Shown piece after piece: positions 1 through 53,058 of a stretch of DNA of 53,058 nt (position 1 is the first letter of the stretch; each line of letters starts with the position of its first letter). Location: positions 1 through 53,058 of IMG/VR virus record IMGVR_UViG_3300035190_000328. One strand, given 5' to 3'. Under the pieces are notes generated by a model that saw only the letters and a list, made by a program, of their open reading frames with translations, did not search any database and was not told the origin of the DNA. The position numbers were made by a program, and so were the translations under genes. The stretch is from a virus.

Positions 1-120
1 ACTAAGAAAAAAAGATTCTATATAGAATTTTACCTTAAAGGTAGAGAATCTATAACTTTAGAATATGAAAAGCAAGAAATCTGGAAATCTATTTTAGAGG
101 AGTTAGATAAAAACCTTTAA
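1..120 (+). CDS. C-terminal end of an unidentified protein (5' truncated by window edge)
   Basis: Frame 1 is open from the first base and stops at TAA 118-120, giving the last 39 residues of a protein that starts outside the window. The visible part is charged (it begins TKKKRFYIEF and ends EELDKNL) and has no recognisable motif. It runs in the same direction as the following genes. The function cannot be judged from this fragment. Confidence 0.55.
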   Translation, partial: TKKKRFYIEFYLKGRESITLEYEKQEIWKSILEELDKNL

Positions 121-215
121 AAAATTTTTAAAAAAATTTAGAGGTTCAAAAAATTTAAAAAATTTTTAGGTACTTAAAATTTTCAAAAAAATTTTAAAAT
201 TTTTGAGTGTTTTGG
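121..215. other. A-tract/T-tract low-complexity segment
   Basis: About 95 nt made almost entirely of alternating runs of 4-7 A and 3-5 T. Such runs give intrinsically bent, easily melted DNA. It lies between a gene end and the C-rich patch at 228-251. It could be a promoter-upstream element or a DNA-unwinding element; the sequence alone does not decide. Confidence 0.5.
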
Positions 216-227
216 TAACACCTAGTA

Positions 228-287
228 CCACCTCCCCCAACCCACCCCACCTAAATCTTGCTGGGGTAAATAGCCCTGGGGTGTTTC
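228..287. other. C-rich patch with G-run complement and CTGGGGT repeats
   Basis: In a genome that is mostly A/T, positions 228-251 are almost pure C on the plus strand. The minus strand therefore reads as closely spaced G runs (4, 3 and 5 G plus GG pairs), a possible two-tier quadruplex. CTGGGGT then occurs twice (260s and 275-281) and can pair with the CCCCA upstream. No coding sense is apparent. It lies just upstream of the small gene at 309. Confidence 0.5.
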
Positions 288-308
288 ACATTTAAAATCC
301 ACAATACT

Positions 309-542
309 ATGAAACTTATTGATTACCTTAAATCACAAGGTGCTGTTTCAGCTACCTTAGTTAATGGCCCTAATGGTCAGTTTATCTCAGCTACTAAAGC
401 TGATGGTACCAAGTTCACATTACCTGTTGGTAAAAAGTCTTACAATGGTAAGCTTGCAGATTATACTGTCCTTGAAGTTGAGGCTGGTGTATTTGTTGCT
501 ACTGTTAATAACTATGAGACTGTTGAGACAGTTACTTTCTAG
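309..542 (+). CDS. hypothetical protein, 77 aa
   Basis: Small protein rich in Gly, Thr and Val with beta-strand-like alternation (for example KADGTKFTLPVGKKSYNGK), suggesting a compact all-beta fold. No signal peptide, membrane segment or catalytic motif is seen. The start follows a long AT leader, and the gene ends in TAG just before a strong hairpin at 553-590, so it looks like a single-gene transcript. The codon pattern and ATG context favour this frame over the overlapping Leu-rich +1 frame. Family not recognised. Confidence 0.75.
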   Translation: MKLIDYLKSQGAVSATLVNGPNGQFISATKADGTKFTLPVGKKSYNGKLADYTVLEVEAGVFVATVNNYETVETVTF

Positions 543-552
543 TTATAGTATT

Positions 553-590
553 ATAGAGCCTATTATATAGTAATATATAGTAGGTTCTAT
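553..590 (+). terminator. 16-bp hairpin after the 309-542 gene
   Basis: Arms 553-568 and 575-590 pair over 16 bp with two G-U pairs and a 6-nt loop. A pyrimidine-rich stretch (TCTTATTCTTT) follows. It lies 10 nt after the stop codon, so a terminator or 3'-end-stabilising hairpin is likely. The U-tract is interrupted, so termination strength is uncertain. Confidence 0.55.
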
Positions 591-760
591 TCTTATTCTT
601 TATGCTTTGTTTAGTAGTAATACTATTCTAAAGTAAAGCTGATACCCAAAGTCTTAGACAGGTAAGTGTTAAAAATTCAGCAAGTTGGTTGATGCATTTA
701 TACCAACATTATTTTATTATTAATCTTCTTTATCATAGGCAAGTAGGTTTAGTTTGATTT

Positions 761-864
761 AATTAGTAGACTATAGTAATATTAGACCAGCTCATGTTAG
801 GATAGGATACTTTGTAATCTTATTAAACCACTGTTCAGCTAATTATTACTATAGTTTATTAATT
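761..864 (+). ncRNA. putative structured RNA with ~25-bp closing stem
   Basis: Arms 761-786 and 838-864 are nearly perfect inverted repeats (AATTAGTAGACTATAG... against ...CTATAGTTTATTAATT) with only a bulge and wobble pairs. They enclose a 51-nt loop. A stem of this length in a gene-free region is unlikely to be random even in AT-rich DNA. It would be an RNase III-type substrate. Strand and function are inferred. Confidence 0.5.
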
Positions 865-951
865 AGTTATGTTCTTGATTATCAATGAATAATAATATCT
901 GCCATTTTGTCATGTCATTATATTTTAAAAGTTGTAAAACTTCTGAAAGTG

Positions 952-976
952 TTGATACTGTAGGGTGTGGTATCAA
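952..976 (+). other. 7-bp hairpin TTGATAC/GTATCAA
   Basis: Perfect stem TTGATAC (952-958) with GTATCAA (970-976) around an 11-nt loop. It can be extended outward by AGTG/CACT across a small internal loop. There is no U-tract, so it is not a standard terminator. It is part of the structured gene-free region. Confidence 0.4.
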
Positions 977-1057
977 TCCCACTCTTTAAATTATCTGCCA
1001 ATATGTCATTTTTCCAATTTTAACATAAAACTTATAGCTTTAACTTTAACATTTTAA

Positions 1058-1107
1058 AACTCTTTGAGTTCACCTGAGATTGATGTAATGTCAGTTTTGG
1101 GTGAACT
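1058..1107 (+). promoter_or_regulatory. two mutually exclusive hairpins (switch-like)
   Basis: AACTC (1058-1062) can pair with GAGTT (1066-1070). The same GAGTT is also part of the arm AGTTCACC (1067-1074), which pairs perfectly with GGTGAACT (1100-1107). The second stem is followed by a T-rich run (TTTCTTATTGTTTT). The overlap resembles an antiterminator/terminator pair upstream of the gene at 1244, but no ligand-type core is recognised. Confidence 0.35.
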
Positions 1108-1120
1108 TTCTTATTGTTTT

Positions 1121-1196
1121 AATAAAATTGTAGTACTATAATGTGATGTATACTGCTTAAATGCAAGGATAACAAGCTATGTACTACAATTTTATT
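1121..1196 (+). ncRNA. putative structured RNA with perfect 16-bp closing stem
   Basis: AATAAAATTGTAGTAC (1121-1136) and GTACTACAATTTTATT (1181-1196) are exact reverse complements around a 44-nt loop. The arm sequence closely resembles the arms at 2187-2254 and 2264-2378 (consensus GTAYTACARTTTTATT), so these are members of one family. It ends 47 nt before the ATG at 1244 and could be a leader or a separately processed RNA. Confidence 0.55.
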
Positions 1197-1243
1197 AATT
1201 CAGTTTTTGGTATACATTTTTATTAACTCAAACAAACAAAAAT

Positions 1244-1546
1244 ATGGCACAATTTCACATTTACCACTCTATTGGTAAGGATAGATTCCAAGAAGTAGAG
1301 AACCAACCAAGAGAATATGCTGGTTTTGTAGAAGCTAATTCTTTAAAAGAAGCTTATGTGTTATCACAAAATCAAGATGAAAATTGGAATATAACTAATC
1401 CTTGTAGAAGTACAAGTGTTGGAGATGTAATTCAAGCTGATGATGGATTTTATATGGTATGTGGTACAGGTTTTCAATTACTTGATATTATGAGTAAGAA
1501 TGAATCTGACCTTAATACTCTTGAAAATCAATCAACAGAGCAATAA
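1244..1546 (+). CDS. YodL-like small protein, 100 aa
   Basis: The C-terminal half contains RSTSVGDVI, then a short Asp/Gly turn and FYMVCGTGFQLL. This arrangement (H/R-S-x-S-V-x-D-V ... YYV...GF) is typical of the small YodL-type domains found in mobile elements and phages, whose biochemical role is poorly defined. The N-terminal half (MAQFHIYHSIGKDRFQEVEN) looks like a beta-alpha segment. The start is preceded by the A-rich leader AAACAAACAAAAAT. The domain assignment is by motif only. Confidence 0.7.
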   Translation: MAQFHIYHSIGKDRFQEVENQPREYAGFVEANSLKEAYVLSQNQDENWNITNPCRSTSVGDVIQADDGFYMVCGTGFQLLDIMSKNESDLNTLENQSTEQ

Positions 1547-1551
1547 TCTAG

Positions 1552-1655
1552 CTAATGTATATGGAAAGTCTGTTATATAATATACATTAGAAACACTACC
1601 TTTGGAGAATCTAAAGGTTACAGACCGTTAAGCATAAATGGCGAACATTAATGCA
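1552..1655 (+). promoter_or_regulatory. pseudoknotted leader upstream of the membrane-protein gene
   Basis: CTAATGTATAT (1552-1562) pairs perfectly with ATATACATTAG (1580-1590). Its loop contains GTCTGT (1568-1573), which is complementary to ACAGAC (1620-1625) outside the stem, an H-type pseudoknot. Two more hairpins follow: CCTTT/AAAGG (1599-1603/1613-1617) and GCATAAATG/CATTAATGC (about 1632-1655). The structure occupies most of the gap between the 1244 gene and the 1692 gene. It could be a cis-regulatory leader or a small RNA; no known riboswitch class is recognised. Confidence 0.45.
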
Positions 1656-1691
1656 TAAAGTATCAGGAAACTTGGTGTATAGGTTCATACT

Positions 1692-1946
1692 ATGAATAAT
1701 AGCACAGATACTTTATTTTTATTAACTCTAAAAACAAACAACGTGAAATACTTCATCTTATTCATTATCTTTATAGCTGTATTTGCAGCTTTATTCTTCA
1801 TACTATCATTATTTGGTATGTTATGGTTTAACTATCATTCAGTTATTACTGCCCCTAATTGGTTCTACGCTTATACTGTATTAATAGGTTGGTGGACATC
1901 AGGAATAGTAGCAGCTGATTATTATGAACAAGTAATAGACAAATAA
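1692..1946 (+). CDS. small inner-membrane protein, 84 aa
   Basis: Two strong hydrophobic segments, about residues 19-45 (YFILFIIFIAVFAALFFILS...) and 57-78, with a short polar N-terminus and a C-terminal YYEQVIDK. It looks like a two-pass membrane hairpin. Phage proteins of this kind include holins and superinfection-exclusion proteins, but nothing here identifies either. Another very small membrane ORF follows directly. The start at 1692 keeps a 15-residue polar leader; a shorter start cannot be excluded. Confidence 0.6.
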   Translation: MNNSTDTLFLLTLKTNNVKYFILFIIFIAVFAALFFILSLFGMLWFNYHSVITAPNWFYAYTVLIGWWTSGIVAADYYEQVIDK

Positions 1947-1947
1947 C

Positions 1948-2016
1948 ATGAAAACATTCAACAAAATAATAGGAGTAATTATAGTATTACTATATATTGC
2001 TGTTAAAATACTTTAA
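1948..2016 (+). CDS. possible 22-aa membrane microprotein
   Basis: ATG 1948 to TAA 2014-2016 encodes 22 residues (MKTFNKIIGVIIVLLYIAVKIL), a positively charged N-terminus followed by one hydrophobic helix. It starts right after the stop of the membrane-protein gene, as in a two-gene unit. Short single-helix proteins of this kind recur in this genome (31125, 12030), which supports it, but size alone makes the call tentative. Confidence 0.35.
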   Translation: MKTFNKIIGVIIVLLYIAVKIL

Positions 2017-2099
2017 ATTATGAAAAATAAAACATTTAAAAGTGTACTTAGAGTTTAATCAAGAATAAGAACCTTGCTATAAGTTTATTTATTTAAAAT

Positions 2100-2173
2100 C
2101 TAGTATTAGTTAAATAGGATAGAATAAGCCGACATTAGTTGGAAGAACCTGGGTTCGAGTCCCAGATACTAGA
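2100..2173 (+). tRNA. tRNA-like gene with an irregular anticodon arm
   Basis: Acceptor arms CTAGTAT (2100-2106) and ATACTAG (2166-2172) pair fully, with A2173 as discriminator. The T arm is perfect (CTGGG, loop TTCGAGT, CCCAG at 2149-2165). The D arm has GG in the loop and a weak 4-bp stem. The anticodon arm does not form the usual 5-bp stem with a 7-nt loop: the best pairing is CCGA/TTGG or CCGAC/GTTGG around CATTAG or ATTA, so no anticodon can be read with confidence. It is either a degenerate or atypical tRNA or a tRNA mimic. Confidence 0.6.
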
Positions 2174-2186
2174 CATATAAATTATT

Positions 2187-2254
2187 AAAACTGTAATGTA
2201 GATGAGAAAGTGACCCACCATACTCAGATAAATAGTAAACTATATTACAGTTTT
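2187..2254 (+). ncRNA. putative structured RNA, AAAACTGTAAT stem (unit 1)
   Basis: AAAACTGTAAT (2187-2197) pairs perfectly with ATTACAGTTTT (2244-2254) around a 46-nt loop, with extra flanking pairs from TTA/TTTTAA. The same arm sequences recur in the next unit at 2264-2378, and a close relative closes the stem at 1121-1196. No ORF is present. Confidence 0.5.
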
Positions 2255-2263
2255 ATTTTAATT

Positions 2264-2378
2264 AAAACTGTAATACAAATATAGTATAACACTATCGGCT
2301 AGTTATATTATATGTAAGAACAATAGGTGGAGATATTTATATCAGTGAAGCTTTAAATCCTTACAGTATTACAGTTTT
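2264..2378 (+). ncRNA. putative structured RNA, AAAACTGTAATAC stem (unit 2)
   Basis: AAAACTGTAATAC (2264-2276) pairs perfectly over 13 bp with GTATTACAGTTTT (2366-2378), enclosing 89 nt. It shares its arms with unit 1, so the two units are tandem paralogues, and left and right arms could also pair across units. It ends 24 nt before the ATG at 2403 and may be a leader for that gene or an independent RNA. Confidence 0.5.
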
Positions 2379-2402
2379 ATTTTAACTAAAATTAACTAAA
2401 TT

Positions 2403-2711
2403 ATGACCCAACTACAAATAGCTGAAAAGCTCAGAGAACAAATTAAAGAACAATGGCCTTATGTATCTACTATATTAGCTTTATATGCTAATAATACTGA
2501 TGGTAAATTTACTGAACGTATTCAAGATATGGTTGATAGATTATTACCTAGAGAGGTATTTTATTGTAATATTTACGAATTTAAACTAGCAAAAGTGTAT
2601 TACTATAGGGTATTTACAGATGATATAAAAGAAAAATTTACTATAGAATCATTACCAATCAACCAAGTATTATTTTCATCAGAAGATAATATGTTTGGGC
2701 ATTTAAAGTAA
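2403..2711 (+). CDS. hypothetical protein, 102 aa
   Basis: Mostly helical, charged protein (MTQLQIAEKLREQIKEQWPY...) with a more beta-like C-terminal half (FYCNIYEFKLAKVYYYRVFTDD). No membrane segment or known motif. It stands alone between structured RNA units: the 2264-2378 stem lies just upstream and a 25-bp stem begins 2 nt after the stop codon. Family not recognised. Confidence 0.65.
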   Translation: MTQLQIAEKLREQIKEQWPYVSTILALYANNTDGKFTERIQDMVDRLLPREVFYCNIYEFKLAKVYYYRVFTDDIKEKFTIESLPINQVLFSSEDNMFGHLK

Positions 2712-2712
2712 T

Positions 2713-2814
2713 ATTCTCTTTGTAATAGTTGTAATAGGGAATGTCTCAGTATAGAAGGACATATAGATTCAAGGGTTAATAAGCTTGTAGCTATTGCAAC
2801 TATTCTTAGAGAAT
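2713..2814 (+). ncRNA. putative structured RNA with 25-nt arms
   Basis: Arms 2713-2737 and 2790-2814 (ATTCTCTTTGTAATAGTTGT... against ...CAACTATTCTTAGAGAAT) pair over about 25 positions with four mismatches or wobbles. They enclose 52 nt. There is no U-tract at the end. It lies directly after the 2403 gene and could serve as its 3' end and as an RNase III substrate. Another hairpin, AATAGTA/TACTATT at 2855-2875, follows before the tmRNA. Confidence 0.5.
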
Positions 2815-2948
2815 TTATTAACGTAAACTTTCCTAATCGTATTGCAATCAGATTAATAGTATCTGTATTACTATTCCTTTAATATTCATACAAGAAATTA
2901 TGGTATTATCATATCCAGTAGGTTAAGCTGGGTTTTTATTTAAACTAT

Positions 2949-3326
2949 GGGGACGATGGGAAAGCCCTAATTAGTTAATTCAGCAAGCAAGTAACGCATT
3001 GTCTATTAATGTGTGCGTTTAATAAATTAGTAGATAACTTACAGATGGCAACACTGTAAACACTGAGGATATAATGTCCTTCAAGACTTCTATTACTTCT
3101 CCACTACAGGTAGTTCGTGAACCTGAAATGGTAGAAATGAAGCTTGCAGCTTAATTAACGAAAAACTCCAAATTTAAGGGAATATTAGAGTATAAATATT
3201 AGAACCCTTCCATTTCTTTATATGGTTAGATTTAGATATTTTGTATAGTTAGAAAACTATTCTAAACTTGTAGAAAACTGATTATTAATTAATTAGGATA
3301 CGAGGGTTCAACTCCCTCCGTCTCCA
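2949..3326 (+). ncRNA. ssrA: tmRNA (transfer-messenger RNA)
   Basis: Rescues stalled ribosomes by acting first as a tRNA and then as a short mRNA. The ends pair as an acceptor (GGGGACG 2949-2955 with CGTCTCC 3319-3325, then A3326). The T arm is perfect (GAGGG, TTCAACT, CCCTC at 3302-3318). A long helix 2 joins the tRNA-like part to the body (CCTAATTAGTTAATTCAG 2966-2983 with 3278-3297). An H-type pseudoknot PK1 follows: AACGCA/TGCGTT (2993-2998/3014-3019) and CTATTAAT/ATTAGTAG (3003-3010/3026-3033). From GGC at 3047, with A and G at -4 and -3 as in E. coli, an open frame of 35 codons runs to EMKLAA and TAA 3152-3154. Further hairpins lie at 3176-3209 and 3247-3268. The 378-nt length is close to the 363 nt of E. 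coli. The usual GGATTCGAC D-loop sequence is absent. Confidence 0.85.
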
Positions 3327-3347
3327 CTAATGCCAAGGCGTAGTTAG

Positions 3348-3408
3348 GACTAGTCAATGTAGCTCTTTGAGTGTAAAAGTAGGCATATCCTACTGCTAAA
3401 GACTAGTT
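3348..3408 (+). ncRNA. stem-loop with nested hairpin after the tmRNA
   Basis: GACTAGTC (3348-3355) pairs with GACTAGTT (3401-3408), and inside lies a perfect AGTAGG/CCTACT hairpin (3378-3383/3389-3394). It begins about 20 nt after the tmRNA 3' end, so it could be a processing signal for the tmRNA precursor or another member of the structured RNA group. Confidence 0.4.
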
Positions 3409-3442
3409 TATTGGCTACTATTTATTAATTTAAAATAACTTT

Positions 3443-3631
3443 ATGTTAAAACTAAATGATAATACAGGAATGGATATAATACATCAGGGGGTTAATAAAA
3501 AACTGCTTGAAAGAGTATTAGAAGCCAGAAAGTATATTACTGTTACAGAACAGATGAATATACTTAGTAGAATTAAAGCTAAAGCTAAATTAAACAGAAC
3601 TGTAGCTTATCGTGTAACAAACTATTATTAA
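3443..3631 (+). CDS. hypothetical protein, 62 aa
   Basis: Short, basic, mainly helical protein (GVNKKLLERVLEARKYITVTEQMNILSRIKAKAKL). The spacing of hydrophobic residues would suit a small helical DNA-binding or adaptor protein, but no helix-turn-helix can be asserted. The start follows AATTTAAAATAACTTT. A terminator-like hairpin at 3652-3683 closes the unit. Confidence 0.6.
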   Translation: MLKLNDNTGMDIIHQGVNKKLLERVLEARKYITVTEQMNILSRIKAKAKLNRTVAYRVTNYY

Positions 3632-3651
3632 AACCTTTATCAGTATCACTT

Positions 3652-3683
3652 AAAGAGTCTATTAGCAGTAGTAGGCTCTTTTT
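3652..3683 (+). terminator. Rho-independent terminator
   Basis: AAAGAG-T-CTA pairs with TAG-G-CTCTTT around a 10-nt loop and runs straight into TTTTT (3679-3683). It lies 21 nt after the 3443-3631 stop codon. This is the clearest terminator of the left part. Confidence 0.75.
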
Positions 3684-3696
3684 AAAACTTATAACT

Positions 3697-3855
3697 ATGA
3701 AATATCCACCAAGTTATTACAAAGAACTTCAAACTAAACTTGAAATAGATTTCAAGAATAAAATAAAAATAGAACAAGCTATTTATAAACAATCAGTAAT
3801 GGCTATGTTTACTACTAAAATAGACCATTCATTAGTAACTAATTATTGGAATTAA
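3697..3855 (+). CDS. hypothetical protein, 52 aa
   Basis: ATG 3697 to TAA 3853-3855. Helical, lysine-rich and polar (YYKELQTKLEIDFKNKIKIEQAIYKQ...), ending LVTNYWN. It lies immediately after the terminator and one base before the next gene at 3857, so the two are probably cotranscribed. No family recognised. Confidence 0.5.
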   Translation: MKYPPSYYKELQTKLEIDFKNKIKIEQAIYKQSVMAMFTTKIDHSLVTNYWN

Positions 3856-3856
3856 T

Positions 3857-4057
3857 ATGAAAACATACTTTTTATCTTTACAATCTACAAAAACTAAGCA
3901 TAATTTTTCTGGAATTATTGCAGTTACTGATTCTGGAAGTGTTTTAGACAATTTTGAAGAAGCTACAAAAATTATGGTAGCTATGGGAAATAAAATTCAT
4001 AGTTTATATACTGAAGTAGACGATTACATAGTACTATCATTTAACAATGTAACATAA
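3857..4057 (+). CDS. hypothetical protein, 66 aa
   Basis: Starts one base after the previous stop. The sequence alternates strands and a helix (KTYFLSLQSTKTKHNFSG... SVLDNFEEATKIMVAMG... EVDDYIVLSFNNV), consistent with a small alpha/beta fold. It shares the MKTxxLSL/MKTRTLFF type of opening with the next 45-aa ORF, so the two may be distant paralogues. Function unknown. Confidence 0.6.
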   Translation: MKTYFLSLQSTKTKHNFSGIIAVTDSGSVLDNFEEATKIMVAMGNKIHSLYTEVDDYIVLSFNNVT

Positions 4058-4068
4058 AATCCACAAAC

Positions 4069-4206
4069 ATGAAAACAAGAACATTATTTTTTAAAACTTG
4101 GTCAACTCAGAAACAAGTTTTAGACAGACTTACTGAACTTTATAAAATTAAAGTTGTAAGTAGTAATCCATTTAACAATGGTACATTAATAACATTTAAC
4201 TATTAA
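4069..4206 (+). CDS. hypothetical protein, 45 aa
   Basis: ATG 4069 to TAA 4204-4206, encoding 45 residues (MKTRTLFFKTWSTQKQVLDRLTELYKIKVV... TLITFNY). It looks like a strand-helix-strand mini-protein and lies 11 nt downstream of the preceding gene. It ends 4 nt before the next ATG, which fits a tight operon of small genes. Confidence 0.5.
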   Translation: MKTRTLFFKTWSTQKQVLDRLTELYKIKVVSSNPFNNGTLITFNY

Positions 4207-4210
4207 AACA

Positions 4211-4474
4211 ATGTTTACAAAATTTTCAAAAGAACCTATAAAAACTTGGTCTAACCAATGGATGATTGATAATGGTTATCATCATCTTCATGTAACTTTA
4301 ATAGATTTTAAGAAAGCTAATTCAGATAAATTAGAACTTAAACTAGAAAAAGTACATCATAAAATAGCTAAAGCTTTACCTTCTTATAATACTAATCAAC
4401 TACAACTTTTAAGAGAAGTAGCTGATAAGTTAAAGAATGTAAGGTTTAATTTTAAACTTTCAACACTTAAATAA
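4211..4474 (+). CDS. hypothetical protein, 87 aa
   Basis: Basic, largely helical protein with a His-rich patch (NGYHHLHVTLIDF) and a Leu/Lys-rich C-terminal half that may form a short coiled coil. No catalytic motif. It is separated by 1 nt from the following gene. Family not recognised. Confidence 0.6.
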   Translation: MFTKFSKEPIKTWSNQWMIDNGYHHLHVTLIDFKKANSDKLELKLEKVHHKIAKALPSYNTNQLQLLREVADKLKNVRFNFKLSTLK

Positions 4475-4475
4475 C

Positions 4476-4679
4476 ATGACTATTAATCAAATTATCCTTT
4501 TATTAGAAATATATAAAGGAGGTATAGAAGCTAAAGATGTTTTGGGTAATGTTACTGACTTTGAATTTCTTAGTAAACAAGAACTTTTTATCTTCAATGA
4601 TAAAATAGAAGCTGAAGTTACTGAAAAAGGATTTGATTTAGTTGCAGCTTTAAAAACAATAGCAAATTTAAATAAATAA
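4476..4679 (+). CDS. hypothetical protein, 67 aa
   Basis: Short helical protein (MTINQIILLLEIYKGGIEAKDV... AEVTEKGFDLVAALKTIANLNK). The pattern resembles a small winged-helix-like fold, with a helix, a turn with Gly-Gly and a final helix, but this is impressionistic. Part of the small-gene operon; the next gene starts 6 nt later after AAAAATT. Confidence 0.55.
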   Translation: MTINQIILLLEIYKGGIEAKDVLGNVTDFEFLSKQELFIFNDKIEAEVTEKGFDLVAALKTIANLNK

Positions 4680-4685
4680 AAAATT

Positions 4686-4961
4686 ATGCCAAAATTACCA
4701 GTAGAAAAAGTTACTCGTAGAAAATTCCTAGGTAAAACAGAAAACTTTGTAGATAAAGCTGAAAGATTACATGAAGGTAAGCATTTAAAAGCTTATTTAA
4801 GTGGTGCTAAGAGGTTTAAATCTTATAAGTGGAATCCTACTAAGCAAATACATGAGATAGTGTATTATCCTGTTTTAGAAGAGCTTTATGGACAATTTGT
4901 AGATAACTCTAAACATCTTCAATCAATAGAAGAATTTCCTATTGAAAAAATACTAGCTTAG
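4686..4961 (+). CDS. hypothetical basic protein, 91 aa
   Basis: Strongly basic N-terminal half (KLPVEKVTRRKFLGKTENFVDKAERLHEGKHLKAYLSGAKRFK has far more Lys and Arg than acid), then a more neutral C-terminus. Nucleic-acid binding is possible. It ends in TAG, whose last base is the first base of the GTG start of the next gene, so the two are probably translationally coupled. No family recognised. Confidence 0.6.
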   Translation: MPKLPVEKVTRRKFLGKTENFVDKAERLHEGKHLKAYLSGAKRFKSYKWNPTKQIHEIVYYPVLEELYGQFVDNSKHLQSIEEFPIEKILA

Positions 4962-5455
4962 TGAAAAGAAAAAGGATATTGTTGAAGAAATCTGATAAGA
5001 TATTCTCAACGCAGCTTATTATTGTAGAAGATGATTATCTATTACAATTAATTGAAGTATATCCATTTAAAGACATTAAAAAATACATTAAAGTACCAAA
5101 TAGTTTGTATCCAATGTTATTAGAATTAGATAAACAGTTTCATTCAGAAGAGAATGTTCAGAACCCTGTTATCTCAATATCTAATACACTAGCACAAGCT
5201 AAATTGCAAGTAGGTTATACGCCTGCTGAATTAAGTAAGTACCATATACAAGATGGTAAATCTCTTGAACTATTACATCATAAATTAAATGAGGTTAAGC
5301 CTAAATTGCAAGAACAAGTGTATTGTTCAGACAATAAAACACATGAATTTGGATGGGTAGTTAAGAGAAATGAAAGATCTCAATTAGATATTCTGGCTAA
5401 TGAGATTAGAAGTATATTCCAGAATAATACAAATCTTAGGCAATATGCCTATTAA
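4961..5455 (+). CDS. hypothetical protein, 164 aa (GTG start)
   Basis: Begins at a GTG that overlaps the preceding TAG by one base; the next in-frame ATG is far downstream, so the overlap decides the start. Basic N-terminus (MKRKRILLKKSDKIF), then mixed strands and helices with a long Lys/Glu-rich middle (ELLHHKLNEVKPKLQEQVY). No membrane segment or catalytic motif is recognised. Confidence 0.6.
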   Translation: MKRKRILLKKSDKIFSTQLIIVEDDYLLQLIEVYPFKDIKKYIKVPNSLYPMLLELDKQFHSEENVQNPVISISNTLAQAKLQVGYTPAELSKYHIQDGKSLELLHHKLNEVKPKLQEQVYCSDNKTHEFGWVVKRNERSQLDILANEIRSIFQNNTNLRQYAY

Positions 5456-5491
5456 TTAAAACAATTTTAAACAATTTTAAAACAAATTATC

Positions 5492-5857
5492 ATGAATTTT
5501 TCAAAAAACACACTAACAGGTAATATGGAAGCTAATTTAGGAGGTAAACTTATCTCAATTAGCTCTGAAGTTCGTACTAATAAAAATGGTACTGATTATC
5601 GTTTAGCTAACATAGAAATAGTTAAAGCTGATGGTAAAAAAGCAGTAGTAACATCTATTGTATATGAGAAAAACTTCTCTTATGGTATGCAAGTAGGCCA
5701 AACCTATTTAACTACTGCTACATTAACTCCTAATGGCCCTAGTCCAGTATTATTTACTACTAGCCATCTTCCAGCTAATGAAGTTATAACTGCTGAAGAC
5801 TTAGGTTTTATAGCTGTTAATGCTGAAAATGTAGATGCTGGTAAAGTAACTGCATAA
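5492..5857 (+). CDS. putative OB-fold protein, 121 aa
   Basis: Predominantly beta: GGKLISISSEVRTNKNGTDYRLANIEIVKADGKKAVV and VGQTYLTTATLTPNGP look like successive strands of a small barrel of the kind seen in single-strand DNA-binding proteins. There is no acidic C-terminal tip (it ends DAGKVTA). It is expressed as a unit with its own terminator at 5884-5939, and its codon choice suggests good expression. The OB-fold and SSB-like role are inference from strand pattern only. Confidence 0.6.
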   Translation: MNFSKNTLTGNMEANLGGKLISISSEVRTNKNGTDYRLANIEIVKADGKKAVVTSIVYEKNFSYGMQVGQTYLTTATLTPNGPSPVLFTTSHLPANEVITAEDLGFIAVNAENVDAGKVTA

Positions 5858-5883
5858 TTATAATTAAATAAAATATAAACTAC

Positions 5884-5939
5884 AAAGCCCTCAAGTTTAA
5901 TCCTTTATGTGGATTTAGGAGTTTAAAGAGGGCTTTTTA
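5884..5939 (+). terminator. Rho-independent terminator with long stem
   Basis: AAAGCCCTC (from 5884) pairs with GAGGGCTTT, followed by TTTTTAA at 5934-5939. An inner AATCC/GGATT pairing extends the structure. It lies 27 nt after the 5492-5857 stop and just before the next start at 5952. Confidence 0.8.
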
Positions 5940-5951
5940 ATACATAAGGTT

Positions 5952-7529
5952 ATGAAAGTAACAAAAGATAATGCCGTAGTAGGCTTAAAAGTAGTATTAG
6001 ATAAAGATTCTCAATTTGCAGGTCAGGGAATAGGTGCTGAGTATGGTGTAATTGTTGATGATGAAACCCATTTTCCTGCTACACCTAACTATCTTTGGGT
6101 GCAAGTAAATTGGATAAGAGCAGATGGTACCTCTATTAGTACTGATTATTATAGAATAGGAGATGATGGCGAATTTGATTTAAATGTATATGAAGTTATT
6201 CCAGAATATGTAGAATGTATTAAAACTAATACTGATTGTTTTATAGCTGGTAAGATTTATAAAGTAAATTCTAATGGTACTTTAACTACAGAACAAGAGT
6301 ATGAATGTATGGACATATTTGAAGTAGGTAAAGATTACTATGGCGTTTATGGGTTTAAAATCTCTGATAAAGCTTCATTTGATGCTCAACAAAACCCTAA
6401 AGAAACTTTAGTTGGTAGATATTTAAAAGCTTTAGTTAATAATCCTGTATCTATAAGTATGGATATAGGAGAATATTTACTTATAACTAAGTATAATCAT
6501 CAGGGTAATACATACAATGTAACTAGAGTTAGAGATAATCATACGGGATTTGGTATTGAAGTATCTGATTTACCTAAGTTTGAAGTAATGCCAATTGGAT
6601 TTAATCTAACTGAAGTTAAAGAAGAGCCTATTGAAGAAGGTTGGTGTATTAAAATAACTTCTGAAAATCAAGACTTGGTGAAGAAATGGTTTTTAGAAAA
6701 AGGTTATGAATCTGGACATTGCTATTCAATTGGAGCATATTATGGAGAACTACATAAAAAAGGTAGGAGTGATAGTTTTAGCTCTTTTGCTAAAGAACTT
6801 ACTTTAGATGAATTTAAAAGGTTAGTGTTGAAAGAAAATATTACTTCTATAGATTTATTAGAAGAAGCTAAACAACGTTATCCAATAGGTACTAAGTTTT
6901 ATCCTGCTCATTTAAGTCAGAGAAAGCAACATTGTATTGTTACAAGCACTAATTTTAAAATTAGTGATACTTGTGTGTATCAAGTAACAGATAGTGGAAG
7001 TTTATATGATAATAGTAGAAATTCTAAGTACGGAAATACTACTTACAATAGATGTGTTTATGAAAATGGTAAATGGGCTGAAATAATTGAAGAACCTAAA
7101 ACTAATACTACAGAAGAATTTAAAGTAGGAGATTGGGTTGTACCATTAAATGATGATGCTTATCATGATAGAAATATTGGTGAAGCTTATCAGATTGAAA
7201 CTCTTGATGGTAGTACAGCAGTTCGTATGTTTAATAGAGAGCTTAAATACGATGGAAATGGTTGGATAGAAATAAAAGACCTGCGTAAAGCAACTCCAGA
7301 AGAAATAGCTAAAGTTCAAGGTTATAAAGTTACAGATACTTATTTTAAGTATAGACAACAACCGTATTCAGAATTTATTAAAAATCCAGAAGAATATCCT
7401 ATTTTTGTAGAGCCTAAAAAGCAAAAGTATCAGTTTAGTGAAGTAGAGTATTTAGCTAAACCAATTAATCAACAATTAGATTTACCAATAGTTAAAAAGT
7501 ACAAAAAGAAATCAATAATCAATTTATAA
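5952..7529 (+). CDS. large multi-module accessory protein, 525 aa
   Basis: Built from repeated small beta-rich modules. Recurrent elements are a KVGDWV/AGKIYKV strand, a variable insert, and an ENGKWAEIIEEP-type ending followed by an acidic linker. The module around residues 310-380 (YPIGTKFYPAH... CVYENGKWAEI) matches the one in the 10024-10737 protein (YPVGAKYKR... VWKDGKWAEL). A C-terminal PEEIAKVQGYKV segment and a basic tail (KKYKKKSIINL) follow. Such modular proteins are common in Bacteroidota phages without known function. No enzyme motif, signal peptide or membrane segment is visible. Confidence 0.75.
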   Translation: MKVTKDNAVVGLKVVLDKDSQFAGQGIGAEYGVIVDDETHFPATPNYLWVQVNWIRADGTSISTDYYRIGDDGEFDLNVYEVIPEYVECIKTNTDCFIAGKIYKVNSNGTLTTEQEYECMDIFEVGKDYYGVYGFKISDKASFDAQQNPKETLVGRYLKALVNNPVSISMDIGEYLLITKYNHQGNTYNVTRVRDNHTGFGIEVSDLPKFEVMPIGFNLTEVKEEPIEEGWCIKITSENQDLVKKWFLEKGYESGHCYSIGAYYGELHKKGRSDSFSSFAKELTLDEFKRLVLKENITSIDLLEEAKQRYPIGTKFYPAHLSQRKQHCIVTSTNFKISDTCVYQVTDSGSLYDNSRNSKYGNTTYNRCVYENGKWAEIIEEPKTNTTEEFKVGDWVVPLNDDAYHDRNIGEAYQIETLDGSTAVRMFNRELKYDGNGWIEIKDLRKATPEEIAKVQGYKVTDTYFKYRQQPYSEFIKNPEEYPIFVEPKKQKYQFSEVEYLAKPINQQLDLPIVKKYKKKSIINL

Positions 7530-7539
7530 GCAACAAACA

Positions 7540-7923
7540 ATGAAAAAATCAAATTTAAAAGACCGTGTATTAGCCTTTCTTAAAGGTGGTGATGAAGCTA
7601 AATTAGCTCGTTTTGAAGGTAAGTTAGATAAACATCTGGCTAAACAAATTTCTATGCGTGAAGATCAAATTGAAACTCTTGAAGAGAAGATTGTTGATGC
7701 CAAAGAAGATCTTAACGAAACAATCCTTAATGTAAATCCTGATAGTGTAAACACTACAGAAGGTGCAGAAAGTTATTGTGTTACTTACCTAAAACAAGTG
7801 CGTGCTAAACGTAATGTAATCTTGGGTTATGAAAACCAGATTGCAGCTTTGCAAGAAGAAATTGCAGAGTTTAAGGCTGATGAAGCAGCAATTTATTCAG
7901 TTCCTGCTGAAAAGAAAGCTTAA
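7540..7923 (+). CDS. coiled-coil protein, 127 aa
   Basis: Two long heptad-like stretches (about residues 25-60, KLDKHLAKQISMREDQIETLEEKIVDAKEDL, and 85-118, VRAKRNVILGYENQIAALQEEIAEFKAD) joined by a short linker. This suggests a helical hairpin or dimer. The N-terminus is basic. A gene-sized gap structure (13-bp stem) follows. A scaffold or structural role is possible but unproven. Confidence 0.65.
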   Translation: MKKSNLKDRVLAFLKGGDEAKLARFEGKLDKHLAKQISMREDQIETLEEKIVDAKEDLNETILNVNPDSVNTTEGAESYCVTYLKQVRAKRNVILGYENQIAALQEEIAEFKADEAAIYSVPAEKKA

Positions 7924-7934
7924 TTAAAAACTAT

Positions 7935-8030
7935 AAAGCAAGCCAAGCTGAGAAATTATTTACTAACAAAAACAGTTACTGCACACTGTAGGTATTTAAC
8001 TGATTAGATGGTACTTGGCTTGCTTTTTAT
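7935..8030 (+). terminator. 13-bp stem with 66-nt insert ending in a T-run
   Basis: AAAGCAAGCCAAG (7935-7947) pairs perfectly with CTTGGCTTGCTTT (8014-8026) and runs into TTTTTAT. The pairing and U-tract fit a terminator, but the 66-nt loop is far longer than usual and itself contains complementary segments (ACAGTTACTGCACACTGT). It may be a small structured RNA that also terminates transcription. Confidence 0.6.
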
Positions 8031-8039
8031 ATTATTATT

Positions 8040-8240
8040 ATGAACAAACTTACTAGGTATAAAAGACAATTACATAAAAAGTTACAAGTTCTATTAAATA
8101 GAGATTTAAAAGAAGTAACTACTGATGAAGATAAAGCTGAAATATATGGGCATTATAATTATGTTAAAAATACAATTAATATAATACAAAAAAAATCTAT
8201 AAAATATATTACAAACTTAGATGTTTGCAATGTAGATTAA
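8040..8240 (+). CDS. hypothetical protein, 66 aa
   Basis: Lysine-rich helical protein (NKLTRYKRQLHKKLQVLLNRDLKEVTTDEDKAEIYGHYNYVKNTINIIQKK). It begins right after the terminator stem and ends before another terminator at 8276-8303, so it forms a one-gene unit. No family recognised. Confidence 0.6.
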   Translation: MNKLTRYKRQLHKKLQVLLNRDLKEVTTDEDKAEIYGHYNYVKNTINIIQKKSIKYITNLDVCNVD

Positions 8241-8275
8241 AAACATCAAATTATTATTAGATTTAAGTAAATATG

Positions 8276-8303
8276 ATACAGGTTAGATGTTCCTGTATTT
8301 TTT
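8276..8303 (+). terminator. Rho-independent terminator
   Basis: ATACAGG (8276-8282) pairs with CCTGTAT (8292-8298) around a 9-nt loop, followed by TTTTT. It lies between the 8040-8240 gene and the kinase gene. Confidence 0.75.
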
Positions 8304-8315
8304 ATATAAAAAATT

Positions 8316-8858
8316 ATGATTATAATAGCACTAAAAGCTAAAAATGGTGCAGGTAAAACTACTGTAGCTACCATGCTATCTAAGAAATTAGATGAAAAAG
8401 GTATTAGTAATAAAGTATTATCTTTTGCAGAACCTTTGAAGAAGATAGTAGATAAAGCATTTTTTCCTAAAAAATCTCCTCTTAATTGGGAGAATAGAGA
8501 TGAAAAAGAAGTTGGTAGAAATTTATTAGAAACTACTGCTGATGCTATAAAATCTAGTTTCAGCTTCAATCCTTTTGGACAACAAATGTTAAATCAATTA
8601 ACTATCTTTGATACTAATAATTTATATGATCCAAATAGTGTAGCTATTATATCAGATTTAAGATTTGAAGATGAGTATAGTGGATTACAAAATTGGTTAT
8701 CATCAGATGATGAATTATTTGTATTAGAAATACAAAATGTTTTAACTGATAACAACCCACCAGAGTATGATGAATTGTTGATAAAAGCAGACAAAACACT
8801 TATCTTTGGAAAAGATATTGAAGTACAATTGGATTCTCTTATTAAAGAGATACTTTAA
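8316..8858 (+). CDS. deoxynucleoside monophosphate kinase-like protein, 180 aa
   Basis: Probably phosphorylates dNMPs to supply DNA synthesis. A Walker A motif sits at the N-terminus (residues 8-15, AKNGAGKT, then T), preceded by the strand MIIIALK. A DLRFEDEYSGL segment (around residue 113) matches the D(V/L)RF-N/D-E block of phage dNMP kinases and carries acidic residues for the base or Mg site. The AEPLKKIVDKAF segment after the P-loop is also typical of the family. The length is slightly short of T4 gp1-type enzymes (about 240 aa). The ATG follows an A-rich leader, and a tRNA-Arg gene lies 14 nt downstream. Confidence 0.8.
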   Translation: MIIIALKAKNGAGKTTVATMLSKKLDEKGISNKVLSFAEPLKKIVDKAFFPKKSPLNWENRDEKEVGRNLLETTADAIKSSFSFNPFGQQMLNQLTIFDTNNLYDPNSVAIISDLRFEDEYSGLQNWLSSDDELFVLEIQNVLTDNNPPEYDELLIKADKTLIFGKDIEVQLDSLIKEIL

Positions 8859-8872
8859 GTAATATAAGGTAA

Positions 8873-8945
8873 CTTCCTGTAGTTCAATTGGATAGAATAT
8901 GGGATTTCTAATCCTATGATAGAGGATCGTAGCCTCTCAGGAAGA
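8873..8945 (+). tRNA. tRNA-Arg (anticodon TCT)
   Basis: Full cloverleaf: acceptor CTTCCTG (8873-8879) with CAGGAAG (8938-8944), discriminator A8945. The D arm has GG in the loop. Anticodon stem TGGGA/TCCTA encloses loop TTTCTAA with anticodon TCT at 8907-8909. T stem is AGAGG/CCTCT with a somewhat unusual loop (ATCGTAG). CCA is not encoded. It reads AGA, the dominant arginine codon in this AT-rich genome, so it likely supports translation of phage mRNA. Confidence 0.9.
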
Positions 8946-8949
8946 CTAA

Positions 8950-9090
8950 TAATCAAAGAAAAACTGCAACACTAAGAATTTTATTTCTTACTAACTATAT
9001 CCAGTTTGTATTCTTTGAGCATTAAAACAGGGTGCATATTGACAGTTCTTTAACCTGTTTAATAATTCCTTATGTGAAACTGGAATTACC
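8950..9090 (+). ncRNA. structured gene-free segment after the tRNA
   Basis: ATCAAAGAA...AAACTG (about 8951-8965) pairs with CAGTTT...TTCTTTGA (about 9002-9018). AAACAGG (about 9025-9032) pairs with CCTGTTT, and AATTCC (about 9064) with GGAATT. No ORF crosses it. It may be the 3' part of the tRNA transcript or a separate small RNA resembling those at 0.7-3.4 kb. Confidence 0.4.
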
Positions 9091-9093
9091 AAT

Positions 9094-9126
9094 AACTTCT
9101 ATAAGATGTACTATAGAAGTTTTTTA
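9094..9126 (+). terminator. Rho-independent terminator
   Basis: AACTTCTATA (9094-9103) pairs perfectly with TATAGAAGTT (9112-9121) around an 8-nt loop and continues into TTTTTAATTT. It closes the kinase/tRNA transcription unit 12 nt before the next gene. Confidence 0.8.
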
Positions 9127-9137
9127 ATTTATGAATT

Positions 9138-9485
9138 ATGAATTTAAAAGAATATAAATACACTACTAAACATAAAAAAGGTATAACAGATTTAATTCCT
9201 ATTTATGCTTTTATAGGTAATTCTCAAGGAGATACTTCTGCTACTAATAGTGTAGAAGAATATAAAAATTCTAATGGTTGGTTATCTTATGCTTTTGATA
9301 AAAGTATTGATTGTAATGATCAGGAAGCTATAAATAAAGAAAGTTTAAGGAGACAAGAAGAAAATGAAATTACTATAAAAGAACTAAAAGATTCAGGAGA
9401 ATATGGTAAAGAATATGAAAGTACTATTACTATATTAATGAATAACAGACCATTCTTTGATAATCCTGAACTATTTAAAGAATAA
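9138..9485 (+). CDS. hypothetical protein, 115 aa
   Basis: Polar, Asn/Glu/Lys-rich protein without membrane segments (NLKEYKYTTKHKKGITDLIPIYAFIGNSQGD... RPFFDNPELFKE). First gene after the terminator at 9094-9126. It is followed after 3 nt by a small membrane-protein gene, so the pair is probably cotranscribed. Family not recognised. Confidence 0.6.
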   Translation: MNLKEYKYTTKHKKGITDLIPIYAFIGNSQGDTSATNSVEEYKNSNGWLSYAFDKSIDCNDQEAINKESLRRQEENEITIKELKDSGEYGKEYESTITILMNNRPFFDNPELFKE

Positions 9486-9488
9486 GTT

Positions 9489-9680
9489 ATGAAATTACTA
9501 TTAATAATAACAGCTATTATATGTTACACTATAGTAAGAGGAGTATGGTTTCATTCTTTGAGTTTAAATTCTCAAGGATATAAAGCTGAAAGATACTTAT
9601 TGAAACATAAGAAAGAAGCTAAAAGATTAGTAATATTAGTAATATTATTAGGAATAGTAGTATTATATTTATTACTTTAA
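9489..9680 (+). CDS. small membrane protein, 63 aa
   Basis: Two hydrophobic helices, residues 2-15 (KLLLIITAIICYTIV) and 47-63 (RLVILVILLGIVVLYLLL), separated by a basic loop (YKAERYLLKHKKEAKR). Probably a two-pass inner-membrane hairpin. Immediately downstream of the 9138 gene. No holin signature is seen beyond size and topology. Confidence 0.6.
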   Translation: MKLLLIITAIICYTIVRGVWFHSLSLNSQGYKAERYLLKHKKEAKRLVILVILLGIVVLYLLL

Positions 9681-9707
9681 GCACAAACTATCTAAAACCA
9701 AGTAACA

Positions 9708-10013
9708 ATGAAAATACATTGCAACAACTACCAAGCACTTAAAGCCGATAACACCTTGTTAAAAGAAGTAAACGAAGCCCAGATATTTACTATTGAAAAG
9801 TATCAAGAGGAGAATGAAAGTTTAACCACCCAGTTAGCAAAAGCCAATTCCGATAAGGAGAAACTAGGGGGTTGTTTAAAAATAAGACTTGATGAACTGA
9901 CAGAGGTCATCGAGTTTAATAGAAACGGTAATTGCGAAGAAATACTACTGCTGCAATTGTCGGAGGCAAAGAAAATACAAAATTTACTAACCGATTGCGG
10001 AATAACCCTTTAA
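9708..10013 (+). CDS. coiled-coil protein, 101 aa
   Basis: Long amphipathic helix with heptad spacing (ALKADNTLLKEVNEAQIFTIEKYQEENESLTTQLAKANSDKEKL). It is the first gene of a block with clearly higher GC and more GCC, CCC and CGA codons than neighbours (about 42% GC in its first 60 nt, against under 30% around it). That base composition suggests recent acquisition. Function unknown. Confidence 0.65.
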   Translation: MKIHCNNYQALKADNTLLKEVNEAQIFTIEKYQEENESLTTQLAKANSDKEKLGGCLKIRLDELTEVIEFNRNGNCEEILLLQLSEAKKIQNLLTDCGITL

Positions 10014-10023
10014 AACAAACACC

Positions 10024-10737
10024 ATGACACTAAGTAACGAAGATAAAGCCTTAATTAAGGAAACAAGCGATTTGCTTAACCAGCTAAAGCCGCTATTAAA
10101 CAAAGTAGACAAATTTATTACTAATGAATGTTATCAGCCTATTGATACAACAGAGGGTGAGCAAGGACAGGGCAAAGAGTGGAAACCTAAAGTTGGGGAG
10201 TGGTTTAAAAGCAAGTTTGGACATCTGTATTTGTGCGATAGATTAGAGAGCGGAGTAATATTTGGCGAAAACCAAAATGGAATACTTTATGCTATGGACT
10301 ATTGTTTTCCAACTACTAAACCATTGCCCGAAGAAATCCAAGCCCACTTAGTAGCCATAGCAGAGAATAAATATCCTGTTGGGGCTAAATATAAAAGAAT
10401 GGGTAGTTTAGAAATTATAGGCGAAATAAAAACCAATGAGTTTATCTATTTACCCGAAAAAAATGCACTAACTGAAAAAACTGGGTATACTGTTTGGAAA
10501 GATGGCAAATGGGCAGAGTTAGCACCAATTGAAACAGAGCAGAGGTGGAAGCCAAAATATGATGATAGATATTGGTTTGTAACAATAGCGGGTGATGTTA
10601 TAGTAGCAAGCTACCCCTGCAAAGATACAGCCTTAGACAAAAAGTATTATAACTCTGGCAACTGCTTTGAAACAAAAGAAGCCGCCCAAAAAGCAGCCGA
10701 AGCCATTAAGCAATATTTAAGTACTAACAAGTTTTAA
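10024..10737 (+). CDS. multi-module phage accessory protein, 237 aa
   Basis: N-terminal helix, then a WKPKVGEWFKSKFGHLYLCDRL module (residues about 57-110), a YPVGAKYKR... VWKDGKWAEL module (about 118-165) and a C-terminal YWFVTIAGDVI... SGNCFETKEAAQKAAEAIKQ module. The last resembles a widespread phage domain ending in GNxFxTxEEAxxAxExIK. The middle module is shared with the 5952-7529 protein. GC-rich codon use marks it as part of the foreign-looking cassette. No enzymatic motif; function unknown. Confidence 0.75.
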   Translation: MTLSNEDKALIKETSDLLNQLKPLLNKVDKFITNECYQPIDTTEGEQGQGKEWKPKVGEWFKSKFGHLYLCDRLESGVIFGENQNGILYAMDYCFPTTKPLPEEIQAHLVAIAENKYPVGAKYKRMGSLEIIGEIKTNEFIYLPEKNALTEKTGYTVWKDGKWAELAPIETEQRWKPKYDDRYWFVTIAGDVIVASYPCKDTALDKKYYNSGNCFETKEAAQKAAEAIKQYLSTNKF

Positions 10738-10760
10738 ACAAAGTAATTTAAAATAGAAAG

Positions 10761-11000
10761 ATGAAAATATTAAACAAAACAGAACAGATAAACAAACGCT
10801 GCGAAGAAATAGAAGAAATTATTCAAATAGCTATAAAAGAACGAGGAGAAATTTTTAGGCAATGCCACTCTGAAAAAAACAAATTGTTCAAAAACCAAAA
10901 AGTAATTAATTACTTATCAGACAAGCAAGAAAGTATGCAAAAGGTTGTAAATGCTCTTGTTTCTTATAAAAATGAGCTAAAAGAGCAAATAACAGACTAA
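10761..11000 (+). CDS. hypothetical helical protein, 79 aa
   Basis: Almost wholly helical and charged (NKTEQINKRCEEIEEIIQIAIKERGEIFRQCHSEKNKLFKNQK... VNALVSYKNELKEQITD), probably a coiled coil. It lies inside the higher-GC cassette. No family recognised. Confidence 0.6.
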   Translation: MKILNKTEQINKRCEEIEEIIQIAIKERGEIFRQCHSEKNKLFKNQKVINYLSDKQESMQKVVNALVSYKNELKEQITD

Positions 11001-11025
11001 CCCACCTAAACAAAGCATAAACAAC

Positions 11026-11274
11026 ATGGGAAACCCATTATTAGAAGTACTCACAACATCTCCAAACAGAGTGTATGATGTTACAGATAATTACCTAAGA
11101 AATGTAGCTATTGAAGATTTTAAAGCCCACATCTTAGACCTGTTAGAAAGGCAAAGAGAGAAATGCCACGAAAACGCATTTATTGTTAATGAAGGTACTT
11201 ATGGTTCTGACGGACAAAGTATGGAATACTATGTTGTTGACAGAGATAGCATACTTAATGCCAAATTATTTTAA
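11026..11274 (+). CDS. hypothetical protein, 82 aa
   Basis: Contains a helical segment (NYLRNVAIEDFKAHILDLLERQREKCHENAFIV) followed by a Tyr/Gly-rich beta part (EGTYGSDGQSMEYYVVDRDSI). It belongs to the higher-GC cassette and is evenly spaced from its neighbours (about 20-25 nt gaps). Family not recognised. Confidence 0.6.
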   Translation: MGNPLLEVLTTSPNRVYDVTDNYLRNVAIEDFKAHILDLLERQREKCHENAFIVNEGTYGSDGQSMEYYVVDRDSILNAKLF

Positions 11275-11292
11275 CCACCAAATCTAACTAAC

Positions 11293-11577
11293 ATGGAAAC
11301 AGCGTTACAGGAATTGATAAAAGAATTGACTATTGAATTACGAAGCAAGTACGATTATCTTCTTCTTACTATAACAAGCAGGGAAGAACACAAAACACAC
11401 GGCGAGATTTTTGCTTTAAATGCGGCTATAATTTCAGCTAAGGCCAAACTCCCCAAAGAGCGTGAGCAGATGAAAAAAGCAAGGGAAAACGGATTTGTTA
11501 ACGGTGTATCGCATGAAAGACACAACTATGTATTTCAAGATTTTGAACAATATTACGAAACCAACTTTAACAAATAA
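11293..11577 (+). CDS. hypothetical helical protein, 94 aa
   Basis: Helical protein with a C-terminal block KKARENGFVNGVSHERHNYVFQDFEQYYETNFNK, which recalls short phage proteins ending in FDxYYxxxF. The His/Arg-rich segment might bind metal or nucleic acid, but this is not shown. Last clearly GC-shifted gene of the cassette. The overlapping frame from 11495 is not used: its real ATG is at 11582. Confidence 0.6.
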   Translation: METALQELIKELTIELRSKYDYLLLTITSREEHKTHGEIFALNAAIISAKAKLPKEREQMKKARENGFVNGVSHERHNYVFQDFEQYYETNFNK

Positions 11578-11581
11578 GGAG

Positions 11582-11782
11582 ATGAAACTAACAGAAATAA
11601 TACTAACTGCTATTGTATTTGTAATTTATGCATGGTGTATAAGACCATTAGCTAATAGGGGCAAAAAAATAAAACCCACATACATATTTCCTATAATTAT
11701 ATACCTAATTTGCCTACCTGTTATTGTAATATACAGAACAGTTTATGCTATAATAGAAGCTAATTTTAAACCATTAGATTAA
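11582..11782 (+). CDS. small membrane protein, 66 aa
   Basis: Start chosen at ATG 11582 because AAGGAG, an unusually good Shine-Dalgarno for this genome, lies just upstream at 11575-11581 and because the upstream part of the frame overlaps the previous gene. Two hydrophobic helices (IILTAIVFVIYAW and YIFPIIIYLICLPVIVIY) flank a basic loop (RPLANRGKKIK). Two-pass membrane protein, function unknown. Confidence 0.6.
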   Translation: MKLTEIILTAIVFVIYAWCIRPLANRGKKIKPTYIFPIIIYLICLPVIVIYRTVYAIIEANFKPLD

Positions 11783-11784
11783 CA

Positions 11785-12033
11785 ATGCAAGCAATAGAAC
11801 TAATAGATATAATAGCCCCTGAACACAGCAGAACAAGTTGTTCAGATGATAACCTATCTAATGGGTTTTACCACAAGTCTGGTAATGAATGGGAAGAGGG
11901 ATATACGGTAATTAGCAATGAGTATTATTACAGATGTAGTAGGTGCGCTCTGTTGGAATTAGCCAATGGTAGAAGTATTGATACTGATAAGGTAATAGAC
12001 GGGATTAGTATAGATATGATTATAAAACAATGA
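11785..12033 (+). CDS. putative zinc-binding small protein, 82 aa
   Basis: His and Cys residues are spaced as possible metal ligands: PEHSRTSCSDDNLSNGF near the N-terminus and YRCSRCALLELANG near residue 50. The opening (AIELIDIIAPEHSRTSC) and the RCxRC motif look like short phage zinc-ribbon-like proteins. It overlaps the next micro-ORF by ATGA. Confidence 0.6.
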   Translation: MQAIELIDIIAPEHSRTSCSDDNLSNGFYHKSGNEWEEGYTVISNEYYYRCSRCALLELANGRSIDTDKVIDGISIDMIIKQ

Positions 12034-12113
12034 AAATACTACTACTAGGTGCTTGTATATTTATATTTGTAGTATTACCTACAATATTAATAATCTTAAA
12101 AGAAGAAAAATGA
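12030..12113 (+). CDS. 27-aa membrane microprotein
   Basis: ATG 12030 overlaps the preceding TGA (ATGA), and its own TGA overlaps the next ATG (12110), an arrangement that strongly suggests translational coupling. The product is a single hydrophobic helix with a basic C-terminal end (starts MKILLLGACIFIFVV, ends KEEK). The Cys at position 9 is not in a lipobox. Confidence 0.55.
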   Translation: MKILLLGACIFIFVVLPTILIILKEEK

Positions 12114-12289
12114 TAGAGAAAACAACTGAAGAAATACTTAATGCTGTTAAGGAATTAATTGCACATGATAGTACTATAAGTAGTTTAAAAGTACTTATTG
12201 AGAAGAAATTAGAAGATGTTTATGATGCAGGACAATTATCTGGATATAAAGATGGGCAAGACAGTCTTAAAAGTAGTTTAAGGGGATAA
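12110..12289 (+). CDS. hypothetical protein, 59 aa
   Basis: The ATG at 12110 is preferred to upstream starts because it overlaps the TGA of the preceding micro-ORF and the upstream frame would run through that gene. Helical, acidic sequence (EKTTEEILNAVKELIAHDSTISSLKVLIEKKLEDVYDAG... DSLKSSLRG). Probably a small helical bundle. Unknown function. Confidence 0.6.
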   Translation: MIEKTTEEILNAVKELIAHDSTISSLKVLIEKKLEDVYDAGQLSGYKDGQDSLKSSLRG

Positions 12290-12291
12290 TA

Positions 12292-12561
12292 ATGAATAAA
12301 GCAAGAGAAAGAAATTGGTCTAAAGCTAGAGTATCTGGATTAACATTCAATATGTCTAGCTTTACTCCTTCTGAATTATTAATTGTAAGGCAAATACAAG
12401 GCCTTAGAAAGACTTTATTGGAACATTGGGATAAGAATACTGAAGAACATCTTGGAATCAAATTAAAGCCCTTACAATGCGAATGGTGTAGAAAAAGGTT
12501 TAATGGGGAACCATTAGAAGAAGGAAAAAAGTATTACTGTAATAAATGTTTAAAGTTATGA
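12292..12561 (+). CDS. zinc-finger-like protein, 89 aa
   Basis: A basic N-terminal region (NKARERNWSKARVSG) and a central helix precede a C-terminal CEWC-x(18)-CNKC zinc-ribbon-like pair (residues about 68-87), likely one bound zinc. DNA or RNA binding or protein contact is plausible for a gene next to the DNA polymerase operon. Its TGA overlaps the next ATG. Confidence 0.65.
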   Translation: MNKARERNWSKARVSGLTFNMSSFTPSELLIVRQIQGLRKTLLEHWDKNTEEHLGIKLKPLQCEWCRKRFNGEPLEEGKKYYCNKCLKL

Positions 12562-12758
12562 TAGAAAGAACAATAATTGTAATAGTCAGTATAGCTGCTA
12601 TTATATTTGTACCTTATTGGATAGGTAGGTTTGTAATGCGGTCTTGGTTTGCTACTGATGATGCTATATTATCTTGGTCAGCAGGGGCTATAATAGTAGT
12701 CATTTTAGGAACTTTTCTTGCTGCTGCTATACCTTATATAATAAATGGAAGTGTATGA
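12558..12758 (+). CDS. small membrane protein, 66 aa
   Basis: Start at ATG 12558 chosen because it overlaps the preceding TGA; an upstream ATG at 12546 is also possible. Two long hydrophobic segments (IIVIVSIAAIIFVPYWIG and AGAIIVVILGTFLAAAIPYII). Its TGA overlaps the ATG of the DNA polymerase gene at 12755. Confidence 0.6.
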   Translation: MIERTIIVIVSIAAIIFVPYWIGRFVMRSWFATDDAILSWSAGAIIVVILGTFLAAAIPYIINGSV

Positions 12759-14719
12759 TATACTTATTAGGAAATGAAGAATTGTTTTCTAATGAAGATT
12801 ATAAAGTGTGTAAAATAGAAGATGTATTCAGCTATTTTAAAGATAAGCATGAAATCTTCTTAGATACAGAGACTATGGGCTTTGACCCCTTTACTAAAAG
12901 GTTGTTGACACTTCAATTAGGAGATTTTGATAATCAATTTGTAATAGATGTAGAGTATTATAAACCAGAGTTATTTAAAGAACTTATAGAAAGTAAATTA
13001 ATTTTAGGACAAAACTTAAAGTTTGACTTAAGGTTTTTATATTATCATGGTATATTTCCTAAAATAGTTTATGATACCTATTTGGCGGAAAGAGTAATTA
13101 CACTTGGAGATAAATTTGCCAAGAAAAATCTAGGAGCTTTAGGTGAGAAATATGCACATACAAATGATATTGATAAATCTCAAAGAGGGTTAATACATAG
13201 AGAAGGGCTAACAGCTAGGGTAATTAAGTATTGTGCTATGGACTGTAAATACCTTGGTATTATCAGAGATAAACAAATAGAACAATTATACGAAAAGAAA
13301 GAATATATAGACTGTTACCTTCAAAATCTATTTGTCAGAGTTTTGGCTTATATTGAGTATTCTGGTATAAAACTAGATTCTGATAAATGGCTAGAGAAGT
13401 GTAAAAAGGATAAAGAGCATTATAATAAATGTGTAGAAGCTTTAAATACTTTTTTAATACAGAATAATATTACTAAGTTTATAGATAACCAATTAAGTTT
13501 GTTTGATGAAAATGTAAATACAAGAATTAATTGGGCTTCTTCTAAACAAGTAATAGAGCTTTTTGAGCATCTTGGAATGAATGTAACTATTGTAGACCAA
13601 GGAGTAAGTAAAAAGTCTGTTGAAGATGGAGTGGTAGCTAAATTAAATCACCCTATAATACCTTTGTACAGAGAATATAGTAAAGCTGCTAAACTTATAA
13701 GTACTTATGGTGAAACTGTTCTGAAACACATAAACAAAGCAACTGGTAGGATACATACTAACTTTAACCAGATAATGGATACAGGTAGATTATCTTCAGG
13801 AGGTAAAAATAAAGATAATGGAGCAGAATATATTAATTTACAAAACATACCAAGTGACCCATTTACTAGAAGTTGTTTCATTGCTGAAAAAGGTAATACA
13901 TTAATTATAAGTGACTATAGTGGACAAGAGCAAATTATTTTAGCTAATAAATGTTTAGATGCTAATATTCTTAAGTTCTATGATGAAGGGCTGGCTGATA
14001 TGCATTCTTTCGTGGCTTCAAAGATGTATCCTGAATTAGAGGGATTAACTTTAGACGAGGTAAAGGAAAAACATAAGAAGAAAAGACAATTTGCTAAATC
14101 TGCGGGATTTGCCATTAATTACGGGGGTACAGGTATAACTATAGCAGAAAACCTTAATATACCTAAAGAAGATGGGGATAAAATATATGATTCTTACTTT
14201 AAAGCATTTCCTGGATTAAGAGCTTACTTTGATAGAGTAAAGAAAGAATCTATTGATAGGGGCTATATCTTAATATCACAAGAAACAGGATTAAAGTATT
14301 ATTTTCCTACAGCTCAATATGAAGAGTATTCTCAGATAAAACAACAACTAACAAGGGAATTTTGGGAGCAATACAGGGCAAACAAAACAGCAGATAAAGT
14401 AGAAAAAGTTAAAAAGTACTTTAGGCTAAAAGGAGACTTTGAAAGAAAGTCTTTGAATTATCCTGTACAGGGACTAGGAGCTACTATTACTAAGTTAAGT
14501 TGTGTGTATATATTTGAGTATATAGAAAAGAACAATCTTTTTAATACTGTTAAATTTGTTAATACAGTACATGATGAGAATGTTTTAGAAGTTCCTTTAG
14601 AATTAGCAGAGCAAATGTCTAAAGTAGTAGAAGAATCTATGAATAGGGCTGCTGATGTATTTTGTAAAAGAGTAAAATTAACTGCAACACCTGAACTTTC
14701 TGTATTTTGGTGTAAATAA
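12755..14719 (+). CDS. family A DNA polymerase with 3'-5' exonuclease, 654 aa
   Basis: Replicative polymerase. Start at 12755, overlapping the preceding stop; the frame extends upstream only through the membrane gene. Exonuclease domain: FLDTETMGF (D37, E39), GQNLKFDLRF (about residues 86-95) and YCAMDCKY. Polymerase motifs: A, IISDYSGQEQ with D387; B, the RQFAKSAGFAINYG block around 445-460 (K and Y in place); C, VHDENVLEVP with H606-D607-E608. All catalytic residues are present, so an active enzyme with proofreading is expected. No 5'-3' exonuclease domain. It leads the replication gene run, with the 66-aa gene following after 6 nt. Confidence 0.95.
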   Translation: MIYLLGNEELFSNEDYKVCKIEDVFSYFKDKHEIFLDTETMGFDPFTKRLLTLQLGDFDNQFVIDVEYYKPELFKELIESKLILGQNLKFDLRFLYYHGIFPKIVYDTYLAERVITLGDKFAKKNLGALGEKYAHTNDIDKSQRGLIHREGLTARVIKYCAMDCKYLGIIRDKQIEQLYEKKEYIDCYLQNLFVRVLAYIEYSGIKLDSDKWLEKCKKDKEHYNKCVEALNTFLIQNNITKFIDNQLSLFDENVNTRINWASSKQVIELFEHLGMNVTIVDQGVSKKSVEDGVVAKLNHPIIPLYREYSKAAKLISTYGETVLKHINKATGRIHTNFNQIMDTGRLSSGGKNKDNGAEYINLQNIPSDPFTRSCFIAEKGNTLIISDYSGQEQIILANKCLDANILKFYDEGLADMHSFVASKMYPELEGLTLDEVKEKHKKKRQFAKSAGFAINYGGTGITIAENLNIPKEDGDKIYDSYFKAFPGLRAYFDRVKKESIDRGYILISQETGLKYYFPTAQYEEYSQIKQQLTREFWEQYRANKTADKVEKVKKYFRLKGDFERKSLNYPVQGLGATITKLSCVYIFEYIEKNNLFNTVKFVNTVHDENVLEVPLELAEQMSKVVEESMNRAADVFCKRVKLTATPELSVFWCK

Positions 14720-14725
14720 CTAAAC

Positions 14726-14926
14726 ATGAGTACAATAAAAGACAACCAACCTCTTTGTGAAATACTTAAACAGAGAGATGAAAAACAACCTGATTTAATA
14801 TTATTTAAAAAAACTGTAAATGATGAAGGTAAAACTATTTTAAATAGAACTGATAATCTCTTAGAAGCAACCTCAGCAATTTATAAGTATAAAGATAAAC
14901 AAGAATTAATATTTGAAGAAAAATAA
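14726..14926 (+). CDS. hypothetical protein, 66 aa
   Basis: Short charged protein between the polymerase and helicase genes (STIKDNQPLCEILKQRDEKQPDLILFKKTVNDEGKTIL...). No motif recognised. Its position (6 nt after the polymerase, 2 nt before the helicase) suggests a role in or alongside replication. Confidence 0.6.
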   Translation: MSTIKDNQPLCEILKQRDEKQPDLILFKKTVNDEGKTILNRTDNLLEATSAIYKYKDKQELIFEEK

Positions 14927-14928
14927 TA

Positions 14929-15996
14929 ATGACTAAAAGAGAGGAAATACAAAATCAAGCTGCTTCTATAGTATTAAAGAATAATTTTAATGGGATTTTG
15001 CTTGATATTTGTCCACGTCTAGGAAAAACTCTCTGTTTTATTAAAGCTATAGCTAATCTACAAAATCTTAAAATTCTTATATTAGTTCCCGAAATAGATT
15101 TTAAAGATACTTGGAATGCAGAATTTAAAAAATGGAATTATACAGGCATAACAGAGGTTGAATGTTTTGCATCTTTAGATAAAGTAAAAGATAATTATTA
15201 TGATATAGTTTGGGTAGATGAGGTGCATTTATTATCCTTTGCTAAAATATGTATCTTGGCGCAAATGAGATATAAAAATCTTATAAAATCTCTTGGTGGA
15301 ATGTCAGGAAGTATTTCTAATAAAAATAAGAAAGACTTAAAACAATATCTAAAATTAGAAGTAGCTTATACTTACAGTATACGTCAAGGAATAAAAGATG
15401 GTATCATAGCAGACTACAGAATTATCTTATGCCCAGTTAAACTATTAAAATCAGAAAAAGAAAAATATGATAAAGTAACTAAGGAATTTGAAGATTTAAA
15501 AGAACAAGCTTTAAAGAACCCTAGATTAAATCATATTAAGAAGTTAGTAGCTGGTAAGAGGGCAAGAATGTTATATGGCTTTAAATCAAAGATAAATGCT
15601 GTTAAAAAGCTAGTAGATAAACAAGAAAGATGTATGGTTTTTACTTGTTTAACAGAAGTAGCTGAAAGTATATCTGATGCTCATCATGGTAGTAATAAGA
15701 AATTAAATAATTTAGAATTATTTAAACAAGGTACTATCAATAAATTAGCTGTAGCTAAATTAGCTAATGCTGGAGTAACTATACCTAATCTTAAAGTAGG
15801 TATTATACATCAATTACAATCTAATGAAAATACAGCTATTCAAAGGATTTTAAGAATGTGTAACCTTGATGGAAATCAAACAGCTTATATTTATATTTTT
15901 TATTATGAGGAGACTGTAGATTTTGATTGGGTTTCTTCAGGAATTAGTTGGGCAGAGCCTAGTAAGATTGGTTATTTAAAAGATTGTAAATTATGA
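14929..15996 (+). CDS. SF2 (DEAD/SNF2-like) helicase, 355 aa
   Basis: Walker A-like motif I CPRLGKT (K33), motif II DEVH (about residues 97-100), an SGS motif III equivalent (GGMSGSISNK) and motif VI-type QRILRMC (about 303-309). Together these give the two RecA-like lobes of superfamily 2. The protein is short with no obvious accessory domain, in line with phage UvsW/SNF2-type helicases used in recombination or replication-fork repair. Its TGA overlaps the next ATG (15993). Confidence 0.88.
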   Translation: MTKREEIQNQAASIVLKNNFNGILLDICPRLGKTLCFIKAIANLQNLKILILVPEIDFKDTWNAEFKKWNYTGITEVECFASLDKVKDNYYDIVWVDEVHLLSFAKICILAQMRYKNLIKSLGGMSGSISNKNKKDLKQYLKLEVAYTYSIRQGIKDGIIADYRIILCPVKLLKSEKEKYDKVTKEFEDLKEQALKNPRLNHIKKLVAGKRARMLYGFKSKINAVKKLVDKQERCMVFTCLTEVAESISDAHHGSNKKLNNLELFKQGTINKLAVAKLANAGVTIPNLKVGIIHQLQSNENTAIQRILRMCNLDGNQTAYIYIFYYEETVDFDWVSSGISWAEPSKIGYLKDCKL

Positions 15997-16190
15997 AAGA
16001 TTTTAATCTAAACAAAGCAATCCAAGAAATCAAAGCTAAATATGATAATAGATTATTAGGCAATCCTATTAATTTACAGAAAGTTATAGAATTTGAATAT
16101 CAAATAACAATAGAATTAGAAGAATTAGAGAAACTATATCAAAGAGATGAAGATTATGAGAAAGAAACTAGAAGAATAGAGTATGAATGA
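15993..16190 (+). CDS. hypothetical protein, 65 aa
   Basis: Overlaps the helicase stop by 4 nt (ATGA). Helical, strongly charged (FNLNKAIQEIKAKYDNRLLG... ITIELEELEKLYQRDEDYEKETRRIEYE), a likely short coiled coil. Could assist the helicase, but this is only positional inference. Confidence 0.6.
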   Translation: MKDFNLNKAIQEIKAKYDNRLLGNPINLQKVIEFEYQITIELEELEKLYQRDEDYEKETRRIEYE

Positions 16191-16404
16191 AACTAAAAAT
16201 TTATTGATATTATGCTTGGTAGGTATAATATTTATTGCTATCTTTATAGTCCAGCAAAACTATAAATTTAGAATCCAATGGAATAAGATAGCCAATAGGT
16301 ATAATCTTATATGGGAAGAATATACTATAAATCAAGAGTATAAACAAAAGACAGTTAGATTAGGAAAAGTATTTAATATATTCAGATGGAACTTCCAAAA
16401 ATAA
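16183..16404 (+). CDS. small membrane-anchored protein, 73 aa
   Basis: One hydrophobic helix at residues 6-25 (LLILCLVGIIFIAIFIVQQ) followed by a basic, aromatic soluble part (KFRIQWNKIANRYNLIWEEY... VRLGKVFNIFRWNFQK). Single-pass membrane protein. Overlaps both neighbours (8 and 19 nt). Unknown function. Confidence 0.6.
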   Translation: MNETKNLLILCLVGIIFIAIFIVQQNYKFRIQWNKIANRYNLIWEEYTINQEYKQKTVRLGKVFNIFRWNFQK

Positions 16405-16829
16405 TAGAACATCTTAATCAATGGCAAACAGAAGGTTTAATTAAGATAACTAACTATGAAAATCTTACTATATCATTAAGACCTAAATTAAAAAAAGAAA
16501 TAACAACAGAAATAGATGAGTGGATTGTAGAATGGTCTAAATTATGGAATGGTAAGAAATCTAATGGTTATTATTTAGCTAACCCACCTAAAGATAATGC
16601 TGAAAAGATGAAAGCTTATATGAAGGATCATCCTGATCATACAACAGATATTATAATGCAAGCAACTAAGAATTATCTTAATGAGAAAGCTAAAGAAGGT
16701 TATGCTTATACTAAAAAGAGTAATCTGTTTATCCATACTCAAGGACAAAGTTCTACATTATATGCTTATTGTTTAGCTGTTATTAATGGCGATGTTCAAG
16801 AATCTAAAGAAAGAGTTAAAGCAATATGA
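16386..16829 (+). CDS. hypothetical replication-operon protein, 147 aa
   Basis: Helical, soluble protein with a conserved-looking core (DEWIVEWSKLWNGKKSNGYYLANPPKDNAEKMKAYMKDHPDH... IMQATKNYLNEKA). Its TGA overlaps the ATG of the DnaB-like helicase at 16826, so the two are translationally coupled. A helicase loader or accessory role would fit position and size but no loader motif (no Walker A) is present. Confidence 0.65.
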   Translation: MELPKIIEHLNQWQTEGLIKITNYENLTISLRPKLKKEITTEIDEWIVEWSKLWNGKKSNGYYLANPPKDNAEKMKAYMKDHPDHTTDIIMQATKNYLNEKAKEGYAYTKKSNLFIHTQGQSSTLYAYCLAVINGDVQESKERVKAI

Positions 16830-17863
16830 GTTTAAAAGAGAGGATAGCTGAAGGAATATCAGGTAAGTACGAAGGTCTGGCTAATGGTTTCAAGGATTTA
16901 AATAAATTTATATTTGGAGTTCAAAGAAAGTGTTATACTTTAATTGGTGGAGCTTCAGGTACTTTTAAAACTACATTATTAGATTATATAATTCTTAATG
17001 CAATGTTAGATGCTGATAAGAAAAATATACCTATAGATGTATTTTATTACTCATTTGAAATAGATAAAATATCTAAGATGTGTAACTGGACTGCTCAAAT
17101 GGTTTATATGAAATATGGAGTAGTTATTAAACCAGAATCTATTAAAGGTTTAGGAGATAATAGATTAACTATTGATGAACAAGCTATGGTTGATGATGTT
17201 ACTCCTGAAGTAGAAGAACTATTTAGTAGAATTAAGTTTACATTTCATCCTTTAAACCCTACTGGAATCTACAATGAAATCTTTAAATATTGTGAAACTC
17301 AAGGAGAACTGTTGTATGAGCCTTATACTGATGAGTTAGGACAAGAAAAACAGAAGATTGTAGGCTATAAACCTAAAGATAGTAGGTATATTATTGTAGC
17401 TGTAGATCATATCTACCTTGCAAAAAAAGAAAGAGGATTTACTACTAAAGAAAATATAGATAAATTAAGTGAATATTTAGTAGCTTTAAGAAATATATTT
17501 AGTATATCTCCTATAATCCTACAGCAGTACAATCAGGGATTGTCAGCAACTGACAGATTAAAGTTTAAAGGAGCTGATATTTCACCTCAACAGACTGATT
17601 TTAAAGACAGCACTAATCCATATCAGGACAGTGATGTAGCATTAGGTATAATGAATCCATATAAGATGGATATGGATACTTGTTTAGGTTATAATCTTGA
17701 TATATTAGAAGATAGGTTTATAATGATTAAGATAATTAAAAATAGATTATCAAGAGATAATATAGCTAAAGGAGTAGTAGTACATCCAGAATCAGGTAGA
17801 TTTGTAGAATTACCTAGTCCTAAAGAAATGAAAACACCAGCAGATTACAAGAAATATTTATAA
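16826..17863 (+). CDS. DnaB-like replicative helicase ATPase, 345 aa
   Basis: RecA-fold helicase. Walker A GASGTFKT (K48), a DVFYYSFEI strand like the EM-type glutamate region of DnaB, Walker B YIIVAVDHIYL (around residue 190), a VALRNIFSISPIILQQYNQ sensor segment ending in Gln, and a C-terminal IKNRLSRDN arginine-finger-like block. It lacks an N-terminal DnaB domain, so it is shorter than bacterial DnaB (about 470 aa). It probably unwinds DNA ahead of the family A polymerase. Confidence 0.85.
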   Translation: MSLKERIAEGISGKYEGLANGFKDLNKFIFGVQRKCYTLIGGASGTFKTTLLDYIILNAMLDADKKNIPIDVFYYSFEIDKISKMCNWTAQMVYMKYGVVIKPESIKGLGDNRLTIDEQAMVDDVTPEVEELFSRIKFTFHPLNPTGIYNEIFKYCETQGELLYEPYTDELGQEKQKIVGYKPKDSRYIIVAVDHIYLAKKERGFTTKENIDKLSEYLVALRNIFSISPIILQQYNQGLSATDRLKFKGADISPQQTDFKDSTNPYQDSDVALGIMNPYKMDMDTCLGYNLDILEDRFIMIKIIKNRLSRDNIAKGVVVHPESGRFVELPSPKEMKTPADYKKYL

Positions 17864-17891
17864 CAATTATGAAAACAACACTAAGTAAAAT

Positions 17892-18701
17892 ATGATAGAA
17901 TTACCAACAGAAAGAAAAGCCCCAACAGTACTAGAACCCAAGAGATTAGTTATTATTTCTCATCCTAAAATTGGAAAAACAGCTTTAGCATCAGCATTAC
18001 CTAAATCTTTAATATTAGACTTAGAAGGTGGTGCAGGATATTATGAGAACACTTGTATTGATGTTAAACAGCTTTGTATAGATAAATCTACACCTGAGAA
18101 GAAATATACTATGAGAACTGCTTTAAAAGACATTTCTGATACTATTAAAGCTAAAATAACTGCTGATAAAAAATCTCCTTATGATTTTCTAATTATAGAT
18201 ACTACAACAGTATTAGAAGAAATTGCAAGAGGTTACGCTACAGTTTTATATAAACAAACTCCACTAGGTAAAAATTTCTTAGGTACTGATGTAGTTTCAG
18301 ATTTATCCAACGGGGCTGGCTATGATTGGTTAAGAAGGGCTTTCTTAGAAATTTATAAATGGTTTGATGGAACTTATAATAAATCTTTAATTTTATTAGG
18401 TCATATTAAAACTGCTTCTATTACTAAAGAAGGTAAAGATATAGCTGCTAGGGATATACAATTAACAGGTAAACTTAAAGGCATAGTAACTTCAGATGCA
18501 GATGCTATAGGTTTTATGTTTAGAAACAAAGAATCTAATCAAAATATCTTATCTTTTAAATCTTCTGAAACAGATTTAGCTACAGGTTCTAGGCAGCCTT
18601 ATTTAACTGGTAGAGAGATAATTATATCAGAGTTAAAAGATGGTAAATTAGAAACACATTGGGAAGAAATTTACCCAAGTTTGAAAAATGAGAAAATATA
18701 G
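17892..18701 (+). CDS. Sak4-like RecA-fold recombinase ATPase, 269 aa
   Basis: Walker A SHPKIGKT (K29), strand LILDLEGGAGYY, Walker B DFLIIDTTT (about residue 97) and a LILLGHIKTA strand followed by ITKEGKDIAARDIQLTGKLKGIV. This order is that of the phage AAA/RecA-like ATPases (Sak4 type) that help single-strand annealing and recombination-dependent repair. It lies between the helicase and the primase, with a partner nuclease at 21808. Confidence 0.8.
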   Translation: MIELPTERKAPTVLEPKRLVIISHPKIGKTALASALPKSLILDLEGGAGYYENTCIDVKQLCIDKSTPEKKYTMRTALKDISDTIKAKITADKKSPYDFLIIDTTTVLEEIARGYATVLYKQTPLGKNFLGTDVVSDLSNGAGYDWLRRAFLEIYKWFDGTYNKSLILLGHIKTASITKEGKDIAARDIQLTGKLKGIVTSDADAIGFMFRNKESNQNILSFKSSETDLATGSRQPYLTGREIIISELKDGKLETHWEEIYPSLKNEKI

Positions 18702-18915
18702 ATTTTTTTATCATTATAATAAAAATTTAGGGCAAATGTCTATTCATTTTAGAAACAAATGTTATATTGTAGACAAGTTAATTTGTCATACTACTTGTGA
18801 AACAAAATGGAATAAAACTCAACCTAGATTAGTTATGCAAGGATTTGCAAGCCAAGTAATAATATCTGATAGAGATATAACTGATAATAAAATAGTAGGT
18901 AATATTATAGACTAA
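18688..18915 (+). CDS. hypothetical protein, 75 aa
   Basis: Overlaps the Sak4-like gene by 14 nt. Basic, aromatic and Cys-containing (KYRFFYHYNKNLGQMSIHFRNKCYIVDKLICHTTCETKWNKTQPRLVMQGFAS), mostly strand-like. The three to four Cys/His residues might bind a metal. No family recognised. Confidence 0.6.
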   Translation: MRKYRFFYHYNKNLGQMSIHFRNKCYIVDKLICHTTCETKWNKTQPRLVMQGFASQVIISDRDITDNKIVGNIID

Positions 18916-18921
18916 ATAAAA

Positions 18922-19074
18922 ATGAGTATAGAAACACTTAAAAAGAATTTATTAACAGCTTATAATAGTTGTAATAAAAGTAAAAAAGAGCATTTAATCA
19001 AATTTCATGGATTTAAAAACTCTTCAGAATTTTTAAGGTTTTTAAAAACTGAAAAACAATTAAAAAATAAATAA
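18922..19074 (+). CDS. hypothetical protein, 50 aa
   Basis: ATG 18922 to TAA 19072-19074. Lysine-rich helical protein (SIETLKKNLLTAYNSCNKSKKEHLIKFHGFKNSSEFLRFLK). The spacing suggests two or three short helices, perhaps nucleic-acid binding. In line with the tight packing of the operon (7 nt after the previous gene). Confidence 0.5.
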   Translation: MSIETLKKNLLTAYNSCNKSKKEHLIKFHGFKNSSEFLRFLKTEKQLKNK

Positions 19075-19095
19075 CAACTAAAATTAAGAAAAATT

Positions 19096-19845
19096 ATGGG
19101 ATTTGAGAGTTCAGAGTACACAAAAACCTACTACGCAGGGCGTACAACACTTAGAGTGCTTGGTGTTAATCCAACAAAAAGTCAATTAGAAGAATGGGGT
19201 TTCAAACCTCAAGGAGATCCAAGTTACATTAATGGAGATAAAGCTAGAGCAGCATTTTATTTTAAAGATACTACTACTAACCTTATCTACAATACAGCAT
19301 TCTTTGTAGAAAATGTAGATAGGAAATCTAATGCTGGTGATAAAACACAATGGATTAATAAAGCAGGTCAAACATGGTGGGGCGCAGATTCTACTCCTAC
19401 TCAAGCATGGCAATCTACAGAAGGTGTTAGAGCAGCTAAAAAAGGTGAATCAGATTTAGTAGATTTTGTTAAAGTATGGTTATCAGCTTATAAAGAATGT
19501 CAATTTACTCCAGAAGAAATAGAAGCTATTTCTAAAGGTGATGTTACAGTTCTTAAAGCTATGGCTATTGAAAATACTACTAAATTTGTAGGTGCTTTAG
19601 TAGGTGTACAAAATGCAGGTGATGGTAAATATTATAACAAACTAGGTACTTTCTGTGGAGCTAAATCAACTCCTGAAAAATTCTCTGTAGGTTTTACTAA
19701 ATTTATTGATGGTAATCCTAAAAATACAAATGAATATTACTTTGGTGTAATACCATTTGAATTAACAGAAATTACAGAACCAGAGAAATTACCATTTGGA
19801 CAAGCTAGTAATCCTCAAGCTTTAATGCAAGAAAACGAACTATAA
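19096..19845 (+). CDS. replication-module protein, candidate ssDNA-binding protein, 249 aa
   Basis: Soluble alpha/beta protein with aromatic-rich strands (KTYYAGRTTLRVLGVNP, AAFYFKDTTTNLIYNTAFFVENVD, GQTWWGAD), well suited to stacking on single-stranded DNA. It lies directly before the primase, with a one-base overlap, and after the recombinase, where tailed phages often keep their SSB. The codon pattern suggests high expression. The C-terminus (ALMQENEL) is only mildly acidic, unlike classic SSB tips. The SSB role is an inference from context. Confidence 0.6.
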   Translation: MGFESSEYTKTYYAGRTTLRVLGVNPTKSQLEEWGFKPQGDPSYINGDKARAAFYFKDTTTNLIYNTAFFVENVDRKSNAGDKTQWINKAGQTWWGADSTPTQAWQSTEGVRAAKKGESDLVDFVKVWLSAYKECQFTPEEIEAISKGDVTVLKAMAIENTTKFVGALVGVQNAGDGKYYNKLGTFCGAKSTPEKFSVGFTKFIDGNPKNTNEYYFGVIPFELTEITEPEKLPFGQASNPQALMQENEL

Positions 19846-20870
19846 TGTTTATAAGTATTGATAGTACAAAAGACTTTATTCTATCTAAGGTAACTGACTA
19901 TCAAATATTTAAATATTATTTTCCAGATTATGAACCATGTTCAGGTTCAACTAATAGTCCATTAAGAGTAGATAATACCCCTTCCTTCACAATCTTTAGG
20001 ACTAAGAAGGAGGGGTATTTATTCTACCATGATTTTAGTAGAAAAGATACTGGAGATTGTTTTACATTTGTACAGAAGTTATTATCTTATAGAAAAGGAG
20101 TTAAAATAAGCTATTCTCAGGCTTTAGATACAATCATTGAGGACTTTGATCTTATACAAAATAATAATGCAACAGAAAACTTTAAAAAGCCTAAAAAGCA
20201 TATAATTACTAAAGATAAGAATACAAGTTCTAAATATTCAGTAGAAGTTAAGGTTAAAGAATATACTAAAGCAGATTTAAATTTCTGGGAAGAATATGGT
20301 ATTACCTTACAAACTTTAAAGAAATTCCATGTATTTCCTGTTAGTATTATTTATATAAATGGAAATCCTATTTATTGTAATACAAGGACTTATGGATTCT
20401 TAGAAGCTAAGGATAAACAATATTCATGGAAAATATATCAACCTTTTAATACTGAACATAAATGGATTAATTCTAATGATAAATCTGTATGGCAATGTTG
20501 GACACAATTACCCCCTACAGGAGATTTATTAATAATAACTAAAAGTAGAAAGGATATAATGGCTTTATATGAAGCTGGTTATGTATCTACAGGTTTACAA
20601 AATGAAGGTATTATTCCTAAACCTCAAGTTATTGCAGAATTAAAACAAAGATTTAAACAAATAATACTATTGTATGATAATGATGAACAAGGTAAACTAT
20701 CTTCTAAAAGTATCTCTGAAAAATATAATATACCAAGAATAGAAATTCCAGAAGGTATTTATGGTTCAGTAGGAGAAATGGTAAAAGATTACTCTGATTT
20801 AGTTAAAGCAATAGGAAAAGAAGAAAGTGAAATATTAATTAAAGAATTAATAAATAAAATATTATGGTAA
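19845..20870 (+). CDS. DnaG-type DNA primase (TOPRIM), 341 aa
   Basis: Makes RNA primers. N-terminal domain CSGSTNSPLRVDNTPSF... HDFSRKDTGDCFTFVQ corresponds to the DnaG zinc-binding region but keeps only scattered Cys/His, so zinc binding is doubtful. TOPRIM core: LLIITKSRKDIMALYEAGY (around residue 228), where the usual catalytic Glu is Lys, and ILLYDNDEQGK (around 280) with the DxD metal site intact. The fold and operon position make primase the best call. It starts on the last base of the preceding stop codon. Confidence 0.82.
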   Translation: MFISIDSTKDFILSKVTDYQIFKYYFPDYEPCSGSTNSPLRVDNTPSFTIFRTKKEGYLFYHDFSRKDTGDCFTFVQKLLSYRKGVKISYSQALDTIIEDFDLIQNNNATENFKKPKKHIITKDKNTSSKYSVEVKVKEYTKADLNFWEEYGITLQTLKKFHVFPVSIIYINGNPIYCNTRTYGFLEAKDKQYSWKIYQPFNTEHKWINSNDKSVWQCWTQLPPTGDLLIITKSRKDIMALYEAGYVSTGLQNEGIIPKPQVIAELKQRFKQIILLYDNDEQGKLSSKSISEKYNIPRIEIPEGIYGSVGEMVKDYSDLVKAIGKEESEILIKELINKILW

Positions 20871-21139
20871 AGAAAGAAGATTTTATAAAAGCTTATAATA
20901 AATATAATGGTAATATTCCTAAAATAGCTGAAAAGCTTAATATGTTACCTAATACAGCTTATAAAGCTAGGCAAAGGTATTTAGAAGCTAATAATCCTGT
21001 TAAAATAGTTAACAAAACAGAATCTGTTGTTAATAAGATTAGAGTTAAAGTAAATACTCAGATGTACCCTGAAGCTTTAACTAATTTTATTAAAGATATG
21101 CAGAAAGATGGTAAAACAATAACTTTAACTGTTAGTTAA
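20864..21139 (+). CDS. helix-turn-helix protein, 91 aa
   Basis: Residues 1-45 (KEDFIKAYNKYNGNIPKIAEKLNMLPNTAYKARQRYLE) form a clear helix-turn-helix of the resolvase/transposase-like or Xre-like kind, where the second helix follows a Gly-Asn-x-Pro turn. A basic linker and a beta-like tail (VKVNTQMYPEALTNFIKDMQKDGKTITLTVS) follow. Possibly a transcription regulator or a DNA-junction helper for the following resolvase gene. Overlaps both neighbours. Confidence 0.7.
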   Translation: MVKKEDFIKAYNKYNGNIPKIAEKLNMLPNTAYKARQRYLEANNPVKIVNKTESVVNKIRVKVNTQMYPEALTNFIKDMQKDGKTITLTVS

Positions 21140-21540
21140 TGATTTTCATACCATATAATGTACCTTCTAGTAAGAATAACAGAAGGAATTTTGGAAAATT
21201 CTCACTCTTATCAAAAAATGCCCAAAATTATTTAGATATAACCAAAGCTATTTATAAAGACAAAAGAGCAGAATTTCTTCAGATGTTAGAAGGTAAAGAA
21301 AAACCATATCTATTAGGAATGCACTTTGTAAGAGGCTCTAAGCATAAAGCAGATTTTCAGAATCTAGTTCAATTGCCACTTGATATTATGCAAAAAGAAG
21401 GTATTAATTGGTTAGAAAATGATAGTGTTGAAGATTGTTTTCCAATACCCTTTGAAATAGATGGTAAGTTATGTAGTTATAATAAAGATAATCCAGGTGT
21501 TTATATTAAAGTGTTTAACAAAATGATTTTAGAAGAATAA
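21139..21540 (+). CDS. RusA-like Holliday junction resolvase, 133 aa
   Basis: Cleaves four-way DNA junctions and branches before packaging. The N-terminus FIPYNVPSSKNNRR matches the RusA start (strand, P-x-S-K-N-N/R). The centre has HKADFQNLVQLPLDIMQKEGINWLENDSVEDC, in which the Asp residues fit the RusA metal-binding set (D-x-x-N/D...D-x-(I/L)-x-x-x...D-D/S). The length fits the family (about 120-140 aa). The ATG overlaps the previous TAA by one base. Confidence 0.8.
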   Translation: MIFIPYNVPSSKNNRRNFGKFSLLSKNAQNYLDITKAIYKDKRAEFLQMLEGKEKPYLLGMHFVRGSKHKADFQNLVQLPLDIMQKEGINWLENDSVEDCFPIPFEIDGKLCSYNKDNPGVYIKVFNKMILEE

Positions 21541-21554
21541 TTAAAAATAAATAT

Positions 21555-21806
21555 ATGGAAAAAATACCAACAGCAGAGGAATTTTTAAATAAGTATAAAT
21601 TTAAATCAGGAGAACATATAGGAAATAGTGATTATGATTTAATGGCTCAATACGCTGTAGAATTTGCTAAACTTCATGTAAAAGCTGCTCTTGAAGCTGC
21701 CGCTGAAAATGCTAAAGCATTTCATCAATACCCTTGGACACATAATGACCCTTATGTAGATGTACATAGTGTAACAAGCGCTTACCCAGAATCTAATATA
21801 GTTTAA
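21555..21806 (+). CDS. hypothetical protein, 83 aa
   Basis: Helical N-terminal half (PTAEEFLNKYKFKSGEHIGNSDYDLMAQYAVEFAKLHVKAALEAAAENAKAFHQ), then a short tail with His and Trp. The opening resembles small phage proteins that begin IPTAEEFL and have an EFAKLHVxAALEAA helix. Function unknown. Lies 1 nt before the nuclease gene. Confidence 0.65.
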   Translation: MEKIPTAEEFLNKYKFKSGEHIGNSDYDLMAQYAVEFAKLHVKAALEAAAENAKAFHQYPWTHNDPYVDVHSVTSAYPESNIV

Positions 21807-21807
21807 T

Positions 21808-22695
21808 ATGGGATTAAGTATAGCAGAGTATAGAGCATTACCTCATTTTTCATATAGTCAGATAAGTGCTTATATTAAAAGCCCTATACAATATAAAAAA
21901 GTTTATATTGATGGAGAAAAACAAGATTGGGGACATAAACCTGCAATGATTACTGGAGATTTAATTGACACAATTTTGACTGCTCCTGATACTTTTAAAG
22001 AGAGGTTTTTAGTTAGGGATTATCAAAAACCTTCAGGGCAATTATTAGAGTATGTAGAATTTTTAGTAGCTGCCTCTACAATAAAGTTAGAAGTGTCTGC
22101 TGAAGAATATGCTTTTAGAATGGTAGGTGCTAAAAAAAGAACTCTTGAATATTTTAAAGAGGAATTTGATAAATCTGGAAGAGATTACTATGAATTTAGA
22201 ACTTCTGATATTACTTGGGTAACTCCTTTTGAATATGATAGGGCTTTATTAGTAGTTAATAAACTTGAAAGTAATCCTGAAACTGCTAAATTATTAGAAG
22301 GTACAGAAAGACAAAAAGCTTTTATTAAAGAAGATTGTTTTGGTGGTTATACTTTTAAAGGATTATTAGATATGTACAAAGTAGGTTGTGCTACTGATTT
22401 AAAGATTGTATCAGAAGAAAGTCCTAAGCAATTTGAGAGTAAGATTAAGATGTTTAATTATCATATTCAAAGCGCAGTTTATACAGAAATTACAGGAGAA
22501 AAGGATTTAAACTTTTTGGTAGTCAACCCAAATTATCCTGATTATCCTATGATATGGAAGTTATCTGAGAAAGATTTAGAATTTGGTAAACAAGAAATAA
22601 TAAGATGTTTAAGAGAAATAGAGCAACGTGTAGAGAGTAATAACTGGTATTACCCTATAACAGGTATGTATGGGATTACCAATATTTTTGGTTAA
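21808..22695 (+). CDS. PD-(D/E)XK exonuclease (RecE/Cas4-like), 295 aa
   Basis: Catalytic core FKGLLD188...ATD197LK199 fits the D-x(n)-(D/E)-x-K metal-binding motif, followed by the QSAVY motif (about residue 220), both typical of the PD-(D/E)XK exonucleases of the RecE/Cas4 group. N-terminal YSQISAYIKSP... matches the (L/Y)S-x-S-x-x-x-x-x-x-x-P block that opens many of these enzymes. With the Sak4-like ATPase at 17892 and RusA it would supply end resection for recombination. Confidence 0.82.
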   Translation: MGLSIAEYRALPHFSYSQISAYIKSPIQYKKVYIDGEKQDWGHKPAMITGDLIDTILTAPDTFKERFLVRDYQKPSGQLLEYVEFLVAASTIKLEVSAEEYAFRMVGAKKRTLEYFKEEFDKSGRDYYEFRTSDITWVTPFEYDRALLVVNKLESNPETAKLLEGTERQKAFIKEDCFGGYTFKGLLDMYKVGCATDLKIVSEESPKQFESKIKMFNYHIQSAVYTEITGEKDLNFLVVNPNYPDYPMIWKLSEKDLEFGKQEIIRCLREIEQRVESNNWYYPITGMYGITNIFG

Positions 22696-22696
22696 A

Positions 22697-23350
22697 ATGA
22701 TAGACCTTAGAGAGGCAAATAGAAGTACAGTTTATTTATTACCCTTAGTAGGTAGGGGAGTAACCTATGATAAAATAAAACCTTATTATGTAAATACCTA
22801 TTTGTCAGGTATTGAAGGTTTTAAAGTACATAATCCTTTGTATTTAGTATTGAATTATGAAGATACAGATGGTTATAATAATACAGAACAACTCTTAACC
22901 CAAAGTGTTTATTATGTAGATTACAAAGAGTTAAATGAAAAACAAACAGTATATGCTTTTGACATACCTGAAGAGCATTATACCAAGTTTTTAAATGGTA
23001 AGTATAGTGAGTTTACCCCTCAGTTTAAAGATTCTATTTTAACATTTTATAAACTTAACTTCCACCATCCTGATAACCTATTGTTATTGATTTTAAGGAA
23101 AGATAGATCCTTAAAGCATCTTCACATGAAGAACTTAGGATGTATTAAAGATGGTGGTTGTAAATGTGTTATAGATACATATCCTGAACAGGTTAAACAA
23201 CATGGTACTACTAGTGTAACATATCATGTAGATGAATGTCCTTCTTATATTAAATGTAAGTATTATAAAGTACCTGTTAAGGAGAGTATTACAGATGATG
23301 CTGAATTAGATGATATTCCAGATTTTAATAAAGAAACTTATGAAAGCTGA
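22697..23350 (+). CDS. hypothetical protein with Cys/His-rich C-terminus, 217 aa
   Basis: ATG 22697, one base after the nuclease stop, is preferred over 22670, which lies inside that gene. Mixed alpha/beta. Cysteines cluster near the end (GCIKDGGCKCVIDTYPEQ... HVDECPSYIKCKYYK), a possible zinc or iron site. The C-terminus is acidic (DDAELDDIPDF). Between exonuclease and UDG genes, so a repair role is possible, but no family is recognised. Confidence 0.65.
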   Translation: MIDLREANRSTVYLLPLVGRGVTYDKIKPYYVNTYLSGIEGFKVHNPLYLVLNYEDTDGYNNTEQLLTQSVYYVDYKELNEKQTVYAFDIPEEHYTKFLNGKYSEFTPQFKDSILTFYKLNFHHPDNLLLLILRKDRSLKHLHMKNLGCIKDGGCKCVIDTYPEQVKQHGTTSVTYHVDECPSYIKCKYYKVPVKESITDDAELDDIPDFNKETYES

Positions 23351-24011
23351 GACTAAAGATAAATTAGGTTCATGGTATACTACATATCCTACTACATTTG
23401 ATAAAATAGATAATATAGTTAAAGCTTTAGATTTTAAGAATATATGCCCTGCTCCTCAAGATATACTTAATTGTTTTTATAAGTGTAAATATGAGAATTT
23501 AAGAGTAATTTTTGTTGGACAGGATCCATACAGTACTTCTTTTAATTTTAGCTTTAAGAATTATCTCCACGCAAATGGTTTAGCCTTCTCTGTTGTACAT
23601 GAATGCCAAGTTTTACCCCCTTCTTTACAGAAAATAGAAGAACAGGTTTTAGACCAAGGTTATATATTTTTAGATAAAACTCTGGAAAGTTGGGCAGAAC
23701 AAGGTGTTTTACTATTAAATAGTTCATTAACTACAGAGAAAAATACCCCAGCAGTTCATATTAATGTTTGGAAACCTTTTATTGAAGAGTTATTAAAAGA
23801 AGTTACTATCAATAATCCAGGGTTACCTATAGCATTAATAGGAAAGTATGCTCAAGGTTTTGAATCTGTTTTAAGTAGTAATTCTCATATTTTTAAAGTA
23901 GAACATCCAGCAGCAGCAAGTTATAATAACAGAACTTGGAACAGCGATGGAATTTTCTTGAAAATTAACGGTATTTTACATAAAAATAATGGAGAAACTA
24001 TTAGTTGGTAA
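23340..24011 (+). CDS. ung: uracil-DNA glycosylase, family 1 (UNG-like), 223 aa
   Basis: Removes uracil from DNA. Motif 1 VIFVGQDPY with catalytic Asp62; the LPPSLQKI block; ELLLLNSSLTTE-type strand (GVLLLNSSLTTE) with the Asn; and motif 2 VEHPAAASY with His189, in place of the usual HPSPLS. ATG 23340 overlaps the previous gene by 11 nt; the upstream start at 23310 would overlap further. crAss-like phages are known to carry UDG genes. The enzyme is likely active, though the altered HPAAAS loop may change DNA contacts. Confidence 0.88.
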   Translation: MKAETKDKLGSWYTTYPTTFDKIDNIVKALDFKNICPAPQDILNCFYKCKYENLRVIFVGQDPYSTSFNFSFKNYLHANGLAFSVVHECQVLPPSLQKIEEQVLDQGYIFLDKTLESWAEQGVLLLNSSLTTEKNTPAVHINVWKPFIEELLKEVTINNPGLPIALIGKYAQGFESVLSSNSHIFKVEHPAAASYNNRTWNSDGIFLKINGILHKNNGETISW

Positions 24012-24048
24012 TAAGTTAAGCAGTATATTTGTAAAAAATTAAAAATCT

Positions 24049-24363
24049 ATGGTAAACCAACTAAAAGAATATCCAGAAACTTATGCTAAATTCAATGAAT
24101 TTTGTTTAGTAGATGAAGACAGTACTTATTTTCTTACAGAAGTACAAACATTTTTAGAGAATGAAGGCTTCTTATTTAGCTTTAATAGAGCTGTCTTTAA
24201 TGTAATTAAGCAAGAGAATGTTCCAATGCACTCAGCCACCTTTAAAATGAGATTTAAGACTACTTCTAAAGTAGAAGATGTTAAAGTTATGAATGCAATT
24301 GATGAATATTTTATGGATAAAGAAAATCTATTTATAAGCTGTTTTGAAATATTAGAATATTAA
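24049..24363 (+). CDS. hypothetical protein, 104 aa
   Basis: Soluble, mixed alpha/beta protein with aromatic and acidic residues (KFNEFCLVDEDSTYFLTEVQTFLENEGFLFSFNRAVFNVIKQE... NLFISCFEILEY). No motif recognised. A 37-nt gap separates it from UDG; the following two small genes share its direction and spacing of 3-11 nt. Confidence 0.6.
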   Translation: MVNQLKEYPETYAKFNEFCLVDEDSTYFLTEVQTFLENEGFLFSFNRAVFNVIKQENVPMHSATFKMRFKTTSKVEDVKVMNAIDEYFMDKENLFISCFEILEY

Positions 24364-24366
24364 ACT

Positions 24367-24654
24367 ATGGGATTAAGTATAGTATCAATTAAAAGAAGTG
24401 AAGTAGAAGGTAAAAATGAATTTGAAGAGTATATTCCTTTAATGGAAGCTTTAGGTTGTAGCCCTAAAGATTACAAAGACCATTATAATCCTTATAATAA
24501 AAGTATAGTAACTGATTTAGAGGAAGCTATTAAAAATTCTAAAGATTATCCTAAAGACTTTTCTTTAACAGAAGAACAAGAAAAACAAATTCCAGAATTA
24601 GAAAAAATCATAGCTGTATGTAAAAATTGGGATTTGTATTTTTGTATTTATTAG
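24367..24654 (+). CDS. hypothetical protein, 95 aa
   Basis: Acidic, helical protein (EVEGKNEFEEYIPLMEALGCSPKDYKDHYNP... EEQEKQIPELEKIIAVCKNWDLYFCIY). Ends in TAG. No domain recognised. Part of the small-gene run between UDG and the beta-grasp candidate. Confidence 0.6.
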   Translation: MGLSIVSIKRSEVEGKNEFEEYIPLMEALGCSPKDYKDHYNPYNKSIVTDLEEAIKNSKDYPKDFSLTEEQEKQIPELEKIIAVCKNWDLYFCIY

Positions 24655-24665
24655 AATATTAAATT

Positions 24666-25028
24666 ATGAATCATTGGGTATATGCAGGTTTAGATAAAAG
24701 AAAGAAAGCTATACCTGTTAGTGAATTAGGGAAAATAGAAACTATATTAAATCTATCTAAAGAGCTTTTTAATGTAAGAAAAAGAAATAAAAATGCAATA
24801 GCTCCAGAAAGGTATATAGGTCTATTAGTAGCTAAAGAATTATTAAATTATGAAAATACTAATATTTTAGCTAAAAATGTTGAAGGTTGGTATGATTTTC
24901 CTAAAAGAAGTGGAATATTAACTTGTTTAAGGAATTATTCAGAATTATTAAAAGTAAACAAAAATTTTAGAGAAAAATATTACAAACTTCTTGAATTAAG
25001 TAAAGAAAAATTAAAAATAAACAATTAA
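24666..25028 (+). CDS. hypothetical protein, 120 aa
   Basis: Basic, helical protein (GLDKRKKAIPVSELGKIETILNLSKELFNVRKRNKNAIAPERYIGLLVAKELL... KLLELSKEKLKINN). Two or three helices with Lys/Arg-rich faces; nucleic-acid contact is possible. 25 nt before the beta-grasp candidate gene. Confidence 0.6.
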   Translation: MNHWVYAGLDKRKKAIPVSELGKIETILNLSKELFNVRKRNKNAIAPERYIGLLVAKELLNYENTNILAKNVEGWYDFPKRSGILTCLRNYSELLKVNKNFREKYYKLLELSKEKLKINN

Positions 25029-25052
25029 TATAAACAACAAAAACAATTAAAA

Positions 25053-25580
25053 ATGCGTAAAATTAAATTTCTACCTGATACAGGTAACATTATTACCCTT
25101 GAAGCTGCTGAAGAATTAACAGTAGGTCAATTTATTGAAGCTCTTCAAGAAAAAGGCGGTCAGTTTGATCTATCTAAAAATTTATTAACTGAAAAGAAAT
25201 CTAAAGCTTCTTTTCTAACTTCAGATTCAGTATTACCAGCAGGTGATATTTCTTTGTTTAGTACTATTAAAGATCCTAAAGGTAATGCTCCTACTTCAAG
25301 ATCTGATGTTTATGAAGCTATTAAAGATTTGAAAGCTGCTTATGGTGATTATGTTAAAACTCATTTTGGTAACTACACTCAAGTAGCTACTGATACGTTA
25401 TTACAATTACTAAAAACCTTTAGTAAATCAGAAGCTCGTAAATCTTTAAGCAAAGGTAATGCTAAAACTACTAAAACTGTAGCTAAAAAAGCAGTAACTA
25501 AAACTACTGCTTCTAAAGAAGATTTAGAACTTAGGGCAGCACAAAAATCATTTACTCCTAAAATCTACAGGAATCGTTAA
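25053..25580 (+). CDS. candidate ubiquitin-like (beta-grasp) protein with basic tail, 175 aa
   Basis: Residues 1-75 read as strand (MRKIKFLPDTGN), strand (IITLEAAEELT), helix (VGQFIEALQEKGGQFDL), then strands (KKSKASFL... LPAGDISLFSTIKDPKG), the order of a beta-grasp/ubiquitin fold. A helix (DVYEAIKDLKAAYGDYVK) and a Lys/Thr/Ala-rich basic tail follow. There is no C-terminal Gly-Gly; the chain ends IYRNR. The JAMM peptidase and E1-like genes lie just downstream, which is what raises the beta-grasp idea. A terminator at 25605-25633 separates them. The fold is inferred from strand order; an unrelated DNA-binding role for the tail is possible. Confidence 0.6.
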   Translation: MRKIKFLPDTGNIITLEAAEELTVGQFIEALQEKGGQFDLSKNLLTEKKSKASFLTSDSVLPAGDISLFSTIKDPKGNAPTSRSDVYEAIKDLKAAYGDYVKTHFGNYTQVATDTLLQLLKTFSKSEARKSLSKGNAKTTKTVAKKAVTKTTASKEDLELRAAQKSFTPKIYRNR

Positions 25581-25604
25581 TAACTTTTGATTGTTTGTTT
25601 AATT

Positions 25605-25633
25605 AAGGGCTATCTATAATGGGTAGCCCTTTT
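25605..25633 (+). terminator. Rho-independent terminator
   Basis: AAGGGCTA (25605-25612) pairs with TAGCCCTT (25624-25631) around an 11-nt loop and continues as TTTTATATTT. It separates the beta-grasp candidate from the JAMM/E1 operon. Confidence 0.8.
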
Positions 25634-25644
25634 ATATTTAAATT

Positions 25645-26475
25645 ATGGATAATAAAGAGATATTAAGAAACATAGTATTAGAAGATGAAATAACAAATAT
25701 TTCTTTTAATGAAAATACATTTACTATATACTTTGGAGATGTAGAAAATACTGATAAAGAAGGACATATTTCTTTATTATTAGAAACTTATATAGAAATA
25801 CCTTATGATTTTACAGCAAATAACCTTAAATTACATAGAGGTATAGTAGATATATTAGAGTGTAATCCTAATGATAACAATGAATACTCAGGATTTGTAC
25901 ATTATAATGGCTATAGTTTTTGTTATGGGGGGTGTGGAGTAGATCATACTTGTAATATTATAAGAGCAGATGGATTAACTTCTGATTTATTTAATAAATT
26001 GATAATTCAATTTCAGAATTATCTATCTCATAGTTCCCATAATACTATAGGAACTTCTTGGAGAAAGATAGAATTTACTTCCAATACAACTGTAACAAAT
26101 ACTGTAGATAAATTTATTACTATAGATGGATTAAAAATTCCTCAAATTATAAAGAAAACTACTACTAATACTGTACTTGATAAATTAGTATATACAGAAC
26201 CCTATGAATTTATCAAAGAAGTACCAAGTAAAAAGTTTACATATAATAATGAGATTATAACTCCTAAAATAGTAAAACATAAAATAGAAGGTATTATACA
26301 AGATACACACCAATATATAGGAGTAGATGTTAGGCAAATATTAAAAAATATAAAACAAAAAACAATTCAAAAATATAAAGATGAAATTAATCTTAAACCA
26401 AAATATACTACAGAAAATTTCTTACATAAACTCACAGATAAGTACAGTAGAGTGGATGGGAGTTTTTATATATAA
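25645..26475 (+). CDS. unknown protein of the JAMM/E1 operon, 276 aa
   Basis: N-terminal 130 residues are beta-rich and Cys-containing (ILECNPNDNNEYSGFVHYNGYSFCYGGCGVDHTC), a stretch that could be compared with E2-like folds such as the Prok-E2 group found next to JAB and E1 genes in PRTRC-type cassettes. The middle is Thr/Lys-rich, and the C-terminus is a helical region ending RVDGSFYI. It overlaps the JAMM gene by 95 nt in another frame, the longest overlap in this part of the genome. First gene after the terminator at 25605. The E2 comparison is speculative. Confidence 0.7.
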   Translation: MDNKEILRNIVLEDEITNISFNENTFTIYFGDVENTDKEGHISLLLETYIEIPYDFTANNLKLHRGIVDILECNPNDNNEYSGFVHYNGYSFCYGGCGVDHTCNIIRADGLTSDLFNKLIIQFQNYLSHSSHNTIGTSWRKIEFTSNTTVTNTVDKFITIDGLKIPQIIKKTTTNTVLDKLVYTEPYEFIKEVPSKKFTYNNEIITPKIVKHKIEGIIQDTHQYIGVDVRQILKNIKQKTIQKYKDEINLKPKYTTENFLHKLTDKYSRVDGSFYI

Positions 26476-27361
26476 AACTAAAGGGAGTTTTCCTAATAAT
26501 TTTATAATGGAAGCTGTAGATGTTTTATTAATGGCTAAAGGTAGTGCAGCAGAAGTAGGTTATGTTACTGATGTAAGTTTAATGTCTGATTTATGTGATT
26601 TAGGCTTAGAAGAATATTCAAGAGGGTTAATACATTCTCACGTCAATATGGCAACAAATCCTTCAGGTACAGATATTAAAGAATTAGAATCAGCAGCTTC
26701 TACAGGGCCTTATTACTTATCAGTAATAGTTAACAATAGAATGGAAGTTAATGCTTTAGTAGGTATTAAAACAGTTGTTAAAGGTACTGTAAAATCTACT
26801 ATTAAAAATCTATTTGGTAAATTAGTAAATACAGGTAGTAAAGTAGTAGAATATGAAGATTATGAAATAATTAATTGTGAAGTAGTTAAACAGGATTATG
26901 ACTTACCTAAATATATGGTAGAAGTTAATGAAAGATTAGCTAAAATACAAGATTATAATACTGCTGCTCATAGTAAAAGATCTGGTTATATTAAATCTGA
27001 AAAAGCCAAAGAGAAATACAGACAAAATCAAGCTATAAATCAAAGGGGTTCTCAAGCTCAACTATTTGATGATTGGCCTCAAATGGGAGGAGAATCTCCT
27101 TTAATGTTACAACCTGATGATATTGGAGATCCATTTGAAGGATTTATTAAAGAAGCTTTAGAAATGTATTCAAGATATGCTGATAATACTCTAAAACTAG
27201 CTAAAGATACAGCATTTAGTATTAGCAATGATCCTTATAACTATGGTATTCCTAATTCTAGTTTTATAGAGTATCTTAAAAAGAATCCTTACATTAGTGT
27301 AGGATATACAGCAGGTATATTAGCTGAATTAGTAGGAGAGGAGGTAGTTAATGGAGGTTAA
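26381..27361 (+). CDS. JAB/JAMM-type isopeptidase-like protein, 326 aa
   Basis: The JAMM zinc motif is complete: E24 in the opening strand (VEWMGVFIY), then H85-S-H87, x7, S95, x2, D98 (HSHVNMATNPSGTD). Enzymes with this motif (eukaryotic Rpn11/AMSH, prokaryotic RadC-like and PRTRC proteins) cleave ubiquitin-like proteins or their tails. A start at 26381 is needed for the N-terminal strand-helix with E24, so the 95-nt overlap with the preceding gene is real. Residues about 190-326 (KRSGYIKSEKAKEKYRQNQ... YISVGYTAGILAE) form a helical tail without known match. Ends overlapping the E1-like gene by 11 nt. Confidence 0.85.
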   Translation: MKLILNQNILQKISYINSQISTVEWMGVFIYKTKGSFPNNFIMEAVDVLLMAKGSAAEVGYVTDVSLMSDLCDLGLEEYSRGLIHSHVNMATNPSGTDIKELESAASTGPYYLSVIVNNRMEVNALVGIKTVVKGTVKSTIKNLFGKLVNTGSKVVEYEDYEIINCEVVKQDYDLPKYMVEVNERLAKIQDYNTAAHSKRSGYIKSEKAKEKYRQNQAINQRGSQAQLFDDWPQMGGESPLMLQPDDIGDPFEGFIKEALEMYSRYADNTLKLAKDTAFSISNDPYNYGIPNSSFIEYLKKNPYISVGYTAGILAELVGEEVVNGG

Positions 27362-28046
27362 AACTAATAGAATTGAAGGAGCTGTTTGGCATAAAGCCAT
27401 TCAAAAACAAACTACTACTATTGTAGGATTAGGTGCTACAGGGAGTTTTGTTAGCTTATTATTAGCAAGAGCAGGAATTAATCATTTAAGATTAGTAGAT
27501 TTTGACTACTATGAAATTCATAACTTAGGATCTCAATTGGCTGATTATCAAGACATTGGAGAAAATAAAGCTCGAGCTACTGCTAATAAATTAGCATTAT
27601 TTTCATCAGCTACTACTGTTTCTGTTTATAATGATAGAATTGAAAATAAATCAGGGTTACTAACCCCTAATTATTCTAATATAGTTATTTCAGCTTTAGA
27701 TAGTATGTCAGGTAGAAAATACATATTTGAAACTATGAAAAGTAATAATTACAGAGGTCAATTATTATTAGATAGTAGAATAGGTGCTGAATATCTTGAA
27801 GTTTATTGTATACCTATGAATAATCAAGATTATGTAGATAGGTATGCTGAAACTTTATTTTCTGATGAACAAGGTAATACTGGAGCTTGTAATTATCAAC
27901 AATCTTCTCATTCAGCTTGTATGGCAGCTTGTGAGATGGTAAAACTTGTAACTAATTGGGTTACTAATAAATTAATGGAGGATGATGATATTCCTTTTAA
28001 AATTACTCACGATTTAAGAACAAATAACTATGGAGTTCATTATTAG
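27351..28046 (+). CDS. ThiF/MoeB/E1-like adenylyltransferase, 231 aa
   Basis: Nucleotide-binding GLGATGS (26-32) after strand TTTIVG, then LVDFDYYEIHNLGSQ with D50, D52, E55, N58 and Q62, and K73 (IGENKA). These are the Rossmann and ATP-Mg positions of ThiF/MoeB/E1 enzymes, which adenylate the C-terminal Gly of ubiquitin-like proteins. The Arg usually before Gln in N-x-x-R-Q is Ser61, so activity needs testing. Cysteines in GACNYQQSSHSACMAACEM (about residues 182-200) could include the thioester Cys; no paired CxxC zinc site is seen. Overlaps the JAMM gene and the next gene, so all are one operon. Confidence 0.88.
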   Translation: MEVKTNRIEGAVWHKAIQKQTTTIVGLGATGSFVSLLLARAGINHLRLVDFDYYEIHNLGSQLADYQDIGENKARATANKLALFSSATTVSVYNDRIENKSGLLTPNYSNIVISALDSMSGRKYIFETMKSNNYRGQLLLDSRIGAEYLEVYCIPMNNQDYVDRYAETLFSDEQGNTGACNYQQSSHSACMAACEMVKLVTNWVTNKLMEDDDIPFKITHDLRTNNYGVHY

Positions 28047-28827
28047 AGAACATCAACCATTTACATCAGTAGGTAATCCTGTAGAAATACATATTTTAAA
28101 TAGTATGACAGGATGGATGTCAGAAAAATTTAGATTAAAAATTCTTAGGTATATAGCTAATGGTTTAAATGGTAAAACTGAAATAGATGGTGTTACTGTA
28201 TTATACCATAACTATAATTTTTACAATATTAACAAACAGCTAATAGGTTCTTATTGTAATCTTAATCCTGTATTACTAGAAACTATATCTGTTAGTAATG
28301 TATCAAATGATAGAATTTATATATTATCTAAAGATTATTTTAATCAAAAATTTGCTATTAAATTAAGTAAACAATCAGGTAAAGAAGTATTATTAGTATC
28401 TCATACATTATTTACTAATTGGTGTAATTCTCCTGTTAATCTTAGAGTAAGTCAAAGTATGGCTAATAGGATTATAGAAGAATATCTAATGTCTAGTTTT
28501 GGTATTCAAAGGATAGATAACCCAGATGTTACTAATATAGTTACTGATACTGCTGATGTAGGTTTAACTAATAATGGTGAAGGGTTATTAGCACAGGTAT
28601 TAAATGGTACTACTACAGTACCTTATAATCCTGCTGGTACTGATTTAAATGCTATTTTAACTATTGCTACAGAATTAGGAATTGCTGATACTAATCATGT
28701 TAGAGAAGCTATTAATGATGCAGCTAATGGTAGAGATGAACTTCAAACAGAAACAGAAACTACTACTCATATTGATCAGATATTAGAAGATGTTACTGAA
28801 GAAGATAGGAATGATCATCCATTTTAA
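28030..28827 (+). CDS. unknown protein with SSB-like acidic C-terminal tip, 265 aa
   Basis: Last gene of the JAMM/E1 operon, overlapping the E1-like gene by 17 nt. N-terminal half is alpha/beta with aromatic residues (EFIIREHQPFTSVGNPVEIHILNSMTGW... VTVLYHNYNFYNIN); the middle is Thr/Asn-rich; the C-terminus is acidic (THIDQILEDVTEEDRNDHPF) and ends D-H-P-F. That resembles the D-D-x-P-F tip through which bacterial SSB recruits partners. It may be an SSB-like or SSB-mimic protein, but the body does not show a clear OB-fold. Confidence 0.7.
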   Translation: MEFIIREHQPFTSVGNPVEIHILNSMTGWMSEKFRLKILRYIANGLNGKTEIDGVTVLYHNYNFYNINKQLIGSYCNLNPVLLETISVSNVSNDRIYILSKDYFNQKFAIKLSKQSGKEVLLVSHTLFTNWCNSPVNLRVSQSMANRIIEEYLMSSFGIQRIDNPDVTNIVTDTADVGLTNNGEGLLAQVLNGTTTVPYNPAGTDLNAILTIATELGIADTNHVREAINDAANGRDELQTETETTTHIDQILEDVTEEDRNDHPF

Positions 28828-28837
28828 TTATTAACTT

Positions 28838-28864
28838 AGAGGGAGCTAACAACTCCCTCTTTTT
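28838..28864 (+). terminator. Rho-independent terminator
   Basis: AGAGGGAG (28838-28845) pairs perfectly with CTCCCTCT (28853-28860) around a 7-nt loop, followed by TTTT. It marks the end of the JAMM/E1 operon. Confidence 0.9.
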
Positions 28865-28876
28865 AAATTTATAGAT

Positions 28877-29152
28877 ATGAAATTAGATGCTATTGAAAAC
28901 ATTAGGCATTTATTTGGTAAAAATATTACTGTTTCAAGGATAAGTGATATAGCTAAGTATATAGGAGTAGGGGATTTTACTCATGTAGCTAAATTCCAAT
29001 ATAAAGATATTGTATTTTACAGAGCTAGTATTAGAAGATTTAATTGGGCTAAATACTTTGATATTGAAAGAGAAGCTGCTATTGCTGTAGATAAGAAATT
29101 AATAGAAAAAGGAGAAGAACCTGTTAATATATTAAAGAAAAAATGCAGTTAA
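28877..29152 (+). CDS. hypothetical protein, 91 aa
   Basis: Helical, basic protein (KLDAIENIRHLFGKNITVSRISDIAKYIGVGDFTHVAKFQYKDIVFYRASIRRFNWAKYFDIEREAAIAVDKKLIEKGEEP) that ends LKKKCS. The pattern of a short helical bundle followed by a strand is compatible with a small DNA-binding protein. Overlaps the following gene by 10 nt. Not recognised. Confidence 0.6.
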   Translation: MKLDAIENIRHLFGKNITVSRISDIAKYIGVGDFTHVAKFQYKDIVFYRASIRRFNWAKYFDIEREAAIAVDKKLIEKGEEPVNILKKKCS

Positions 29153-29994
29153 TAAAACAAAAAACTAAAACACTTATTACACGGGATAATGGAAGATCAG
29201 CAGATGCTATTACTCCTAATTTTGTATACGGGTGTTTAGGAGGTTGTATGAAAAGTTACTGTTATGTAGGAAGATTTAATAATGATAAAGTTTACTTAAA
29301 TGAAAATACAGAAGCTATAATGAAATCTGTATTAGAATGGGTTAAAGATAAACCTTGGCCTAAAATACCTAATCAAACTGATAATCAATATTATACATTT
29401 GACATTGGCTGCTCTACTGATGTTCCTTTGCTAAGTAAACATTATGACTGGCAAAAAGTATTTAATTATTTTAATTCTTTTGAGAAAATAAAAAGTACAT
29501 TTGCTACTAAATATCCTACAAAGTTTGATGTTACTAAATATACTTTAAATAAAGAAAAGAATAGAATTAGAGTAAGTTTAATGCCTCAAAAATATAGTAA
29601 TGTACTAGAACCTAATACAGATTTAATAGAAGATAGAATTAATTGTATACCTAAATTACAAGAACATTTAGAAGTGCATATTAACTTTAGTCCTATAATT
29701 TATGAAGAAGGTTGGTTAGAAAAATATGAAAGTTTATTTAAGACTTTAAAAGAAAAGAATATTGATGTACCTTGTGAATGTATATTTTTAACTTACAATA
29801 TTACTTCTTATACTAATAATTCTGAAGAAGTAAATAAGTTATGTTGGAAACCAGATATACAAGAATCTAAAAACTCAACTTATGCTGATAATAATATAAG
29901 ATATAAATATCAAATTAAAGCTAAGATGATACAAGATTTTAAAGAACTTTATGCTAAATATTTTAATATTAATAATATAAGATATATATTTTAA
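29143..29994 (+). CDS. radical SAM-like protein with Cx3Cx4C motif (spore photoproduct lyase-like), 283 aa
   Basis: N-terminal TPNFVYGCLGGCMKSYCYVGR places Cys31, Cys35 and Cys40 as a Cx3Cx4C cluster followed by Tyr, close to the radical SAM CxxxCxxC-Y motif but with two extra residues. Conserved-looking TFDIGCSTDVPLLSK (around 87-101) resembles the SAM-binding GE/SxD block, and LEVHINFSPIIYEEGWLEKYESLFKTL follows a TIM-barrel strand-helix rhythm like that of spore photoproduct lyase and its phage relatives. It could repair UV photoproducts in phage DNA. Assignment rests on the Cys motif and overall rhythm. Confidence 0.65.
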   Translation: MQLIKQKTKTLITRDNGRSADAITPNFVYGCLGGCMKSYCYVGRFNNDKVYLNENTEAIMKSVLEWVKDKPWPKIPNQTDNQYYTFDIGCSTDVPLLSKHYDWQKVFNYFNSFEKIKSTFATKYPTKFDVTKYTLNKEKNRIRVSLMPQKYSNVLEPNTDLIEDRINCIPKLQEHLEVHINFSPIIYEEGWLEKYESLFKTLKEKNIDVPCECIFLTYNITSYTNNSEEVNKLCWKPDIQESKNSTYADNNIRYKYQIKAKMIQDFKELYAKYFNINNIRYIF

Positions 29995-30225
29995 ATGAGT
30001 AAATACAAAATAACATTAGACCATACTCCAGAAATTGAAGTTAAAACATATTCAGGGGAAGTAGAAATAGATGGTAATAAATTTCATTTCTATTTAACAG
30101 ATAATGATAATGGTTCTGACCATGATGTAGATTTTATGGGTTCTGATATAGATAGTGAATTATTAGAACATGAAATACAAGAACTTAAAGTATTAATCAG
30201 AAATAAGTATCAGAATGAATTTTAA
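29995..30225 (+). CDS. hypothetical acidic protein, 76 aa
   Basis: Starts directly after the radical SAM-like stop. Acidic, beta-rich (YKITLDHTPEIEVKTYSGEVEIDGNKFHFYLTDNDNGSDHDVDF) with a helical end. Overlaps the next gene by 11 nt. No family recognised. Confidence 0.6.
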   Translation: MSKYKITLDHTPEIEVKTYSGEVEIDGNKFHFYLTDNDNGSDHDVDFMGSDIDSELLEHEIQELKVLIRNKYQNEF

Positions 30226-30472
30226 AGAATTTATAGAAAAATATAAACCTATTATTATTGATAGTCAATTAACTGGATATAAATGTTTTTTAGCTTCTAA
30301 ATGGCCTGATACTAGGATTATGTTAAAGAAAGAAAATACACATATTTGGTCAGTTTTAAAGGAAGAAGGTAAGATTATACTTAAAAATGACTTGCATTTT
30401 AAAGGACTTTTAGGTAATATTGTAACAGAAATTCCTTTTGAAGATAAAAACTTAATAATAGAAATAGAATGA
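30215..30472 (+). CDS. hypothetical protein, 85 aa
   Basis: Mixed alpha/beta protein (FKEFIEKYKPIIIDSQLTGYKCFLASKWPDTRIMLKKEN... LIIEIE). Overlaps both the 76-aa gene and the lipoprotein gene (4 nt, ATGA). Not recognised. Confidence 0.55.
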   Translation: MNFKEFIEKYKPIIIDSQLTGYKCFLASKWPDTRIMLKKENTHIWSVLKEEGKIILKNDLHFKGLLGNIVTEIPFEDKNLIIEIE

Positions 30473-30714
30473 AAAACTTAATAATATTAATTGTAACAAC
30501 ACTTTTTCTACAATCTTGTAGAATCTGTTGTAATGGTAATCCAAAGCTAACTACAAGGTATATGAATACTTGTATAGACTCTATAGCACCTAACATTGAA
30601 GTACCAGAGATTAAATCTATTACAGATGTAGTTGGAAAAGAAGTGTCTAAATTAGATGATGGTGTGTACATTGTTATATTAAGTAATAATGAACGGGTGA
30701 AAATTATAAACTAA
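30469..30714 (+). CDS. small lipoprotein, 81 aa
   Basis: Classic lipoprotein signal: Lys-charged N-terminus, hydrophobic core LIILIVTTLFL and lipobox LQSC with Cys17, which would be lipidated and anchored in the envelope. The mature part is about 65 residues with three more Cys (RICCNGNPK... NTCIDS) and a beta-like C-terminus. Phage lipoproteins often block superinfection or protect the lysis state; that role is possible but not shown. Confidence 0.75.
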   Translation: MKNLIILIVTTLFLQSCRICCNGNPKLTTRYMNTCIDSIAPNIEVPEIKSITDVVGKEVSKLDDGVYIVILSNNERVKIIN

Positions 30715-30956
30715 TGGAAACTAAAGAACAATTAATTAAAAATAAAAATATAATTATTCCTGCTTTAAGAGATTGGGCATTAACTTTTGATGGAGAACTT
30801 GATGAAGAAGGTGAAAAAACAGATAAAACTTACAATTATATTACATATTTAGCCAATAATTTAGAAAAAGAACAGTTAACTGAACAAGATGTTAAAGAAA
30901 TTTACTTCCATATTTGGCAAATTGAGCAGGGAGACATAAAATTAAACTTAATATGA
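30714..30956 (+). CDS. hypothetical acidic protein, 80 aa
   Basis: Helical and acidic (KNIIIPALRDWALTFDGELDEEGEKTDKTYNYITYLANNLEKEQLTEQDVKEIYFHIWQIEQGDIKLN). Start overlaps the lipoprotein stop by one base and its own TGA overlaps the following small ORF. Unknown. Confidence 0.55.
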   Translation: METKEQLIKNKNIIIPALRDWALTFDGELDEEGEKTDKTYNYITYLANNLEKEQLTEQDVKEIYFHIWQIEQGDIKLNLI

Positions 30957-31123
30957 AAAAACTTATAATACTAGATTATAGTACAGGAATTGCTCATTTA
31001 TACTTATATAGTGAGGAAGTTTGGCCTGATGGAAGTAATTTAGATAAACTTATAGAAGCTTTTGGGCATAATTTAGAAAACTGTGAGTACATGTCTACAG
31101 ATAAAGATTTAATAATTCATTAA
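30953..31123 (+). CDS. hypothetical protein, 56 aa
   Basis: ATG 30953 overlaps the previous TGA. Encodes MKKLIILDYSTGIAHLYLYSEEVWPDG..., an alpha/beta sequence reminiscent of small proteins with an ILDYSTG strand-turn. Ends TAA 31121-31123, one base before the next ATG at 31125. Function unknown. Confidence 0.55.
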   Translation: MKKLIILDYSTGIAHLYLYSEEVWPDGSNLDKLIEAFGHNLENCEYMSTDKDLIIH

Positions 31124-31124
31124 C

Positions 31125-31217
31125 ATGAAAACTTTTGCAATAATATTTTTAGTAACATTTGTAATAATTACTATAATAGCTGTAGCAGTATATGAAGATA
31201 GAGATAATTATAATTAA
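31125..31217 (+). CDS. 30-aa membrane microprotein
   Basis: ATG 31125 to TAA 31215-31217. One hydrophobic helix (FAIIFLVTFVIITIIAVAV) after MKT and before an acidic tail (YEDRDNYN). Sits one base after the previous stop and 3 nt before the next start, so it is part of the operon. Holin-like or antitoxin-like roles are possible but unsupported. Confidence 0.5.
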   Translation: MKTFAIIFLVTFVIITIIAVAVYEDRDNYN

Positions 31218-31220
31218 ATT

Positions 31221-31712
31221 ATGAGATACTATTGTGATAATAAAAGACATTTAGTTTGTGTTCCTTATTCTATTGAGAACCTTCATAAGATGGCTGAAGA
31301 TTTGAAAATCTCTAAGTCTTGGTATCATTCAGGTAGAAAACCTCATTATGATATACCTAAATTAAGAATAAAAGAAATACAAGCTAAATGCACTATTATA
31401 GACTCCAGAGAACTTGTTCATATTATAAAATCAGAAATTTTATTAAACACTAAAGTGTTTATGTTAAAGTCAGAAGAATTAGGTAATTATAAATTTAAAG
31501 TAAAAATATCTAATAACTTTGCTTCCTCAGAGTTTTCTATACATGATATGATAAGTGGGTATTTAGAAAATGAATGGTCTGATACTACATGGATAATAAG
31601 AGATATACTAGAAAATAATTATATTATAGTTTCTCCCACTCATATAAAATATAAACTACCTAATTATTTTAAACATACTATATCACCTTGGTATATACAA
31701 AAATATTATTAA
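31221..31712 (+). CDS. hypothetical protein, 163 aa
   Basis: Contains basic and aromatic stretches (MRYYCDNKRHLVCVPYSIENLHKMAEDLKISKSWYHSGRKPHYDIPKLRI). The opening with Cys-x-n-Cys and the phrase KSWYHSGRKPHYDI resemble DUF4031-type small phage proteins, where an HYD motif follows a helix. The C-terminal half has strands and another aromatic motif (PWYIQKYY). Function unknown. Confidence 0.6.
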   Translation: MRYYCDNKRHLVCVPYSIENLHKMAEDLKISKSWYHSGRKPHYDIPKLRIKEIQAKCTIIDSRELVHIIKSEILLNTKVFMLKSEELGNYKFKVKISNNFASSEFSIHDMISGYLENEWSDTTWIIRDILENNYIIVSPTHIKYKLPNYFKHTISPWYIQKYY

Positions 31713-31925
31713 ATGAAATGGATAGACATTAGTAAAGAAAAACCACAAGAAGGTGTAAAGTACTTTTTTAAGATTTACTATGGTAATAATGCAGAAGAAA
31801 AACTTGTAGGTTATTATTATAATAAAAAAGGTAAGGAGTATTTTTCAGAAGCTTTTGATGGAGAAACTTATAGCTTGGAAGAACTTACAGAATGTTATTG
31901 GTTAAAAGAAGAAGAGCATGGATAA
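31713..31925 (+). CDS. hypothetical protein, 70 aa
   Basis: Starts MKWIDISKEKPQEGVKYFFKIYYG and contains GYYYNKKGKEYFSEAFDG... TECYWLKEE. The opening (W-x-x-(I/V)xxxxPxxG) and final EVTxWxP-like part (LTECYWLK) recall small DUF551-like phage proteins. Directly follows the previous stop. Confidence 0.6.
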   Translation: MKWIDISKEKPQEGVKYFFKIYYGNNAEEKLVGYYYNKKGKEYFSEAFDGETYSLEELTECYWLKEEEHG

Positions 31926-32175
31926 ACAAGTAGCTAAATTCTTTTATGAATTAGGTAAAATAGATAGACTAGCAGAAATAGAAAATAGAGCTACAAATAC
32001 TTTAGAAAGTAGAATTGAAGAATATTACTTTCATTTTGGTAATAAAAAAGAATCTAAAGAACTAGATTGGCAACTACTAGAAGAAAGGTTCTGCAAAGAA
32101 TGGAATAAAAGAATATTTGCTAATAATAGAATGCAGTATTGGGAAATAAACCAATGGTATAAAGATAATGTATAA
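31918..32175 (+). CDS. hypothetical protein, 85 aa
   Basis: Helical, charged protein (DKQVAKFFYELGKIDRLAEIENRATNTLESRIEEYYFHFGNKKESKELDWQLLEERFCKEWNKR). Overlaps the preceding gene by 8 nt and the next by one base. No family recognised. Confidence 0.6.
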   Translation: MDKQVAKFFYELGKIDRLAEIENRATNTLESRIEEYYFHFGNKKESKELDWQLLEERFCKEWNKRIFANNRMQYWEINQWYKDNV

Positions 32176-32453
32176 TGGAAAAGTTTGAAATGATAATTAA
32201 AGATGGTAAGTGGCAGAAGTTTTGGAACTATGTTTCTGAACCTAAAGCATATTGGAATGACCAAGGGAATTTACCACAAGTTATTTGTTATTTTGGTGCT
32301 GAACCTGAATACTTTAAACTATCTGAAGTAGATTTTATTAAAATGGATTCTATTAAAGGTGGATTTCCTATACTAATGCTGGGTATTAAAGGTACTAATG
32401 AATTTAGGGATTTAAGAATGTGTTATGCAGCTAAAATAGTTGAAGATGTTTAG
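32175..32453 (+). CDS. hypothetical protein, 92 aa
   Basis: Soluble alpha/beta protein (EKFEMIIKDGKWQKFWNYVSEPKAYWNDQGNLPQVICYFGAEPEYFKLSEVDFIKMDSIKGGFPILMLGIKGTNEFRDLRMCYAAKIV). The last residues overlap the following small gene by 8 nt. Ends in TAG. Unknown. Confidence 0.6.
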   Translation: MEKFEMIIKDGKWQKFWNYVSEPKAYWNDQGNLPQVICYFGAEPEYFKLSEVDFIKMDSIKGGFPILMLGIKGTNEFRDLRMCYAAKIVEDV

Positions 32454-32640
32454 AAAAAAGAAAAAAAATACATTTTATATGTATTTTAGTAGTAATGTTT
32501 TTCAACATAATGATATTATTACTAATGGTAATGGTAGAACAATGAGAATTATTTATCCTTGGTATAAAAGGTTGTGGCACGCTATAATTAACCATAATCC
32601 CAATAAACACAAAGTAGAAGTTATTAAAGATGGGGAATAG
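32446..32640 (+). CDS. hypothetical basic protein, 64 aa
   Basis: ATG 32446 is taken as the start; the codon at 32440 is a TTG. Very basic N-terminus (FRKKKKNTFYMYFSSN) and basic C-terminus (WHAIINHNPNKHKVEVIKDG). Nucleic-acid binding is likely in principle. Overlaps both neighbours. Unknown. Confidence 0.55.
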   Translation: MFRKKKKNTFYMYFSSNVFQHNDIITNGNGRTMRIIYPWYKRLWHAIINHNPNKHKVEVIKDGE

Positions 32641-32845
32641 TTATCAAAATAAGAAAAGAAAGAGGAATTTAGCTAAGAAGGCTAAATTTAGAAAAACTCT
32701 AACTTATAGTATATTTAGAGTTTATAATATTACAAATTCTACTAAATTTAAAAATGCTGTAAGAAATATTACTATAGATGCTTTCATATTTGGTAGAACT
32801 AAACCTTTAGAAGAGTATTATAAAATTAAAAAGAGGAGTTTATAG
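32630..32845 (+). CDS. hypothetical basic protein, 71 aa
   Basis: Extremely Lys/Arg-rich (GNSYQNKKRKRNLAKKAKFRKTLTYSIFRVYN...). Last gene of the plus-strand block. It ends TAG inside the left arm of the shared terminator, so its 3' end and the terminator overlap. A histone-like or RNA-binding role is conceivable, with no direct support. Confidence 0.6.
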   Translation: MGNSYQNKKRKRNLAKKAKFRKTLTYSIFRVYNITNSTKFKNAVRNITIDAFIFGRTKPLEEYYKIKKRSL

Positions 32846-32856
32846 CTCCTCTTTTT
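32828..32856. terminator. two-way terminator between convergent blocks
   Basis: AAAAAGAGGAG (32828-32838) pairs with CTCCTCTTTTT (32846-32856) around a 7-nt loop. T-runs on both strands make it work in both directions. It lies between the end of the plus-strand block (32845) and the end of the minus-strand operon (32858), with almost no other spacer. Confidence 0.9.
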
Positions 32857-32857
32857 A

Positions 32858-35800
32858 TTATCTAGTCTCATAAGTCTTAGACTTAGCTTGTTCTGTTAAT
32901 TCTAATAACTCATCAATACCTGAGTATCCATTTATCCATTGTGCTGAATAATGGAATTGATTAGCTTTATCTCTAGGATTATTCTCCCCTACTGAAAAAT
33001 CCCTTATTTCATCTGCTGTATTAGACAATGTATTAGTAGCTTGATCTAATACTCCAATTAGAGGTAAAGGGTTCTTTAAAAGCCTTGTAAACTCTGATGG
33101 GGTATAAACAAAACCTACCTCTGCTAATGATTTATTTAAGAACCTATAAGTATTTCTAAGAGCTATATTTTGTTTATAATAAGGTTCATCATCATCTCCT
33201 TCTAATCCTAAAGCAAATATAGCAGTTAAAAGACCTATAATAACCCTTAAATCTCTGAGAGCATAGCCTATTTGCTTTCTTTTAATTTCCATGTAATCTT
33301 CAAAAGATGTTAATTCAGCAGCTTCAGGATTCTTATTAGCCCATTGTTCATATTTATATCTAGCTATTTCTTCATTAACCCTATTTTTATTCCAATAACC
33401 AAATGTTATTAAATCTCCTATTAGATTACCTATTTTAGGTAATACAGTAGTAGTTATATATTCAGATATAGTTTTAGATTGATCTTTGTAAAATTCTTCA
33501 ACTAAAGCTCTATGAGTACCTATATCTAAGTAATCTAAAGATTCATTATATCTTGTAGCACCAAATCTCTCTTGTAAAATACCTGGCATCCATGTTTTAA
33601 ATGTCATTAAAGATTTTAACAGGATATTACTTTGATAAGCAGCTACATCATCTTGGGACATAGTACCATAAGATTTTCTTACAAATTCTTTAATAGCCTC
33701 TCTTAATTGATTAAGTTTATTATAATAATTTTCAGAACCTTGTTTAAATTCACCTTCAGTTATCAAATCATAGGCTGATTTTGCTCCTTCTGGTAAATTT
33801 TTTAAGCTACGCAGTTTCCCTTTATCATCAAATCCATATCTTTTAGCTACCATAATAGCATTAGTACCTGATAACCATTTCTCACCTTGAGCAAAGAATA
33901 TTAGGAATGTGTGAGAACTAAATACTTTATTTAATACATTCTGAGAAGCTAATTGAGCTTTTAAATCATTTTGATTATCTGTATAAGGATTTACTTGGAT
34001 AAGAAAATCTGTAACTTTCTTATCTCTTGACCAAAATTCTTTTTCAGCTTCATAGAAATCAAATCCTAGTTTCTTAGCCATATTAGTAGAAGCCCATTTA
34101 CCTGCTATAGCTGATACTGCTGCTGGTATTACTTTAAAACCAAGCCTCATTTGGATATTCTTGTTATTAGCTGTATTAATAAACTTAGTTAGCCCTTTAC
34201 CTAATTTCTTAGTTACTGAAGGATCTAATTGTATTCCATATACTTTCTTATTAACAGCAGTAGTAAATATCTCTATAGCTCTTATTTTAGAGCTATTATT
34301 AGCATCTACAATAGGTTCTCCAGTAGGAGATTTAACAATCCTACCTAAAGCATCTGTTACCTCAAAATTATCAGCTAATTGTAAACCTACTTTTAATATT
34401 TCAATATCAGCCTCAACAGCCTGCATATTCTTAAAGTTATATACCATATTAGCAAATAGCATATAATCTTTAATTAAATCCTGACTTCTATCTGAATAGT
34501 TTATCTCTCCACTTTTATTTCTAAAAGGATTAATAAAATACTTAGGGATATGATGTCTAACTTCTTTTGTAGAAGGATCTATATCTCCAAATATAGTATC
34601 ACCTTGCCTTACAGCAGCTAAGTAAGTAAATTCATCTTTTAAAGCTTGGGTAGGATCCTCTCTCATTTTATCTAAGAAAGTCTTTCTAATCCAAGGATAA
34701 AAGTTACCTTTAATATCTAAATCTAAATATTCTTTAGATTTCTGATTAAAATCTAATAGATAATTATAAAGAGGTAATAATGCAGTACCATCTATCTTTT
34801 GATAAGCTTCTGAAGTATATTTAGCATAAGCTTCTTGGTTAGGTTGATAGTACCTTGATCTTAATTCATTAGTTTTAGCAGCTTCAAGATTATTCTCCTC
34901 TTCCCATTCTTCCATATATTGCTTAAATAAAGATTCTGCTTTAGAAGGATCTATTTCTCTAATAGGAGAAATATAATTTTCTAAGGACACTTCCCTATTT
35001 TTTTTTAATTCAGCGTACTTCTGTCTGGCATTAGGTTTTAATTCAAAATAGCTATTTATGAAATCTACATTGTTCTTATTAGCTTCTTGGTAAAATTCAG
35101 GAGATAGTCTTGTTATAAAATCCCCTTTATCATTTTTTAATAAATCTATATTTAATCCTTGTTTTTTAACCTCATTGTAAAGCTCTGTAAGCTTATTATT
35201 AAAGATTAAAACTTCATCAAAAGTTTTCTGTTGTTGTTGATTTAATATTCTATCTAAAGCTGTTAAATGAGGTACTCCTACATTTCTAAGAGGTACAAAA
35301 TTATCTAATACTGAGTTACTAGGAAGAATTTTAGGAGTTAAAACATGGTTATCTTCCATTAATTGGGAATTAATAGATTCAAATTGAGCTTCAATCTGCT
35401 CTAAATAAGTTATAATATCATCTTTAAGAGAAGCTATATTCTTTTTAAATTCTTCTTTTTGTTCAGAATCTTCAGCTTTTTCTAATATATATTTAGTTTC
35501 TTCTTTAATTATTTTATCAAAAGCTTTTAATTCTGTATAATAGTTTTGTAAATCTGTTTTAGATAGGTTATTAATATCTTTTAATCCACCTAAACTTAGC
35601 CTTACAGCATCTATTAAATTCTTTAAACCTTTATCTTTCATAGTATCTTCAATAGATTTCTCTAATTCATCTACTAAGAGTTTCATTCTTTCATGCTCTT
35701 TAGAACCTTTTTTTAGCTGCGCTAGTTTAGTTTCTCTATCTTTCTTTAATTGTATCTTAATTCTTAAAGCTTCATTTCTTGCTTTACTATCTGAATATTC

Positions 35801-36649
35801 AAAATGTCCATGAATAGTATCTAAGTGAGAACTAAATTCTTTAGGCACACTATAAGCAGTTTGTATATTTTTACCACCACCTATAATCATAATAGGAATA
35901 GTCCTAGCTTGCCTGTAATTTTCAATCTTAGTTTGATTAGTTAAAGCTTGGGCATAAGAATCTATACCTAATTTAGCAGCTATTTTTCTTTTTCCAGAAA
36001 TACCATCTCTAATAGGAACTAATTGATTATTATAACCTTTAGTATTTAATTGATTCGCATTATAGGTTATAAAGTCAAATATAGCTCCTGTACCATCAGA
36101 ATATTGAGCTACAAGATTAATTGTACCTGCTATATCTGAAAGGTTATCTACAACAATCTGATCAGCTTTAATTAAAGCTTTTTTAGTACTATCTATATCA
36201 TTTTGTTGTTTAATAATAACATCTATAGTATTCTTAGATAACTCATATAATTTATCATAAATATTAGAACTAAATTTTTTAGTTATAAGCTCTTTAACAG
36301 GTTCTATATCTAAAGTATTACCTTCATAGTTTCCTATAAGTACATTGTTAATCAAACCTATAGCTCTGTTAAGCTCATAAGCAGTTTCCTTAGTTGTACT
36401 TTGTTTCTTACCAGTATAATTATTAACTATCTGGCTAACCCTTCTGGCATTTAGCTTAGTATCTGTACCTGAAAGAACATAATCCTGCCCATTGTTAACT
36501 ATGTTAGCATTAACAACTTCAAAATATTTTTCAGTAAACTCCTGATTAGCCTTAGTAGGTAATTGAAGAATAGTGTTTTTAGATGCCTTATAATTAGCAA
36601 TTACATTATAAGCTCTTTCTTTATCTTTAGGATCTATTATACAACTCAT
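32858..36649 (-). CDS. giant-operon protein C, 1263 aa (probable virion protein)
   Basis: Last gene of the minus-strand operon. Starts MSCIIDPKDKERAYNV. Residues 1-700 are largely helical with long charged coiled-coil stretches (KKDRETKLAQLKKGSKEHERMKLLVDELEKSIEDTMKD), then a mixed region. Near residue 1140 a hydrophobic segment (DLRVIIGLLTAIFALGLEGDDDE) could cross a membrane. No enzymatic motif was found. Size, order and the shared MxC start with its two upstream neighbours suggest a crAss-like internal virion or ejection protein. The start ATG lies 2 nt from the previous gene's TAG. Confidence 0.7.
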   Translation of the reverse strand: MSCIIDPKDKERAYNVIANYKASKNTILQLPTKANQEFTEKYFEVVNANIVNNGQDYVLSGTDTKLNARRVSQIVNNYTGKKQSTTKETAYELNRAIGLINNVLIGNYEGNTLDIEPVKELITKKFSSNIYDKLYELSKNTIDVIIKQQNDIDSTKKALIKADQIVVDNLSDIAGTINLVAQYSDGTGAIFDFITYNANQLNTKGYNNQLVPIRDGISGKRKIAAKLGIDSYAQALTNQTKIENYRQARTIPIMIIGGGKNIQTAYSVPKEFSSHLDTIHGHFEYSDSKARNEALRIKIQLKKDRETKLAQLKKGSKEHERMKLLVDELEKSIEDTMKDKGLKNLIDAVRLSLGGLKDINNLSKTDLQNYYTELKAFDKIIKEETKYILEKAEDSEQKEEFKKNIASLKDDIITYLEQIEAQFESINSQLMEDNHVLTPKILPSNSVLDNFVPLRNVGVPHLTALDRILNQQQQKTFDEVLIFNNKLTELYNEVKKQGLNIDLLKNDKGDFITRLSPEFYQEANKNNVDFINSYFELKPNARQKYAELKKNREVSLENYISPIREIDPSKAESLFKQYMEEWEEENNLEAAKTNELRSRYYQPNQEAYAKYTSEAYQKIDGTALLPLYNYLLDFNQKSKEYLDLDIKGNFYPWIRKTFLDKMREDPTQALKDEFTYLAAVRQGDTIFGDIDPSTKEVRHHIPKYFINPFRNKSGEINYSDRSQDLIKDYMLFANMVYNFKNMQAVEADIEILKVGLQLADNFEVTDALGRIVKSPTGEPIVDANNSSKIRAIEIFTTAVNKKVYGIQLDPSVTKKLGKGLTKFINTANNKNIQMRLGFKVIPAAVSAIAGKWASTNMAKKLGFDFYEAEKEFWSRDKKVTDFLIQVNPYTDNQNDLKAQLASQNVLNKVFSSHTFLIFFAQGEKWLSGTNAIMVAKRYGFDDKGKLRSLKNLPEGAKSAYDLITEGEFKQGSENYYNKLNQLREAIKEFVRKSYGTMSQDDVAAYQSNILLKSLMTFKTWMPGILQERFGATRYNESLDYLDIGTHRALVEEFYKDQSKTISEYITTTVLPKIGNLIGDLITFGYWNKNRVNEEIARYKYEQWANKNPEAAELTSFEDYMEIKRKQIGYALRDLRVIIGLLTAIFALGLEGDDDEPYYKQNIALRNTYRFLNKSLAEVGFVYTPSEFTRLLKNPLPLIGVLDQATNTLSNTADEIRDFSVGENNPRDKANQFHYSAQWINGYSGIDELLELTEQAKSKTYETR

Positions 36650-36651
36650 AG

Positions 36652-37314
36652 CTATTTGCAGGTAGAGTCTATAGACCCTTTATTAATAGTTTGTAATAGT
36701 GTTATTTGTTGGTCTTTATTTAACCAATCTAAATTATTGTAATCTTCTTTAAAAGAATTTAAAGCATCTTCATAAGTAGGATATATTTCTCCTGCTACTT
36801 CAAACTGATTTTCTCCTAATTGGTTAATACTATTACCTACAGTAGTTACAGGTAAATCTATTTCTACACTATAATTATTAGCAAAATCTTTAGTAACAGT
36901 AAATACTTCAGGAAATGCAGATTCTAAGTTTTTCATAGTATCTACATTAACCTGTAATTTCCTAGTATTATAAGCTTTCTTTTCTTCTTTATCAAACTCA
37001 ATACCTCTGGTTATAGTATATTTACCTGTTTTATTAAATACAGGTTCATATTTATGAATTATACCTACTAGGTTATCTAGTACTTCTTGTAAAGTAGTTC
37101 CATTATTAATAAGTTCTGCAACTTGTTTAGCTTGATTATTAGCTTTAACCTGCATATATTTAGAATACTCAGTAATAGTTGGATAAACATAGTTAATACT
37201 ATCTTTACCTGTTCTAAACTTAGTATAAGCTATAACTCCATCTTCTGCTACTTTAGTACCAGCCCATAAAGCTAAACTTCTAAACAATGGTAATCCTTTA
37301 TTTACACAACTCAT
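36652..37314 (-). CDS. giant-operon protein B, 220 aa
   Basis: Starts MSCVNKGLPLFRSLALWAGTKV and its ATG overlaps the TAA of the 3171-aa gene by one base. Mixed alpha/beta; contains PTITEYSKYMQVKANNQAKQVAELINNGTTLQEVLDNLVG and ends SIDSTCK with TAG. The MSC opening is shared with the two flanking giant proteins. Probably a small partner of the virion RNA-polymerase complex. No family recognised. Confidence 0.7.
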   Translation of the reverse strand: MSCVNKGLPLFRSLALWAGTKVAEDGVIAYTKFRTGKDSINYVYPTITEYSKYMQVKANNQAKQVAELINNGTTLQEVLDNLVGIIHKYEPVFNKTGKYTITRGIEFDKEEKKAYNTRKLQVNVDTMKNLESAFPEVFTVTKDFANNYSVEIDLPVTTVGNSINQLGENQFEVAGEIYPTYEDALNSFKEDYNNLDWLNKDQQITLLQTINKGSIDSTCK

Positions 37315-40300
37315 TATAAACAGTCTTTAACAAATGTAGTAAAATCTTCTGAATCTATAGTAGTATCTTGTTGAGCAGCTCTTTGTTTTAAATGATCTAT
37401 AAGAGCTTCATCATTAACATAGTTAGTAGCTATTTCAGGTTTATTAGCCTTAATCCAATCTAAAGTTTCAGTAACTTTTTGCATATCTACTTCTAAAACA
37501 GGTTTAGCTGCTACAGCAGTTATCTCAGAATCTAAAGTAGATTTATTATTAGTAGAAATCATTACTAACCTATTAGAAGGTCTTGAAACTGCTACATATA
37601 AGCTTTTGTTCTTATTAACTGTAGAACCACCATTAGTAGAACCTAGTATATTATCTTCAAAAACATATACATTATTATAAGTAGAACCTTGAGCTTTATG
37701 AGAGGTTATAGCATACCCATATTGAAGATTAGCAAAATTAGCTTTTAAAGCAAATGCTAATTGTTTATCAGTTTGGAATAAACTAGCCACATCTTTATTA
37801 AATTTCTCTTTACTACTTTCTGCAATAGCTAGTATTTTTACTCCGTAAGCTACCATTTTTAAATCTGGTAGTATTTCACCTTCTTCATTTAATAACTCTA
37901 ATTCTACTACATTATAGTTAAAATTAAAAGATCTACTGCCCATTTTAGCTGAGAATACACTAATACTTCCTGTAAAGTTATTTATGGCTTTTAAAGAATG
38001 TATTATGTAATCATCAGAATTATATATTACAGGTACAGGAACTCCTCCTAAATCTGTAGTATATGTATCATAAGCAGTTATAAATTCTCCAACATTAAAT
38101 TGGTTTTTAGCTTTTTCTCCCCAAAGTTTCTCTCTAATCTTAACATTAAGGTTTTTAACACTTAAAGGAGAACTATGGTTCTCATTATTAAATGTCACAG
38201 CTTTAACATACTCAGGGTTATTATTAGCTTCTTTAATATCTTTAACCATACTATCTAAAGCTTCATCTACATTATTAGTAAATAGTAATGTAGATTGGCT
38301 AATAGGATCTATTTTATTAAATCTAAAACCTTCAGGTATAGCTATTAATTTAGGAGTTTTACTCTCTATATTTCTAGCTACTAAAGTTCCAGCACCTATA
38401 ATAGGGCTATTAGCAGCTTGTCTCATTTTTTCAACTAAAGTATATTGATTTTTAATATCAAATACAGGACTATCTACATCCTCACCTACAGGAGGTAATT
38501 GTGCATTATCTCCCATAAATATAACTTTAGCTGAAGGTTTTTTAAGCTCCATAATTTCTTTATAAATATTTGGAGAAATCATTGAAGCCTCATCTACTAT
38601 AATTAAATCTAATTGTTTAATAGGTACTTTACCTTGCTGTCTAGCATATAAATCTGGAGTAAACTCTCCTGTAGATTCATTAAGTTTAATAGCTAGTGCT
38701 GATGCTACAGTAAAAGCATTCTTTTTACCTATAGATTTACCTAAAACTTTTTTAGCTTTATGTGCAACAGTAATACCTCCTATTCTACCAGTATAACCTT
38801 CAATAGTTTTTTTGATAATAGTAGTTTTACCTGTACCACCTCTACCTATTAGAGTAAATTCTGTAGCAGGAGATCTTAAAAACCCATCTAATAAATCAAG
38901 AGCTTGTTGTTGCCCTTCATTAGCAAAAACTCCTGGGAATAATTCATATTTATTCTTTTTAACTCCTTCCATATTTGTTGAAGGTAAAGTTACATAATTT
39001 TCACCTTCTATAATAGGAGTATAAGCATGATAGTAATATTTATCTCCAATAGCTCCTGTAGGTAAGTATTGTTTACCTTGGAATGGGAAGAATACTCCAT
39101 CTATGACAGCATGAGACCTTGTTAGTAAGTATACTTCTTTCTTACTATTACCTACTAATATTATAGGGCCTTTTTGATATATCTTATCACTATCTAAAGG
39201 TTGTCCTGCTTGATAACCATCTCTTGAAACATATTTTCTTAATCTTTTTTCTACTATACCATTTTGTTGTAGAAACTGTTCTACAAATTTATGAGGTATT
39301 ACAGGTTCCATATTCTTTAAAGCCTGTAAAGACATATCTATATATTCCTTTGGTAGTAACTTCTGATAACTAATAGGGCTATCAGAAATACCTGATTGTA
39401 ACAATTGAGCTATAATAAGTTTCTTAGCAAAAGGTTGAGTTACAGGATTATCATATAATTCCTTAAATCCTTCTGCTAATATTTCTTGTTGTACAGGGTT
39501 AACCCTTTGAGATACTAATTTAATATTATAAGTACTTCTAGGTTTAATATCCCCTTTGTCTTTACCTTCTTCTGGTAATAGAGGTATCATTTCCTGTAAG
39601 AATTTATTATCAGGAAACTTATCTTTTAAATCTAATAACTCAGTCATTAACTCACTAGTTCTTAGTATACTAGAGTATTCACTTAAAGTTTTACCTGAAT
39701 CTAAAGGAGATGTTATTAATCCAAAAGTTGCTAACTCCCTATCAGCTCTTTCTAATATAGTAGTTAAGTTATTAGCTCCTGAGAACCTATATAAATCATA
39801 GATAATATCCATAATTTCAGGCCCTCTAAGGTATTTATCAAAACTCACAAACTGCATACCTGAAGACCAAATCTTATCAGCTTCCATAGCAGTATTTTTA
39901 AGTTCTTTTAATAGGGTATCTTCAAATAGGTTAGGTAAGTTTTTAAAAGATTTATCTTCTAAAACATCATAATACATCTTTCTTTTAATCCAAGAATCTA
40001 CAAGTGTTTTACCAGCTTGTTTAGTATCTTGATTAGAAACCTGTTGTATCTTATTTAATTGAGAACCTGCTCTATTATATAACTCAAAGCTGTATAGTAC
40101 CTGAACTTGTTGTTTTAACTCATCTAAAGACATAGTATTCATATCTTTAGACATATTATCTTTAAGTTCTGCTTTAGTTATGTAGTTAACAAGAGTTTTT
40201 CCTTCTTTAAGTTCATCATAGTATTCAGCTAAATCTAATGCTTCACCATCTTCTATTTCTTGCTGAGTAAGATCTACTTCACTTCTAAGCTTAGACATCT

Positions 40301-43300
40301 TAGATATTAAACTATTTATTATTTTATAACCTTTCTCTTTACCTTTAAAGTTTAAGATTGAGTTATTTTTATCTAGTAAACTAGTATATTCTCTAATTAT
40401 AGGTTGGTTAAGAAAGTAAATAACCTCATCAAGAGGTATTCTCTGTCTTAATAATATATTAACTACACCAAAAGTATTAAAACTTACATTAGTGTAAGTA
40501 ATATAATCATTACCTATTTTAGAAACATCTACAGCAGCAGATATAAATTGTTTTAATATAGCTGAAATCTTTTGTTTATTATCTATATCATATACTGAAT
40601 CCATAGGATATTCAGATAGTTTTTGTATACTATCAAAATATAGTGTATATTCTGGACTATAGTATGATATATCTGCTTGTTGAAATAGAGCATGTGAAGT
40701 TGTAGCTAGTGCAGCAGGGCCTACTAATTGTTTAAACTTCAATAGTTTATTTCTAGTAGCTACTATCATCATAGGAGATAATATCTTAGTATACTCATAA
40801 GATTTAATGCCCCCTAAACTTTGTCCAGTAGCGGCTATTACTTCTAAAGCTACTTTCTTTAAATCATCAGTACTATCTGAAGTTAATAGGTTTTCTTTAG
40901 CTTCTTCTGAAGTAACTACTTGAGCTATAATATCTATAACCTCATTCTCAGCTATATACTGATCATAATTTCTTAAAAGATTATTTTGTTCTTTTAGCTG
41001 AAACAATAATTTCTGGATTACAGGATTATTATCCATTTCCTTAAATTTATCTTCAGCATATTTAATATTTTCTAAAGAAACTTCATCATCTTCTACTTGC
41101 TCATCTAAAAACTCTTTGTAATCTTTAAATTCTTCTTTATAAGGTTTTAATAAACTCTTAGTAACCTTAATATCAATTAATAAACTAGCTTTAGATTGTA
41201 ATACTTTAACTTGGTTTCTAACAGTATAATAATGTGGAACATAAGTTGTAAGTTTATCCACGTCAAAGTCAGAACCTGCTTTAATAGTTATACCATTAGG
41301 TACTACAATTACATTACCTAATGTAGGTGCTAGAAATTCCTTAACTAAAACAGCTTCAATAGCATTTTGACCTTGGGTAGGTATCCTATAAGGCACTAAA
41401 TTCCATTCTTCTCTAAACTTAGGTAATACCTCTTTATTAAATTTGTTTAACTTATCCTCAAAAGTATCTCCTTCTAATTCTAATACTAAAGGCATTAGTT
41501 TTTGAGGTAAAGCTATTTTAACTTCAGCATAAGAAACTCCATATCCTGATTCAGCTTTCTCATAGAATTTAAGGGAATTATCTAAATCAGGAACCTGAAT
41601 AAACATTTCCCCTGGCATATCTCTTTTAACAACTTCTCTGTTATAAAAAGACATTAGGTTATTCTCTAATTTAACCTTCTCAGCCATTGCATCAGCTCTA
41701 ATTACATCTTGTGATAGAATAGCTTGTAATTGTTCTTTAAAGGTCTCAGAAGTCTTCCTTTGAAGCATAGCTTCAGTTACTTCTTTCTTTAATTTATCTT
41801 TATCTGTAAATAAATAAACCTTGTTTTCTCCAATACCTTCTATTGTAATAGATAGATTATCTAAGAATTTACTAAACTTTTGAGCAGTAATATCATTTAA
41901 CAAATTATTATAGGTATCAATTACTTCTTTAGTAACTTTAACATCACCATTAGCATAGTGTAATTCAGGATCTTTAACAATATCAACAAAATCTAATTTA
42001 GACATCTGAGTACCTAAAGTTACTCTCTTATGTTCTTCAGGAGAAGTTTCTAAATGCTCCCCCATAAAAGAATAATTAATTCTTTGTGTTACATTGTATT
42101 CATCAGAATCAATATCTTGAGGTTCATTTATATTATTACCTTTAGAGCCTGAAGCAAATACACCTAAACCTATTTGAGCTTTCTGCATTTTAGCAGCCAT
42201 CTCAACTAACTTAGGCATACTATATTGCATACTTCTTGGAAGTACAGGCATTACTGCCATTTTATATAAATCTGTTATATAATACCCAGGAGTATAATCT
42301 TCTCCATAAGCAGGGCCAGCATAACCATATTTCTTAACTGCTAAAGCAAATGTTTCATATATACCCTTAGCAGGATATACATCTGTTAAGGTATTTTCAT
42401 AATCATATAAAGATTGAAAATCTTCATTCCATTGACCTAACCTTAACATCATACTTCTAATAAAATCTAAAGTACCTATACCAGAAGCATCTGCTAAATC
42501 TCCTTTTTCATTACTATCAATAGCTCCTTTTATAAACTCTTGATAAGTACCTGTTATATCTTTAAATACAATTGTACTTTCAAAACCATCTTCCATTTTA
42601 CCATCTGCTCTTTTATATAAAGCATTGATAGATTGATTTAAAGAAGGGCTATTAATAGCAGGTTTCTTAGATGAGGTAAACAAGGTAAACCTCTTAATAG
42701 GATCTTTAAAGTTATTTAAAGGGCCTGTAAATAAGTTAGATTGCTCATAAACACTTTGCCAATGCTTAATCATATAGGTTCTAAAGTTATCTTCAGATTC
42801 CTTATCTAAATGATTAGTATCATATTTAGCAACCTTATCTTTAAAAGCAGCTACTTCATTAGTTATAAATTCTTCTACTTTAGATTTAACTAAAGCATAA
42901 TCTTCTAGATTTTCTCTTGAGTAATCTAAAGGATTTTTCTCAAGAACCATAACTCCTTCAAAAGTTACTAAATGTCCACTAGGAGTAGCCTTATCTCTAG
43001 TACTTTGAGGTAAATTAGCTACATATTGTATTTCATTAAATACAGCTTGCACTAAAGAATCTATAGAAGGTTCTTCAGGCATTTCTAATTGCCAAGCTAA
43101 TTCTACACCCCTATCAGCAGATGGTAATACAGGATATATATTATTCATAGTAGCCCTGTAGTGAAGCATAGCCTGAGCAGCTTCATCCATATCTGCATAA
43201 TCTGTAGGTAATCCTAAAGAAGATTTAGCTTGTATCATATTAACAAGCTTTCTGTTAGATTTAATCCATAGAGAAGATTCTGTAGGGAAATTACCTAAAT

Positions 43301-46300
43301 AATCAGCATTACCTTGTTTAATAATACTATCTCCTATAGCATAAGCTGTAGGTAAACTTAAAGCATATCTTTTAGCATTCTTAGAATCTAATACATTTAA
43401 ATCTGTAAATTCATCATTATATAATGTAGCTTGTTCAGCTAAAGAATTAATTTCTTTATTTATAGATAATCCATTTTTATCAAAAAAATAATCTACAGGA
43501 GTATCTTTAGTTAATCCTCTTAAAGCAGCATCTATCTTAGATAAGTCTCCTTTTTTAGAATATTTACTATAGTTTTCACTATCAGGAAATCCTAGTAAAT
43601 CTAATAATTCTTGATTAGTAGATTTATCTAAAGCTTCTTTTAATTTATCTAATTGAATTAATAACCTACCTTCTGGAGTTAGTTTAACTAAAGGAGACCT
43701 TGATAAATTAGCTCTCCAAATATCTTTAACTTTATTAATATTTCTTTCCTTTTCAAATATAATTTTAAAAGGCTCTTCTCCAGATTTTATATCATTAAAC
43801 TGCATAACAAGAAATTCTTGTTTAGCTTTAGCAAATGATTGTACAAATTTTAATTGTAGATTTAATTCATCTTTTGTTTGAGGAATTTTATCTAATTTAA
43901 ACCATTCAATTAGTTTATTAATCTCAGGTCTTTTCTCAGCATATTTTTTAAGTTCTGTTAATTGACTTTCTAAAGTAAAGTTATTAGCTAATTTAGCATG
44001 TAAAGCATGCAGGGTTTTAACATAATCTACAGCTTGAGGTAATCCTACACTATTTAAAACTACTTTACCTTCCTGATTAATAACAGGTAAAGCTGATATA
44101 ATAAGTTTAACAAGACTATCATCTAAATCCTCAACTGACGTTTTGTCAGAATCTTTAATACCTAATCTATCTTTTACTTCAGTTTCCTCAATTTCTTCTT
44201 CAGGAAGACTGACAAATTGTCCTATAAATTCTTTATGCTTTACAAATACTTTCTGTAAATCCTCTTTACTAAAAGTATCTTTAGCTACAAATTGTAACAT
44301 TCTAGGCCCTACAAAGCTTATATAAGAATCTAAATCCTTAAATACACCTTGTCCTATTAATTTATCTAATTCAGAAGATAAGCTATTTAAACCTACGGTT
44401 TGGTTGAGTTTACTTATAATCAAAGCATGGTTAGAAGCTACTGTCATATTAATAGCATCTGGGCTTAAACTATAAGCATCATTACCTGATTGAGGTATTA
44501 TATTACTACCTTGATAATAACCTGATAATATCTTATCATAAAAATCATTTAATGTATTACCACTAAATAACTTCTTAATAAAATTCCATATTCTTTCAAA
44601 TATACTTAACTCTTCAGGACTAGTTTGTTTAGTATTAGCATAGGTTCTAAAATCTTCAGCTAATAATTCTTCTTCTAAGTATTCTGTAGATTTATCACCA
44701 TATAGATCCCTTAATTCAGCAATTCTATCTTGATAATCTTCTCTATTCCTAATCCCTTTTAATAAAGTTTCTCTTTCTTGAGGAGTAGTAAACAACCTAA
44801 ATACTCTATGAAAAGCTTCATGGTATTCAGTACCTTCAGGACTTTGAGTACTAACAAGTATTTTACCATCTTTAGTAAAGGCTCCAAAAGCTTTACTTTG
44901 AATAAGTTTATTTACTACAGATACATAGTTATTTACATAATCAGAACCAAATAAATTAGTAAGATTTTGTTGTATTTGATCTATATTTCTAAGTATAGGA
45001 GAACCTATAGTAGATAATTGAATAGAACCTGTATCTCTAGCTTCATCTACAGTAACTTCATTCCATGTATTACCATATTCATCAGTAACAACTTTAGCAT
45101 TATAACCTTGTTTCTTCAAAACATTTGCTATAGTGTTTTCATAGAAATTATAAATAGGTTTTAAAGCTGCTAATCCTTCAGGCCCATTAACTCTTTCAAG
45201 CTCTGCTTTAAGTTGAGTTATTTCTATATCAAATTCTGTTTCTTTATCTTTTTTTAATTTTTCAACAGTTTCTTTAGAACCAGATTCCATATAAGAATAC
45301 CCTGTACTTCCATTGGCTTCTTTTGTTTTAAGAATATAATCTCCATTAATAAGTTGTGAACTTTGTCTGGTTAATCCCGCCTCATTTAAACTAACTACAC
45401 TATACTGTATTTTATCTCTTTCTATTTTTTTATTTTCAAGATCTTTAATCCTATCTTCTTTTTCTTTCTTAAACTCTTCTAAAGTACCATGCCCCTCAAC
45501 TTTACTAGCTGTATTACCTGTTGGAAATAATACTTTCTCATATCCTTTTTTAGCACTATCTTGTACAATAGATTTAACAAAGAATGTTACCCAAGCATTA
45601 TCTTTATTTAGGAGTTGTAAGAATTTATTTTGAGGAGATTTAATATCTTTAATTTTATATAAAGAATCAAATGCTTTAAAACTTTCCTCACTACCTACTT
45701 CATAATTAGTTTTTTCTACCCAACTATAATAAGCATCCCATTTAGCTTCCTGTAAATCTTCTCCTAAATTACTGGTAAATCTATCTTGACCTTCTAAACT
45801 ACTTTTATTTATTAAATCAATCCTATCTCTACCTTTCTGAAATAAATCAGATTGTACTTCTAGTATTCTACGGGTTTTAGGATTTGAATATTTAGCTTTT
45901 CTATATTCTTCTTCTGATATAATCTCTCCATTTTTCTTATGTTGAAAACCTTTACCTAAAGAATATTCTTGTGTATATTTATTTCCAGCAATTTCAAAAT
46001 CTTTTTCTTTATTTTGAATAGACATAGCTTGTTTAACAAAACTAGCTTCATCACTTCTAAACCAACCTATACCTTGATCCGTGCTGAAAGCACCATGTCC
46101 TTTAATAGAAGGAGTAATATCTGGAGTTTTTATTTCATTCTCTGTATAGTTAGTACCCCCAGGTACAGTTAGATTAGAATAATGACTTGTAGGTTTTTGT
46201 AATTCAGTAATTAAATAAGTTTCAGCTTCTTTTTCAGTTTTAAAAGATTTTAAAGGCATTGTAGTATAAATATCTACAATAGACCATCTTTTTTCTCCAT

Positions 46301-46829
46301 TATATTCAGTTTCTCTAATATTTAAATCTTTATTACCTCCTCTAGTAACTTCAGTTTGTACTGTATAACTATAATTAGTAATAATATCTAATATAAGATC
46401 TTCTACAGTATCATAATCCTTACTATCTATAAGATCTTTAATAATAAAAGCTTGTTGTTTACCTGCTATATTAGATACTTCAGATATAAACTTATCTTTA
46501 TTAGTTTTAGCAAATCTCTTGAATATCTGCTTACCTTTCTCTGTATTTAAGAAAGTAACAGACCTTAGTACATAATTAATAGCAAATTCTTGAGCTACAG
46601 GAACTAACATAAAAGCTGATTCACTATCAGGTTTTACATTATCTAAAGGATTACCTGTAACTTCTTGTTTAGTAAAGTCTTCTATAGGTTTATTACCATA
46701 AACTTCATCTAATATAGACATTCCCTCATCTAATAGCCAAGCTTTAAATGATTCTTCAGGCATACCTGTTTCAGGAATAATAGCCTTTATTTTAGGATTA
46801 TTCCCTACATACTTTACTATACAAGCCAT
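37314..46829 (-). CDS. giant polyprotein with RNA polymerase motif, zincin motif and SF1 helicase, 3171 aa
   Basis: Starts MACIVKYVGNN. Regions in order: (1) about 230-620, a domain with RRILEVQSDLFQKGRDR and GYEKVLFPTGNT, resembling the EIQSD domain of phage large polyvalent proteins; (2) a zincin-like motif H670-E-A-F-H674; (3) KAGSDFDVDKLTTY with D1854, D1856 and D1858, the DxDxD metal site of the crAss/YonO-type single-chain RNA polymerase; (4) an SF1 helicase of RecD/Dda type: Walker A GRGGTGKT (2662-2669), DEAS from D2746, GDNAQLPPVGED, AITSHKAQGSTYNNVYV (about 3035-3050) and VAVSRPSNR. In studied crAss-like phages the RNA polymerase is packaged and transcribes early genes. No stop breaks the 9.5-kb frame. 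Confidence 0.85.
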   Translation of the reverse strand: MACIVKYVGNNPKIKAIIPETGMPEESFKAWLLDEGMSILDEVYGNKPIEDFTKQEVTGNPLDNVKPDSESAFMLVPVAQEFAINYVLRSVTFLNTEKGKQIFKRFAKTNKDKFISEVSNIAGKQQAFIIKDLIDSKDYDTVEDLILDIITNYSYTVQTEVTRGGNKDLNIRETEYNGEKRWSIVDIYTTMPLKSFKTEKEAETYLITELQKPTSHYSNLTVPGGTNYTENEIKTPDITPSIKGHGAFSTDQGIGWFRSDEASFVKQAMSIQNKEKDFEIAGNKYTQEYSLGKGFQHKKNGEIISEEEYRKAKYSNPKTRRILEVQSDLFQKGRDRIDLINKSSLEGQDRFTSNLGEDLQEAKWDAYYSWVEKTNYEVGSEESFKAFDSLYKIKDIKSPQNKFLQLLNKDNAWVTFFVKSIVQDSAKKGYEKVLFPTGNTASKVEGHGTLEEFKKEKEDRIKDLENKKIERDKIQYSVVSLNEAGLTRQSSQLINGDYILKTKEANGSTGYSYMESGSKETVEKLKKDKETEFDIEITQLKAELERVNGPEGLAALKPIYNFYENTIANVLKKQGYNAKVVTDEYGNTWNEVTVDEARDTGSIQLSTIGSPILRNIDQIQQNLTNLFGSDYVNNYVSVVNKLIQSKAFGAFTKDGKILVSTQSPEGTEYHEAFHRVFRLFTTPQERETLLKGIRNREDYQDRIAELRDLYGDKSTEYLEEELLAEDFRTYANTKQTSPEELSIFERIWNFIKKLFSGNTLNDFYDKILSGYYQGSNIIPQSGNDAYSLSPDAINMTVASNHALIISKLNQTVGLNSLSSELDKLIGQGVFKDLDSYISFVGPRMLQFVAKDTFSKEDLQKVFVKHKEFIGQFVSLPEEEIEETEVKDRLGIKDSDKTSVEDLDDSLVKLIISALPVINQEGKVVLNSVGLPQAVDYVKTLHALHAKLANNFTLESQLTELKKYAEKRPEINKLIEWFKLDKIPQTKDELNLQLKFVQSFAKAKQEFLVMQFNDIKSGEEPFKIIFEKERNINKVKDIWRANLSRSPLVKLTPEGRLLIQLDKLKEALDKSTNQELLDLLGFPDSENYSKYSKKGDLSKIDAALRGLTKDTPVDYFFDKNGLSINKEINSLAEQATLYNDEFTDLNVLDSKNAKRYALSLPTAYAIGDSIIKQGNADYLGNFPTESSLWIKSNRKLVNMIQAKSSLGLPTDYADMDEAAQAMLHYRATMNNIYPVLPSADRGVELAWQLEMPEEPSIDSLVQAVFNEIQYVANLPQSTRDKATPSGHLVTFEGVMVLEKNPLDYSRENLEDYALVKSKVEEFITNEVAAFKDKVAKYDTNHLDKESEDNFRTYMIKHWQSVYEQSNLFTGPLNNFKDPIKRFTLFTSSKKPAINSPSLNQSINALYKRADGKMEDGFESTIVFKDITGTYQEFIKGAIDSNEKGDLADASGIGTLDFIRSMMLRLGQWNEDFQSLYDYENTLTDVYPAKGIYETFALAVKKYGYAGPAYGEDYTPGYYITDLYKMAVMPVLPRSMQYSMPKLVEMAAKMQKAQIGLGVFASGSKGNNINEPQDIDSDEYNVTQRINYSFMGEHLETSPEEHKRVTLGTQMSKLDFVDIVKDPELHYANGDVKVTKEVIDTYNNLLNDITAQKFSKFLDNLSITIEGIGENKVYLFTDKDKLKKEVTEAMLQRKTSETFKEQLQAILSQDVIRADAMAEKVKLENNLMSFYNREVVKRDMPGEMFIQVPDLDNSLKFYEKAESGYGVSYAEVKIALPQKLMPLVLELEGDTFEDKLNKFNKEVLPKFREEWNLVPYRIPTQGQNAIEAVLVKEFLAPTLGNVIVVPNGITIKAGSDFDVDKLTTYVPHYYTVRNQVKVLQSKASLLIDIKVTKSLLKPYKEEFKDYKEFLDEQVEDDEVSLENIKYAEDKFKEMDNNPVIQKLLFQLKEQNNLLRNYDQYIAENEVIDIIAQVVTSEEAKENLLTSDSTDDLKKVALEVIAATGQSLGGIKSYEYTKILSPMMIVATRNKLLKFKQLVGPAALATTSHALFQQADISYYSPEYTLYFDSIQKLSEYPMDSVYDIDNKQKISAILKQFISAAVDVSKIGNDYITYTNVSFNTFGVVNILLRQRIPLDEVIYFLNQPIIREYTSLLDKNNSILNFKGKEKGYKIINSLISKMSKLRSEVDLTQQEIEDGEALDLAEYYDELKEGKTLVNYITKAELKDNMSKDMNTMSLDELKQQVQVLYSFELYNRAGSQLNKIQQVSNQDTKQAGKTLVDSWIKRKMYYDVLEDKSFKNLPNLFEDTLLKELKNTAMEADKIWSSGMQFVSFDKYLRGPEIMDIIYDLYRFSGANNLTTILERADRELATFGLITSPLDSGKTLSEYSSILRTSELMTELLDLKDKFPDNKFLQEMIPLLPEEGKDKGDIKPRSTYNIKLVSQRVNPVQQEILAEGFKELYDNPVTQPFAKKLIIAQLLQSGISDSPISYQKLLPKEYIDMSLQALKNMEPVIPHKFVEQFLQQNGIVEKRLRKYVSRDGYQAGQPLDSDKIYQKGPIILVGNSKKEVYLLTRSHAVIDGVFFPFQGKQYLPTGAIGDKYYYHAYTPIIEGENYVTLPSTNMEGVKKNKYELFPGVFANEGQQQALDLLDGFLRSPATEFTLIGRGGTGKTTIIKKTIEGYTGRIGGITVAHKAKKVLGKSIGKKNAFTVASALAIKLNESTGEFTPDLYARQQGKVPIKQLDLIIVDEASMISPNIYKEIMELKKPSAKVIFMGDNAQLPPVGEDVDSPVFDIKNQYTLVEKMRQAANSPIIGAGTLVARNIESKTPKLIAIPEGFRFNKIDPISQSTLLFTNNVDEALDSMVKDIKEANNNPEYVKAVTFNNENHSSPLSVKNLNVKIREKLWGEKAKNQFNVGEFITAYDTYTTDLGGVPVPVIYNSDDYIIHSLKAINNFTGSISVFSAKMGSRSFNFNYNVVELELLNEEGEILPDLKMVAYGVKILAIAESSKEKFNKDVASLFQTDKQLAFALKANFANLQYGYAITSHKAQGSTYNNVYVFEDNILGSTNGGSTVNKNKSLYVAVSRPSNRLVMISTNNKSTLDSEITAVAAKPVLEVDMQKVTETLDWIKANKPEIATNYVNDEALIDHLKQRAAQQDTTIDSEDFTTFVKDCL

Positions 46830-47308
46830 TATTTAAGGTATTGTTGAATAAATAATTGATTAAACTTAGTAGGTTCTAAGTCTTTAGTAGTATCTACTAA
46901 TCCTGACCAATAACCTATAGCATGTCTTTGAATCTTAATAAACTTCTGTAAGAACTCAAAGGTAGTTAATTCCTCATCTAATACAGAATTAGCTACTAAT
47001 TCATAAGCATCTCTTACTACAATCATTAAATTAGAAGCTTTTTGAATTATATCTATCAAAGATGTAAACTCTGGTTTAGTAGTATCCAATGTAGGAAACT
47101 CTACACCAGCTTGCATATCTAATAGATAAGATTGTAACTTTTGTGTATGTAAAATCTCATCATTAGCTTCTTTTATAAAGTATTGATAAGCAATACTATA
47201 ACCATTCTGAGCAGCATAGTTAGCTGCATAGTTAAAGAATAAATGTGTTGTATATTCAGCTTTTATTAAAGCTGCAAATGCTTTTACTGTACTTTCTTTT
47301 ATGAACAT
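46829..47308 (-). CDS. ferritin-like diiron-fold protein, 159 aa
   Basis: Four-helix protein matching bacterial ferritin in order and spacing: KAEYTTHLFFNYAANYAAQNG (E18), IKEANDEILHTQKLQSYLLDMQAGVEFPTLDT (E51, H54), then EELTTFEFLQKFIKIQRHAIGYW. E18, E51 and H54 fit the first ferroxidase iron site of FtnA (E17, E50, H53) with a one-residue shift. The second-site ligands are missing: FtnA E94 falls at a Ser, and its QHEEE helix reads QRHAIG. It sits between two giant virion genes, overlapping the 1765-aa gene by 10 nt and sharing a base with the polymerase gene. Iron oxidation is unlikely; a structural role is possible. Confidence 0.7.
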   Translation of the reverse strand: MFIKESTVKAFAALIKAEYTTHLFFNYAANYAAQNGYSIAYQYFIKEANDEILHTQKLQSYLLDMQAGVEFPTLDTTKPEFTSLIDIIQKASNLMIVVRDAYELVANSVLDEELTTFEFLQKFIKIQRHAIGYWSGLVDTTKDLEPTKFNQLFIQQYLK

Positions 47309-50300
47309 ATCCTGTCAAAATCTGTATTGGTTTCTAATAAGTTATCCACAAAGTTAGGATATTTTTCATCAAATTGTTTACTTAACTGAGAAATAACCTG
47401 ATTGCCTCTACTCTTAGCTCTGGGATTAACTTTATTCTTTAAAGCTTTATACTCAGAAAGTAATGGATTAGATACTTGAGATGCTTCTGCTTTAGTTTCT
47501 AAAGCAGCTAGTTCTGCATCATATTTAGTATTTAAAACACCATCTGTAAAATAACCAATATTTAAACTAGATGGTAATTGTGTTTTTGCAACATCTTCTA
47601 TAAAGTTTTCATCTAAATAGTTTTCTAATTTATCTTGTAAGGTTTTTCCATTGGTATTTTCAAGAGTAGTTCTATCAATTGCTCCTAAAAATAAATCTAA
47701 ATATCCTCTGTGAGGACTTTTACCTTCAGCTAAATCAAATAATATTTGTTTTAATTGTTCTTTATTAACAATACCTGTAGTAGAACTTACTCCAGCAGGC
47801 ATTAATAAATTATCATTATAAATATTTATAGCGTTCCCTTTTGAAGTGATGTGTGTTATAAATAATAAATTATCAGGTAAATTATTTATTCTTCTTTCTA
47901 TTTCAGCTTTTTTAGCTTCTGTACTACCTTCAGTAGAAGTACCTTTAGTAGCTTCTGTTATTAGCTTATCATACCTATCATATATTTCATTGTAGGCATC
48001 TAATTCAGCTTGCTTTAGTTTTTTTAATTCTTCTAATCTTTTATCTCTTTGTTTTTGTTCTACTTGTTTTTGTCTAACTTCTTGTATTTCTTGTGAGGAT
48101 AGTCCTCTTTCGTCTAAAACTATAGGAGCTAAAATATTTAAACCTTCTTTTTCAATTATTTCATTGTAATTATTTTCTATCCCCTCTAATACCTTATCTT
48201 TATTAATTACGCCATCAACTTTATAATCATCTATGTTAGGTATAATCTTTTTAACTTCTTCTTCTTCTGCTGCTCTGTATTCAGCTATTTGTTTTTTAAC
48301 ACTTTCTTTATTATTTACAGAAGTTTCTTTTATAAAATTTAATACAGATAAAGCTCTTTTATTAATTTCATCTTCATAGTTACCTATAGTTTTATTTTCT
48401 CCTTGAAGCTTCTTAAATTCTTCAAAAGATAATAAAGAATGTTGATATTCATGTTCTATTACAAAATTTTCAAATTCTTGGTAACTATTAAAAATATTTT
48501 CAGGTAAAGGAATAGATTTAGAACCATCTTTTTGAGTTCTTGAATTTACCCAAGCTTTTTCTGTAAATTTTTGTTTTAAAAAATTCCTATTTAAGCTAAT
48601 AGTATTAGTTTTTCTATCATAATTAGCTGCCCCTATTTCTCCAGTCTGTGTAATTATGTTAGCAGTATTTACTATTTTAATGCCTTTATAGGGTTTTTCT
48701 ATAACTTTCTCTCCTTTAGCAATAGGACTATTTAAATTAAAAGTTAAATACCTATTTATATTTTCACCATCAAGATTAGCTTTTACTAATAAAGGAATTT
48801 CAGATTTAGTTCTATTTTCTTCACTTAGTAAATAATGTTTATATGAAGGATAAGACTTAGTTATAAGTTTATCTCCTTGCATAGTAACAGCTTCATAAGA
48901 TGTTTTAGAGTTTAAAAGCTTGTTATTGATATTATATACCTTATTAGCTAAAGATTGTAATATTGTATCTTTAGATTCTTCTAGAGAATCTACATTATTA
49001 TAAAAATTGCCCCCTATATTAACAGCACCTGCTTTAGTAAAATATAAAGAATAAGAAGGATATTTAGCATTTTGTCCAACATTAACTAATTCTTCTAATA
49101 CATCTCTATAAGATTTACCTTTAATAGTTTCTTTAGAGCCACTTAGAACACCTTTAATTAACTCAAAAGCTGCCAAAGCATCTGTTGGACTTAAAGTATT
49201 TTTAAATGTGCTTAGAGGGTCTCCTATTGCATTATAAGTATATACATTACCTGGAGTAGCTTGAATCTGGGATTCTCCTACCCTAATAATTCCAGGAGTT
49301 TTTTCAGTATATAATACAAGTTCTATAGTATTAATATCTAAACCTGTAGCTGTATTAGCAGGTAAGCTTTTTAATTCTCCTTGTACACCTTTACTTCTTC
49401 CTGTAATAGGTAATAAAGTCTTAGTACCTTTAGCATTATTAGCTAATAAAGTTTGTTGAAAAGCATTATATTGACTTCTAGCTAAAGCTAAAGCTTGTTT
49501 TTGTTTAGTTTCATTATCTTTAAATTCAGGATAAGAAAACCCATCCCAAGAACTTTCATGTAATGGGGTATATACAGGTAATCCACTATCATCTAATATA
49601 GGATTACCTTCATTATCTACTACTACAGCTATAGTAGTTAATCTATTACCTTTAAGTGCCTCAGAATCTGTAAGATTATCTTGTACTTGAGAAGCCCCTA
49701 CATAGAAATCTACACCTTGTAAAGGATTATCAGGAGTTATTACTAACAACTTATGATTTTCTATTAAGTCTTTTAAAGAGGTATTATTAATAAAAGCATA
49801 CCATCTTTTAGAAGATTCAGAGTTTTGAGCAGTTTGATCTCCAGATGTTTTACCATAGCCTATCCATATAGGGGGTTTAGGAGATTGGTTATAAGAACTT
49901 ATCTGTTCAGCAGTTAATAAAACAGGAGTTTGTATAATATCTGTAACATCAACCCCACCTTCAAATGTTTCTCCTGAAATTCTATCAGGTTGTTCATTAG
50001 CTTGTTTAGCTTTTTCTCTAGCTAGATAAAATTCTGATAACCTACCAAAAGCAGCTTCATCTCGTAAAGCTTCTAAATCAGGATTACTAGCTATAAACTC
50101 AGGTGTTAAAGGAATTTGTTTACCTGAATGTGTAGTTAATACAGGTTTCCCATCTATAGTCTGTAAAGTATAAGCTTCTTCATTAGCCTTACTATAAAGA
50201 TATACAGGTTCTTCTATAGTATCTAAAGATGTTACATCATAATAATCTGATAATTTAGCTACTAGTGAATCATTAATTCTTTCATCAAAAGATCCTTTAT

Positions 50301-52596
50301 TACTATTAATTATCTTTGACATTTCTTTAGAATAGGCTTCTGGGCCTTGCAAAGCAGATTTATATAAATCTAATACTTGATTTTTATATAAACTTAACCC
50401 TGCTAAATCTTCATAAGCATCTTTTAATTTAACAGCATCATGGGGAGCTATAATATTTTTATCTATAGCTTTCTGAAGAACTTCAGTTAACTCTTTTAAT
50501 TTATTATAAGATTCTTTTGGGTTGCTTAACTTTAATAAAGCTAATGGCATATTAGCAGTATTAACTTTATCCCCAAAAAATTCTTTTATCTTAGCTATTT
50601 CAGGAATCTCTTCTTCATAGTTACTTAGTAAGTCTGTTAATATAGGACTTACTTCTTGCATAACCTTAGACATTCTACCAGTAGCTTCTTCTACTGAAGC
50701 TAATTTAGAAGCTAAATCTACAGTAGCATCTTCTCCTATAACATTATGCAGGGGTTTTACAATTTCCCAAGCTCTTTTTATTTTAGGAAGGTATTCTTTT
50801 AAATCTTTTTGATTTTTAGAAATCTGTTCTATTAAATCTGTATCAGATATATCTAAATTATCTATATCTGTACCATCTTGATTTTTCTGTTTTAATAAAT
50901 CTCTTATTTCTGCTGGAGTAAATTCTGTTTGCATTAAGTCTAAGAAATCTTTTTCTTTTCCTAAATCTAAAGCAGTTATATAATCAACAGCTATTTTTTG
51001 AGCTTCTAATGCTTTGGCTTTACCTATATTACCTTTTTTATATTCATCTTCAATATCTCTATCAAAAGATGTACCTGCTATAAAAGCTTTTAGTTGACTT
51101 TCTTTTCCAGTATTTCTTTTATAAATTTCATTTAAAATCCTACCAGCCTCTTCCCCCATTTTCTTTTTTTCTTGAAAATCTCTTCTGGCTTCAAATATAC
51201 CACCAGTCATTTCAAGACTTCTTTTACCAGTTTCCTGATTTTTCTTTATATTAGGTAAGCCTAGCCCACCCATCAAAGCTCCTATAGCAAATTGTTCAGC
51301 AGCTTCTCCACCTAACCAAGTTTTACCTTGTTGATTTTGAAAAGTATCCTGAATAACATCTAAAAATGAATTTGTTAATGCTGCAAAATCTTTTTTACCT
51401 TGAGTATCTTGAGATCTTTCAGCATAAGTTTTAGCTAGTTTATTAATTTTATACTGCCCCCATTCTTCAAAACCTTCTCTTAAAGCTCCTTTAGAATACC
51501 CAAAACCATAACCTAATGCTTTTCTAAAAGCATTTTGCTCTACTTTTTTAAATCCAGTACTAGGATCTAGTATATAACTTTTAGCTCCTTTTCTTAAAGC
51601 TTGGTTAATAGTATTTCCTTTGGCAAAAGCTCCTTTAAATTGCCCATAATTAGAAGCCATAAGGATAGCCATATTTCCTAAAAAATCTACATTACCCGCA
51701 GTTCTAGCTATACTATCAGCATCTTTTTCAGAATACCCTTTAGCTATTAAATCATCATAAGATTCATTATATGTACTATTAGCTTCAGTTTTAGATTCTG
51801 ATATAGCTGCAATACCAGAACCTAGTAATTGTCTTCCTAAATTAGTAGATTCTTTCCCTAATGAAGCTATTTGTGCAGCTCCTCTACCCATATAAGCTAA
51901 TCCTTCTCCAGCTTTAGCATATCCAATACCTCTTTTAGCAACATTAGTAGAAATTTTACCTAATGTACTAAGATTTTTAGCCTCTTCTCCTGCTAATGCA
52001 AGAGCTTTAGCTCCTTTAGTAGCTAACATAGCATCACCTAATCCCATAGTAGCTATAGTACCTAAAAAAGTACCTGCTGCAAAGCCTGTTGATTCTAAAG
52101 CACTTCCCCAAAAATTAGCATCATCTAAATTTTCGTACCAGTTATTATCTTGATATTCTTGAGTTTGGTAATTAGGTAAAGCTTTATCAGCATAATCTTC
52201 TAATTTAGATAAACCATTAGATAGTGGGTCTTTCCAAAACCCAGATAAAAATCCTGTAGTAGGGTCATTATCTAATAAATTAGCAGCACCTGAACCTAAT
52301 GAGCTTAGTAACCCTACTGTAGTATTTAGAAAAGATGTTCCTAATTTAACAGTACCTTTTAATAAACTATTAGCTAATTTATCAGGTACTGATTGATTTA
52401 AAGCTAATAATTCAGCAGGATCAGTTATAGGATAAGCTTGATTTATATATCCTTTATCTTTTACTCTATCAAGTAATTCTACTCTATCTGAATCTACAGA
52501 ACTGCTTTGAGGCAATCCTTTAGTAGATAAAACTGAAAAAGCTGAAGCTGGTTTTTCAGCATTTTTATTTATTACACTAAATATAGATGGCCTCAT
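47299..52596 (-). CDS. giant-operon protein A, 1765 aa, with zincin motif
   Basis: Residues 1-450 have Gly/Ala-rich hydrophobic segments (TGFAAGTFLGTIATMGLGDAMLA near 170-195; EQFAIGALMGGLGLP near 435-450) of the kind seen in phage ejection proteins that cross the envelope. Helical regions rich in charge follow (570-760). Near the C-terminus FVIEHEYQHSLLSFEEF holds H1382-E-Y-Q-H1386, a zinc metallopeptidase signature, so it may process virion proteins or be self-cleaved. A coiled-coil segment (RQKQVEQKQRDKRLEELKKLKQAELD) comes after. ATG 52596 lies 2 nt from the previous gene's TAA. Function by analogy with crAss-like giant genes. Confidence 0.75.
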   Translation of the reverse strand: MRPSIFSVINKNAEKPASAFSVLSTKGLPQSSSVDSDRVELLDRVKDKGYINQAYPITDPAELLALNQSVPDKLANSLLKGTVKLGTSFLNTTVGLLSSLGSGAANLLDNDPTTGFLSGFWKDPLSNGLSKLEDYADKALPNYQTQEYQDNNWYENLDDANFWGSALESTGFAAGTFLGTIATMGLGDAMLATKGAKALALAGEEAKNLSTLGKISTNVAKRGIGYAKAGEGLAYMGRGAAQIASLGKESTNLGRQLLGSGIAAISESKTEANSTYNESYDDLIAKGYSEKDADSIARTAGNVDFLGNMAILMASNYGQFKGAFAKGNTINQALRKGAKSYILDPSTGFKKVEQNAFRKALGYGFGYSKGALREGFEEWGQYKINKLAKTYAERSQDTQGKKDFAALTNSFLDVIQDTFQNQQGKTWLGGEAAEQFAIGALMGGLGLPNIKKNQETGKRSLEMTGGIFEARRDFQEKKKMGEEAGRILNEIYKRNTGKESQLKAFIAGTSFDRDIEDEYKKGNIGKAKALEAQKIAVDYITALDLGKEKDFLDLMQTEFTPAEIRDLLKQKNQDGTDIDNLDISDTDLIEQISKNQKDLKEYLPKIKRAWEIVKPLHNVIGEDATVDLASKLASVEEATGRMSKVMQEVSPILTDLLSNYEEEIPEIAKIKEFFGDKVNTANMPLALLKLSNPKESYNKLKELTEVLQKAIDKNIIAPHDAVKLKDAYEDLAGLSLYKNQVLDLYKSALQGPEAYSKEMSKIINSNKGSFDERINDSLVAKLSDYYDVTSLDTIEEPVYLYSKANEEAYTLQTIDGKPVLTTHSGKQIPLTPEFIASNPDLEALRDEAAFGRLSEFYLAREKAKQANEQPDRISGETFEGGVDVTDIIQTPVLLTAEQISSYNQSPKPPIWIGYGKTSGDQTAQNSESSKRWYAFINNTSLKDLIENHKLLVITPDNPLQGVDFYVGASQVQDNLTDSEALKGNRLTTIAVVVDNEGNPILDDSGLPVYTPLHESSWDGFSYPEFKDNETKQKQALALARSQYNAFQQTLLANNAKGTKTLLPITGRSKGVQGELKSLPANTATGLDINTIELVLYTEKTPGIIRVGESQIQATPGNVYTYNAIGDPLSTFKNTLSPTDALAAFELIKGVLSGSKETIKGKSYRDVLEELVNVGQNAKYPSYSLYFTKAGAVNIGGNFYNNVDSLEESKDTILQSLANKVYNINNKLLNSKTSYEAVTMQGDKLITKSYPSYKHYLLSEENRTKSEIPLLVKANLDGENINRYLTFNLNSPIAKGEKVIEKPYKGIKIVNTANIITQTGEIGAANYDRKTNTISLNRNFLKQKFTEKAWVNSRTQKDGSKSIPLPENIFNSYQEFENFVIEHEYQHSLLSFEEFKKLQGENKTIGNYEDEINKRALSVLNFIKETSVNNKESVKKQIAEYRAAEEEEVKKIIPNIDDYKVDGVINKDKVLEGIENNYNEIIEKEGLNILAPIVLDERGLSSQEIQEVRQKQVEQKQRDKRLEELKKLKQAELDAYNEIYDRYDKLITEATKGTSTEGSTEAKKAEIERRINNLPDNLLFITHITSKGNAINIYNDNLLMPAGVSSTTGIVNKEQLKQILFDLAEGKSPHRGYLDLFLGAIDRTTLENTNGKTLQDKLENYLDENFIEDVAKTQLPSSLNIGYFTDGVLNTKYDAELAALETKAEASQVSNPLLSEYKALKNKVNPRAKSRGNQVISQLSKQFDEKYPNFVDNLLETNTDFDRICS

Positions 52597-52598
52597 AC

Positions 52599-53058
52599 TT
52601 ATTTATTAAATAATAAACTTTCTCCTAAATCTTTTTTAACTGCACTTAAACTTGTGTATTTAGAAGTTACCCCACCATTAGAAACTATATATTCTTTACC
52701 TACCCTTTCAATTTTAAAATCTTCTCCTCCAATTTTTATATCAGTTTGCCCATAAGTATCTAAATCTCTAAAATTAGAATCCAACCCATTATTTTCAAGA
52801 TATATATTAGTTAGACCTATAATACCTGCTTCTTGCTGAGTAATATCAGGACTTTTAATTAAATTGGTAAACATACCTTCTAATACAGGAGATTTTTCTT
52901 TATTCATTTTAATTTTTTCTTCTGTAAAAACAGTAGGACCATCTTTAGTTTTTTTAGTTTCTACATTTAAATATACATTTCCATCAGCATCTATTTTAAA
53001 ATGGGTTGTCTCTGGAGTAATTGAATAATAGCCTTTGTATTTTTCTCCTAAAGGAATG
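52599..53058 (-). CDS. C-terminal part of a minus-strand giant-operon protein (5' end beyond window)
   Basis: Although an ATG at 52907 gives a 102-residue ORF, the same frame is open upstream to the edge of the window (codons such as ITPETTHFKIDADGNVYLNVETK), so at least about 152 C-terminal residues are visible and the true start lies outside. Beta-rich then mixed, ending ESLLFNK with TAA, two bases before the 1765-aa gene start. Most likely another structural or virion protein of the same operon. Confidence 0.7.
   Translation of the reverse strand, partial: IPLGEKYKGYYSITPETTHFKIDADGNVYLNVETKKTKDGPTVFTEEKIKMNKEKSPVLEGMFTNLIKSPDITQQEAGIIGLTNIYLENNGLDSNFRDLDTYGQTDIKIGGEDFKIERVGKEYIVSNGGVTSKYTSLSAVKKDLGESLLFNK

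Follow-up and report, generated by a model that had tools for sequence, protein, structure and literature searches.

A tmRNA gene on a crAss-like phage fragment

The window, the whole 53,058-nt stretch analyzed here, is a 53-kb virus record in which end repeats are absent. Its plus strand carries a tmRNA gene at positions 2949 to 3326, without an encoded 3' CCA. The Rfam model RF00023 matches at 2949 to 3329 (+) over its full length (model positions 1 to 374) with 54.3 bits, which lies above the gathering cut-off of 47 bits and is modest compared with the 100 or more bits of typical tmRNAs, and the RNA fold gives z = -3.96 against shuffles. The tmRNA of another viral contig, L143, is 80% identical and scores 76 bits. 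ARAGORN, a check that the earlier note had proposed together with Infernal, did not report a tmRNA in the window; this program misses or mis-starts some phage tmRNAs. With the Infernal match, the identification of a tmRNA made in that note holds, and a phage (crAss-like) tmRNA is confirmed.

The acceptor stem, T arm, and discriminator base of an alanyl tRNA-like domain are present in the sequence and the covariance model alignment. The 5' strand of the acceptor stem, GGGGACG (2949 to 2955), forms 7 bp with CGTCTCC (3319 to 3325), including a G3-U pair that is, as judged from sequence, an alanine determinant, and is followed by the discriminator A at 3326. The T arm reads GAGGG-TTCAACT-CCCTC (3302 to 3318), and in helix 2 the segment CAAG (2988 to 2991) pairs with CTTG (3267 to 3270) in place of the Rfam consensus CATG/CATG. 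The paired acceptor ends, T arm, helix 2, and two-stem pseudoknot 1 (PK1) described earlier were thus all seen again on direct reading. The region of PK2 to PK4 aligns poorly to the model, and inspection by eye yields one candidate downstream pseudoknot at 3165 to 3209 (ACTC 3165 to 3168 with GAGT 3188 to 3191, and AAGGG 3176 to 3180 with CCCTT 3205 to 3209). A promoter scan did no better than shuffles. Just 3' of the gene, at 3338 to 3416, the arms ACTAGTC...GACTAGT of an inverted repeat enclose a GTAGG/CCTAC hairpin; this element may be a terminator or a further small RNA.

The DNA polymerase of the window shows 33 to 40% identity to those of gut crAss phages and 50% identity to that of Leptolyngbya phage Lbo-JY46, and is accompanied by primase, helicase, and exonuclease families. 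On this crAss-type replication module (DNA polymerase, primase, helicase) in the 53-kb fragment, we assign the tmRNA carrier to the crAss-like phages (Crassvirales). Its host is probably a member of the Bacteroidota, because the tmRNA 3' signature and the crAss-like genes both point there.

The gene sits in a stretch of approximate extent 2821 to 3440 (+) that is missing from the nearest relatives. Two of these, G001 (94 kb) and G004 (96 kb), match both flanks, but the interval between these flanks is about 45 bp long, compared with about 620 bp in the window; no tmRNA was found elsewhere in these two contigs, and tmRNA searches in the near relatives G001 to G007 were negative. Since the closest relatives are without the gene, we regard the tmRNA as an accessory cassette. 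A tRNA-Arg(TCT) at 8873 to 8946 of the window is retained in G001, G004, and G005, relatives without the tmRNA. SmpB was absent from all 25 records searched (the window, itself only a 53-kb fragment, and 24 carriers), and host SmpB is therefore presumed; the rest of the phage genome, beyond this fragment, may encode SmpB or a partner.

Pseudoknot 1 and the resume codon

PK1 spans 2993 to 3034 (+) and consists of stem 1 (AACGCA, 2993 to 2998, with TGCGTT, 3014 to 3019) and stem 2 (TCTATTAAT, 3002 to 3010, with ATTAGTAGA, 3026 to 3034). Both stems are backed by covariation across five viral tmRNAs (those of the window, L143, L091, L139, and L149), in which 93% of cells are paired and five pairs are altered on both sides. 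The covariation score is 0.387, compared with 0.134 in shuffles (reached in 0 of 500), and falls to 0.05 or less with the partner slid. A 12-nt linker leads from PK1 to GGC 3047, the codon on which the RF00023 alignment also sets the model's resume codon. The base at -4 of this codon, A3043, is A in 16 of the 16 viral tmRNAs examined; in Escherichia coli A86 occupies the same place and is the main frame determinant (PMC2481249), a frame-setting role that A3043 may share. The invariant A at -4 and the covarying PK1 together identify GGC 3047 as the resume codon, in agreement with the earlier argument from this base and the PK1-like distance.

A tag frame conserved as protein

From GGC 3047 the tag frame GNTVNTEDIMSFKTSITSPLQVVREPEMVEMKLAA runs for 35 codons to TAA at 3152 to 3154 (3047 to 3154, +), with the layout GNTVNT-EDIMSFKTSIT-...-EMKLAA; the tag-derived peptide is EDIMSIPTSLTRG. 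Within it we observe a virus-conserved module, EDIMSFKTSIT (3065 to 3097), common to the tags of L143, L163, L142, L016, L249, and others, and a C-terminal degron end, KLAA (3140 to 3151; hydrophobic-Ala-Ala), with similar C-terminal character in relatives.

The frame had been defended on the grounds that chance openness is small in such DNA. This argument is weak: 9% of shuffles of the 105-nt tag frame remain open, and openness alone was rejected as proof of a tag. Comparative evidence is what we take as decisive for the frame. In viral relatives, the residues G-N-x-x-N-x-E-D-(I/M)-M-S recur at an equivalent position behind PK1 while their codons differ mostly by synonymous substitutions, and the comparison with other frames that had been called for finds the conservation in the tag frame. 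In six sequences gathered without the tag peptide, pN/pS over EDxMS is 0.13 in the tag frame, whereas the two alternative frames give 1.5 and 4.5; over the 11-codon core it is 0.30 versus 0.60 and 2.6. For the tail of the AEDIMS subfamily, which lies outside the search pattern, the values are 0.34 versus 2.1 and 1.2. In addition, the module serines are encoded by TCN in some viruses and by AGY in others, a switch that needs more than one change. The low in-frame pN/pS and the two kinds of serine codon argue that the frame is kept as protein; by these sequence comparisons it is under purifying selection (pN/pS 0.13 to 0.34 across relatives), and it ends in hydrophobic/Ala residues and a stop (KLAA-TAA). 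The alternative 8-codon frame from 3033 (DNLQMATL) was rejected. Its first two bases lie inside PK1, and its equivalent reads GNYKWKHL in L143 and a longer unrelated frame in L091, so the earlier judgment that it fits less well stands.

Tags of 8 to 35 residues are on record (PMC8012679), the commonest length being 10 (PMC11915505). The tag thus reaches the top of the published range without going beyond it, a correction to the earlier note, and 35 residues by itself is not new. Nor are tmRNA genes as rare in phages as the earlier note held, since they are frequent on IMG/VR contigs.

A tag module shared by unrelated phages

Viral tmRNAs were gathered by a T-arm/helix-2 pattern blind to the tag, or by DNA similarity, and a tag core is common to these sequences collected without use of the tag. 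It takes the form ED(I/M)MS(I/F)xT(S/F) inside the tmRNA tag, which the window's EDIMSFKTS fits; the window's module reads FK at the position of the IP seen in others. Its carriers include jumbo phages of one lineage, with contigs of up to 365 kb, two or more further phage fragments, and a 735-kb huge phage. The tag reads GNIYNSEDMMSIPTFITRVAQEAKPEVLEVA in L143, ANNFSEDMMSFSTSVTRG...AELEMAA in L142 and L144, AEDIMSIPTSLTRG..AVFAR.AELAIAA in L016 and L054, and GDYKMNAEDMMSIPTSLTGKVATESFVEDLVLA in the 735-kb phage (L249, LR756501), while in L163 (GNTYNPEDIMSIPTSLNTAPVVALEEVELLAA) the start of the window's tag is matched too. The Met of EDIM is invariant, with a GAGGA-like stretch upstream in some members.

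A degenerate codon pattern for the tag core, run on IMG/VR, hits 30 places, and the same tag frame follows in 28 of them; ARAGORN calls a tmRNA at 17 of these 28, and Rfam confirms two of the rest (L160 and L165). The strict EDIMSIPTS codon pattern accounts for 26 of the 30 matches, on 26 viral contigs, and has no match in the GTDB genome contigs (84,980 species). A looser motif pattern is likewise found in none of 395 genomes from the phylum of a Flavobacteriaceae genome. Among 33 ARAGORN tags sampled in that phylum, 32 have 9 to 10 residues and the remaining one, with 14, looks mis-called; bacterial tmRNAs with the phage 3' signature are mostly from Bacteroidota and carry short tags (GENNYALAA/GETSYAFAA). 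The window tag is three to four times the length of the tags of likely hosts. In INPHARED, a DNA search with the window tmRNA gave no match, and one with L143 retrieved the 735-kb phage and phages of Cellulophaga. Open reading frames of 100 or more amino acids in the carriers examined do not contain the EDIMS motif, which argues that the tag is no copy of those proteins. EDIMSIPTS does not occur in the literature searched, nor does the phage tmRNA literature searched describe a conserved viral tag motif; a conserved, virus-restricted tag module in unrelated phages appears undescribed in this literature, which covered few subscription papers.

Eleven EDIMS carriers form one related large-phage group by shared proteins (contigs up to 321 to 365 kb), with which the L143 contig has few proteins in common. 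The window shares no protein at E ≤ 1e-3 with the EDIMS carriers examined. Its DNA polymerase, primase, and helicase do have counterparts in G028 to G030. The tmRNAs of these three (L091, L140, and L141) have tags of a second family, 39 to 42 residues long, with the pattern GN(T/V)..(N)EVG.(I/V)AD... and the C terminus LELAA or LELV. These EVG tags, carried by crAss-like relatives, exceed the published range of 8 to 35 residues. Pairwise BLASTP of the window tag against that of L091 gave no match, so we treat the EVG family as a tag in its own right, borne by an RNA body that is related. EVG tags also occur in L146 and L150, and in L312 from codon 10 on, with ARAGORN missing or mis-starting them. 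Since tmRNAs of the same clade (L091, L139, L140, and L149) have other long tags and no EDIMS module, phage tmRNAs can do without it.

In a tree built from tmRNA bodies with the tag removed, the window pairs with L143 (support, 91), and the clade around this pair includes the 735-kb phage and the tmRNAs with EVG tags but not the jumbo group. The EDIMS module would thus sit on two kinds of tmRNA body, in two viral clades. Transfer, recombination, and ancestral presence with loss or convergence are alike compatible with this tree, the weak support of its deep nodes leaving transfer and loss or convergence inseparable. Further motif groups with tags of 31 to 33 residues (e.g., FAPSVEEADAxL..FGYADADA.LAA) are seen in tmRNAs of the viral contigs L021, L063, L073, L120, L126, and L117. 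At L137:3500-3790 we observe a jumbo-group-like tmRNA in which the 3' side of PK1, the resume codon, and the EDIMS part seem deleted, leaving ...ELAMVA-stop; this is perhaps a decayed gene.

A proposed bipartite tag and its alternatives

We consider it likely that the locus encodes a working phage tmRNA with a bipartite, virus-specific tag, made up of a C-terminal degron and a conserved internal module for an adaptor, protease, or host factor. Host AlaRS would charge the RNA with alanine and host SmpB would bind it; in the infected cell, the RNA would then enter ribosomes that have stalled because their mRNA is broken or has been cut by a nuclease. Translation would resume at GGC 3047, adding Ala and the 35-residue tag, with release at TAA. 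The C-terminal LAA degron would then be read by ClpXP-type proteases of the host, and the ED(I/M)MS(I/F)xTS module would most likely bind an adaptor, a protease, or another conserved host factor, such that phage-rescued products are handled unlike those of host tmRNA with their 9- to 10-residue tags. The sequences show a tmRNA with a complete 5' half and tRNA-like domain, a tag frame under selection, its restriction to viruses in the searches made, and no SmpB in the records searched. Activity, host, protease, and module partner are inferences, with charging, SmpB delivery, resumption, release, and proteolysis through LAA drawn from established trans-translation. Counting against this reading are the FK of the window's module in place of IP, the other long tags in its body clade, the weak alignment of PK2 to PK4, and the fragmentary state of the genome. 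The N-terminal part of the E. coli tmRNA tag binds SspB, and by this analogy an adaptor- or protease-binding role for the module is the most likely one. That the long tag may recruit a different protease or partner had been suggested in the earlier note, and the conserved virus-only motif strengthens the suggestion. More tentatively, and on balance doubtfully, the module could be a virus-specific peptide signal passed among unrelated Bacteroidota phages that gives rescued chains a fate unlike that under host trans-translation, be it sequestration, protection, or a different protease or adaptor.

A simpler account, in which a working phage tmRNA has a long tag that serves solely as a degron, set on a longer spacer, and a motif owed to common descent without a dedicated partner, is in keeping with the retained C-terminal hydrophobic-A-A and with the other long tags of sister tmRNAs. 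It appears unlikely in view of the pN/pS of 0.13 over EDxMS, the double substitution between serine codons, and conservation at the residue level across two separate tmRNA body clades. We judge it very improbable that the stretch owes its conservation not to the tag but to RNA structure, or to an internal start at the Met of EDIM for a separate microprotein MS(I/F)xTS...: the invariant Met and its GAGGA-like stretch would suit such a start, but the E and D upstream of Met are conserved through synonymous change, the +1 and +2 frames show no such pattern, and the A at -4 and the PK1 spacing fit resumption upstream.

Scant credence goes to the idea that the RNA acts as a decoy, titrating SmpB of the host or occupying its ribosomes, a role that has been proposed for the tmRNA of mycobacteriophage DS6A (PMC4131195, PMC11915505). 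This precedent and the 25 records without a phage SmpB speak for it, yet the DS6A RNA has a tRNA-like domain only, without a tag frame, in contrast to the window's tmRNA with its complete PK1 and its complete tag, whose frame is under selection. Finally, the low model score and the nearest relatives without the gene might suggest a decaying gene or an assembly artifact, which we regard as hardly credible given that both flanks match relatives, PK1 covaries, the tag is conserved, and the tmRNA of L143 reaches 76 bits.

tmRNA tags are usually treated as short degrons. A long module in unrelated phages (crAss-like and 735-kb), with none in the bacteria searched, suggests that phages may have their own tagging code; if the reading as a signal is true, this would be a viral reprogramming of ribosome rescue.

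Comparison with known tmRNAs

Bacterial tmRNA (ssrA) of the Bacteroidota type resembles that of the window in its acceptor stem with G3-U, T arm, helix 2, PK1, A at -4, resume codon, LAA tag end, and 3' signature, and differs in its tag of 9 to 10 residues in sampled genomes, as opposed to 35, and in the EDIMS module, which the bacteria searched lack. Phage tmRNAs are known from Bacillus phage G and mycobacteriophages such as Bxz1 (PMC4131195). Huge phages have been reported to encode tmRNA together with SmpB (PMC7162821), whereas no SmpB was found in the window. The 735-kb phage LR756501 shares with the window an EDMMS tag, a PK1-like layout, and the A at -4, but belongs to another phage lineage and has a group I intron (RF00028, 96 bits; L249:3317-3548) directly after the start of the T loop.

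The Cellulophaga phages phi38:1 and Calle_1 (Pervagoviridae) also carry a tmRNA, here in cultured Bacteroidota phages, although their tag lacks the EDIMS module. ARAGORN starts this tag at Ala, giving 22 residues (L248 and L250); from sequence it is likely to have 30, GNNTNAVNAQIEANMEAVNAILNLEVAVGV, starting from a GGA with A at -4. Mass-spectrometry data of phi38:1-infected Cellulophaga baltica have been described (PMC13288928). The tmRNA is annotated in Calle_1 and unannotated in phi38:1, where a hypothetical open reading frame is called antisense over the copy.
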